A DNA stretch of 46,216 bases from an actinobacterium SCGC AAA027-J17. Its GTDB lineage: Bacteria; Actinomycetota; Actinomycetes; Nanopelagicales; Nanopelagicaceae. Below are positions 1 through 46,216 of this stretch, one piece after another. Location of the stretch: NCBI GenBank assembly GCA_000383815.1, contig KB912809.1:1-46216 (forward strand). Reading direction: 5' to 3'. The number at the start of each line of letters is the position of its first letter. The first letter of the stretch is position 1. The translations under genes and the position numbers were made by a program. Under the pieces are notes generated by a model. It was given only the letters and a program-made list of their open reading frames with translations, was not told where the DNA came from and searched no databases.

Positions 1-546
1 TGCAACCACAACATGTGCTCCCATTCTTGCACCCATAATTAACCAAGCCGCCGCCACATTATTTCCATCTCCGATATAAACAAATTTACGACCAGTTAAA
101 TCCTTACCAAATTTTTCTCTAATTGTTACCCAATCAGCTAACAATTGAGTTGGATGATCATCATCGGTTAATGCATTAATTACTGGGATGCTGGCATATT
201 TACCAAGCTCTTCAACATCAGATTGAGCAAATGTCCTGACAATTAATGCACTGCAAAATCCAGAAATTATCTTTGCGGTATCAGAGATCGTCTCGCCTCG
301 GCCAATTTGCAGATCATCAGAACGTAAAAAAATAGGGGATCCACCCAGGTGCGCAACTGCAGTCTCAGATGCAATGCGAGTTCTGGTTGAGGATTTGGTC
401 ATATAAATTGCCACAGTTTGTTTTGCCAAAGTTTTCTTCGCGCGCAGCGGTTTTTCAGCAAACTTTCTGGCGGTAGTGAGCAGCTTCTCAATATCTGCTT
501 TAGACAGATCTGAGGTACGCAGGAGATCCTTAAGTGGTCTGCTCAT
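1..546 (-). CDS. argF: Ornithine carbamoyltransferase, 5' part (runs off the window start)
   Basis: Transfers the carbamoyl group of carbamoyl phosphate to ornithine to make citrulline, the sixth step of arginine synthesis, in the cytoplasm. The 182 visible codons are the N-terminal part (a complete protein is usually just over 300 residues). They show the carbamoyl-phosphate loop S-T-R-T-R in the context KSSTRTRIAS and the H-P-T-Q motif in DDHHPTQLLAD, both typical of OTCase. The start is ATG at 546-544. A TACCAT hexamer lies 6 nt upstream with no Shine-Dalgarno, so the mRNA is probably leaderless. It is divergent from the DUF3039 gene with only 40 bp between starts. Aspartate carbamoyltransferase is the alternative, but the motif context and length before HPTQ favour ArgF. 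Confidence 0.9.
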   Translation of the reverse strand, partial: MSRPLKDLLRTSDLSKADIEKLLTTARKFAEKPLRAKKTLAKQTVAIYMTKSSTRTRIASETAVAHLGGSPIFLRSDDLQIGRGETISDTAKIISGFCSALIVRTFAQSDVEELGKYASIPVINALTDDDHPTQLLADWVTIREKFGKDLTGRKFVYIGDGNNVAAAWLIMGARMGAHVVVA

Positions 547-558
547 TGGTAAATGGTA
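547..558 (-). promoter_or_regulatory. Candidate leaderless -10 box for argF
   Basis: Read on the minus strand, TACCAT (558-553) is followed by 6 nt and then the argF ATG. The spacing matches a TANNNT -10 element with transcription starting at the start codon. No -35 or Shine-Dalgarno is visible. Confidence 0.5.
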
Positions 559-574
559 GGCGATAAAATTGGAT

Positions 575-580
575 TAGGAT
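575..580 (+). promoter_or_regulatory. Candidate leaderless -10 box for the DUF3039 gene
   Basis: TAGGAT ends 6 nt before ATG 587. The same bases contain AGGA, which could also act as a Shine-Dalgarno 7 nt from that ATG. Both readings support ATG 587 over the TTG at 581. Confidence 0.45.
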
Positions 581-586
581 TTGGCT

Positions 587-838
587 ATGGGTTTTCTAGA
601 TGATTTACGAGGTAAATCAGGCAAAACTGGCTTACTGGAAAAAGAAGTTTTAGCACCTACCGATGAGGGTGATCATGAACGGTTCTCCCATTATGTTGAT
701 AAAAACAAGATCACCGAATCTGCAGTTACTGGCAAGCCTGTCCGTGCTTTGTGTGGCAAAAAATGGATTCCAAATCGCGATCCACAAAAATTCCCAGTGT
801 GTCCAACATGTAAAGAGATTCACGCCCGCTTAAAGTAA
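587..838 (+). CDS. DUF3039 family small protein
   Basis: An 83-residue protein of a family I recognise from actinobacteria (DUF3039); its function is unknown. The conserved C-terminal half contains a Cys in ALCGKKW followed by CPTCKEI, giving a CxxC plus an upstream Cys that look like a zinc-knuckle. There is no signal peptide or membrane segment, so it should be cytoplasmic. The frame also opens at TTG 581, but ATG 587 is better placed relative to the TAGGAT/AGGA sequence. It sits alone between argF and the GH18 gene, each with its own likely promoter. Confidence 0.8.
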   Translation: MGFLDDLRGKSGKTGLLEKEVLAPTDEGDHERFSHYVDKNKITESAVTGKPVRALCGKKWIPNRDPQKFPVCPTCKEIHARLK

Positions 839-856
839 TTTCTCAGTTAAAACCGA

Positions 857-862
857 TACCCT
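857..862 (+). promoter_or_regulatory. Candidate leaderless -10 box for the GH18-like gene
   Basis: TACCCT ends 7 nt before ATG 870, in the 31-nt gap after the DUF3039 stop. There is no Shine-Dalgarno. Confidence 0.45.
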
Positions 863-869
863 AAAATTC

Positions 870-2588
870 ATGAGGGCACGGAAAATATTAATTACAACAG
901 CTGCACTCTCACTCATTTTCTCAACCCTAGCCCCAGCATCTGCAAATAACCCACCTCGTCGGATTCTTTCAGGATGGTTACCAGATTATTCATTATCAAG
1001 AAATCTTCCAACAGTTGAAGGTAATTTAGATTTAATTCGGGATATTTCGCCATTTTGGTATGGCTTAACTGGTGCCACAACAATAAAAGATAAGTACGAA
1101 CTCGGTAGGTACACAACTCCAAAGAGCACAGTGATTGCTAGATTGAAATCTAATGGTTTGATTTTACTACCAACAATAACTGATGATACAAAGAAGTTGG
1201 TCCTTGCAGGTTTGTTGGCAAATCCAACTACCAGAACAAGTATCGTGCAATCCATTAAAGACTTAGTTCTTCGACATAATTATGATGGTATTGATTTAGA
1301 TTTTGAAGTTTTTTACACTCAAGACGGTAGATCAACATGGGCAACAACCAAACCAAATTGGATTGCATTTATAAAGGAGTTGTCTACAGAGTTGCGCCAG
1401 CAGGGAAAACTTCTTTCAGTAACAACACCACCTGACTTTGCCCCTGAAACAAAGCGAGCAGGTAATTGGGTTTTCTCTTGGGCTGAGATTGGACCACATA
1501 TTGATCGATTAAGAATTATGGCTTATGACTTTTCAACTGTAAGGCCGGGCCCAATTGGACCACTACCTTGGAGTGAAGATGCGGTTAAGTATGCGGTAAC
1601 TCAGATGCCAGCCTCTAAAGTGTTTTTAGGCATTCCAGGTTATGGCCGAGATTGGATTACAAAAGTAGAGGGAGTATGTCCTAAAGATTTTGCTAGCTCG
1701 GTAGTAGTTGGTGCAAAGGCTGCTGTAGTAATGCGATCAGCTGTAGAGCTTGCAACAAGTAATAACGCTGCAATTACCTATAACCCAACACATGCTGAAT
1801 CAACTTTTACCTATAAAAAAGCTTATGTTGATCCAACTAACTCAGCTAGCTTTTGTACCGCAACTAGAACAGTGTGGTTTCCAGATGAGAAAAGTTACAC
1901 AGCAAGAACTAACTTAGTAGGTAAGTACCGCATCGGCGGGATTGCCGTCTGGACCTTTGGTATGGAAAATACTGCAGCAATTACCGCAGTTAGAGATATT
2001 GCCAAATCAATCGCACCTGATCAGGTAGTAGGCACAATTGCCACAGATTTAGAGCAGATTGCCTACGGTTCACTGTTTAATCTAACTGGCACATTCAAAC
2101 TGCCAGATAAATCCCCTATTCCTTCACTAAATGTCAGATTTGAAATTAAAAATAGTAGTGACAGTAGCTGGCGAACCTTAGCTGCTGGGGTAACTGATGC
2201 CTCTGGCGTGATTGCACTACCGGTAATTGTTGGCCAAAAGAGTGAGATCAGATTGGTTTCAGAAGGCAGCTGGGAGAGAGCAGAGGGTAAGACAGGTGAA
2301 AAAACTATTACAGTTTTTCCAAAGGTTAAATTAGATCTGCCAGCCTCCATCAAAGCAAACAGTATTTACACAATCTCTGGACAGGTATCACCGAAGAGTG
2401 CTGACATAAAGTTAACTGTTAAGCAAGATGGTAAGCAGATTGGGGATTTGATAACAGATGCCAACGGCAGCTTTACCTTTAAAGCCAAAGCTGTGCCGCA
2501 AGGGTTGACCACTTTCCAGGTAGTAATTGCAGCCGGCAGTAAGAATGCCGCCGGTGTTAGCGATGAGATTACGGTTTTAGTTAGATAA
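870..2588 (+). CDS. Secreted glycoside hydrolase family 18-like protein with Ig-like C-terminal region
   Basis: A 572-residue exported protein. Residues 1-25 form a signal peptide (basic MRARK, hydrophobic core, cleavage after PASA). Residues about 30-380 form a GH18 TIM barrel: DGIDLDFE at 139-146 is the DxxDxDxE catalytic motif with E146 as the presumed acid, followed by MAYDF and a closing WTFGME segment. This resembles the YaaH/SleL-type branch of GH18 that acts on peptidoglycan or related glycans more than classical chitinases. Residues about 395-572 look like two beta-sandwich (Ig/Big-like) repeats, each with a DA-x-G turn. It likely acts outside the membrane on cell wall or GlcNAc polymers; the substrate is not determinable. 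The ATG is preceded by a probable leaderless promoter. Confidence 0.82.
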
Positions 2589-2589
2589 T
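2584..2589 (+). promoter_or_regulatory. Candidate leaderless -10 box for clpS
   Basis: GATAAT overlaps the stop of the GH18-like gene and ends 6 nt before ATG 2596. There is no Shine-Dalgarno at useful spacing. Confidence 0.4.
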
Positions 2590-2595
2590 AGGCGT

Positions 2596-2892
2596 ATGAG
2601 CTCTCAGACCCAGGTTGAAGAAACTTTGGATTTGAGTAAGTTCTTTGACAATCTTTGGGTAACAATTGTTTGGGATGACCCAGTAAATTTGATGAATTAC
2701 GTAACCTATGTGTTCATAAAACTCTTTGGTTTTTCAAAAGAAAAAGCTCATGAGTTGATGATGCAGGTTCATACGCAAGGCAAAGCGGTTGTCTCATCTG
2801 GAACAAGAGAAGAGATGGAACGAGCAGTTCAGCAATTACATGAACATGGCTTATGGGCAACGCTGCAAAGAGATGATCATGGGCGAGTTTAA
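2596..2892 (+). CDS. clpS: ATP-dependent Clp protease adaptor ClpS
   Basis: A 98-residue adaptor that binds N-degron substrates and delivers them to the ClpAP/ClpCP protease. The core [19 protein letters not shown]-like stretch (about residues 22-41) and the following helices ending in ATLQRDD match ClpS, including the Asp-Asp-Pro-Val-Asn segment that lines the N-degron pocket. It is followed, with a 14-nt overlap, by a DUF2017 gene, a pairing conserved in actinobacteria. Confidence 0.93.
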
Positions 2893-3451
2893 GGGCGCAG
2901 CAGCAAATGGTGATTTATCTGTTGCACTAAGCAATGATGAACTTCATATTCTGATCAATCTAGTTGAACAACTACTTGAGTTATTAGGTGAGCGAAACTT
3001 CACGCATCACTACCAATCTGATGATCCATTTGCTCAGTTGATGGCTGCCACACTTGGCAATATTCAATCACCGATTGAGCAGCCCGATGATCCGGTGCTT
3101 CGCAGGTTATTACCAAATGGATATGCAGATCCAGAGAGCGCGGCAGAGTTTCGTAAATACACCGAAGGATCCCTTCGCACTCTTAAACAAAAGCACCTGC
3201 TATACCTGCGTGAGCAACTAGTTTTTCCAGTGGATCATGAGCTACCCAAGGCTGATATTTCGATAACAGATCCAACCCAGTGGTTGATCGCAATTAATGA
3301 TCTGCGCATCGCGTTGGCAGTTAGATTGGAAATTGATGAGGATGGATACAAGAAGTATGAATTAATGCCAGATTCAGATCCACAAAAGCATCTACACGCT
3401 GTTTATTACTGGCTAGGCGGCATTCAAGAGAATTTAATAAGCCACCTTTAA
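2879..3451 (+). CDS. DUF2017 family protein
   Basis: A 190-residue cytoplasmic protein of the actinobacterial DUF2017 family, normally encoded directly after clpS; its molecular function is unknown. The open frame extends upstream to 2789, but that extension lies wholly inside clpS and lacks family-like sequence. ATG 2879, preceded by AAAGAG, gives the usual length and a short overlap with the clpS stop, which suggests translational coupling. The protein is mostly helical, with no cysteines or membrane segments. By position it may act with the Clp/N-degron system, which is inference only. Confidence 0.82.
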
Positions 3452-3455
3452 GATA

Positions 3456-3490
3456 AAAAAAGCGGGACCAATCTCTTGGCCCCGCTTTTT
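3456..3490. terminator. Bidirectional intrinsic terminator
   Basis: A-run, AGCGGG-x-CCA, a short loop, TTGG-x-CCCGCT and a T-run form a stem with A and T tracts on either side. It sits between the convergent DUF2017 gene and actinorhodopsin and can terminate both. Confidence 0.85.
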
Positions 3491-3502
3491 AATTAAAGAG
3501 AA

Positions 3503-4273
3503 TTAAGCGTCTTCCTTCATTCCCTCAGCTACGGATTTCATCCTTGCAATCTTTAGGATTGTTAGACCAAATACGCACTTAGCTGCTACATCTGCAATTG
3601 TGTAACCGATTTGACGGTTAACAAATGCACCTGGATCCAACGCGTCTGATCCCAAAATTGGAAGCAGGTAAGCGATTGGATATACGCCCCATGTTGCGAT
3701 CAAAAGCAAACGTAGGCGACCAATGGTTGCAGCTACGCCAGCTGGCTGACGATCTAGGGACTTTGAAAGCTCGACGAACAATACATACAGAATGTATAGG
3801 AAAGGTATTGTTGATAGAACACCCCAAAGAATCTTGGTGTTGTTATCAGTTGAAATCTCACCTGGGTAACCAAGTGCGATCATTGCAACTGCAGCTGGTA
3901 CTAAGCGGTTGATCAATGAAGAAGCCGCTGCCTTAGCAAGAGCTAGTACTGCTACTACCTCAACTAGTAGAAGAGGTACAGTAAGGATCCAGTCAACGTA
4001 GCGATATCCTTCGTTGAAGTCACCCTTTCCTGTTCCTACCTTTACTGCGCCATCAACATATGAACTCTCAAATGAATTGAAAATTCTCCAGTAGTGGTAT
4101 GCCGCAATGAATGTAACCATTGATGACATAACTAGGGCAGTACGGTATTTAGGAAGTACCCGTGATTGTGAAACTAGTGTGTAGATAGTGCAAGCAAGCA
4201 TTGACACAAGTCCAAATGAAAGGACGTTGTATACCAGCCCGAACTGATCTGCATTAAGTGCAATTGAGTTCAT
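3503..4273 (-). CDS. Actinorhodopsin, light-driven proton pump
   Basis: A 256-residue seven-helix retinal protein. D94, T98 and E105 in RYVDWILTVPLLLVEV form the D-T-E proton-pump motif (proteorhodopsin D97/T101/E108). L102 sits at the proteorhodopsin tuning position 105, which predicts green absorption. H60 is the usual His partner of the primary acceptor. K232 in DVAAKCVFG is the retinal Schiff-base lysine. In helix E, ILWGVLST aligns with bacteriorhodopsin VWWAIST, so G151 replaces W138 and leaves the fenestration used by xanthorhodopsin-type carotenoid antennas. GGAGG lies 9 nt before the ATG, a strong Shine-Dalgarno consistent with high expression. It is monocistronic with a terminator, and no retinal or carotenoid gene is in the window. 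Confidence 0.96.
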   Translation of the reverse strand: MNSIALNADQFGLVYNVLSFGLVSMLACTIYTLVSQSRVLPKYRTALVMSSMVTFIAAYHYWRIFNSFESSYVDGAVKVGTGKGDFNEGYRYVDWILTVPLLLVEVVAVLALAKAAASSLINRLVPAAVAMIALGYPGEISTDNNTKILWGVLSTIPFLYILYVLFVELSKSLDRQPAGVAATIGRLRLLLIATWGVYPIAYLLPILGSDALDPGAFVNRQIGYTIADVAAKCVFGLTILKIARMKSVAEGMKEDA

Positions 4274-4519
4274 CTAAATAAGCCTCCATAGGCATTTAGT
4301 TTGCTCACATCCTTATGGATATAAGCCGGCACACTTTCATAACCCCATATGTAAGCTATGACAGAGCGCTTAGGTAAAGGGTGCTCCCTACTGGCCAGTC
4401 CATCAAGCAAATTGACCACAATTTCTCTTGAATTTTTAAGAAATATCTATATTAAATGGGGGCAAATCGGACATCAACTGAGGATTGGCCGATTCGAAGG
4501 GATATCAGGTTGAGCCATT
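4274..4519. other. Intergenic region between divergent actinorhodopsin and murI
   Basis: About 260 bp, large for this genome. It must hold the rhodopsin promoter on the minus strand and upstream control for murI. I see the rhodopsin GGAGG near 4283-4287, a small ATCC-TTAT-GGAT palindrome near 4309-4320, and TTGACC (4412-4417) and TATATT (4448-4453) motifs on the plus strand that are not at promoter spacing from each other. No RNA gene or convincing ORF is seen. ATG 4456 opens a short frame that runs into murI out of frame. Confidence 0.4.
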
Positions 4520-4525
4520 TAGACT
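4520..4525 (+). promoter_or_regulatory. Candidate leaderless -10 box for murI
   Basis: TAGACT ends 7 nt before ATG 4533. This supports that ATG as the start rather than the TTG at 4485 that opens the longer frame. Confidence 0.5.
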
Positions 4526-4532
4526 TACACAA

Positions 4533-5345
4533 ATGGCAACCTCACAGAAACCAAGCAAGGCCGCTCCGATTGGAATCTTTGATTCGGGGGTTGGTGGCTT
4601 AACTGTGGCCAGGGCGATTATTGATCAATTGCCTGGTGAATCAATCCTCTACCTAGGCGATACCGCACGTGGGCCTTACGGCACTCGCCCATTAGCTCAA
4701 GTTCGAGAGTTTGCCTTAGAGATTATGGATCAACTAGTTGCAGCTGGGGTCAAGGCGATTGTGATTGCTTGCAATACTGCAAGTGCTGCGATGTTGCGAG
4801 ATGCCAGAGAGCGATATCAAATTCCAGTTGTTGAAGTTATTCAACCTGCAGTAAGACGAGCGGTCTCAGCAACTAGAAGTGGCAAGGTTGGCGTGATTGG
4901 CACCAATGCCACGATCGACTCCAAGGCGTATCTAGATTCTTTTGCTGCTGCACCACAATTGAGTATTACCTCAAAAGCTTGCCCACTTTTTGTTGAGTAT
5001 GTTGAAAGCGGTAAGACATCAGGGGGTGAGATAACTAAAGTAGCCCAGGATTATTTAAATCCCATGAAGAGTGCTCAAATCGATACCCTAGTTTTAGGCT
5101 GTACTCACTATCCATTGTTAACTGGCGTCATCTCATATGTGATGGGAAATAATGTGACCCTAGTTTCAAGTGCGGAGGAGACAGCAAAAGATCTATTTCG
5201 CACCCTGGTGGAGGCGGATTTGCTCAGTGATCAACCGAATCAGGTGAGCCATCGATTTGTGGCAACTGGAGATCCCGATAAGTTTGCTACCTTGGCTAGA
5301 AGATTTCTAGGACCTGAGGTTTTAACTGTTAGCAACAAGATTTAA
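4533..5345 (+). CDS. murI: Glutamate racemase
   Basis: Converts L- to D-glutamate for peptidoglycan synthesis. Recognised by [13 protein letters not shown] near the N-terminus, with the catalytic Cys in VIACNTASA and the second catalytic Cys in LGCTHYPLL. The frame extends to a TTG at 4485, but those 16 residues precede the conserved fold and have AGGA directly abutting the codon. ATG 4533 with TAGACT 7 nt upstream is preferred and gives 270 residues, a normal length. It heads the murI-rph-rdgB group. Confidence 0.95.
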
Positions 5346-5386
5346 TATTTTTACCAAGTTTTGACTTTACTTAAGGGAGAGCAATT

Positions 5387-6112
5387 ATGAGCAGAGCAGA
5401 TGGCAGAGCTAATGATCAGTTGCGCCCGATTAAATTTACGAGAAATTGGTTAAATAATGCTGAAGGATCAGTCTTAGTTGAGTTTGGAAATACCAGAGTT
5501 TTATGTGTGGCCTCATTTACGCCAGGAGTGCCAAGATGGTTAGTTGGCAAAGGAGAAGGCTGGGTGACAAGTGAGTACGCCATGTTGCCAAGAGCTACTC
5601 ATACAAGATCAGATCGTGAGAGTGTAAAAGGAAAGCTAGGTGGCAGAACACAAGAGATCTCCCGATTAGTTGGCAGATCCCTTCGCGGCATTGTTGATAT
5701 GAAAGCATTAGGTGAGAACACAATTGTGATTGATTGTGATGTTTTACAAGCAGATGGCGGCACTAGAACTGCAGCAATCACTGGTGCTTACGTGGCCCTT
5801 GCTGATGCGATCACTTGGGCGCAAAGCAAAGGTCATATCGCTGCCGGTAGTAAGCCACTTACTCAATCTGTTGCAGCAGTCTCTGTTGGCATCATAAATG
5901 GTAAGCCGGTGCTTGATCTTTGTTATGAAGAGGATGTAAGTGCGCAAACAGATATGAATATTGTCTGCACCGGTGATGGTAATTTCATAGAGGTGCAAGG
6001 AACTGCTGAAGGTGAGCCATTTGATCGAGAACTGTTAAACCAATTGCTAGATATTGGCGCAGCTGGCTGTGCTGAATTAACTAAGTTACAAGTATCTGCT
6101 TTAGCTAAATAG
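5387..6112 (+). CDS. rph: Ribonuclease PH
   Basis: Phosphorolytic 3'-5' exoribonuclease that trims tRNA 3' ends. The 241 residues are full length. The N-terminal RADGR, the [21 protein letters not shown]-type Arg-rich phosphate and RNA-binding region and the [19 protein letters not shown] segment are signatures of the family. GGGAG 8 nt before the ATG is a good Shine-Dalgarno. It lies 41 nt after murI and 11 nt before rdgB, so the three are likely co-transcribed, an order common in actinobacteria. Confidence 0.96.
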
Positions 6113-6123
6113 ATACCGGGTAG

Positions 6124-6750
6124 ATGCTTAAGTTAGTTTTAGCAAGTAAAAATCTTGGCAAAATCGCAGAGTTCCAGCGAATGCTGGGGCAACAAGCAAA
6201 CTCAGTAAAAGTCTTAGGCTTAAATGACTTTCCAGATATGCCAGATGTTGAAGAGAGTGGAAAGAGCTTAAGTGAAAATGCAAAATTAAAAGCCCACGCG
6301 ATTGCTAAGTTTACAAATTTGCCAGCGCTAGCCGATGACAGTGGCCTATTTATTGATGCCCTAAATGCAGATCCAGGAGTTCTCTCTGCCAGATGGGCTG
6401 GCTATCAAGGAGTCAACAGCCAGGAGCGAGATCGTGCCAATATTCAGAAGGTGTTAGCGCAATTAAAAGGTGTTCCAAAGCCAGAGCGAGGTGCTCAATT
6501 TAAATCGGTGGTGGCTTATTGCGATCTTCGTGACCAGCTGCAAATGATTGAAAAAGAGGAGTTAGGAGTGCTCAATGGCGAAATACTTCTTGAGCCAATT
6601 GGTGATGGTGGATTTGGGTATGACCCAATATTTATGCCAACTGGATTTGATAAATCTTTGGCACAACTTCCACCGGGGGTGAAGGATGAGGTTAGCCATC
6701 GCGGTATTGCCTTTCGGGCGATAATTGCCTTTATAAAATCAAATCTTTAG
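6124..6750 (+). CDS. rdgB: Non-canonical purine NTP pyrophosphatase (dITP/XTP, RdgB/Ham1 family)
   Basis: House-cleaning enzyme that hydrolyses ITP, dITP and XTP to monophosphates. The start LVLASKNLGKIAEF matches the family's SxNxxKxxEF nucleotide-binding motif. ALADDSGLFIDALNADPGVLSARWAG holds the catalytic Asp, GGFGYDPIF is the conserved substrate-recognition loop, and SHRGIAFRA is the C-terminal SHR motif. The 208 residues are normal length. It follows rph closely, as in many actinobacteria. Confidence 0.95.
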   Translation: MLKLVLASKNLGKIAEFQRMLGQQANSVKVLGLNDFPDMPDVEESGKSLSENAKLKAHAIAKFTNLPALADDSGLFIDALNADPGVLSARWAGYQGVNSQERDRANIQKVLAQLKGVPKPERGAQFKSVVAYCDLRDQLQMIEKEELGVLNGEILLEPIGDGGFGYDPIFMPTGFDKSLAQLPPGVKDEVSHRGIAFRAIIAFIKSNL

Positions 6751-6883
6751 CAGTTGGCGCTTGTCCCCATTACTGCCTAATCTTTGTGATGTATCCTTAT
6801 CGCATCCTTCCCTAAGGAAACGATCCAACCTCACACTGCTAATAAGTAGGATTTAGTTAGTGCCTAAATTTAAGGAGTTTTAA
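6751..6883. other. Leader region before the FN3 membrane protein
   Basis: 133 bp without a gene. TAGGAT at 6847-6852 could be a -10 box giving a leader of about 25-30 nt, and AAGGAG lies before the GTG start. TCCTTA and TAAGGA near 6790-6816 form a 6-bp inverted repeat of unknown meaning. There is no terminator after rdgB. Confidence 0.3.
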
Positions 6884-7612
6884 GTGGCCGCAAAGAAGAA
6901 GGCAGCAAAGAAGTCTGCTGCAAAAAAGAGTTCGGCAAAGCGCAGCGTTAAGAAAGTTGCTAAGCGCTCAACTGCTAAGCGAAGTGCAAAAAAGAGTGTT
7001 AAGAAGAAAAGTAAGTCAACAGCACGGTATTCAATTCCATCAGTTCCAGTAAGCGGATCTGGTAGATCATCAGTATCAACAATCTCAACTACTCCAAAAC
7101 CAAATAGCGGTTCTTACTCTTCAAAATCAACAAAGAGTTCAGATGCAGGTTCCTCTAAGGGAATTGTGATCGCTGTTGTCTTGGGTATTTTGATTTTGGC
7201 AATCGCAGTTATTTCTCGAGGTTCAGATTCAGAGTCAACTACTGTTACGCCAACACCTGCTGCTTCAGAAAGTGTTGCTCCAACTGAAGAGCCAACAACC
7301 GAGCCAACCTCTGCACCACTGGCTGCACATGAGCCACCTGCAGGAATCGTCTCTCTTTACAATGCAACTGGCGCAACTGTTAACTGGAAAGCACCAGCTG
7401 CCTCAGAGGGAATTACTGGTTACAACATTGAGCTTCGCGACAATGGCGCGGGTGAATGGAAGTTAGTAGCAACAGTTCCTGCCACACAGTTCAAGCAACA
7501 AATTGTTAAGAATGGCGAAACTGGTTGGGTGCAAGTTAAGGTCTCAACAGTTTATTCAGATGGCGTAGTTTCTGAAGGAAAAGTTCACGGCCTACCAGGT
7601 AGCTGGTCTTAG
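6884..7612 (+). CDS. Membrane protein with Lys-rich cytoplasmic tail and extracellular fibronectin-III-like domain
   Basis: I do not recognise a named family. The 242 residues fall into four parts. Residues 1-47 are almost entirely K, A, S and R in AAKKSAAKK-type repeats like histone H1 tails. Residues about 48-93 are a Ser/Thr linker. Residues about 94-112 (GIVIAVVLGILILAIAVIS) form one transmembrane helix. Residues 113-145 are a Pro/Thr/Glu spacer, and 146-242 are a beta-sandwich resembling fibronectin III (VNWKAPAASEGITGYNIEL). Positive-inside topology puts the Lys tail in the cytoplasm, where it could bind DNA, RNA or polyphosphate. The start is GTG with AAGGAG at good spacing. It is single-gene, flanked by a strong terminator. 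Confidence 0.75.
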   Translation: MAAKKKAAKKSAAKKSSAKRSVKKVAKRSTAKRSAKKSVKKKSKSTARYSIPSVPVSGSGRSSVSTISTTPKPNSGSYSSKSTKSSDAGSSKGIVIAVVLGILILAIAVISRGSDSESTTVTPTPAASESVAPTEEPTTEPTSAPLAAHEPPAGIVSLYNATGATVNWKAPAASEGITGYNIELRDNGAGEWKLVATVPATQFKQQIVKNGETGWVQVKVSTVYSDGVVSEGKVHGLPGSWS

Positions 7613-7629
7613 TCGGAAGTAAATCCTTT

Positions 7630-7660
7630 AATGGCCCTCAAGAAATTGAGGGCCATTTTC
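7630..7660. terminator. Bidirectional intrinsic terminator with GAAA tetraloop
   Basis: A perfect 12-bp stem (AATGGCCCTCAA, 7630-7641, pairing with 7646-7657) closed by a GAAA loop and followed by TT. It lies between the convergent FN3 protein gene and the acyltransferase gene. Confidence 0.9.
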
Positions 7661-7662
7661 AA

Positions 7663-9429
7663 TTAAGCATTAGTTTTTGTTAGAACACTTACAACTAAAT
7701 CTACATAAACGTCAGAACCAGCCGGACTTAGATGAACACCATCTGGTGCAAATAACTCAGGTCGACCAGTTGAGATCTTATTCCAATCGATGACTATTAC
7801 ATTTGGATACCTGGCAGCAACTGATGAAATAATTGCATTGTTTGCATCTTTCCAAGATCTTGGAACTGCGGTGTTAACTACAATTATCTGCGGTTGGTTT
7901 TTTAGAATTTCAAATATTTCAACAACTATCGGTTCAGACAAAGCATTATTGTTTCCAAGATTAAACACCACAGGAGATTCTGGTACTGAGGTTTGGTCAA
8001 CCCGCATAACAGCTAGTAACTCTGGTGCTTGCCTGCCTACTCGGGCATTTACTAGTGAAATATGCTGCTTAGCCTCTAACTTACTTCTAATTCCTAAAAT
8101 CACGCTGTCGCCAGTTACCCAAAGTCCGGTTGTACTTGCCAAATCCTCAGTTGGTTTTGTTAGTTCATTACTTGGTGCCAGTAGTTCATTAGCAATCTGA
8201 TCTGATTTGGTTATTGCCTGTACTGAGATAGAGGTAGTTATGGCCAAGGTAATAACTATTGAGAAAATTACCGATAATTGTTGGCGCAGCCGAACCTTTG
8301 AGGAGCGATACTTCATGCCCCGAAACCAGTTTTGAACTACACCTTGTCGAAAAGGAATTTCAACCCAGCGAAGAGAGATATCAGCAAGAGCTAGAACAAG
8401 TAAGACTCGTGCAAGATATAAGGCCCAGGTTTGCCCCGATAGATCAACTGATGGTCTAGTTACCTGAAAAATTACCCAGTGCCAAATGTAAATACCGTAG
8501 CTGCGCTGGCCTATCCATCGAAATGGGGCGGTGCTAATTAATGGTGCAAATCTAGATGCTGGATGGACCAGTGAAATGATTACTAAACAACCAAATATTC
8601 CTGCCAGCGGGAATGCGATTCGATACAAACTAGCATTTGATTGATCAATAAATAAAAATACTGAGATCAAACCAAGTAGCCCAACCACGCCAATTGCATC
8701 AATCACATCTTGTGCACGTTTTTCAATATTTGCACTCAGATTCTGCGGAATCCAAGATACCGCTAGCGCTGCACCTAGAAATAGACCAAGTGAGTGGGTA
8801 TCAGTTCCAAAGTAAATATGGCTAATCTGTTTAGCATTTGCCTGGTCTAACTGTAAAGAAACGAAAAATAAAGTGGTGCCGGAGATCATGGCAATAATAA
8901 GAGCAATACGAGCAATGTTCTTCTTACCGAAATACTTCAAAACGGTAAGCAAAATTATTGGCCAAATTAAGTAAAACTGAAGTTCAACTGCCAGTGACCA
9001 AGTGTGTTGAAGTAGTGGCGGGCGGCCGATAGTTTCAAAGTAATCTTGATTACGAGCAACTAATAACCAATTTATAGTTCCAGTTAGTGCATACGGCAAG
9101 TCAGATAAGAATCGCTTTATGGCCTCTGGAGCCCAAACACCAATAAAGATAATTGTGCAGATAACCATGAAAATAAAACCAGGAAATATTCGTCTGATAC
9201 GTGCGGCATAAAATGCCCGCAGATCTAAAGCACTTGATTGATTTATTGAATCAAGAATTAATCTGGTAATTACATAACCGGAGATTACAAAAAATAGATC
9301 AACGCCTAAGAATCCGCCTGGTATCCAAGATATGCCAAGGTGATACAAAACTACTGCAGTAACAGCAATAGCTCGCAAACCATCAATTGATGATATGTGC
9401 CTGGTACTTTGTGCACCTTTAGAACTCAT
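7663..9429 (-). CDS. Membrane acyltransferase (acyltransferase-3) fused to a C-terminal SGNH-like domain
   Basis: 588 residues. The N-terminal two thirds is the multi-pass acyltransferase-3 fold: DGLRAIAV, then the family His in VLYHLG and FLGVDLFFVISGYVI. About ten hydrophobic helices follow to around residue 400. The last 160 residues look like an SGNH hydrolase domain: GDSV in GLWVTGDSVILG, a conserved Asn in NLGNNNA and a D-x-V-H catalytic pair in APDGVHLS. This is the OatA-type layout, in which the membrane domain moves acetyl groups outward and the SGNH domain transfers them to peptidoglycan or a surface glycan. The exact acceptor is unknown. Upstream, GATAAT lies close to the ATG. Confidence 0.85.
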   Translation of the reverse strand: MSSKGAQSTRHISSIDGLRAIAVTAVVLYHLGISWIPGGFLGVDLFFVISGYVITRLILDSINQSSALDLRAFYAARIRRIFPGFIFMVICTIIFIGVWAPEAIKRFLSDLPYALTGTINWLLVARNQDYFETIGRPPLLQHTWSLAVELQFYLIWPIILLTVLKYFGKKNIARIALIIAMISGTTLFFVSLQLDQANAKQISHIYFGTDTHSLGLFLGAALAVSWIPQNLSANIEKRAQDVIDAIGVVGLLGLISVFLFIDQSNASLYRIAFPLAGIFGCLVIISLVHPASRFAPLISTAPFRWIGQRSYGIYIWHWVIFQVTRPSVDLSGQTWALYLARVLLVLALADISLRWVEIPFRQGVVQNWFRGMKYRSSKVRLRQQLSVIFSIVITLAITTSISVQAITKSDQIANELLAPSNELTKPTEDLASTTGLWVTGDSVILGIRSKLEAKQHISLVNARVGRQAPELLAVMRVDQTSVPESPVVFNLGNNNALSEPIVVEIFEILKNQPQIIVVNTAVPRSWKDANNAIISSVAARYPNVIVIDWNKISTGRPELFAPDGVHLSPAGSDVYVDLVVSVLTKTNA

Positions 9430-9440
9430 TTGAATTATCC

Positions 9441-9462
9441 AATGCTAAAGAAGTTAAGCATT
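9441..9462. promoter_or_regulatory. Inverted repeat upstream of the acyltransferase gene
   Basis: AATGCT (9441-9446) and AGCATT (9457-9462) form 6-bp arms around a 10-nt spacer in the 50-bp gap upstream of the acyltransferase start. It could be an operator or a weak hairpin; there is no T-run. Confidence 0.25.
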
Positions 9463-9479
9463 GTTAACCTCTATTAAAA

Positions 9480-10283
9480 CTACTTGGTTTTCTTTTTGTT
9501 TGTCTTATTTTTCTTGTTTGCAGCTTTTTGTTTTCTTGCAGCCGCTTGGGCAGCCTTCTTACCGGCACCTGGAACAAAAACTTTGCCAGCAGGCTTGCTT
9601 TCAATATCTAAGTTTGCGTTGATATCGGCTTGAAGTTGTGAGAGTCGATCAAAGGCATGCTTTAATTTTTGTCTTGATTCAGCAATTGCATTCTCAGCAG
9701 CGTTTAGTGAGGCATTCTGCGCACGGTGCAGACGCTCTGCTTCAGAGATTGCTGAGGACAACCAAGATCGGTAATCAACAATATTTTTTGCAGCATCTGA
9801 AATCAATTTTTGTGCATCACGTTTTGCAGCAGCTGTTAACTGCGCTGCGTCCCTAGCTGACTGATTGAGAAGCTCATCTGCTTCTCCTTCTGCTGTGAGG
9901 ATAAGATCGGCAGCATCATCTTCGGCAGCTGAGATGTATTTTCTGCCTCTGGACTCTGCTGAGGACAAAATACTCTTTGCCTTACTTTCTGCTGCTTCAA
10001 GCTTTTCTTTTGTACTACGTGTAGTTTCGTTAATGATTCTTTGTGCGGCTGAGTTAGCTTTTGCTTCACGCTGTTGAGCAGACTTAATCATGGTCATGGC
10101 AGTTTCAGTTGCCAAGATTTCAAACTCTTCTCGACTTAATCCGGTGATGTCACGGCGGGAGCGCAAATCATTTAACTGGTTCTCTAACTCGCGGATACGA
10201 TCCAAAGCATTTTGTGTTGGCGCAGGCTTGCTTTCATCCTCGCCTTTGAATCCAACCCAACTTAAAAAATTCTTTTCAGCCAT
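9480..10283 (-). CDS. Ala-rich coiled-coil protein of unknown function
   Basis: 267 residues, unrecognised family. After a short N-terminal segment (NFLSWVGF) residues 25-45 form a heptad-like helix (ALDRIRELENQLNDLRSRR). Residues about 50-215 are an almost uninterrupted Ala/Glu/Lys/Ser coiled coil with repeated AE-AE-xA-x-I segments. The last 30 residues are basic (KKAAQAAARKQ and a run of K and N). There is no signal peptide or TM helix. Organisation recalls DivIVA/Wag31-like or other cytoskeletal scaffolds, but the DivIVA N-terminal motif is not evident. It lies between tRNA-Leu and the acyltransferase gene, all on the minus strand. Confidence 0.7.
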   Translation of the reverse strand: MAEKNFLSWVGFKGEDESKPAPTQNALDRIRELENQLNDLRSRRDITGLSREEFEILATETAMTMIKSAQQREAKANSAAQRIINETTRSTKEKLEAAESKAKSILSSAESRGRKYISAAEDDAADLILTAEGEADELLNQSARDAAQLTAAAKRDAQKLISDAAKNIVDYRSWLSSAISEAERLHRAQNASLNAAENAIAESRQKLKHAFDRLSQLQADINANLDIESKPAGKVFVPGAGKKAAQAAARKQKAANKKNKTNKKKTK

Positions 10284-10319
10284 GTTCTTAGCCTTCCCTA
10301 ACTACAAATTAAATACAAC

Positions 10320-10401
10320 TGGTGCGGGAGGTGGGACTTGAACCCACACGCCGAAGCACAGGTTCCTAAGACCTGCGTGTCTGCCATTTCACCACTCCCG
10401 C
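10320..10401 (-). tRNA. tRNA-Leu, anticodon UAG, with encoded CCA
   Basis: Read on the minus strand, the acceptor stem GCGGGAG pairs with CTCCCGC. The anticodon stem is CAGGT/ACCTG around the loop CTTAGGA (anticodon TAG). A class II variable arm contains a TTCG loop. The T-arm is GTGGG-TTCAAGT-CCCAC, then discriminator A and an encoded CCA (10322-10320). The long variable arm and anticodon fit leucine (CUA codons). Confidence 0.95.
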
Positions 10402-10486
10402 ATTTATTACTTGAGTGAGGGGGAAAGATTACGGCGTATATGGCGGCATCACCAAAACCCATCGACCTTTAGCAAGGGTTAGCGGG

Positions 10487-10492
10487 TAGCCT
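10487..10492 (+). promoter_or_regulatory. Candidate leaderless -10 box for argS
   Basis: TAGCCT ends 7 nt before ATG 10500 in a 98-bp region divergent from tRNA-Leu. No Shine-Dalgarno is present (TGCTCAA precedes the ATG). Confidence 0.5.
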
Positions 10493-10499
10493 TGCTCAA

Positions 10500-12185
10500 A
10501 TGAGTGCAGATTCAGTGCAAAGTAAGGTTGCGCAGGCGATCTTAAGTGCGCTTATCGCAGCCAAAGATGCAGGTGTAATTAACTGCCAGCTGCCAGAACA
10601 AATCATTTTAGATCGGCCAAAAAATCGTGACCACGGCGATTACGCAACCTCGGTTGCATTGACTTTGGCCAAGGTAGCAAATCAGCAGCCAAGGGTGATT
10701 GCAGAGGCGATTGTCAAAACGCTAACTGACAACAACTTGCTAAATGATGCCGGTATTGCCAAAGTTGAGATTGCTGGGCCTGGTTTTATAAACATTACTT
10801 TAGGCAGTGCAAGTCAAGGCAGCGTAGTTATTGAAGTATTAACTGCTGGAAAAAAATATGGACAAAGTTCTTTGTTATCTGGCAAGAAAATAAATCTTGA
10901 GTTTGTTAGCGCAAATCCAACTGGACCGATTCACCTAGGACATACCAGATGGGCTGCAGTTGGTGATTCACTTGGCCGAGTTCTAGCAGCAGCGGGTGCG
11001 CAGGTTAGTCGAGAGTTTTATGTTAATGATCGTGGAAACCAAATGGATTTGTTTGGTCAATCAATTAGAGCTGCTGCCCTTGGAATAGATAGGCCAGAAA
11101 ATGGGTATCACGGTGAATACATTATTGATTTAGCAAATGAGATCACCAAATCAAATCCAGAGTTTTTAACCCTTCCGCCGGAGCAATCAGATGTGGCATT
11201 TCGAGAGGCTGGATACAAATTACAACTTGATCAACAAAGGATGGTGCTAGATAACTTTGGCACCCACTTTGATACCTGGTTCTCAGAGCGCAGCTTGTAT
11301 GAAGATAATTTCTTTAACCACACATTAGATAAATTAAAAGCCAATGGACATGTTTATGAAGAAGAGGGTGCTACCTGGCTTAGAACCACAGATTTTGGTG
11401 ATGATAAAGATCGAGTAATGATTAAATCTGATGGCTCCTTTGCCTACTTCGCATCTGACTCTGCGTACTACATAAGCAAGCGAGAGCGCGGATTTAATTT
11501 ATGTATTTATATGCTTGGCGCAGATCATCATGGATACGTTGGCAGAATAAAAGCGATTGCAGCTTGTGCTGGTGATGATCCAGAGAAAGATATTGAAGCG
11601 CTCATCGGTCAGATGGTAAAAATCATTGAAGGTGGCCAGGAGTTAAAACTATCCAAGCGAGCTGGAACAATTATTACTCTGGAGGAGTTAGTTGAAAAAG
11701 TTGGTATAGATGCTGCCAGGTATACATTAATTAGATATCCAACCGATACTCCTATGGTAATGGATGTTGATTTACTTAAGAAAAACACCAATGACAATCC
11801 GGTTTACTATGTGCAATATGCCCATGCTCGAATTTGTGCAGTACTTAGAAATGCTAAAGATTTTGGTATTGAGTACGGCGTAAATTCTTACAACCCAGAG
11901 TTGTTAGTTCATGAGCAAGAGCGTGAGCTAATCGGTTTTCTAGCTCAGTACCCAAGAATTGTCGCTTCAGCCGCGCAGATGAGACAACCACATCGCGTTG
12001 CTAGATTTATTGAAGATCTTGCAGCGCAGTACCATCGTTTTTACAATGATTGCAGAGTTCTGCCACTTGGTGAGGAAAAGCCAACCCAGTTAAATTCAGC
12101 TCGTGCTACTTTATCTTTGGCAGCAGCTCAGGTGATAAGCAATGGCTTAGAGCTACTAGGCGTAAGTGCTCCGGAGAGAATGTAA
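10500..12185 (+). CDS. argS: Arginyl-tRNA synthetase
   Basis: Class I synthetase charging tRNA-Arg. The 561 residues include the Arg-tRNA-synthetase N-terminal (Add-1) domain. The signature region SANPTGPIHLGHTRWA holds the HIGH-type motif (HLGH). LGADHHGYVGRIKA and the KLSKRAG motif (KMSKS equivalent) follow, then a C-terminal DALR anticodon-binding domain ending NGLELLGVSAPERM. The start is fixed by the leaderless-type promoter. Its stop TAA overlaps the lysA ATG (TAATG), so lysA is translationally coupled; argS-lysA is a well-known actinobacterial pair. Confidence 0.97.
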   Translation: MSADSVQSKVAQAILSALIAAKDAGVINCQLPEQIILDRPKNRDHGDYATSVALTLAKVANQQPRVIAEAIVKTLTDNNLLNDAGIAKVEIAGPGFINITLGSASQGSVVIEVLTAGKKYGQSSLLSGKKINLEFVSANPTGPIHLGHTRWAAVGDSLGRVLAAAGAQVSREFYVNDRGNQMDLFGQSIRAAALGIDRPENGYHGEYIIDLANEITKSNPEFLTLPPEQSDVAFREAGYKLQLDQQRMVLDNFGTHFDTWFSERSLYEDNFFNHTLDKLKANGHVYEEEGATWLRTTDFGDDKDRVMIKSDGSFAYFASDSAYYISKRERGFNLCIYMLGADHHGYVGRIKAIAACAGDDPEKDIEALIGQMVKIIEGGQELKLSKRAGTIITLEELVEKVGIDAARYTLIRYPTDTPMVMDVDLLKKNTNDNPVYYVQYAHARICAVLRNAKDFGIEYGVNSYNPELLVHEQERELIGFLAQYPRIVASAAQMRQPHRVARFIEDLAAQYHRFYNDCRVLPLGEEKPTQLNSARATLSLAAAQVISNGLELLGVSAPERM

Positions 12186-13552
12186 TGACTGATAATTACC
12201 CAACCTCACTTTTTTCTTCAAATCTTAAGTTTTCAAACCAAAATCTGCATGGCGGTGAACTCTCTATTGCTGGATGCTCAGCTGAAAAGATAGTTAAAGA
12301 GTTTGGCTCTCCGATATTTGTGTTGGATGAAGCAGATTTCTACCTAAGAACTAAAGCATGGAAAACCGCACTTGAGCAATCATTTGGTGGCGGGCAACTT
12401 TATTATGCTGCGAAATCATTTATCTGTGTTGAGGTAGCAAGATGGTTAAAGGAGTTAAAGGTTGGGCTAGATGTTTGTACCCAAGGTGAGTTAGCCACCG
12501 CTCTAGCTGCTGATTTTCCAGCTGCTGATATTGAGTTTCATGGTAATAATAAATCTGAAGCAGAAATCTTATTTGCCATTAAATCTGCAGTCGGAACAAT
12601 CGTAATTGACTCCTTTGATGAGCTATCTCGAGTAGCTAAAATTGCTAATCAAGAGGGCAGGATTCAAAAAGTTTATTTACGCCTTACCCCAGGAGTTGAT
12701 ACTCATACTCATGAATTTATCTCCACCGCTCACGAGGATGTGAAGTTTGGATTTTCAATTGCATCAGGGGATGCGCAGATAGCAATTGATAAGTGCATGG
12801 CTGAGAAATCCTTGAACTTGGCTGGCATTCACTGTCATATCGGCTCTCAAATTTTTGAGGTAGATAGTTTTAAGTTAGCGGCCAAAAGATTAATCGCTGT
12901 TTTAGCAGCCTTTAGAGATAAGTACTCAAAAGAGTTGCCTGAATTAAATATTGGTGGCGGTTATGGAATTGCCTATACAAACAATGAAACTGCCATCTCA
13001 CCTTTCCATGTAATACCGGCAATAGCTCAGGAAATTAAAGATGAGTGCGCTAAAGCAAAACTTTCAATTCCTAAGATTTCCATCGAACCGGGTCGAGCAA
13101 TTGTTGGACCTACTACGACAACTATTTACTTAGTTGGAACTACTAAATTAGTTAAGTTGGAAGATGGCTCAACTCGTAAATACATATCAGTTGATGGTGG
13201 TATGAGCGATAACATCAGGCCAGCACTATATGGTGCGACCTACTCAGCATTTTTAGCCAACCGAAGCTCTAGTGAGAAAAGTATTAGCTCACGTATTGTT
13301 GGTAAGCACTGTGAGAGTGGTGATATTTTGATTCCAGAGATTGAATTGCCAGCAGATATAAATGCTGGTGATTTATTGGCAATTCCAGCCACCGGTGCTT
13401 ACGGCCGAAGTATGGCCAGCAATTACAACCATATGCCGCGGCCTTCGGTGATCGCTGTTAAAGATGGCCAGGGTAGAGAGATATTACGCAGAGAAAATGA
13501 GGCAGATCTACTAAATCTGGATGTAATTCAAGCGCCACGGCAGCTCTCATAA
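12185..13552 (+). CDS. lysA: Diaminopimelate decarboxylase
   Basis: PLP enzyme that decarboxylates meso-diaminopimelate to L-lysine, the last step of lysine synthesis. The 455 residues have the alanine-racemase-like barrel with the PLP lysine K77 in YYAAKSF, then HCHIGSQI, a PLP-phosphate-binding glycine loop (LNIGGGYGI), EPGRAIVGP, and CESGD with the catalytic Cys from the partner subunit. GAYGRSMASNYN is the conserved C-terminal motif. It overlaps argS by one base and precedes hom by 18 nt. Confidence 0.97.
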   Translation: MTDNYPTSLFSSNLKFSNQNLHGGELSIAGCSAEKIVKEFGSPIFVLDEADFYLRTKAWKTALEQSFGGGQLYYAAKSFICVEVARWLKELKVGLDVCTQGELATALAADFPAADIEFHGNNKSEAEILFAIKSAVGTIVIDSFDELSRVAKIANQEGRIQKVYLRLTPGVDTHTHEFISTAHEDVKFGFSIASGDAQIAIDKCMAEKSLNLAGIHCHIGSQIFEVDSFKLAAKRLIAVLAAFRDKYSKELPELNIGGGYGIAYTNNETAISPFHVIPAIAQEIKDECAKAKLSIPKISIEPGRAIVGPTTTTIYLVGTTKLVKLEDGSTRKYISVDGGMSDNIRPALYGATYSAFLANRSSSEKSISSRIVGKHCESGDILIPEIELPADINAGDLLAIPATGAYGRSMASNYNHMPRPSVIAVKDGQGREILRRENEADLLNLDVIQAPRQLS

Positions 13553-13558
13553 GTTTGA

Positions 13559-13564
13559 GATACT
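13559..13564 (+). promoter_or_regulatory. Candidate internal leaderless promoter for hom
   Basis: GATACT ends 6 nt before ATG 13571 in the only gap between lysA and hom, where no Shine-Dalgarno is visible. It would allow hom-thrC-thrB to be transcribed apart from argS-lysA. Confidence 0.4.
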
Positions 13565-13570
13565 TCTCCA

Positions 13571-14854
13571 ATGAAAACTCTTAAAGTTGGAATGCTGGGC
13601 TGCGGAAATGTTGGCTCTCAAATCGTCCGGCTATTGGTGGCTAATAAAGCAGATTTAGCCTCCCGCTCTGGCGCCCAACTTGAGTTAGTAAAAGTTGCGG
13701 TAAAAGACATCAAAGCAAAACGTGATGGCATCGCAACATCATTACTAACCGATGATCCTTATTCAGTAGTAAATGATCCAGAGGTAGATTTAATCATTGA
13801 AGTAATTGGTGGGATTTCACCAGCTAAAGAATTAATTTTGGCAGCATTTAAAAATGGTAAATCAGTTGTAACAGCAAACAAAGCATTGTTAGCAAAAGAA
13901 GGCGCGGCTTTATATCAGGCAGCAGGTGAGGCAAATGTTGATTTGTATTATGAAGCAGCAGTTGCTGGTGCTATTCCAATTTTAAGACCACTGCGTGAAT
14001 CGTTAGTCGGAGATCATGTAACAAGAATTATGGGAATTGTTAATGGAACTACTAATTACATTCTTACCAAAATGGATGAAAGTGGAACTGCTTTTGCGGA
14101 TGCACTAAAGCAAGCTCAAGAGCTTGGCTTTGCCGAAGCTGATCCAACAGCAGATGTCGAAGGAATTGATGCCTCAGACAAAGCAGCCATTTTGGCAGGT
14201 TTGGCATTTCACTCCCGAGTTACTGACAAAGATGTTTACCGAGAGGGAATCACAAAAATAACTGCCACTGATGTAAAAGTTGCTAAGGCAATGGATATGG
14301 TTATTAAGTTATTAGCAATTACTGAGCTAACCGCTTCAGGTGAGATATCAGTGCGCGTTCATCCAGCATTAATTTCACGTACCCATCCACTTGCTTCAGT
14401 TAGAGAGTCATTTAATGCAGTTTTCGTGGAGGCACAATCTGCCGGCCAAATGATGTTTTATGGCAAAGGTGCAGGCGGTGAACCAACAGCAAGTGCAGTT
14501 CTAGGTGACCTCGTAGCAATTGCTCGGCATAAAGTTTTAGGTGGAATTGGTCCGAAGGAGAGTGATTACGCGTCGCTAAAAATTGCACCAATGGGTGAAA
14601 CTAAGACTCGCTACTTAATTAGATTAAATGTTGCAGATAAGCCAGGAGTTCTTGAATCAGTTGCCCATGTATTTGCCTCCCACAGTGTTTCAATTCAAAC
14701 TGTTAGACAAACAGGGGCTGGCGATAAGGCGGAGTTAATAATAATGACTCACACCTCAACTGAATCAGCACTTTCTGCCACTGTAAATGAGTTGGGTAAA
14801 TTACCGGCAGTAACCGATGTTGCCAGCGTGCTTCGAGTTGAGGGTGCTATCTAA
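13571..14854 (+). CDS. hom: Homoserine dehydrogenase
   Basis: Reduces aspartate semialdehyde to homoserine with NAD(P)H, the branch point to Thr and Met. The 427 residues contain the Rossmann [12 protein letters not shown], the catalytic-domain segments [12 protein letters not shown] and [15 protein letters not shown], and a C-terminal ACT domain (about residues 345-425, [15 protein letters not shown]) expected to bind threonine for feedback control. The stop overlaps the start of thrC by one base (TAATG), so hom, thrC and thrB form a coupled threonine operon. Confidence 0.97.
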
Positions 14855-15933
14855 TGGCTTTGTTTGGCAAGAAAAAAGCCCATCAGTGGCGTGGAGTAAT
14901 TGAAGAGTATCGTCGCTGGTTACCAGTAACAGATGCGACTCCGATTATTTCGCTGCGCGAAGGTGGCACACCACTTGTTTATGCATGTGTGCTATCTGAA
15001 ATGTTAGGAAATGAAGTTTGGCTTAAGGTTGAAGGAAATAATCCCACTGGATCCTTTAAAGATCGTGGTATGACCATGGCTATTTCAAAGGCAGCAGAAG
15101 AGGGCGCCAAAGCTGTAATTTGTGCCTCTACTGGAAACACAAGTGCAAGTGCTGCAGCTTATGCAAGCAAAGCTGAAATGAAACCAGTTGTGTTAGTCCC
15201 ACAAGGCAAAATTGCAATGGGTAAATTAGCCCAAGCAATTGCTCATGGTGCGATACTTTTGCAGGTCAAAGGAAATTTTGATGATTGCCTAAAACTTGCC
15301 CGTCAATTATCAGAAAACTATCCAGTCTCACTTGTTAACTCAGTTAATCCATACCGAATTGAGGGGCAGAAAACTGCAGCCTTTGAAGTAGTAGATATGT
15401 TGGGCTTTGCACCAGACATCCATGCCATGCCAGTTGGTAATGCTGGAAACATCACCGCTTATTGGAAGGGTTATCAGGAGTACAAAAAGGCAGGAAACTC
15501 TGGATCGCTGCCAATGATGTGGGGATTCCAAGCAGCAGGAGCTGCCCCGATTGTGAAGAATAAAATTATTAAGAAGCCAGAAACAATTGCAACTGCCATA
15601 AGAATTGGAAACCCAGCATCTTGGGATCAGGCTGTGGCGGCGCAGGTTGGCTCAAAAGGATTAATTGATTCTGTTACCGATAAGGAAATTTTAAGTGCTT
15701 ATCGATTGGTAGCAGCTAAAGAGGGCGTATTTGTTGAGCCATCAAGTGCTGCCGGTATTGCTGGTCTGATTAAACTTAAGGCTCAGAAAAAATTGCCAAA
15801 GGGTAAAACAATTGTTGTGACGGTAACTGGAAACGGATTAAAGGATGTGCAGTGGGTGTTAAATTCATCAAGAAAACCAATTGTTATCCCAGTTGATGTT
15901 AAGCGAGCAGCAAAAGCAATTGGACTTAAGTAA
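14854..15933 (+). CDS. thrC: Threonine synthase
   Basis: PLP enzyme converting O-phosphohomoserine to threonine. The 359 residues are of the shorter bacterial type. [10 protein letters not shown] holds the PLP lysine K69, and [13 protein letters not shown] and a late TVTGNGLKD segment complete the family signature. The stop/start overlap with both hom and thrB (TAATG each) indicates tight translational coupling. All three threonine genes lie together in biosynthetic order. Confidence 0.96.
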
Positions 15934-16883
15934 TGGCAGCTAAACGTAATTCAAGTGGCATTACTTTCAAAGCCACAATGGCCCAAGTTAGCGTGCCAGC
16001 AAGTAGTGCAAATATTGGACCTGGCTTTGACTTCTTTGGCTTGGCTTTAGAGATTCGTGATAGATATGCCGCCCAAGTTTTAGATGATGAAACCTTTGAT
16101 GTTGATGTAACTGGTGAGGGAGCTGACCAGGTAAAGAAGGATTCAAAAAATCTTGTCATAAAATCAATGATGCGTGGCTTTGAGCATATGGGCGCCAAGC
16201 CAAGAGGAATTGCCCTTAGAGCATTAAATGTGATCCCACATGGCAGAGGACTTGGCTCATCAGCTAGTGCAATTGTTGGTGGCTTAGCACTTGCAAGATC
16301 TCTTGTTTTAACAGGTGAGCAATATATGAGTGATGAAGAGTTAATTACCTTGGCAACTGAACTTGAAGGTCACCCAGATAATGTGGCTGCGGCATTTTAT
16401 GGCGGAGCAACTATTGCTTGGCTTGAATCAAAAGTTGGTAAGGATGGATCTAAAAATAGTATTGGCCGTGCGGTAAGTCTTAAAGTTGATGATCGAATTA
16501 AAGCTTTACTACTTGTCCCGGAAAATCAATTATCAACTGCGAAGGCACGTAAATTATTACCTGAAACTATCCCGCATCAAGATGCGGTTTTAAACTCATC
16601 TAGATCAGCATTACTAGTCCACGCACTTGCTGAGCGACCAGATCTATTATTTACTGCCACAGAAGATGCATTGCATCAAAGGTATCGAGAGCAAGCAATG
16701 CCAAAGACGATTGCCTTGATGCAGAAGTTAAGAGGTGCTGGTTTAGCTGCGGTGGTATCAGGAGCAGGACCATCGGTCATGGTTCTCTACTCAGGTGCTG
16801 AGGATGAGATTGATCAACTGCAATCAGTTGCCCCAGGGTTTACCGCGATGAAGTTAGCTATTGCAAAAACAGGGGTTCAGTAG
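15933..16883 (+). CDS. thrB: Homoserine kinase (GHMP family)
   Basis: Phosphorylates homoserine to O-phosphohomoserine, the substrate of the preceding thrC. The 316 residues start with a short basic extension, then VPASSANIGPGFDFFG (substrate loop), IPHGRGLGSSASAIVGG (ATP-binding GHMP motif) and the C-terminal SGAGPSVMVL motif. ATG 15933 overlaps the thrC stop. No terminator is seen after it; rho follows after 160 bp. Confidence 0.96.
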   Translation: MAAKRNSSGITFKATMAQVSVPASSANIGPGFDFFGLALEIRDRYAAQVLDDETFDVDVTGEGADQVKKDSKNLVIKSMMRGFEHMGAKPRGIALRALNVIPHGRGLGSSASAIVGGLALARSLVLTGEQYMSDEELITLATELEGHPDNVAAAFYGGATIAWLESKVGKDGSKNSIGRAVSLKVDDRIKALLLVPENQLSTAKARKLLPETIPHQDAVLNSSRSALLVHALAERPDLLFTATEDALHQRYREQAMPKTIALMQKLRGAGLAAVVSGAGPSVMVLYSGAEDEIDQLQSVAPGFTAMKLAIAKTGVQ

Positions 16884-17043
16884 CGGGTTTTCCCTATATA
16901 TCTAGGGTGTGGTAGATTTACGCCTGTCGGAAAGTGCGACAGATACATAAGATATAAAAATCCCAAAATAAAAAAACTTTTTTCGCGGGATTACCCTCAT
17001 ACGTGTAGCAAAAATAATAAAAAGAAAGAATGGCAGTATATAA
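16884..17043 (+). other. Long structured leader or promoter region of rho
   Basis: 160 bp without a gene. It contains CCCTA-N6-TAGGG (16892-16907), a 6-bp hairpin CTGTCG/CGACAG with a 7-nt loop (16924-16942), and AATCCC/GGGATT (16959-16992) enclosing an A-run and T-run. TANNNT motifs near 16903 and 16913 could be -10 boxes. rho genes are often autoregulated through their leader, so this may be an attenuator; that role is inferred. No good Shine-Dalgarno lies before ATG 17044. Confidence 0.35.
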
Positions 17044-18666
17044 ATGGCAGAGAAAAAATCAACCAATCGCGCAGATGCGGTTGAGTTAGTGGATATGGCG
17101 CTTGGTGATCTTAAAAAGGTTGCTGGTCAACTAGGAATTGAAAATGCCGCCACACTTAAAAAAGCAGAGCTAGTCCAATCTATTGGCGATCTGCAGGCCG
17201 CGAATCGCGAAGCCGCTAAAAATGAACGAGAGGCTCGTCGTATGGAACGACAGAACAATCGAAACAATAGAAATAACAATACTGAGGCAGAAGATAACGA
17301 ATCTAGCCAAGACAGCTCACCTAACAATTCAAATAACAACTCTTCAGGTGGCTACGGCGACTCTGACCGAGGAGATAACAATCGTAGATTTGGTAACCGA
17401 GATAACAATCGACGAGATCGAGGACGTGACCGTAATCGAGATCGCAACCGTGACCGAGGACAGCGCGAAGAGCGTGAAATTGTTGTTGGACCAGATGATG
17501 TATTGCTACCAGTTGGAGGCTTGCTAGATATTTTAGATAGCTTTGCATTTATTAGAACTGGTGGATATTTACCATCACCTAATGATGTTTATGTCTCACT
17601 ACAACAGGTAAGAAAATATGGCCTGCGTAAGGGTGATGTAATTACTGGATCTGTTCGTGAGCCTAAAGAAGGTGAACGCCGAGAAAAATTTAATGCCCTT
17701 GTCAGAGTAGAAACTGTAAATAGTGTTGAACCTGAAAATGCTAAAGAGCGAGTTGAGTTTTCAAAGTTAGTGCCACTTTATCCGCAAGAGAGATTGCGCT
17801 TAGAGACTGAACCAAATGTTTTAACCACCAGAATTATCGATTTGATCTCACCAATTGGTAAAGGTCAACGTGGATTAATTGTTTCACCACCTAAGGCTGG
17901 AAAAACTATGGTTCTTCAAGCAATTGCAAATGCCATCACCACAAATAATCCAGAGTGTCACTTAATGGTTGTCTTAGTTGATGAGCGCCCTGAAGAGGTT
18001 ACTGATATGCAGCGCTCTGTAAAGGGTGAGGTAATTGCCTCAACATTTGATCGTCCAGCCGATGATCACACCACAGTTGCTGAGCTTGCTATTGAGCGTG
18101 CTAAAAGATTAGTGGAGTTAGGTCATGATGTAGTTGTTTTACTAGATTCAATTACTCGACTAGGTCGTGCATATAACATCGCAGCGCCAGCCTCAGGACG
18201 AATTCTTTCCGGTGGTGTTGATTCTGCTGCGCTTTATCCACCAAAGAAGTTTTTTGGTGCTGCCCGTAATATTGAAAACGGTGGCTCACTAACTATTTTG
18301 GCAACTGCTTTGGTTGATACCGGATCAAAGATGGATGAAGTTATCTTCGAAGAGTTTAAAGGAACTGGAAATATGGAGCTTATTCTTAACCGTAAGTTTG
18401 CTGATAAGCGAATTTTCCCAGCGGTTGATGTTGTTGCATCTGGAACTCGTAAAGAAGAAATTCTTATGGGAACTGAAGAGTTGAGCATTGTTTGGCGACT
18501 TCGTCGAGTTCTACATGCGCTTGAACCACAACAAGCACTTGAGTTACTTCTTGAGAAGATGAAGGGAACTAAATCAAATGTTGAGTTCCTACTTCAGATT
18601 CAAAAGACCACAACCGGTGGCGATATGCCCACTGGTAATGGAGCTAGCAAGCAGGAGAGTGATTAG
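17044..18666 (+). CDS. rho: Transcription termination factor Rho with actinobacterial N/R/D-rich insert
   Basis: Hexameric RNA helicase that ends transcription. The 540 residues have an N-terminal Rho_N helical domain (about 10-45). A low-complexity stretch of about 95 residues dominated by Asn, Arg, Asp, Ser and Gly (about 55-150, ending in repeated RDRNRDR) follows. Next come the cold-shock-like RNA-binding domain (VGGLLDILDSFAFIRTGG onward) and the RecA-like ATPase with P-loop PPKAGKT, VLVDERPEEVTDM and LLDSITRLGRAYN. The insert is typical of high-GC actinobacterial Rho and probably adds RNA affinity or self-association. Here it is unusually rich in Asn, as expected for low-GC DNA. Confidence 0.97.
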   Translation: MAEKKSTNRADAVELVDMALGDLKKVAGQLGIENAATLKKAELVQSIGDLQAANREAAKNEREARRMERQNNRNNRNNNTEAEDNESSQDSSPNNSNNNSSGGYGDSDRGDNNRRFGNRDNNRRDRGRDRNRDRNRDRGQREEREIVVGPDDVLLPVGGLLDILDSFAFIRTGGYLPSPNDVYVSLQQVRKYGLRKGDVITGSVREPKEGERREKFNALVRVETVNSVEPENAKERVEFSKLVPLYPQERLRLETEPNVLTTRIIDLISPIGKGQRGLIVSPPKAGKTMVLQAIANAITTNNPECHLMVVLVDERPEEVTDMQRSVKGEVIASTFDRPADDHTTVAELAIERAKRLVELGHDVVVLLDSITRLGRAYNIAAPASGRILSGGVDSAALYPPKKFFGAARNIENGGSLTILATALVDTGSKMDEVIFEEFKGTGNMELILNRKFADKRIFPAVDVVASGTRKEEILMGTEELSIVWRLRRVLHALEPQQALELLLEKMKGTKSNVEFLLQIQKTTTGGDMPTGNGASKQESD

Positions 18667-18686
18667 GCTTAATTAGTGCCTAAATT

Positions 18687-18714
18687 TTGACTGCCTTGCC
18701 CCAACAGTTATTCT
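18687..18714 (+). promoter_or_regulatory. Candidate sigma70-type promoter for rpmE
   Basis: TTGACT (18687-18692) and TATTCT (18709-18714) with a 16-nt spacer in the 134-bp gap after rho. The leader to ATG 18801 would be about 80 nt and ends in AAGGAG. It is the best two-box promoter in the window. Confidence 0.5.
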
Positions 18715-18800
18715 TTACCCCTCTAGTACTTCACTAGTCCTACTGGTTCACAGATGTTCTCAAAAAAGAATATTTGATCCAGTAATAATCAAGGAGAAAT

Positions 18801-19025
18801 ATGAAGAACGAGATTCATCCACAGTATGTCGAGACCAAGGTAACTTGTGGTTGCGGTGAAGTTTTCACTACCCGTAGCACCAAAGAGAACGGCTCAATTT
18901 ATGTTGAAGTTTGTTCTGTATGCCATCCGTTTTACACCGGCAAGCAGAGAATTCTTGATACCGGCGGTCGCGTAGCTAAATTTCAAGAGCGTTTCGGAAA
19001 GGCTGACAAGAGCGGCACTAAGTAG
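18801..19025 (+). CDS. rpmE: Ribosomal protein L31, zinc-binding form
   Basis: A 74-residue large-subunit protein. [22 protein letters not shown] is typical for L31. C16, C18, C38 and C41 (CxC...CxxC) make this the zinc-containing C+ form, which can act as a zinc reserve in organisms that also have a C- paralogue. AAGGAG 7 nt before the ATG is a strong Shine-Dalgarno. It has its own likely promoter and is followed by an intrinsic terminator. Confidence 0.97.
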
Positions 19026-19034
19026 TTTTAGTTA

Positions 19035-19079
19035 AGAGAGCGCACCTAAACATCGAAAGATGTGGTGCGCTCTCTTTTT
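19035..19079 (+). terminator. Intrinsic terminator after rpmE
   Basis: A 12-bp stem (AGAGAGCGCACC, 19035-19046, with 19064-19075), an inner CATC-GAAA-GATG hairpin, then TTTTT. Confidence 0.9.
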
Positions 19080-19114
19080 AATTTCTAACTTATTATTTTT
19101 GAAAGGGGGAATAG

Positions 19115-20194
19115 ATGGAACGGTTTGCCAAAGTTAATGAGTTATTAGCTGAGTATGAATCACTTGAAGCACAAATGGCCGATCCCTCTATTCATGCTGA
19201 TCAAAATAAGGCACGAGCGCTGGGTAAAAGATATGCCCAACTTGGTCCAGTTATTGCTGGCTATCGGGCATATAAATTATCTGAAGAGGATTTAAATGCT
19301 GGCAAAGAGTTAGCAGAGGCTGATCCAAGTTTTGCATCTGAAATTACTGCATTAGAGAAAACCAAAGATGAAGCAGCAGCGCTTTTAGAGGAGTTATTAC
19401 TACCTCGAGATCCAAATGATGATCGTGATGTAATTATGGAGATCAAGGCAGGTGCTGGTGGAGATGAGTCTGCAATCTTTGCTGGTGATCTATTTCGAAT
19501 GTACTCAAGATTTGCCGAAAAACAGGGTTGGAAGATTGAAGTAATTGATACCACCCCAAGTGATATGGGTGGATACAAAGATATGTCAGTTGCCATTAAG
19601 TCCAAAGGAGTAGCAAAGCCAGGGCAAACTCCTTATGCGAAATTAAAATTTGAAGGTGGCGTGCATCGTGTGCAACGAGTACCAGAGACTGAATCACAAG
19701 GTCGAATCCATACCTCAGCTGCTGGAGTTTTGATTTTGCCTGAAGCGGAAGAGATTGATGTTGATATAAATATGAATGATCTTCGAATCGATGTATATCG
19801 CTCATCTGGTCCTGGCGGGCAAAGCGTAAATACCACCGACTCCGCTGTTCGTATTACACATATTCCAACTGGAATTGTGGTCTCTTGTCAGAATGAAAAG
19901 AGCCAGCTACAAAATAAAGAGTCTGCCCTTCGTATTTTACGAGCCCGTATGTTGGCAGCAGCCCAGGAAGAGGCAGAGCGGATTGCATCGGCAGAGCGGA
20001 AGAACCAAGTTAGAACTGTTGATCGAAGTGAGCGCATTAGAACCTATAACTTTCCAGAGAATCGATTAAGTGATCACCGAGTTAATTACAAAGCAAATAA
20101 CTTAGATTCAGTAATGAACGGAGATTTAGAAGCAGTAATTCAATCTTTAATTGATGCAGATCGCACTGCAAAGCTATCAGCAGGTAACTCATGA
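19115..20194 (+). CDS. prfA: Peptide chain release factor 1
   Basis: Recognises UAA and UAG stop codons and triggers peptide release. The 359 residues carry the RF1 stop-codon tripeptide P-E-T (190-192) and the catalytic GGQ (234-236, [11 protein letters not shown]). GGGGGA-type Shine-Dalgarno sequence precedes ATG 19115. The last four bases overlap prmC (ATGA), so the release factor is coupled to the methyltransferase that modifies it. Confidence 0.97.
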
Positions 20195-21045
20195 AAGAGC
20201 TGCTAAGAGCAGCGTTCTCACAATTTGAAAAAAACAAAATACCGATAGTAGATGCAGAGTTGTTGCTTGCTCACCTACTTGGAGTTTCTAGAAAGCAAAT
20301 TCATAGCCAGGCAATCGAACTTAATGAGATTGAACAAGAAAAAATAGCAACTGAATTTAACGAATTAATCAAACAGCGACTTATGGGCAGGCCGGTTCAA
20401 TACATAACTGGCAATGCAGCATTTAGATACTTAGAACTTGAGGTGGGCGAAGGTGTCTTAATTCCTCGACCTGAAACTGAACTTATTGTTGATCGCGTGA
20501 TCGGTTACCTAAATTCACAATCTGATAAAGATCAAGCAAAAAGCATTATTGATTTAGGTGCAGGCTCTGGTGCCATAAGTATTGCAATTGCATCTGAGGC
20601 AAGTATCAAAGGATTGAAGGTGAGCATGGTGGCGGTTGAAAAGTCACCAGATGCTGCTCAGTGGCTGAATAAAAATATTGCTAAATATGATCTGCCGATC
20701 AGAGTAGTAGTTGAAGATGTTCAGAGCGCGCTGCCAGAGGTTAAAGCTGATGTAGTAGTTGCAAATCCACCATACATACCAAATGATGAGAAGTTACCAA
20801 TTGAAGTAGCCAACTTTGAACCAGAGATTGCATTGCGAGGCGGCCCAGTAGATGGAATGCTTGTTCCAAAGCAATTTATTGAGGCAGCCACTAGATTGTT
20901 AAAATCAGGTGGTTATTTCATAACCGAACACCATGAAAAGCAAGCGGAGTTGATTAGAAATTTGCTAACTAAAGATTTTCTACCCGCACAAACTCATGCT
21001 GATTTAACTGGCAGAGATAGATTTACTAGCGCAGTCAAACGATAA
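20191..21045 (+). CDS. prmC: Release factor glutamine methyltransferase
   Basis: SAM-dependent methyltransferase that N5-methylates the Gln of the GGQ motif in RF1 and RF2. The 284 residues have an N-terminal helical domain with the VDAELLLAH motif, PRPETE, the SAM-binding [15 protein letters not shown] and the catalytic NPPYIP. It overlaps prfA by four bases, the standard arrangement. A start ATG for the Sua5-like gene follows 9 nt later. Confidence 0.96.
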
Positions 21046-21054
21046 GGAATAAAT

Positions 21055-21714
21055 ATGGCTGAGCGAATCAATTTAACCCAATCCACCGGGGATTTATTTA
21101 ATGAATCTGTTGAGAGCGCACTTAGATACTTAAGAGCTGGTGAGGTGATTATTGCGGCTAGCGAGCATGGCTATGTTTACCTAGCAAATGCTTTTGACAA
21201 GGATGCTGTCAATGCAATTCATATACTGCGCGGAAACTCAGCTGGAATTACATTACAAGTATTTATTAAAGACAAGAATATGGCCCGGGGAGTTGCAACC
21301 GGACTCACACTTCAACAAGAAGGATTACTAGATAAATTCTGGCCAGGTTTACTTTCAGTAACGCTAAAATCTCAACCCGGATTAACTTGGAATTTAGGTG
21401 ATGATCGTAGGTTAGGTAAAGTAAATCTGCGTTCACCAAATAGTAAATTCATTTCGGCCATATTGGAACAATCAGGTCCACTTGCAACATCTTCGGCAGC
21501 ATTGGTTGGCAAACCAACAGTTTTAGATTTAGCCACACTTGCAATTTATGAAAGTGATATTGGAGCAATTTTTGATGAGGGTCTATTAACAGCCGGTCCG
21601 CTCTCAACCTGGGTTGAGTTCTCTGAGAATGAGATCACACTCCAGCGAGTTGGTGCAATCACAGTAGAACAATTAAGAGCCAGCGTTCCTACTATTTCTG
21701 CTCCAACCCTTTAG
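21055..21714 (+). CDS. Divergent Sua5/YrdC/TsaC-like protein
   Basis: 219 residues. Position after prmC and the segment order match the threonylcarbamoyl-AMP synthase family, which starts t6A synthesis on ANN-decoding tRNAs. Recognisable pieces are RAGEVIIAASEHGYVYL (in place of PTDTVYGL), FWPGLLSVTL (WPGPVTLIL), VNLRSPNSKFISAIL and GPLSTWVEF. However, the KxRP substrate/ATP motif is ILRGNS here and the family SAN is SSA, so key binding residues appear changed. It may be a specialised or weakened paralogue, or the family motif may simply be diverged. Function is uncertain. Confidence 0.7.
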   Translation: MAERINLTQSTGDLFNESVESALRYLRAGEVIIAASEHGYVYLANAFDKDAVNAIHILRGNSAGITLQVFIKDKNMARGVATGLTLQQEGLLDKFWPGLLSVTLKSQPGLTWNLGDDRRLGKVNLRSPNSKFISAILEQSGPLATSSAALVGKPTVLDLATLAIYESDIGAIFDEGLLTAGPLSTWVEFSENEITLQRVGAITVEQLRASVPTISAPTL

Positions 21715-21717
21715 GCT
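21712..21717 (+). promoter_or_regulatory. Candidate leaderless -10 box for glyA
   Basis: TAGGCT, which includes the stop of the Sua5-like gene, ends 6 nt before ATG 21724. No Shine-Dalgarno is visible. Confidence 0.45.
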
Positions 21718-21723
21718 TGCCAC

Positions 21724-23004
21724 ATGTCTAGATCTGAGAGGTACTACGGGCCTGATTTTAATGCTCTAGAAAAACAAGACCCAGAGATCGCTGCGGTTGT
21801 AATTTCAGAATTAGTTCGCCAGCGTCAAGATCTCCAACTTATTGCAAGTGAGAATTTCACCTCAGCTGCTGTGCTTTCAACTATGGGCTCCACGCTTTCA
21901 AATAAATATGCCGAAGGTTACCCAGGCAAGCGATATTACGGCGGTTGCGAAGAGGTTGATAAAGTTGAAGTAATTGGCATTGAGCGAGCAAAGAAGTTAT
22001 TTAGCGCCGAGCATGCAAATTTGCAACCGCACTCAGGTGCTAGTGCAAATGTTGCGGTGTATCAGGCATTTACAAAGCCTGGTGACACAGTATTGGCGAT
22101 GTCATTGCCACATGGTGGTCATCTAACCCATGGCTCGAAGGTTAACTTTTCTGGTAAATGGTTCAATGTTGTTTCATATGGCGTGCGGCAAGATAATGAG
22201 TTAATTGATTACGATCAATTACGAGATTTAGCCATTGAGCACAAACCAAAGATGATTTGCTCTGGCGCTACCGCATATCCAAGCTTGATTGATTTTGAAA
22301 AAGTTCGCCAAATATGCGATGAGGTAGGAGCAATTATGTGGGTAGATGCCGCTCACTTCATTGGCTTAGTTGCCGGTAAAGCGATTCCATCACCAGTTCC
22401 TTATGCCGACGTTGTTTCCTTTACAACACACAAGGTATTGCGAGGACCACGAGGCGGCATGATTTTGAGTAAAGAAAAACATGCAGCTGCTATCGACAAG
22501 GCAATATTTCCAGGCATGCAAGGTGGTCCAATCATGAGTGCGGTGGCTGGAAAAGCTGTTGCGCTTAAAGAGTGTGCAACTGTTGAGTATCAGAATTATG
22601 CAAAACAGGTAATTGAAAATTGCCAGGAATTAGCAAGAGGCCTTGAAGCAGCGGGCATGCGTGCAGTCTCTGGCGGAACACAAACTCACCTAGCTCTAAT
22701 CGATATCAGATCGACAAAAGTAAATGGAAAAGTAGCTGATGAAAGATGTGGCAGATCAGGTCTTTCACTAAACAAAAATGCGATTCCATTTGATCCTGAG
22801 ACACCAGCAGTTACCAGTGGTATCCGAGTTGGTACAGCCGCGATAACAACCCAAGGTATGGGAAAGAGTGAGATGGGCCAGATTGCATCCTTTATTGCCA
22901 GAGCCATTAAAGAGGGCGATGATGATTCAAAAGCAAAAGCAATTAGGTCTGAAGTACATCAATTAACCGCTAAGTTTCCAGTTTACCCAGAACCAAAGAA
23001 TTAA
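21724..23004 (+). CDS. glyA: Serine hydroxymethyltransferase
   Basis: PLP enzyme interconverting serine and glycine with tetrahydrofolate, the main source of one-carbon units. The 426 residues show LIASENFTS, NKYAEGYPGKRYYGG, the PLP-lysine motif VVSFTTHKVLRGPRGG and the C-terminal GIRVGTAAITTQGM. The start has a leaderless-type -10 box overlapping the previous stop. glyA between Sua5 and wecA is a common actinobacterial order. Confidence 0.97.
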   Translation: MSRSERYYGPDFNALEKQDPEIAAVVISELVRQRQDLQLIASENFTSAAVLSTMGSTLSNKYAEGYPGKRYYGGCEEVDKVEVIGIERAKKLFSAEHANLQPHSGASANVAVYQAFTKPGDTVLAMSLPHGGHLTHGSKVNFSGKWFNVVSYGVRQDNELIDYDQLRDLAIEHKPKMICSGATAYPSLIDFEKVRQICDEVGAIMWVDAAHFIGLVAGKAIPSPVPYADVVSFTTHKVLRGPRGGMILSKEKHAAAIDKAIFPGMQGGPIMSAVAGKAVALKECATVEYQNYAKQVIENCQELARGLEAAGMRAVSGGTQTHLALIDIRSTKVNGKVADERCGRSGLSLNKNAIPFDPETPAVTSGIRVGTAAITTQGMGKSEMGQIASFIARAIKEGDDDSKAKAIRSEVHQLTAKFPVYPEPKN

Positions 23005-23016
23005 ATTTAATCTCAG

Positions 23017-24105
23017 ATGCGTGAGTATTTAGTAACAGTATTACTTGCGGCAGTAATTACATATTTGATCACACCATTAGTTAAAGATTTAGCAGTAAAA
23101 GCTGGCGCCGTCACGGCAATCAGAACAAGAGATGTTCATTTGCAACCCACGCCACGTTGGGGTGGATTAGCTATGTGGCTGGCGATGGCGTTAACACTAG
23201 TAATTGTTAATTATCTGCCATTAGTTCATAAATCATTTGGCACCGAGGCTACCGGTATTTTCTTAAGTGGCACCTTTATTCTTTTCCTAGGAATGTTGGA
23301 TGATCGTTTTGATTTAGACCCAATTACTAAGTTTGCAGGACAAGCTTTAGCTGCTGGAATATTACTTATTTATGGTGTGCAAATTCTTTGGCTGCCAATC
23401 AATGGCATCACCACATTGCCAACAAATATTGGCCAATTGCTTACAATCTTGTTTGTAATGGTGGTAATCAATGCAATCAATTTTGTCGATGGCTTAGATG
23501 GTTTAGCAACTGGAATTGTGATGATTTGCGCGGCATCATTTTTTGCCTTCTCCTACCTATTGGCAGTTATTAATGGATTAAATCGAGCAGGTGCACCATC
23601 TTTGATTACCGCAGTAGTTATTGGATTATGCCTAGGCTTTTTGCCCCATAATTTTCACCCTGCACAAATTTTTATGGGTGATTCAGGTGCGATGTTCTTG
23701 GGATTGATGATTAGCGCATCGGCAATAACTTTAACTGGCCAGGTTGATGCCTCAGTTATTACAGAAGAAAATGGTGGTTCAGCACTACTGCCACTGCTCT
23801 TGCCATTTACGATTCTTGCAATTCCATTACTTGATTTTGCAATGGCGATATTAAGACGAGTGAAGGCTGGTCGTTCCCCATTTACAGCAGATCGTGAACA
23901 CCTACACCATCGAATAATGCGACACGGATTAACGCAGCAGCGCACCACGGTTGTGCTCTACCTATGGACTGCCATGTTTGCATTCCCAACAGTAATTGCA
24001 GCATTTGTTCCATTCTGGATTGCAATAATTGCAGGAGTATCAATATTTTTGCTATCTTTAAAAATTATTCGAAGTGCAACGATAGGTGTGGTACGAAATG
24101 AGTGA
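23017..24105 (+). CDS. Undecaprenyl-phosphate sugar-1-phosphate transferase (WecA/TagO type)
   Basis: A 362-residue multi-pass membrane enzyme of the MraY/WecA superfamily that attaches a HexNAc-1-phosphate to undecaprenyl phosphate, starting surface glycan or teichoic/arabinogalactan-type linker synthesis. PTPRWGG, the Mg-binding LGMLDDRFDLDP, NFVDGLDGLA and the cytoplasmic REHLHHRI motif are present, with about eleven hydrophobic helices. HLHHRI places it with WecA/TagO rather than MraY. It overlaps the next gene by 8 nt. Confidence 0.92.
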   Translation: MREYLVTVLLAAVITYLITPLVKDLAVKAGAVTAIRTRDVHLQPTPRWGGLAMWLAMALTLVIVNYLPLVHKSFGTEATGIFLSGTFILFLGMLDDRFDLDPITKFAGQALAAGILLIYGVQILWLPINGITTLPTNIGQLLTILFVMVVINAINFVDGLDGLATGIVMICAASFFAFSYLLAVINGLNRAGAPSLITAVVIGLCLGFLPHNFHPAQIFMGDSGAMFLGLMISASAITLTGQVDASVITEENGGSALLPLLLPFTILAIPLLDFAMAILRRVKAGRSPFTADREHLHHRIMRHGLTQQRTTVVLYLWTAMFAFPTVIAAFVPFWIAIIAGVSIFLLSLKIIRSATIGVVRNE

Positions 24106-24514
24106 TACTCAACTCTGGCGCGGAGCGGTATTACCTGCTTCGATAGTTGCCGGCTTAAGCTCAACAGTTATGGTGTTTGTAAATGGTCAACCGGGTCTAT
24201 TTGGTGGATTACTCGCTTCGGTGACTGTAATCATTTTTTTTAGTGTTCACCTATTGGTGGCAAGAGTTTCGAGAGATTTGGATCCAATGGCAACCATGGC
24301 ACTTGCGATGTTCTCATATTTTGCAAAAGTAATATTCATGGGTGCCTTTTTATTGTTAGTTACGAGATATAGCGACAGAAGTACCATTGATCGAGGTAGT
24401 TTTGCTATATGTGCAATTTTGATTACGATGGCATGGTTGTTTGGTGAAATTCGTAGCTTTCTCAAGCTACGATTTCAGATGCCATTACCTAAGAAAGAGG
24501 GGGATCTACAGTGA
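24098..24514 (+). CDS. Small membrane protein, probable ATP synthase assembly factor (AtpI-like)
   Basis: 138 residues with four hydrophobic segments (about residues 8-28, 33-55, 65-90 and 98-118) and a basic C-terminus. The sequence is not strongly conserved, but its place (wecA, this gene, AtpZ-like gene, atpB) is where actinobacteria carry a hypothetical membrane protein or AtpI. ATG 24098 overlaps the wecA stop and is preferred over GTG 24086. Function is inferred from position. Confidence 0.6.
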   Translation: MSDTQLWRGAVLPASIVAGLSSTVMVFVNGQPGLFGGLLASVTVIIFFSVHLLVARVSRDLDPMATMALAMFSYFAKVIFMGAFLLLVTRYSDRSTIDRGSFAICAILITMAWLFGEIRSFLKLRFQMPLPKKEGDLQ

Positions 24515-24735
24515 GCCGAAAAAATTCAGATAATGAAAATATTAGTAACTCTCAAAATGAAGAGAGTGCCCTTTGGTCAATTGTGGGGTATCTACTATCT
24601 GGACTTATTATTTGGGGCGGAATTGGATGGGGCCTAGATCGCTGGTTGGGCACCACATACTTAGTATTGGCTGGGATGCTTCTCGGTGCTGGCGCATCAA
24701 TTTACTTAGTATGGCTGAGGTTTGGGCGCGATTAG
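24511..24735 (+). CDS. AtpZ/AtpI-like F1Fo assembly protein
   Basis: A 74-residue protein with two helices: SIVGYLLSGLIIWGGIGWGLDRWL and YLVLAGMLLGAGASIYLVWL. This Gly-rich hairpin with GxxGxxLDRxLG is typical of AtpZ/AtpI proteins that help c-ring assembly or Mg handling. It starts at GTG overlapping the previous stop by four bases (GTGA). The atpB gene follows after 165 bp. Confidence 0.8.
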   Translation: MSRKNSDNENISNSQNEESALWSIVGYLLSGLIIWGGIGWGLDRWLGTTYLVLAGMLLGAGASIYLVWLRFGRD

Positions 24736-24900
24736 GGTCACATTTCTATACAAACACCGATTTTTACCTGTGCTCATTTCCCAGTAATCTGCCTCATCGA
24801 ATAAGGTTTCCCCCGTAGTCGTTCCTCCCCAGTGGCTATGAAACTAAGGCAATTTTAAAAAAAGTTTAAACCGAACTGCGACTAACTTTTGGAGATTTAA
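24736..24900 (+). other. Leader region of the ATP synthase operon
   Basis: 165 bp without a gene before atpB. It presumably carries the main atp promoter. TAACTT at 24883 is too near the start to give a leader with the visible GGAG (24891-24894). I see no clear -35/-10 pair, terminator or RNA gene. Confidence 0.3.
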
Positions 24901-25680
24901 GTGGGCGTGCAATTAGCAGCGGAGGAAGGCTTTAAGCCACCTAGTACCGCTGACTTTAATTTACCTCCAGTATTCGGCGACAACCCATTTACAACAAAAC
25001 CAGTCTTTTTAGTATTTTTCTCAGTAATTTTAATTTCAACCTTTTTCATTGTTTCAGCAAGAAAAGCCTTGATTGTGCCATCGAAGCTTCAATTTGCCGG
25101 CGAATCAATTTATGGATTTGTTAGAAATGATTTGGCAAGAGATGTTATTGGTCATGAGTTTATGCGCTTTGTTCCATATTTATTTACACTATTCACGTTC
25201 ATCTTAACTAATAATTTGTTTGGCATCATTCCATTTTTGCAGTTCCCGACGATGTCTAGGGTCAGTTTTCCGTATGTGTTAGCCATCTTTACCTTTGTAA
25301 TTTTTCACTATGTTGCGATTAAACATAAAGGCCTCATGCCATATTTGAAAGAAATTATGTTTATGCCTGGAGTACCAAAGCCGGTGTACATATTGCTAAC
25401 CCCTATTGAGGTTGCTACTTATTTTATTGTTCGCCCACTGACCTTATCTCTTCGTCTATTTGCCAATATGTTCGCCGGCCACTTACTTTTGCTGGTTTTT
25501 ATCCTCGGTGGTGAGCATCTTTTGCAAGGCGTTATTGGCCTAAAACTGGTCTCACCTTTCGCATTTGCCTTTGGTATTGGACTTACGTTTTTTGAATTTA
25601 TGGTTCAATGCCTACAGGCCTATATCTTTACTCTGTTGACTGCCCTCTATATTGCGGGTGCGTTGGCGGATGAACACTAG
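24901..25680 (+). CDS. atpB: ATP synthase Fo subunit a
   Basis: Membrane stator subunit that forms the two proton half-channels facing the c-ring. The 259 residues include five to six helices and the essential Arg in LTLSLRLFANMFAGH, followed by the conserved Gln-containing last helix (MVQCLQAYIFTLLTALYI). GTG start with GGAG at good spacing. First gene of the complete atpBEFHAGDC operon. Confidence 0.96.
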   Translation: MGVQLAAEEGFKPPSTADFNLPPVFGDNPFTTKPVFLVFFSVILISTFFIVSARKALIVPSKLQFAGESIYGFVRNDLARDVIGHEFMRFVPYLFTLFTFILTNNLFGIIPFLQFPTMSRVSFPYVLAIFTFVIFHYVAIKHKGLMPYLKEIMFMPGVPKPVYILLTPIEVATYFIVRPLTLSLRLFANMFAGHLLLLVFILGGEHLLQGVIGLKLVSPFAFAFGIGLTFFEFMVQCLQAYIFTLLTALYIAGALADEH

Positions 25681-25723
25681 AAAAAACCAAAGCAACACCT
25701 AACTAAGAAAGAAGGAAAAGAAT

Positions 25724-25927
25724 ATGGAAGGCACACTCAACCTGGTCGGTTATGGCCTATCTGCAATCGGACCTGCAATCGCAACAGGCATGATCTTCGC
25801 CGCTTACATAAGCGGTGTAGCACGCCAACCTGAGGCACGATCAGTACTGCAACCGATCGCATTCCTAGGCTTCGCACTAGCTGAAGCGCTTGCGCTATTC
25901 GGTCTAGTTCTAGCTTTCGTACTTTAA
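25724..25927 (+). CDS. atpE: ATP synthase Fo subunit c
   Basis: A 67-residue two-helix hairpin forming the rotor ring. The polar loop GVARQPEA and the ion-carrying carboxylate E54 in [10 protein letters not shown] are clear. The Na+-type residues (Gln 33 positions before the Glu and Ser/Thr just after it) are absent: T21 and A55 occupy them, so it should be proton-coupled. The Shine-Dalgarno is AAGGAAAAG, about 5 nt before the ATG. Confidence 0.96.
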
Positions 25928-25949
25928 TAAGCGCGAGGATTGATAGAAG

Positions 25950-26489
25950 ATGTTTCAACCTAGATATAGCAACTGGGCAGCAGGTGAAGCTGCTAACCCG
26001 TTAATTCCGCACACCGCTGAATTAATTGTTGGCTTTGTAGCCTTCTCATTGCTTTTCTTAGTTCTACGCGCAAAGGTAGTTCCGTTATTTGAAAAAGCAT
26101 TTGCGGAGCGAACTGATGCTATTGCTGGTGGCATAGAGCGTGCTGAAAAAGCACAACGAGAGGCAGAAATTGCCCTTCAGAAATATACCTCGCAGCTCAA
26201 AGATGCACAGGGCGAAGCACAGAAAATACGTGAAGATGCGCGGGTGCAAGGTGCTGCGATTATTGAAGATCTGCGTACCAAAGCAACTGAGGAAGCAACT
26301 CGAATCTCTGCTGCAGCAACTGCAGCGATTGAAGCTGAGCGTCAACAGGCAATTACCTCACTTCGTAATGAGGTTGGTGCACTTGCAACTGAGCTAGCCG
26401 GAAAGATTGTCGGAGAAGCATTAGATGACCAGGTTCGTCAGTCTCGGATAGTTGATCGCTTTATTGCAGATCTGGAGAAGAGTAAATAA
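25950..26489 (+). CDS. atpF: ATP synthase Fo subunit b
   Basis: A 179-residue peripheral stalk subunit. One N-terminal membrane helix (ELIVGFVAFSLLFLVL, about 25-42) is followed by a long charged helix with the typical ERTDAIAGGIERAEKAQREAE start and an Ala/Glu/Arg-rich coiled coil. It lies between atpE and atpH, 2 nt from the latter. Confidence 0.95.
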   Translation: MFQPRYSNWAAGEAANPLIPHTAELIVGFVAFSLLFLVLRAKVVPLFEKAFAERTDAIAGGIERAEKAQREAEIALQKYTSQLKDAQGEAQKIREDARVQGAAIIEDLRTKATEEATRISAAATAAIEAERQQAITSLRNEVGALATELAGKIVGEALDDQVRQSRIVDRFIADLEKSK

Positions 26490-26491
26490 CC

Positions 26492-27319
26492 ATGAAGGTA
26501 TTGGGCGGCTCTAGCAGAGCATCAGTTTTAACTCTGCGTAAATCATTGGCACAGGTTGTTGAAAAACAATCTGCTACTGATGCAGCCGTTTTTGCCACAG
26601 ACTTGTTTACAATTCTTTCAGTATTAAGCACATCAATTGGTGTCAGACGTGCTCTGACAGACAACTCCCGTGATGCATCGGCAAAAGCGGAGCTAATCTC
26701 AAATTTATTTGGGAAAAATATAAGTTCTCCAGCTCAATCACTACTTGCCTTAGCTGCCTCACTTAGATGGTCTAGCCCAGGTGAGATTGCAGATGCTATT
26801 GAAAATTTAGCTGTTGAAGCAGAGGCAGCTGCTGCAGATAAAAATGGCGAGTTAGAGAGGCTTGAAAATCAATTGTTTGACTTTGCCAGAGTGCTTCGAG
26901 CAAACCCAGAGCTTCGCCAAGCATTAAATACCTCAGCTGATACTGATCAAGGAAAGATTTCCTTGCTTGAATCAGTTGTAAAAGGTAAGTATGCAAACTC
27001 AACACTTAACTTACTGCGCCGAGTAATTTCACTTCGCAGGGGCAGAAGTATTGATTCCACATTAGCCGCTTACTCACATTATGTTTCTGCACGAAAAGAT
27101 CGATTAGTTGCTCATGTTAAAAGTGCGGTTGAGTTAAGCGATGCCCAGCTAACCAAGTTAGTTGCAGCCCTTTCTAAGCAAATGGGTAGAGATGTTCATA
27201 TAAATGTTGAGATTGATCCAAAGGTTTTAGGTGGCATTTCAGTGCGATATGCCGATGATGTTATTGATGGCACCATAGTTAATCGTTTGACGGAAGCGGG
27301 CAGGGCGCTCGTAAGTTAG
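26492..27319 (+). CDS. atpH: ATP synthase F1 subunit delta
   Basis: 275 residues linking the peripheral stalk to the top of F1. It is longer than the roughly 180-residue proteobacterial form, as usual in actinobacteria, but not fused to a b-type subunit as in mycobacteria. The conserved C-terminal [17 protein letters not shown]-like motif is present. Spacing of 2 nt from atpF implies coupled translation. Confidence 0.94.
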
Positions 27320-27371
27320 TTTTAACAGGTGCCCACAGCATCTGTTATTTAAAGAGAGAAGAGAGAAAAAG

Positions 27372-29009
27372 ATGGCCGAAGTAAGTATCCGCCCCGAAGA
27401 GATTCGGGATGCACTGGCAAAACATGTCGCTGCATATAAACCAGGAGCTGCCGTAAAGGATGAAATCGGTAGTGTCACCCAGGCAGGTGATGGCATTGCT
27501 CGAGTTGAAGGCCTGCCATCAACTATGACCAATGAGTTGTTAAAGTTTGAAAACGGCACACTAGGTCTAGCACTGAACTTAGATGTTCGTGAAATCGGTG
27601 TTGTTATTTTGGGTGAGTTCACCGGAATTGAAGAAGGAACAACTGTTCGCCGGACTGGAGAAATTCTCTCTGTTCCAGTTGGTGATGGCTTCCTAGGAAG
27701 AGTTGTCGACGCATTAGGTCGACCAATTGATGGCAAGGGTGAGATCAAAGCTGAAGCTAATCGCGCCTTGGAAATTCAAGCACCATCTGTTGTGCAACGC
27801 CAACCGGTTAAAGAACCAATGCAAACTGGAATTAAAGCAATTGACTCAATGACTGCAATCGGCCGCGGTCAACGTCAGTTGATTATTGGTGATCGCCAGA
27901 CTGGTAAAACTGCAATTGCAGTTGACACAATTATTAACCAATTGGATAACTGGAAGAGTGGGGATCCAAAGAAGCAGGTTAAATGTATTTATGTTGCAAT
28001 TGGACAAAAGGGTTCAACAATTGCATCGGTAAAGGGATCACTAGAGGCAGCAGGAGCAATGGAGTACACAACAATTGTGGCAGCCCCTGCCTCTGATCCA
28101 GCAGGATTTAAATATCTAGCCCCATACACCGGCTCATCAATTGGTCAGCACTGGATGTATAAGGGCCAACATGTACTGATCATTTTTGATGATCTCTCCA
28201 AACAAGCAGAGGCTTATCGTTCAGTCTCGCTATTGCTAAGGCGCCCACCGGGTCGCGAGGCATATCCTGGAGATGTTTTCTATTTACACTCTCGTTTGTT
28301 AGAGCGTTGTGCCAAGTTATCTGATGAATTAGGTGGCGGCTCAATGACCGGCCTGCCAATCATCGAAACTAAGGGAAATGATGTTTCCGCCTTCATTCCT
28401 ACCAACGTTATCTCTATTACCGATGGTCAGTGCTTCTTAGAGACTGATTTGTTTAACGCAGGTGTTCGTCCGGCGATTAACGTTGGTATTTCCGTATCTC
28501 GTGTTGGTGGATCTGCGCAAACTAAGGCGATTAAAAAGATTGCCGGTCGTCTTCGTCTAGATCTTGCTCAGTATCGTGAATTAGAAGCTTTCGCAGCTTT
28601 TGGTTCAGATCTTGATGCGGCATCAAAGGCACAGTTAGAGCGCGGTGCTCGCATGGTTGAGTTACTAAAGCAGGGTCAATACTCACCATTCTCAGTTGAG
28701 CGCCAAGTAGCTTCAATTTGGGCAGGAACTACCGGCAAGATGGATTCAATTCCAGTGGTAGATATCCGCCGATTTGAAACTGAGTTCTTAGATTTCATTG
28801 CCAGAGAGCGTAAACAAATCTTTGATGTGATTGCTCAAACTAAAGAGTTAACAGATGAAACTGTTAAATCTTTGGAAGAGGCGATTACTACCTTCAAAAC
28901 CCAATTCAAATCATCGGTGGCAGCAGAGGTAAATGAAAAGAAAGCTGATGCATTAGATGGTGTGGATAATGAGCAAATTACTCGTCAAGTTCCGGCGATA
29001 AAGCGATAA
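27372..29009 (+). CDS. atpA: ATP synthase F1 subunit alpha
   Basis: 545-residue non-catalytic nucleotide-binding subunit. P-loop [39 protein letters not shown] and GLPIIET are diagnostic. The purine-rich AGAGAGAAGAGAGAAAAAG before the ATG serves as Shine-Dalgarno. The C-terminal tail (about 510-545) is extended, as in other actinobacteria. Confidence 0.98.
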
Positions 29010-29028
29010 GAAAAGAGAGCTAAGAAAA

Positions 29029-31358
<2,330 letters not shown>

Positions 31359-31361
31359 CTC

Positions 31362-31619
31362 ATGTTAAAAGTTGAGGTAGTTACCCCAGAGAAGCGGGTG
31401 TGGAGTGGTGAGGCAAAGATGGTTACTGCCCGCACACTTGAAGGAGATCTTGGTGTTTTGCCAGGACACGCACCACTTCTTGGGGTACTTGCCGATGGCA
31501 CCGTCTCAATTAAATCTACTGATGGTTCGGTAAATGATTTTATTATTAACGGTGGATTTATTTCAGTTTCAAATGATCGAGTTTCAATCTTGGGTGAGGC
31601 TCAGGTAGTTACAAATTAG
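31362..31619 (+). CDS. atpC: ATP synthase F1 subunit epsilon, short form
   Basis: 85 residues, only the N-terminal beta-sandwich (VEVVTPEKRVWSGEAKMVTA, then GDLGVLPGHAPLL). The C-terminal two-helix regulatory domain found in E. coli or Bacillus epsilon (about 135 residues) is missing, so epsilon cannot make the extended inhibitory state. It ends the operon; the stop is 2 nt from the convergent glpX stop and no terminator is visible. Confidence 0.92.
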   Translation: MLKVEVVTPEKRVWSGEAKMVTARTLEGDLGVLPGHAPLLGVLADGTVSIKSTDGSVNDFIINGGFISVSNDRVSILGEAQVVTN

Positions 31620-31621
31620 CT

Positions 31622-32584
31622 TTAGCGGTGCTCAGTTTCAATAATTCTTACCGTTTTTGAACGACCTCGCACAACTAATGAATGTGAAATCGCACCAAAT
31701 GCTGTGTGGCGAACACCTCTTAACAACTCACCATCTGTAATTCCAGTTGCGGAGAAGAAAACATCATCTGAGGCAACTAAATCATTGGTTGAATAAATCT
31801 TAGATAGATCATGCCCAGCATCCTTTGCAGATGCTTTCTCGCTATCACTTTGTGGCATTAACTGTCCTTGAATTACGCCCCCTAAAGCTCGCATTGCTGC
31901 AGCAGTTACAACCCCTTCAGGTGTGCCACCAATTCCCATCAAAATATCTATTCCAGTTCCAATTCGTGCTGTTTCAATTGCAGCTGCCACATCACCATCT
32001 CGAATTAATCTAATTCGCGCACCTGCAGCACGTAACTCTTTAAGTAACTGAGCATGTCTTGGTCTATCCAAAACGATTACTGTAATGTCAGAGACATCTA
32101 CGCCTTTTGCTTTTGCAACCCTGCGCACATTTTCACCAGCAGGAGCGGTGATATCAACTACTGACGCTGCTTCAGGGCCGGTAACAATTTTGTTCATATA
32201 AAAAGCACCCTTTGGATCAAACATCGTGCCACGAGGTGCTAACGCGATAACACTTACCGCACCATTTAAACCATTTGAGGTAAGGGTGGTGCCATCAATT
32301 GGGTCAACTGCAACATCACATACTGGGCCACTGCCATTACCAACCTCTTCACCATTGTGAAGCATCGGTGCATTATCTTTTTCACCCTCACCAATAACTA
32401 TTACACCTGACATATCAACGGTGTTAATCATCTTGCGCATCGCAGCAACCGCTGCGCCATCGGCAGCATCCTTATCGCCTCTGCCTACCCAGGTTGAGGC
32501 TGCTAAGGCTGCGGTTTCAGTAACTCTTACCAATTCAAGGGCAAGGTTTCGATCTGGAAAATTAAACTCTGCTGACATCTGCAC
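31622..32584 (-). CDS. glpX: Fructose-1,6-bisphosphatase, class II
   Basis: Hydrolyses fructose 1,6-bisphosphate in gluconeogenesis. The 320 residues show the class II motifs [23 protein letters not shown] (metal binding) and [14 protein letters not shown]. Two starts are possible: GTG 32584 and ATG 32578. TACAAT ends 6 nt before the GTG, which favours the GTG as a leaderless start. The start overlaps the end of murA by 23 nt. It is the only FBPase in the window and the usual type in actinobacteria. Confidence 0.95.
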
Positions 32585-33818
32585 CTAACGATTGTAGTTG
32601 AGTAGGAAAATCTGGATACCCTCGATCGATATGAAAGGCATCCTCAATAATAGTAACGCCATCACTTACTAGAGCTGCCAAAACTAAGCCAGCTCCAGCC
32701 CGAATGTCAGTTGCAGCAACTGGTGCAGCAGATAATTGATTAATACCAGTAATTGCTGCGTGGTGACCATCAACTTGAATCTTGGCACCTAGCCGTAGCA
32801 ATTCATTTACAAACATAAATCTGCCTTCAAATACATTTTCGGTAACAATAGAAGTGCCATCTGCAATCGAGTTCAAGGTGATTACCATCGGCTGCAAATC
32901 AGTTGGAAAACCTGGATAGGGAAGTGTTGCAACATCAACTGCAGTAGGTCGTTTATCCATCTTCACTCTAAAACCATTTTTAGTAGTGGTAACAACAGCG
33001 CCAGCCTCAACTAATTTATCAAGTGGCAGCTCTAGGTGATCAGCTCTGCCATTTTCAATTGTGATATCTCCCTTGGTCATGGCAGCAGCAAATGCCCAAG
33101 TACCAGAGACAATTCGATCAGCCAAGGTTGCATGATTTGTTGGCGTTAATTTCTTGACTCCTTCAATTGTGATTGTGTGAGAGCCAAGTCCAGAAATTTT
33201 TGCACCCATTGCAATTAAAAACTCACCAAGGTCAACTACATCAGGCTCTCGGGCAGCGTTATCAATTACCGTCTTACCTTTTGCCAAGGTGGCAGCGGTC
33301 ATAATGTTTTCAGTGGCGCCAACACTTGGAAATTCAAGAGTTATATGCGCACCGGTTAAACCATTACTTGCTTTAGCAATGACAAAGCCATGTTCGGAGG
33401 TTACTTGCGCACCCATCTCAGTTAAACCATTTATATGAAAATCAAGACCACGAGATCCAATTGCATCTCCACCAGGGAGTGCAACCTCAGCAATCAACTC
33501 TCTGGCAATTAGCGGACCTAGTACATTTATAGAGGCTCGCATCTTTCGAACCATGTCGTAATCAGCACGGTGACCTAATTTTTGTGGCACATCAATTACA
33601 ACTTGGCTTGATTGGTGATTAACTTCAACTGAGCAACCTAATCTGGTTAACAACTCCGCCATATACTCAACATCAGCAATCTCTGGCAGATTTGTGATTG
33701 TTGATTTACCAGGTGCTAATAATGTGGCGGCCATTAACTTAAGAGCTGAGTTTTTTGCTCCAGAAACGCGAACTGTGCCGGCTAATCTGGCACCCCCAAC
33801 TACCCGCAACCGTTCCAT
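32562..33818 (-). CDS. murA: UDP-N-acetylglucosamine 1-carboxyvinyltransferase, Asp-type
   Basis: First committed step of peptidoglycan synthesis, transferring enolpyruvate from PEP to UDP-GlcNAc. Starting at ATG 33818 the protein has 418 residues, the usual size, beginning [14 protein letters not shown]. The open frame extends 15 codons further and across the ATR start, which is unlikely. GAKNSALK holds the catalytic Lys. At the fosfomycin-reactive position the loop reads [14 protein letters not shown], with D118 instead of Cys, as in mycobacteria, so intrinsic fosfomycin resistance is expected. TACAAT lies 8 nt and GGGGAA directly upstream of the start. Confidence 0.96.
32591..32596 (-). 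promoter_or_regulatory. Candidate leaderless -10 box for glpX
   Basis: TACAAT on the minus strand, inside the 3' end of murA, ends 6 nt before GTG 32584. Confidence 0.4.
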
Positions 33819-33826
33819 AATTCCCC

Positions 33827-33832
33827 ATTGTA
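33827..33832 (-). promoter_or_regulatory. Candidate -10 box for murA
   Basis: TACAAT on the minus strand, 8 nt before the murA ATG. It is only 11 bp from the TAGGGT box of the divergent ATR gene. Confidence 0.4.
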
Positions 33833-33843
33833 ATTGCTTAAGG

Positions 33844-33849
33844 TAGGGT
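33844..33849 (+). promoter_or_regulatory. Candidate leaderless -10 box for the cobalamin adenosyltransferase gene
   Basis: TAGGGT ends 6 nt before ATG 33856. No Shine-Dalgarno (GCACTC precedes the ATG). Confidence 0.45.
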
Positions 33850-33855
33850 GCACTC

Positions 33856-34431
33856 ATGGTCAACTTAACCCGTATCTACACAAAAACTGGCGATGACGGC
33901 ACAACCTCACTTGGGGATATGAGCCGAACCTCAAAAAATGATCCCAGGCTTGAGGCATATGCCACCGTGGATGAAGCGAACTCATCAATCGGAGTTGTAT
34001 TGGCAATGGGAGATATCAAAGATGCTGATATCAAGAAGTTGCTAGTTCGAATTCAAAATGATTTATTTGATGTTGGCGCAGATCTTTGTACTCCTGTAGT
34101 TGATAATCCAGCTTCAGAGCCACTTAGAGTTTTAGATTCACAAATTGAATATCTTGAACAACAAATTGATAAGTACAACGAGAGTCTGCAACCGCTTAGA
34201 TCCTTTGTACTGCCTTCAGGAACACCAGCTGCTGCACTTATGCATGTTGCAAGAACTGTAACTCGAAGAGCAGAGCGAACAACTTGGCATGCAATTCACG
34301 CATTTGGTGGTGGCGTAAATCCAATCACAGCAAAATACTTAAATCGTCTTTCCGACCTGTTGTTTGTACTGGCTAGATATGTCAACAAAGATGTTGGCGA
34401 TCAACTTTGGGTACCAGGGGCAAATCGCTAA
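33856..34431 (+). CDS. Cob(I)yrinic acid a,c-diamide adenosyltransferase, PduO type
   Basis: Adenosylates cob(I)alamin to coenzyme B12. The 191 residues match the PduO family: [16 protein letters not shown] (ATP-binding N-terminal motif), [13 protein letters not shown], the [10 protein letters not shown] helix and [16 protein letters not shown]. The gene makes the cofactor form used by B12 enzymes such as class II ribonucleotide reductase or methylmalonyl-CoA mutase, none of which is in the window. Divergent from murA with 37 bp between starts; its stop overlaps the convergent DUF2007-like gene by four bases. Confidence 0.94.
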
Positions 34432-34748
34432 GAGTTTAAAGTTGCCTTTGCAATCTTTAAGTCTTTCTCAAAAACCAATATTTTTGGACCATTCTTCGTT
34501 TGAGATAAAGTCGCTTTAATACCAACTGATAACAGTTTTTGTCGAAGCATCTCACCCTCAATATGATTTTTTGGAGAGTGGGCAACCTTAAGGAGTCCGT
34601 ACTCATCTTCATTACCAATTCTCTTTTCCCGCTCGATCACCGACTTGTTACCTGAAAATGCCCATTTTAAAATCACAATCATTACTGCAACAACTAGAAA
34701 GCCAGAGAGTGAAATTAAGAAGAGACTGTTATTTATTCCACCGAGCAC
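34428..34748 (-). CDS. Single-pass membrane protein with DUF2007-like domain
   Basis: 106 residues. One N-terminal helix (FLISLSGFLVVAVMIVILKWAF, about 10-31) is followed by a charged linker. A C-terminal domain (about 52-104) has the DUF2007 pattern: a strand, GEMLRQKLLSVGIKATL, a strand, then KDLKIAKATL. DUF2007 domains are small alpha/beta folds of unknown role, sometimes called putative signal-transducing. It overlaps the ATR gene tail to tail and lies 19 bp downstream of the Lys-rich secreted protein on the same strand. Confidence 0.65.
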   Translation of the reverse strand: MLGGINNSLFLISLSGFLVVAVMIVILKWAFSGNKSVIEREKRIGNEDEYGLLKVAHSPKNHIEGEMLRQKLLSVGIKATLSQTKNGPKILVFEKDLKIAKATLNS

Positions 34749-34767
34749 TTTTTATCCTTTTCGGCAA

Positions 34768-35487
34768 CTAACGTAGTGGAGTATAAATATTTGCTGGAAT
34801 TTTCTCATTTGTACCAGATTTATGACAGATAGCTGAGATTCCTCCAACTACTACACCAGTTCTTGGTGGTCCCTGTATTTGCTCTCCAGTGCTTGGGTCT
34901 GTAACTGAAGGCCCATAAAGTGGCTCTTCACTTAATAAAATGATATTTGCATATGTTTTTGGAGATAGCGGACCATAAAGAGTCCGAAGTTTTCCAAGTG
35001 CAATCTTCTTACCTGCATCAGCTGGGTCTATGCCATAAACAGTAGATTTAATCTCCCACCACATACAGCGATAATCTGCTGCCACAATAACCGCTCCACA
35101 TGCATAAGACTCACATTTTTTAACCATCTCAGCCAATCCAGCTTTAGCTGAGACCAATCCAAGCAACTCTTTACTTGTTGGAATCTTTGCGTAAATACCT
35201 TTATTTGAAGTGAATTTAACTGGTGGCCAAACTGGTGATGGTGATGGAATCGGCGTAGCAGTTTTCTTTACCTTCTTTTTTACCGGCTTCTTGGTTGGCT
35301 TCTTACTAGGTTTTTTACTAGTTGATGCAGTAGCAGCTTTTGGCGTAGCAGATTTTGAGGCCACCGGCTTGGCACTGTTCTTAGAGCTAGCTTTTGGTGA
35401 GGGAGTAGCAGCATATGAAGAGGAGGCAAAGAGGGCAATTGAGGTAAAGAGTGCAATTACCAATTTAATCTTTATTCTCTGCTCCAT
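34768..35487 (-). CDS. Secreted Lys/Ser/Pro-rich protein of unknown function
   Basis: 239 residues. A signal peptide (about 1-26, cleavage at SSYA-A) is followed by about 65 residues of low complexity built from Lys, Ser, Thr, Ala and Pro with KKPTKKP-type repeats. Residues about 95-239 are a folded domain with four Cys (CESYAC, YRCMWW and AICHKS) that could form disulfides. I do not recognise the domain. The start overlaps the ABC permease end by 16 nt, so it may be co-expressed with the exporter. Confidence 0.65.
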   Translation of the reverse strand: MEQRIKIKLVIALFTSIALFASSSYAATPSPKASSKNSAKPVASKSATPKAATASTSKKPSKKPTKKPVKKKVKKTATPIPSPSPVWPPVKFTSNKGIYAKIPTSKELLGLVSAKAGLAEMVKKCESYACGAVIVAADYRCMWWEIKSTVYGIDPADAGKKIALGKLRTLYGPLSPKTYANIILLSEEPLYGPSVTDPSTGEQIQGPPRTGVVVGGISAICHKSGTNEKIPANIYTPLR

Positions 35488-36266
35488 TTAAATTTCTTTA
35501 TCGCAAAGATTAAGCCAAGAACTAGCCAGATCAATAAAACTAATGCAGTTTTTCCTAATTCCCAAGTACCTGCTACCTCTTGGGTTGCAAAGTCATCAGG
35601 TAAAAACACCGATCGCATTCCTTGGGTCAACCATTTCAATGGAAATATTGCCGCAAGCTGCTGCATGAAAGACGGCAAGGAGGTAAAGACAAAAAATACG
35701 CCACTGAAAAATTGCAGAATAATCACTATTGGCGAGACCACTGCTGAGGCTCCGCGCCCACTTTTCGGCACTACCGAGAAAGCTATTCCTAATACAGTTG
35801 AGCAGGCACTTCCTAATAGAACTAGCCAGGTGAAGTTCCACCAAAGAAGGGGATCAGATGGCAGATTTAAATCAAAGACGATAGCTCCAAAAAATAGAAG
35901 TAGTGCGGTTTGAATAATCATTAAGAATGTCACCAACAAGGCTTTGCCAATAAAATAAGAGGAAACTGACATTGGTGTTCCGCGTAATCGCTTTAATGTT
36001 CCATCATCTCGCTCCATCGGAATTGTTATTGCTAACTGTTGAAAACCGGTGTTGACCAAACCGGAAGCGATCATGCCGGCAACAAAATACTGACTAAATG
36101 TGACACCTGGTGCAATAGTGTCCTTAAAGACTGTGCCAAAGATAAATAACAAGATAACTGGAAAAAATAATGTAAAAACTACTGACTCGCGCTGGCGCAT
36201 GAATTGCTTAAGTTCAATTCTGCTTCGCAGCCCACCAATTCGAAGGGTTTCAAGGAGAGTATTCAT
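35472..36266 (-). CDS. ABC-2 type transporter permease
   Basis: 264 residues with six membrane helices of the ABC-2 fold: a cytoplasmic N-terminal elbow (RIELKQFMRQRESVVFTLFFPVILLF), the conserved ERDDGTLKRLRGTPM coupling loop, and the QFFSGVFFVFTSLP segment before the last helices. Such permeases with a single ATPase are often drug or lipid/polysaccharide exporters (DrrB/NodJ-like). Substrate unknown. Its ATG overlaps the ATPase stop by four bases. Confidence 0.88.
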   Translation of the reverse strand: MNTLLETLRIGGLRSRIELKQFMRQRESVVFTLFFPVILLFIFGTVFKDTIAPGVTFSQYFVAGMIASGLVNTGFQQLAITIPMERDDGTLKRLRGTPMSVSSYFIGKALLVTFLMIIQTALLLFFGAIVFDLNLPSDPLLWWNFTWLVLLGSACSTVLGIAFSVVPKSGRGASAVVSPIVIILQFFSGVFFVFTSLPSFMQQLAAIFPLKWLTQGMRSVFLPDDFATQEVAGTWELGKTALVLLIWLVLGLIFAIKKFKWSRE

Positions 36267-37120
36267 CGAAGCTCACCAATCATCTTTAAATAAATTTCCT
36301 CTAAATTTGGTCTTGATACCTCTAGCTCTGGCACTGATCCACCAAACCGCTGACTGAGTTTAAGCACCTCAGTAGTTGGATCCTTTGTGAGAATTTGATT
36401 AGTTACACCGTTTTCAAGCCAGGTCACCTTTGCTGGTGCGTTGTTTCGACCACCCAATGTTTGAGGTGTTGCGATCTCAATAATTTTGCCATTGTTTATG
36501 ACGCCAACTCGGTCTGCTAAGGCTTGAGCCTCATCTAAGTAATGAGTAGTTAGCAAAATAGTTTTACCCTCTGCCTTTAATGTTGTAATTAGCTCCCAGA
36601 AAGATCTTCTAGCTTCTGGATCAAATCCAGTTGTTGGTTCATCTAGAAATAGCAGTTGCGGAGATCCAATAATTCCAAGTGCAACATCTAATCTGCGGCG
36701 CTGACCACCTGAGAGTTCCCGAGCTTTAGCATCGATTTTTTCTCGAAGTCCTACCTCATCAATTACCTGGTCAACATTTCTTGGGTTGTCATAATAATTT
36801 GCATAGTGGGAAATAGTTTCAAAGACTGAAAGATCAGCTGCATCAGAGGTGGATTGCAAGACAATTCCAATTTGATTACGCCATTTTTGTCCGGCACTTC
36901 CCTTAGTCGCAGGGTTAAAGCCCAATACCTTTACCTGTCCTGCTGTTGCAGTTCGATATCCTTCAAGAATTTCCACAGTGGTGGTCTTACCAGCACCGTT
37001 AGGTCCAAGTAGTGCAAAAATTTCACCACTTTCAACAGTTAGATCTATGCCATCGACCGCAGTTTTTGTGCCATACCTCTTAACCAGTCCTTGGACCTGA
37101 ATTGCTGCGGTGCTGCTCAT
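36263..37120 (-). CDS. ABC transporter ATP-binding protein
   Basis: 285 residues from ATG 37120. Walker A GPNGAGKTT, signature ELSGGQRRRLD, Walker B LLFLDEPTTGFDP and the H-loop TTHYLDEA are intact. It fits the CcmA/DrrA-like branch that pairs with ABC-2 permeases, with a C-terminal domain of about 70 residues after the H-loop. The frame opens upstream at 37231, but that extension runs over the divergent gene and is unlikely. It forms a two-gene exporter with the overlapping permease gene. Confidence 0.92.
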   Translation of the reverse strand: MSSTAAIQVQGLVKRYGTKTAVDGIDLTVESGEIFALLGPNGAGKTTTVEILEGYRTATAGQVKVLGFNPATKGSAGQKWRNQIGIVLQSTSDAADLSVFETISHYANYYDNPRNVDQVIDEVGLREKIDAKARELSGGQRRRLDVALGIIGSPQLLFLDEPTTGFDPEARRSFWELITTLKAEGKTILLTTHYLDEAQALADRVGVINNGKIIEIATPQTLGGRNNAPAKVTWLENGVTNQILTKDPTTEVLKLSQRFGGSVPELEVSRPNLEEIYLKMIGELR

Positions 37121-37177
37121 ACCGACATCTTGCCTTAATTGGTAATAAACAATCAATTTATTCGGGAGAATAATCCT

Positions 37178-37501
37178 GTGAGTCCACGTAAAACAAAGCC
37201 AAAGCGTAAGGGCAGGGGAGATATTGCCCACGATGAAGAGCAGGAATTAGCTACATCTAATGAATCAATTGAAGAGCATGATGATGGACTTTATGTGGTT
37301 CGAAAAATTAGTGGCTCATCATCTAACAAGCCATATCGATGTCCAGGATGTGATCAGGTAATTCCAATGGCAACTCCTCATACCGTAGCTTGGTTAGAGC
37401 ATGATCAATCTGGGCGAAGGCACTGGCACAATATTTGTTGGAGCAAACGAAATCTAAGAAAACCAAAGGTAGAAAGAACTAGGAACGCTCCTAGATATTG
37501 A
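37178..37501 (+). CDS. Small actinobacterial Cys/His protein (often annotated ATP/GTP-binding)
   Basis: 107 residues from GTG 37178, preceded by GGGAG. A basic N-terminus (SPRKTKPKRKGRG) and an acidic linker are followed by a conserved core: YVVRKISG, YRCPGCDQVIPMATPHTVAW, RRHWHNICW. The CxxC plus His/Cys pattern suggests a treble-clef zinc fold like an HNH or zinc ribbon. I recall close homologues throughout actinobacteria named ATP/GTP-binding protein, without a P-loop here. Function unknown. It is divergent from the ABC ATPase. Confidence 0.75.
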   Translation: MSPRKTKPKRKGRGDIAHDEEQELATSNESIEEHDDGLYVVRKISGSSSNKPYRCPGCDQVIPMATPHTVAWLEHDQSGRRHWHNICWSKRNLRKPKVERTRNAPRY

Positions 37502-37542
37502 GAAATCTAAGCAGGAAATATTAGTATTTTGAATTTTCTAGT

Positions 37543-37548
37543 TATAGT
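37543..37548 (+). promoter_or_regulatory. Candidate leaderless -10 box for the aldehyde dehydrogenase gene
   Basis: TATAGT ends 6 nt before ATG 37555; TCTCAA separates them and there is no Shine-Dalgarno. Confidence 0.5.
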
Positions 37549-37554
37549 TCTCAA

Positions 37555-39081
37555 ATGAGCAAAACATTTACAGCGGTAAATCCAGCAACTGGTCAAGCGG
37601 TCGGAGGGCCAATTGCCGAGAACAACTTTGAAGAGGTTTCAGCTGCGATGGCTGCAGCACATAAGGTAAAGGAAAAATTTGCGGCCACTACGCCAACTCA
37701 AAGAGCTGCGCTTTTAAATGCTATTGCTGATTCAATTGAATCTCAAAAGGAAAAACTTGCTGATATTTCAAATCAAGAGACAGCGCTACCAATAGCCAGA
37801 GTTACAGGTGAGGTAATGCGCACCGTTATCCAAATCCGCGCCTTTGCTGAATTAGTAAAAACTGGTGGCCACCTATTGCCAATTATTGATCTGGCAGATC
37901 CAAATTTTCTACCGGTAGCAAGACCTGATCTTCGCAAGTCTCAGCAACCACTGGGTGTAGTTTCTATTTTTGCAGCCTCAAATTTTCCACTTGCATTCTC
38001 AGTTGCTGGCGGAGATTCTGCATCAGCACTGGCAGCTGGATGTCCGGTGGTAGTTAAGGCGCATCCATCTCATCCAAATACCTGTGAAATGGTTTATCAG
38101 GCAGTAGTCAAAGCAATTACAGAACAAGGTTTACCAAAAGAGATATTTACATTAGTACAAGGAGTAAATCCAGAGATTACGCACTGGCTAGCTAAGGCAC
38201 CAGAGGTTACGGCAATTGGTTTTACTGGATCTGGCATGGTTGGAAAATTATTAATTAAGTTAGCTCAAGAAAGGCAAGTTCCTATCCCAGTTTATGCTGA
38301 AATGGGTTCATTAAATCCAGTTTTCTTTACCCCAGCAGTGTTAGCAGAAAAGTCAGAGGAGTTAGCAAAGGCTGCAATGGATTCAGCTCTACTTGGATCT
38401 GGTCAGTTTTGCACCAAACCAGGAATTATGGTTGTGCCAAATGATGGTGCTGGAGATAAATTCATTGCAAGTGTGCAAAGTTATATTGCAGATCAAAAAG
38501 TCGGACCGCTACTAAATAAAGGAATTGCAACCAGATTTATTGATGCAATTTCTTCAATCAGTAAAGCTAATGGAGTTAAGCTCTTAACCGGCACTACTAA
38601 TCCTGATGGATTTGGCGTGACACCAACAATTTTTGTAGTGGACTGGGCTGATGTTAAAAATCATGATGACTTACTAGAGGAGCACTTTGGCCCAACCTCA
38701 GTAATCATCAGAGCCCCATTTGATCAATACTTATCGATCGCAAAGAGTATGAGTGGCCAATTAGCCTCAGCTCTTCATGCAACTGCTGCAGATAATGTTA
38801 AGGATTTAGTAGCCGCGCTAACTCAAAAAGCTGGACGGTTGATTTGGAATGGATTTCCAACCTCTGTCTCAGTTACCGCCGCCCAAAATCATGGTGGCCA
38901 ATGGCCAGCCTCATCTTCACACACCACATCGGTTGGCTTAGATTCGCTATTTCGATTTGTTAGACCAGTGGTTTATCAAAGCTTTCCAGATAATCAGCTG
39001 CCAGCAGAGTTACAAAACTCTAACCCCTATGGAATTGAGCGAATAATTAATGGAGTTAGAAGCAATAAGGCGATTAGCTAA
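37555..39081 (+). CDS. Aldehyde dehydrogenase, alpha-ketoglutarate-semialdehyde (2,5-dioxovalerate) type
   Basis: 508 residues. ASNFPLAF with N143, the general base E249 in AEMGSLNP and the nucleophile C286 in GSGQFCTKPG are present. GQFCTxPG and AEMGSxNP, rather than GQxCxAxx and ELGGK, mark the type III alpha-ketoglutarate semialdehyde dehydrogenases, which oxidise 2,5-dioxopentanoate with NAD(P)+ at the end of non-phosphorylative pentose and hydroxyproline/glucarate routes. Its neighbours, a FAH-family enzyme and an IlvD-type dehydratase, fit a sugar-acid pathway. Other aldehydes are possible substrates. Stop abuts the FAH gene tail to tail. Confidence 0.85.
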   Translation: MSKTFTAVNPATGQAVGGPIAENNFEEVSAAMAAAHKVKEKFAATTPTQRAALLNAIADSIESQKEKLADISNQETALPIARVTGEVMRTVIQIRAFAELVKTGGHLLPIIDLADPNFLPVARPDLRKSQQPLGVVSIFAASNFPLAFSVAGGDSASALAAGCPVVVKAHPSHPNTCEMVYQAVVKAITEQGLPKEIFTLVQGVNPEITHWLAKAPEVTAIGFTGSGMVGKLLIKLAQERQVPIPVYAEMGSLNPVFFTPAVLAEKSEELAKAAMDSALLGSGQFCTKPGIMVVPNDGAGDKFIASVQSYIADQKVGPLLNKGIATRFIDAISSISKANGVKLLTGTTNPDGFGVTPTIFVVDWADVKNHDDLLEEHFGPTSVIIRAPFDQYLSIAKSMSGQLASALHATAADNVKDLVAALTQKAGRLIWNGFPTSVSVTAAQNHGGQWPASSSHTTSVGLDSLFRFVRPVVYQSFPDNQLPAELQNSNPYGIERIINGVRSNKAIS

Positions 39082-39945
39082 TTACTTGTAATTAACTACC
39101 TTATTTTTAATACTGCCAATTCCTTCAATTGTAGTAACAATACTTTCGCCACCTTTTAGGTACTTCTCTGGCTTAAAGCCCATACCAACACCCTCTGGTG
39201 TTCCGGTGTTAATAACATCTCCAGCCTTTAACTCCATGAATTGAGAGATGTACCAAACACAGTGATTTATTCCAAAGATCAAATCATTTGTTCTGGAGTT
39301 CTGTCTTACCTCGCCATCAATGGTGCAAGTAAGAGACAAATTGTTTGGATCTAAGTTTTTACTTTTCAACTCATCAGCAGTAACAATCCATGGACCCATT
39401 GGATTAAAGGATGGGAAGGATTTTCCCTTTACCCATTGACCACTACGTTCTACCTGCCAGTGTCGCTCTGACACATCTTGTGAGATTGTGTAACCTAAAA
39501 TGTATTCAGCAGCCTCTTCTGGTGATTTCAAATAAAGTGCATTTTTACCAATTACAACACATAGCTCAACCTCGTAATCAGTTTTAGTTGAGTTTGGTGG
39601 CACTACAACATCATCATTTGGTCCAATTACAGTATCTGGGGCTTTCATAAATATCACCGGCTCAGGCGGTGGGGTCATGCCAGACTCAACTGCATGTTTT
39701 GCATAATTTAAACCCACACAGATAACTTTTGTTGGTCTTGCAACTGGAGAGCCAATTCGAAAATCTGAAATCGAAACCTTTTTACGATTTGTTAGATCAG
39801 CTTTTGCTAACTTGGCGATAGCGCCATTTTCTAATTCAACTCTATTAAAATCTGAAACTAGATCATCAACAAATACCGCCTCAGTATCTGAGATCATTAC
39901 GGCTGGCTTCTCCTGGTTTAACTGACCTAAGCGGGCGATTCTCAT
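39082..39945 (-). CDS. Fumarylacetoacetate-hydrolase family protein (2-keto-3-deoxy or 2,4-diketo sugar-acid enzyme)
   Basis: 287 residues from ATG 39945 (MRIARLGQ). The frame is open further upstream into the ilvD-like gene, but that is a shadow. FAH core: VICVGLNYAKHAVESG, the metal-ligand motif DYEVELCVVIGK, TISQDVSERHWQ, RSGQWVKGKSF, GDVINTGTPEGVGMG. The SERHWQ/GQWVKGKSF signature is shared with 2,4-diketo-3-deoxy-fuconate/rhamnonate hydrolases and proteins annotated ureidoglycolate lyase. Alternatively it dehydrates a 2-keto-3-deoxypentonate. Sequence alone does not decide between hydrolase and dehydratase. Divergent from the dehydratase gene. Confidence 0.85.
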   Translation of the reverse strand: MRIARLGQLNQEKPAVMISDTEAVFVDDLVSDFNRVELENGAIAKLAKADLTNRKKVSISDFRIGSPVARPTKVICVGLNYAKHAVESGMTPPPEPVIFMKAPDTVIGPNDDVVVPPNSTKTDYEVELCVVIGKNALYLKSPEEAAEYILGYTISQDVSERHWQVERSGQWVKGKSFPSFNPMGPWIVTADELKSKNLDPNNLSLTCTIDGEVRQNSRTNDLIFGINHCVWYISQFMELKAGDVINTGTPEGVGMGFKPEKYLKGGESIVTTIEGIGSIKNKVVNYK

Positions 39946-40019
39946 TATTCTCACATTTCTATTGAGGTGAAGTTTTCTTGCTAATGAACTAGAATACGAA
40001 AACCTTAACATAGGAAATT

Positions 40020-40034
40020 TCTCATTATTTGAGA
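40020..40034. promoter_or_regulatory. Small inverted repeat between the FAH-family and dehydratase genes
   Basis: TCTCA-TTATT-TGAGA, 5-bp arms, 26 bp before the GTG start of the dehydratase gene. Possible operator for the divergent pair; not repeated elsewhere in the island. Confidence 0.25.
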
Positions 40035-40059
40035 GTTCGACAGGTTTTGAAGGGTCAGT

Positions 40060-41787
40060 GTGAGCGAAGAGAAGTTTGAACGCCGCAGCCAGTATTGGTT
40101 TGGACTTAAAGATAAGGGTGGATATATCCACCGAGAAAGACTTCGTAACCAAGGTTACGCCCCAGATGTTTTTGATGGCAGGCCAGTAATTGGAATTGCA
40201 AACACATGGTCAGAGTTAAATCCATGTAATGGATCTTTAAATGATGTCGCCGAAGCGGTAAAACGCGGCGTGTGGGAAGCTGGTGGTTTTCCACTTGAGT
40301 TCCCAGCAATGTCACTTAGTGAATCACTGCAAAGACCAACCACCATGCTTTATCGCAACATGTTGGCTATGGAGGTAGAGGAGTTAATTCGTTCTCATCC
40401 ATTAGATGGTGTGGTCTTACTTGGAAACTGCGATAAAACTCCGCCTGGATTGTTAATGGGCGCAGCAAGTGTGGATCTGCCAACCTTAATGATTACCGGT
40501 GGTCCAATGCTTAATGGTCGCTACCAAGGACAACCAGTTGGTTCTGGAACATTAGTTTGGAAATATAGCGAGCAGGTTAGAAGCGGAAAGATTTCCTTTG
40601 AAGAGTTTATGGCGATGGAGTCATGCTCTGCTAGAAGCCAAGGTTCTTGTATGACAATGGGAACCGCCTCCACTATGGCTTGTGTAACCGAAGCATTAGG
40701 TGTTCAACTACCAGGAGCTGCAGCAATTCCAGCTGTTGACTCTCGCAAATTTACATTAGCCCACCTGTCTGGCCGTCGAATTGTGAAGATGGTTGAAGAG
40801 GATCTGAAACTTTCCAAGATTTTAAACCGCAAATCATTTGAAAATGCGATCAAGATTTTGGCTGCAATTGGTGGTTCAACCAACGCGGTAGTGCACTTGT
40901 TAGCAATCGCTGGTCGAGTTGGTGTGCCTTTGACCTTAGATGATTTTGATAAGTTGGGCAAAGATGTTCCAGTAATTGCAAATATGATGCCAAGTGGAAA
41001 ATTCTTAATGGAGGAATTTTTCGACGCCGGCGGTGTCCCAACAGTTATGAAAGAGATTTCAAAGCTAATTCACACCGATCACATAACTGTGACTGGTAAA
41101 ACTGTTAAAGAAAATATTGAAGGTGCCGAGAATTGGAACAAAGAGGTAATCACGCCAGCTGATAAACCATTCCAAGCAGCAGGTGCTGGAATTGTTGTAG
41201 TTCGTGGCTCACTTGCTCCAGATGGTGCGATCATCAAAGTATCGGCTGCTTCGCCAAAATTATTAACACATAAAGGTAAAGCATTAGTCTTCAATGAAAT
41301 TGAGGAGTACTTAAAGGTTGCAGATGATTTAAATCTGCCAGTAACTCCAGATACTATTTTAGTTTTGAAAAATTCCGGTCCAAAAGGTTATCCAGGATTT
41401 CCAGAGGTTGGAAACCTGCCAATGCCAAAGAAGATGCTTGATCAAGGCGTGACTGACATGGTGCGAATCTCTGATGCCAGAATGAGTGGAACTGCTTACG
41501 GCACCGTTGTATTACATGTTTCACCGGAGTCAACCGCTGGTGGACCACTTGCATTTGTTGAAAATGGTGATGAGATTGAATTAGATGTTCCAAATCGTAA
41601 GTTGAATTTACTTATCTCACCTGAAGAGTTAGCAAAACGTAAAGCTGCATGGGTGCCACCAAAACCTAAGGCAGATCGTGGTTGGAGCAAGATGTATATC
41701 GAGCATGTACAACAAGCCCACCTTGGTGCAGATCTTGATTTCCTAGTCGGTGGCAGCGGTGATTACGTGCCACGTCACTCCCATTAA
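40060..41787 (+). CDS. IlvD/Edd family sugar-acid dehydratase
   Basis: 575 residues. Three Fe-S cysteines, C56 (NPCNG), C124 (GNCDKT) and C197 (GSCMTMGTAS), have the same spacings as I recall for the [2Fe-2S] pentonate dehydratases (L-arabinonate dehydratase C59/C127/C200). K126 is beside the Mg-binding Asp. Together with the neighbours this favours a sugar-acid (pentonate/hexonate) dehydratase over the branched-chain enzyme IlvD. It would yield a 2-keto-3-deoxy acid for the FAH and aldehyde dehydrogenase enzymes. Start is GTG with GAAGGG 5 nt upstream. Its stop overlaps the convergent enolase-like gene by four bases. Confidence 0.88.
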   Translation: MSEEKFERRSQYWFGLKDKGGYIHRERLRNQGYAPDVFDGRPVIGIANTWSELNPCNGSLNDVAEAVKRGVWEAGGFPLEFPAMSLSESLQRPTTMLYRNMLAMEVEELIRSHPLDGVVLLGNCDKTPPGLLMGAASVDLPTLMITGGPMLNGRYQGQPVGSGTLVWKYSEQVRSGKISFEEFMAMESCSARSQGSCMTMGTASTMACVTEALGVQLPGAAAIPAVDSRKFTLAHLSGRRIVKMVEEDLKLSKILNRKSFENAIKILAAIGGSTNAVVHLLAIAGRVGVPLTLDDFDKLGKDVPVIANMMPSGKFLMEEFFDAGGVPTVMKEISKLIHTDHITVTGKTVKENIEGAENWNKEVITPADKPFQAAGAGIVVVRGSLAPDGAIIKVSAASPKLLTHKGKALVFNEIEEYLKVADDLNLPVTPDTILVLKNSGPKGYPGFPEVGNLPMPKKMLDQGVTDMVRISDARMSGTAYGTVVLHVSPESTAGGPLAFVENGDEIELDVPNRKLNLLISPEELAKRKAAWVPPKPKADRGWSKMYIEHVQQAHLGADLDFLVGGSGDYVPRHSH

Positions 41788-43055
41788 TTAAAGGGATTTA
41801 TAAATCTAGTCTCTTCAGTTGCTTCAAACTCTAATAATCTGTTCCACTTTGCATTTCGTTCAGAACCATGAGTTGAGCCAACCTTTATTTGCCCAGCACT
41901 CCAACCCGTTGCTAAATCAGCTAACCAAGAGTCTTCGTTTTCACCAGATCTGGCTGAAACCACAGTATTAAAGTTATTTGCCCTAGCCTGCTTAAGCACA
42001 TTCAAAGTTGAGGTTACTAAGCCATTTTGATTAGGTTTAATCAAGATTGCATTAGCGCTCTTGTTTGCAATCGCCTTGTCTAGTCGCTCTAAATTTGTGG
42101 TCAATAAATCATCACCTAGTAATTGCAGCTTGGCTGGTGCAATCTCCATGAATTGTTGCCAACTACTCCAATCATCTTCAGCAAATGGATCTTCGATTGA
42201 AATAATTGGCTGATTACTTGTCAATTGGCTTATGTACTTAACAAACTCACTAGGAGAGTAACTTTTACCAATCGTTGCTAGATTGTATTTTTCACCATCA
42301 TAAAATTGAGTAGCGGCAACATCTAAGGCAAGGCTTACTTGATTGCCAACCTGTAAGCCGACCTTTTCGATTGCACTAACTACAAACTCACAAGCTTTTT
42401 CAATAGAGGAGAAGGTAAGTGATAAACCACCCTCATCTGCAATTAAATTTGTTACCTGTCCAGATTCTTTACCCATTACCGCTGCCATCTCTCGTACAGC
42501 CACAATCCAAGATAAGGCTTGGGTGAAAGTTTTTGCGCCAGTTGGGATGATCAAAATATCTTGTATATCCATGCTGCGGTTTGCGTGAGCCCCGCCCGAC
42601 AAAATATTTACCATCGGCATTGGAATTAGTAATGGAGCATCTGCTGCAAAGTATCTGGCTAGAGATTTATTCTGGGAATGGGCTGTTGCCAGGCTGGCAG
42701 AAAGTGAAACAGCCAAAGTGGCATTGGCACCTAAGGCTGAGTGATCCTCTGATGGATCTAAATCAATCAGTTGTGAATCAACTAAATTTAAATCAATCTG
42801 CTCCTCAACTAATCTAGGAGCGATCTTCTCATTTATATTTGCTACTGCTTGCTGTACTGACAGGCCTGAGTAAAACTTATCTGAGTACTTGCTTCCGGTA
42901 TCTCGTAACTCTTTAGCCTCATGTTTGCCAGTTGATGCCCCTGATGGAACTCGAGCGGTGTGAGTAGAGCCATCTGTTAATGTGATTGCAGCTGCAACTG
43001 TTGGCCGGCCCCTAGAGTCTAAAACTTGATAACCAATAACCTTACTAATTTTCAC
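41784..43055 (-). CDS. Enolase-like protein with altered active site
   Basis: 423 residues aligning end to end with enolase (DSRGRPTVAAAI, VPSGASTGKHEAKELRD, GGAHANRSMDIQD, IADEGG, LALDVAATQFYD, SIEDPFAEDD, LLGDDL, ILIKPNQ, QIKVGSTHGSER). By yeast numbering H159, E211, D246, E295, D320, K345, R374, S375 and K396 are kept (H157, E208, D245, E288, D315, K340, R369, S370, K391). E168, which handles the leaving hydroxyl, is D166, and H373 is A368. It should bind a phosphorylated substrate and abstract a proton like enolase, but 2-phosphoglycerate may not be the natural substrate. GTG start overlaps the kinase stop (GTGA). It could still be the cell's only enolase. Confidence 0.85.
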   Translation of the reverse strand: MKISKVIGYQVLDSRGRPTVAAAITLTDGSTHTARVPSGASTGKHEAKELRDTGSKYSDKFYSGLSVQQAVANINEKIAPRLVEEQIDLNLVDSQLIDLDPSEDHSALGANATLAVSLSASLATAHSQNKSLARYFAADAPLLIPMPMVNILSGGAHANRSMDIQDILIIPTGAKTFTQALSWIVAVREMAAVMGKESGQVTNLIADEGGLSLTFSSIEKACEFVVSAIEKVGLQVGNQVSLALDVAATQFYDGEKYNLATIGKSYSPSEFVKYISQLTSNQPIISIEDPFAEDDWSSWQQFMEIAPAKLQLLGDDLLTTNLERLDKAIANKSANAILIKPNQNGLVTSTLNVLKQARANNFNTVVSARSGENEDSWLADLATGWSAGQIKVGSTHGSERNAKWNRLLEFEATEETRFINPFN

Positions 43056-44041
43056 TTTGCACTCATCTCAAATAACTCAGTAACTGAAAGATTACCGTTA
43101 TTTGCCAAAATAGCTTTGGTAACGGTTTGAAGCTTGTGTTGGGCACTAGCAGAAAGGTAATTAACAGGTGATTTACCCTCAACACGAGCAAGTGCAATTA
43201 GAGCTGCATGCTTGGTAAGGGAAGGTGAGATGCGCCTTACTCCTTGATACTCCTCCACAAATGAAATAGCGGTGTTGGCAAGTAATTTGGCATGTAATCG
43301 ATCATCAGTTCTAAAGAACTTGCAAAGTAGGTGAGCTATTAGGAAGGCTAAATCAAATACTGGATTTCCAACATGGGTAACCTCAAAATCAAGTATGTAA
43401 ACATCATCATTTGTTGCAACCATAATATTCTTAGGGGAGAAATCACCATGCACAACTGTGGTCTTATCACCCTCTAATTCATTAATTAACTTACGAATTG
43501 CAACCTCAATCTGTGGATTCTTAGCTGCTACAAATCTATAAAAAGGATCAATTCTTAACTGCTCAAATAATGAGTCCTCCATAAACTTTATTTTCACTTC
43601 AGCATTCTTCTCACCGTAGTTATGCCATGAAGCTAAGGTTGCGCCAAGCTTTAATCCAATATCTGGATTTATTACCCCAGCTAATAAATCTGATTTCCAT
43701 ACTGTGCTGCCCACGGGAACTCGCTCAAGGACAAGGATAAAACGCTCTGGATCTAGATAAACTAACTTAGGTACCTGGTTTGGAGTTAGCCGGTTAAATA
43801 ACTCAATCGCATCTGCCTCCACAATTGCTCGGCGCTGATCTGCCACCCACTTTTCACTAACTGCTAACTCAGCTAATGCTTGTTTTAAAACTAATTTTTG
43901 GGTGGTGGTAGTAATTGCTAATACAACATTGGAAACTCCACCAGTTAAAACCTCAACCTGTGGGCTATCCTCATTTTTAATTACTTTTTTACTAATTAGA
44001 TACTCAACTACCGTATCTTTATTTAGTAACTCAACGCTCAC
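43052..44041 (-). CDS. APH-fold small-molecule kinase (phosphotransferase family)
   Basis: 329 residues of the aminoglycoside/choline/methylthioribose kinase fold. Lys in VLKQ (K53) binds ATP. The catalytic loop is VVHGDFSPKNIMV with D200 as base and N205 for metal, and the metal motif ILDFEVTHVGNPVFDLAF has D218. The DFE form recalls small-molecule kinases such as MtnK or homoserine kinase-like ThrB2 rather than antibiotic-resistance enzymes. Between the SDR and enolase-like genes it most likely phosphorylates a pathway intermediate, perhaps a hydroxy acid. GTG start, 12 nt after the SDR stop. Confidence 0.8.
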   Translation of the reverse strand: MSVELLNKDTVVEYLISKKVIKNEDSPQVEVLTGGVSNVVLAITTTTQKLVLKQALAELAVSEKWVADQRRAIVEADAIELFNRLTPNQVPKLVYLDPERFILVLERVPVGSTVWKSDLLAGVINPDIGLKLGATLASWHNYGEKNAEVKIKFMEDSLFEQLRIDPFYRFVAAKNPQIEVAIRKLINELEGDKTTVVHGDFSPKNIMVATNDDVYILDFEVTHVGNPVFDLAFLIAHLLCKFFRTDDRLHAKLLANTAISFVEEYQGVRRISPSLTKHAALIALARVEGKSPVNYLSASAQHKLQTVTKAILANNGNLSVTELFEMSAK

Positions 44042-44053
44042 CTTCTGTAACCC

Positions 44054-44758
44054 TTAAAGAACTCGGGCGATAGTAAAGCCATAATCAACAAATAAAGATT
44101 GACCAGAGATTGCAGTGTTATCTTCACATCCCAATAGATAAGCAGCATTTGCCACATCCTGCGGCACAATCATTTTGTGTCCAGGAGTTTGACTCTGCAC
44201 ATTCTCTATCTGTGCTGGCTTTAATAAGCCCCGCGCCATTGGTGAATCAACCACCCCAGGCAGTAAACCATTGACCAAAATACCCTTTGCATTTCCTAAA
44301 TCAACCGCCATTGATCTAACCAAGCCACCAACTGCTGCCTTAGTAACTGTGTAAGACATCTTCTCTTGTCTTGTGATCTGCTCCCAGAATGAACTTAAAA
44401 TCACAATCTTTCCTCGTTGTTTAATCAGATTGTGAAGAAGTAAGGCTTGAGTAGTTTGTGAAATAAATGAAACATTTGCCTCAAATAATCGATTTAAATC
44501 ATCACTTGCGTGATTGATTACGGAGTCATTGTTATTAGCACCTTGGGCAAATACCACCGTATCAAATAACTCACCCTTTAATAGATCAGGAACTGGTCCA
44601 TCTGTAATTGGTAGTTGAAATTGCTCACCTGGATTTGTAAGTGTTCGAACACCGTAAGTTACTTTGTAACCTTGAGCTTTAAACTTTTCGGCAATCGCAT
44701 TTCCTAGCACACCAGTACCACCAAAGATTAAAAGTTTAAGTGATGCCGGAGTACTCAT
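44054..44758 (-). CDS. Short-chain dehydrogenase/reductase
   Basis: 234 residues. GGTGVLG (13-19) is the dinucleotide loop (the classical TGxxxGxG is slightly altered). FAQGANNN replaces NNAG. The catalytic S122/S123 (ILSSFW), Y136 and K140 (YTVTK) follow, then the LPGVVDSPMARGL loop. Probably oxidises or reduces a sugar-derived alcohol or ketone with NAD(P). ATG overlaps the stop of the U32-like gene (TAATG), and it belongs to the four-gene operon. Which pathway intermediate it uses is not decidable. Confidence 0.85.
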   Translation of the reverse strand: MSTPASLKLLIFGGTGVLGNAIAEKFKAQGYKVTYGVRTLTNPGEQFQLPITDGPVPDLLKGELFDTVVFAQGANNNDSVINHASDDLNRLFEANVSFISQTTQALLLHNLIKQRGKIVILSSFWEQITRQEKMSYTVTKAAVGGLVRSMAVDLGNAKGILVNGLLPGVVDSPMARGLLKPAQIENVQSQTPGHKMIVPQDVANAAYLLGCEDNTAISGQSLFVDYGFTIARVL

Positions 44759-45681
44759 TACTTCTTAAAACCATACCTATCTAATATCGCCTTACTTATT
44801 GCAGCTCTTCTTACCCGCTCCCTTGCAGTTGACTCCACCAAACCTTGGATGTGCGCGCCAGATGGATACAACCCAGGTGAGTTTCGAAGTGTGAACTTTA
44901 AGTAGATAGGAGCGGCAACTCGGACTAGATCTGGGGTTTCATAATGTCTTACTGCTCCGCCAAAATCATCTGGTCCTTCAACATAGATATCAACTGGAAC
45001 ATCAACTTGTGATCTGATCGCTGCAATCTGTTGCAAAGACAGATCGGTAGCTAAGTTAAGTGTTGATGCCCCAAGATCTTCTAGTAATGCTGCAGTTGCT
45101 GGATTATTACAAACCATAGCTACTGAAGTTTTAAGAATTAACTCCTTCGGCAGATCACCTTTTCGCTTTGCATCTCCAAGTACCTTAAGTAATCCAAGAT
45201 CTCCTACTAACACACTTCGTAGCCCAAGATTTACTCCATTTATTACATCCTCTAATGCATATCGAAGTTGATCTCCACCACGAAGTGAGGGGGATGCAAT
45301 CACACCAGCGGATGCACTGACCTGCTTTCCAATATCCCAGGAAGCCCTTGGTCCAACAAATAAACAAACCTCAATCTTCTCCTTTTTACCCATCGCAACC
45401 ATCTGTTTAATCTCAGCATCAGTTTGCAGCATAATTCCTGAGCCTTGGGAGATGCGATGGATTACTAAACTAAGTTTTTTTGCCTCATCAACAACTGTTT
45501 TAAAAGCTGCTGGCCCTTCAACAGATGGAATCTCAATTTTGTAGCGGCTGCCGTCAGCAAATCTTTTGCCTGACTCTGGCAGGCCATCAGCATCTTGAGA
45601 TTGAATTTTTTGCTTGTTTAAGATTCCAATTGAGCGCTTCATTGGTCCTTTTGGATCACGGGTACTTGGCCAAGATGCCAT
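44758..45681 (-). CDS. U32 peptidase-like TIM-barrel protein
   Basis: 307 residues. The arrangement SVAMVCNNPATAALLEDLGA, then STLNLATDLSLQQIAAIRSQVDVPVDIYVEG, resembles the strand-helix pattern of the peptidase U32 family (LNVFNS...LKELGA...LSxELSLEEI...VPVEVFVHG). The U32 Cys after HG and the four Cys of the Fe-S hydroxylase members (RlhA, UbiU/V, TrhP) are missing, only two Cys being present. It is thus unlikely to be a Fe-S hydroxylase and may act as a lyase or isomerase. First gene of the minus-strand operon; GGAG 4 nt before the ATG; M14 is a possible later start. Confidence 0.65.
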   Translation of the reverse strand: MASWPSTRDPKGPMKRSIGILNKQKIQSQDADGLPESGKRFADGSRYKIEIPSVEGPAAFKTVVDEAKKLSLVIHRISQGSGIMLQTDAEIKQMVAMGKKEKIEVCLFVGPRASWDIGKQVSASAGVIASPSLRGGDQLRYALEDVINGVNLGLRSVLVGDLGLLKVLGDAKRKGDLPKELILKTSVAMVCNNPATAALLEDLGASTLNLATDLSLQQIAAIRSQVDVPVDIYVEGPDDFGGAVRHYETPDLVRVAAPIYLKFTLRNSPGLYPSGAHIQGLVESTARERVRRAAISKAILDRYGFKK

Positions 45682-45695
45682 TTTGCTCCATCCAA

Positions 45696-45718
45696 ATCAC
45701 TTTTTAGATTTAAGTGAT
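45696..45718. promoter_or_regulatory. Candidate operator, 7-9-7 inverted repeat
   Basis: ATCACTT (45696-45702) and AAGTGAT (45712-45718) are perfect 7-bp arms around 9 nt, in the 59-bp gap between the divergent U32-like gene and second SDR gene. It lies 8 bp upstream of the TATAAT of the SDR and next to the U32-like ribosome-binding site. A repressor dimer bound here could control both directions. No regulator gene is in the window. Confidence 0.5.
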
Positions 45719-45725
45719 GGGTAAG

Positions 45726-45731
45726 TATAAT
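45726..45731 (+). promoter_or_regulatory. Candidate -10 box for the second SDR gene
   Basis: Perfect TATAAT, 9 nt before ATG 45741; start of transcription would be within a few bases of the ATG. Confidence 0.5.
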
Positions 45732-45740
45732 CGGATAATA

Positions 45741-46216
45741 ATGAGTAACAACAGCGCCTTTGAGCAGATCTCCTACGCAGGACAGGTAGTAGTTGTTACT
45801 GGTGCGGCAAGTGGTATTGGCAAATCAGCGGCGCAATTAATTGCAGCCCGGGGGGCAACTGTTATCTGTGTTGATCTAAATTCAGCAGGTGTTGATCAAG
45901 TCGCATCTGAAATAAATGCTCAAGGTTTAACTGCGCAGGGTGCTGCATTAGATATTTCAAATCAAGCATCGGTGATGGAGTTAATCTCTAATCTTGCTAA
46001 AAAACATAATCGAATTGATGCCTTAGTAAATTGTGCAGGTTATCCAGGACCAACTGGTGAGTTTGTAGAAAATATTAATTGGTCAGATTATCAAAAGGTT
46101 ATTGAGGTCAATCTATATGGAGCAATTTGGTTAACCCAAGCAGTTTTGCCAATTATGAAAAAACAAAAGTATGGCCGGATTGTGCAGGTTTCATCAATTG
46201 CTGGCAAAGAAGGCAA
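45741..46216 (+). CDS. Short-chain dehydrogenase/reductase, 5' part (runs off the window end)
   Basis: 158 visible codons of a classical SDR: VVVVTGAASGIGKSAA (TGxxxGIG), VDLN after the second strand (an acidic residue preferring NAD), VNCAGYPGP (NNAG-type), and VSSIAG with the catalytic Ser at the cut edge. Catalytic Tyr and Lys lie beyond the window. It is divergent from the U32-like operon and shares the candidate operator, which suggests it belongs to the same pathway. Closest named types would be 3-oxoacyl-ACP reductase FabG-like or sugar-alcohol dehydrogenases. Confidence 0.88.
   Translation, partial: MSNNSAFEQISYAGQVVVVTGAASGIGKSAAQLIAARGATVICVDLNSAGVDQVASEINAQGLTAQGAALDISNQASVMELISNLAKKHNRIDALVNCAGYPGPTGEFVENINWSDYQKVIEVNLYGAIWLTQAVLPIMKKQKYGRIVQVSSIAGKEG

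Follow-up and report, generated by a model that had tools for sequence, protein, structure and literature searches.

A typical acI actinorhodopsin with an antenna-site glycine and a pocket that appears suited to an apolar or keto ring

Among the closest described systems is the actinorhodopsin of the Nanopelagicus single-cell genome L06 (acI-B), which absorbs at 544 nm and acts as both pump and scramblase (PMC12805836). ActR-13023, from Candidatus Aquiluna sp. IMCC13023, belongs to another actinobacterial lineage; its genome has blh, and the protein, with absorption at 565 nm, is a proton pump to which an isolated actinobacterial carotenoid binds (PMC8113403). According to the same source, an actinorhodopsin with its native carotenoid bound starts to pump faster, the total pH change is not significantly larger, and salinixanthin lowers the rate. 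It was there too that the actinorhodopsins of acI clades A to C were aligned with xanthorhodopsin and the antenna glycine was named, in 2021. More generally, residues of helix F can be used to sort rhodopsins into a hydroxyl side, with Kin4B8 (Y-A-S-Y), KR1 (Y-M-T-D) and EinA (Y-I-T-E), and a keto side, with the xanthorhodopsin of Salinibacter ruber (XR; Y-M-M-A) and Gloeobacter rhodopsin (GR; Y-L-M-L) (PMC12308411). Kin4B8, a freshwater xanthorhodopsin pump, holds the 3-hydroxyl of its carotenoid with the polar helix-F residues Ser208 and Tyr209, and beta-carotene, whose rings are plain, is reported to fail to bind it (PMC12308411). Binding by XR needs a 4-keto ring, and GR, also a pump, binds 4-keto carotenoids.

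The window examined here, a stretch of 46,216 nucleotides, comes from an actinobacterial genome (G000) of 966,562 bases in 81 contigs that is 71.65% complete, and its actR gene (Table 1) is the only rhodopsin gene found there with PF01036. Judged by its sequence, actR is a full, ordinary actinorhodopsin. The nearest solved chains found with phmmer are 9hfk, psXR, GR, Kin4B8 and XR, with E-values from 1e-81 to 1e-65; the best of them, 9hfk (E = 8.5e-82), makes a chance match untenable. The pump residues D94, T98 and E105 (Asp-Thr-Glu, helix C) and the retinal lysine K232 (helix G) are all present. Leucine 102 lies eight residues past D94, as does the tuning site in proteorhodopsin. The alignment places a proline, P126, in helix D, where XR and GR lack one; a proline in the middle of this helix is a mark of actinorhodopsins (PMC8113403). 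On helix E, G151 aligns with Gly156 of XR (3ddl), Gly178 of GR (6nwd) and Gly153 of Kin4B8 (7ytb; also solved as 8i2z), a position held by Trp in bacteriorhodopsin (PMC13093654), by Phe in green proteorhodopsin and by Trp in blue proteorhodopsin (PMC9151804). ActR-13023 likewise has the DTE motif and a glycine opposite G156 of XR (PMC8113403). The L06 protein, compared through the residues named in its description (PMC12805836), is of the same family and probably the same genus: it has leucine at the tuning site, and its N17, F21, Y32 and Y137 correspond to N16, F20, Y31 and Y136 here, one position earlier. A first-pass annotation of this DNA had called the gene an actinorhodopsin with a xanthorhodopsin-like antenna glycine and green-type tuning by L102; the sequence comparisons support all three.

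These features can be followed through an alignment of the window protein with 21 loci of the genus (L012-L032) and the best 80 of 345 relatives (L033-L112), two sets that overlap in some genomes. G151, L102, D94, T98, E105 and K232 are invariant in 21/21 genus loci and in all of the further 80, a sample that leans to close kin since it holds the best 80 of 345. Being invariant in both sets, G151 and L102 are traits of the whole family and not peculiar to this gene. Identity among the best 80 of 345 ranges from 70 to 100%, the protein of locus L039 being the one that is identical throughout, and many records are titled Planktophila, Nanopelagicales, acI or actinobacteria, so that the nearest relatives within this set are acI/Nanopelagicales opsins. 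Several public MAG records with acI-type actinorhodopsin genes (L039, L041, L045, L046 and L050, among others) are titled Bifidobacterium breve, which looks like a wrong taxon label.

The neighbours of actR are genes for ClpS, DUF2017, a racemase-family protein, RNase PH and a Ham1-family protein. As the first-pass annotation had stated, a Shine-Dalgarno motif precedes the gene, and no carotenoid or retinal gene was found beside it among the 40 window proteins scanned with Pfam (the other ORFs of 150 aa or longer except 27239-27748 and 30658-31140, which makes 38 out of 40, plus two smaller ones). The terminator that it had assigned to actR itself has to be reassigned: the hairpin also stands behind the convergent DUF2017 gene, which ends at 3451, and is thus shared. 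It is the single terminator-like site 3' of the actR stop, a number not above expectation, given 1.1 +/- 1.2 such sites in shuffles of the region. A search for a sigma-70-type promoter found none. Elsewhere in the window, F-type ATP synthase genes (24901-31358) lie on the same contig about 20 kb from actR, and 6884-7612 encodes a 242-aa protein that begins with a long stretch rich in lysine and alanine and has no Pfam match.

Table 1. Features of the actinorhodopsin locus (window coordinates) and genes of the carotenoid cluster in the same genome (contig C33, locus L113); scores are in bits where so marked
Feature	Position	Strand	Basis
Actinorhodopsin (actR)	3503..4273	-	256 aa, ATG start; PF01036 E 1.6e-40, above cut-off
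G151 codon, helix-E glycine predicted to open the antenna pocket	3821..3823	-	computed from ORF start; alignment
Shine-Dalgarno-like GGAGG, 9 nt before ATG	4283..4287	-	read from sequence
Terminator-like hairpin, 15 pairs, common to actR and the convergent DUF2017 gene	3457..3490	-	hairpin search
CruF-like gene, cut by contig end	C33 (L113)		PF04240 70.7 bits, cut-off 25
Glycosyltransferase nearest CruG	C33 (L113)		110.2 bits, cut-off 600
CrtD-like enzyme	C33 (L113)		crtI family 307.7, cut-off 238.1; CrtD model 335.3, cut-off 580
Polyprenyl synthase	C33 (L113)		
CrtI	C33 (L113)		527.9, cut-off 238.1
CrtB	C33 (L113)		
Two small lycopene-cyclase domain proteins	C33 (L113)	other strand	55.3 and 65.5, cut-off 39.4

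Carotenoid synthesis genes, whose absence from the genome was to count against an antenna in the first-pass annotation, are present as a cluster on a contig other than that of actR (Table 1). The names CruF, CruG and CrtD are tentative because of the scores against their models. The same gene content and order recur in G001, G002, G003, G007 and G014, the three single-contig genomes of the genus (1,161,863, 1,223,088 and 1,238,108 bases) carry a carotenoid cluster, and phytoene synthase is present in 25/25 genus genomes. From these genes, the product is probably a carotenoid with one beta ring whose other end is hydrated, desaturated and glycosylated. Salinixanthin has a tail of this chemistry, and the glycosylated tail of the XR carotenoid resembles what the CruF/CrtD/CruG-like genes here could make. 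Dwulit-Smith et al. are said to have mentioned a further carotenoid branch in acI as early as 2018. Ring-modifying enzymes of the CrtZ type (PF04116) and of the CrtW/CrtR type (PF00487) were each found in 0/25 genus genomes. The CrtO model (NF045689) was rejected as evidence of a ketolase, as its matches in 25/25 genus genomes, CrtI and CrtD among them, all fall below the cut-off. Separate from these two is a remote CrtO-like flavoprotein of the window's genome (L176:4201-5733, contig C55) that reaches 120.5 where the cut-off is 1000; both it and its counterpart in G003 (L178:4602-6134) directly follow a gene that is photolyase-like by eye.

Which carotenoid could be accommodated can be judged from the base of the pocket, where Y202, L203, I206 and L207 form an apolar surface. 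Y202 occupies the position of Tyr207 in XR and Tyr204 in Kin4B8 and is kept in 101/101 loci. Set against the published residue table (PMC12308411), the helix-F pattern Y-L-I-L is closest to that of GR, with which the protein also shares the glycine pocket; GR differs in lacking the helix-D proline and in binding 4-keto carotenoids, whose formation would call for a ketolase, and none was recognised in these genomes. XR shares the glycine pocket and the tyrosine. Kin4B8 does so as well, but its Ser208/Tyr209 pair is replaced by I206 and L207. At position 206, 101/101 loci have I, L or M; at 207, the genus loci have L or I (21/21), and the best 80 of 345 vary (E, D, N or Q in 11, a gap in 2). With 206 and 207 apolar and CrtZ- and CrtW-type enzymes absent from the genus genomes, lutein and zeaxanthin, which the first-pass annotation had put forward as partners, appear to be poor candidates. 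Its other suggestion, a keto form, stands in part: a keto ring would fit the pocket better than lutein or zeaxanthin, yet it would need an enzyme not recognised here, the remote CrtO-like protein being the one lead. Overall, the pocket looks suited to an apolar or keto ring.

A cytochrome P450 occurs in 20/25 genomes of this streamlined lineage (for example L174:6334-7755, L175:6326-7765 and L173:6300-7034, the last cut by a contig end). It could be invoked to supply a 3-hydroxylated xanthophyll antenna of the lutein or zeaxanthin kind, as could algae in the water, and its PDB matches do include CYP175A1 and LUTEIN DEFICIENT 5 at about 1e-30. However, other P450s match it at least as closely, the top one being a 'putative cytochrome P450' at 2e-50, its NCBIfam matches are terpene oxygenases that all fall below cut-off, and the hydroxyl-holding pair of Kin4B8 is missing from the pocket, so that we regard such an antenna as improbable. 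As to the enzyme itself, its matches speak neither for nor against a carotenoid hydroxylase.

Taken together, the protein can be read as a typical acI (Nanopelagicales) actinorhodopsin that works as a green-light proton pump, with the cell's own C40 carotenoid as the likeliest partner if the pocket is used, a reading to which we assign a probability of about 80%. In outline, a retinal protein with these residues would absorb green light and export protons, and the helix-E glycine would leave an open pocket beside the retinal ring. By analogy with the antenna rhodopsins, the ring end of a carotenoid could enter this pocket and hand on blue light. The cyclic C40 carotenoid predicted from the CruF/CrtD/CruG-like genes would then be the most likely partner. 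For the antenna part of this reading there is a rival that we hold to be quite possible, if somewhat short of even odds: the protein may be a retinal-only pump that merely inherited its glycine, with the carotenoids staying unbound as membrane antioxidants. The apolar pocket base, the location of the crt genes and actR on different contigs and a genus without CrtZ/CrtW-type ring enzymes, on which the known antenna carotenoids depend, are all consistent with it. Since beta-carotene is not bound by Kin4B8 (PMC12308411) and no ring ketolase or hydroxylase was recognised, the native carotenoid may not fit. On the other hand, G151 is invariant in 101/101 loci although it can be lost, as pocketless homologs of Gloeobacter rhodopsin carry Trp or Phe there (PMC9151804), and the native carotenoid is bound by ActR-13023, which is a more distant member of the actinorhodopsins (PMC8113403).

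The source of retinal is a separate matter. The first-pass annotation had looked to a 15,15' dioxygenase in the genome, and neither Blh (PF15461) nor a carotenoid oxygenase (PF03055) was found in G000, a weak result by itself as this genome is 72% complete. Across the genus, Blh was matched in 2/25 genomes and in 0/4 near-complete ones. The RPE65-type carotenoid oxygenase was also considered as a retinal source and set aside, with PF03055 found in 0/25 genus genomes by a search that was positive in 2/14 control genomes. Family-wide, Blh was matched in 92/201 genomes and an opsin in 157/201; among the 99 near-complete ones the counts are 47 and 78, so that at least 31 have an opsin without Blh. 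That acI opsins often occur without blh is already in print (PMC5301498). In the two genus genomes that have it, blh lies between a nuclease-like and a LysE-like gene, both named by eye (G004 C50, L118:8346-9299; G014 C27, L119:4358-5344). Another 17 genomes of the genus, among them the one that encodes the identical actinorhodopsin, have the nuclease-like and LysE-like genes side by side, with 60-140 bases and no blh between them. For the other 6 the site was not visible; one of these is G000, in which the flanking nuclease had no match. A two-gene tree without outgroup joins G004 and G014 as sisters with a support of 1.000. In other genera, 28 blh loci were compared, from 28 of the 90 genomes there that match Blh, and at 28/28 neither of these neighbours stands beside the gene. 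A gain of blh in the G004/G014 pair is the simpler reading, though not a proven one. When these two genomes are compared, the nuclease is 99% alike, blh 89% and LysE about 80%, a difference in likeness that hints at recombination.

Aurantimicrobium minutum is reported to have endogenous retinal, made by a route described as unknown, and a working rhodopsin without blh or diox1, and Rhodoluna lacicola to have needed added retinal (PMC7734400). In the bacterium of the window, retinal is probably either taken up from outside or the product of an enzyme not yet known. Alternatively, the protein of blh-less Nanopelagicus might serve mainly as a retinal-free phospholipid scramblase. One actinorhodopsin from Nanopelagicus has been shown to scramble phospholipids with no retinal present (PMC12805836), and the scarcity of Blh in the genus would suit it, but a scramblase would not need D94, T98, E105 and K232, which are kept in 101/101 loci, and the example of A. 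minutum speaks against it too; we consider this role unlikely. More speculative still, and less probable, is that most of the genus, having retained an antenna-type proton pump and the route to a glycosylated monocyclic carotenoid, combines an undescribed kind of antenna, relying on neither a ring keto group nor a 3-hydroxyl, with retinal made without Blh by an enzyme as yet unknown; candidates for this enzyme would be the remote flavoprotein of CrtO type and the conserved P450.

Antenna glycine, green absorption and carotenoid binding have already been published for relatives, and the idea of an antenna is therefore not new for the family. The present analysis contributes three points, namely the apolar pocket base, the lack of ring enzymes and a blh site that is empty across the genus. 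They were not met in a literature search whose reach did not extend to the main papers on acI, where they may already have appeared. The acI bacteria rank among the most abundant cells of lakes, and the majority of those covered here have an actinorhodopsin. Sequence evidence narrows both the retinal question, as searches of most genus members did not find the known enzyme for retinal, and the carotenoid question, as the pocket would favour an apolar or keto ring over lutein or zeaxanthin. Carotenoid use and retinal supply in blh-less acI decide how much light energy these bacteria can take up.
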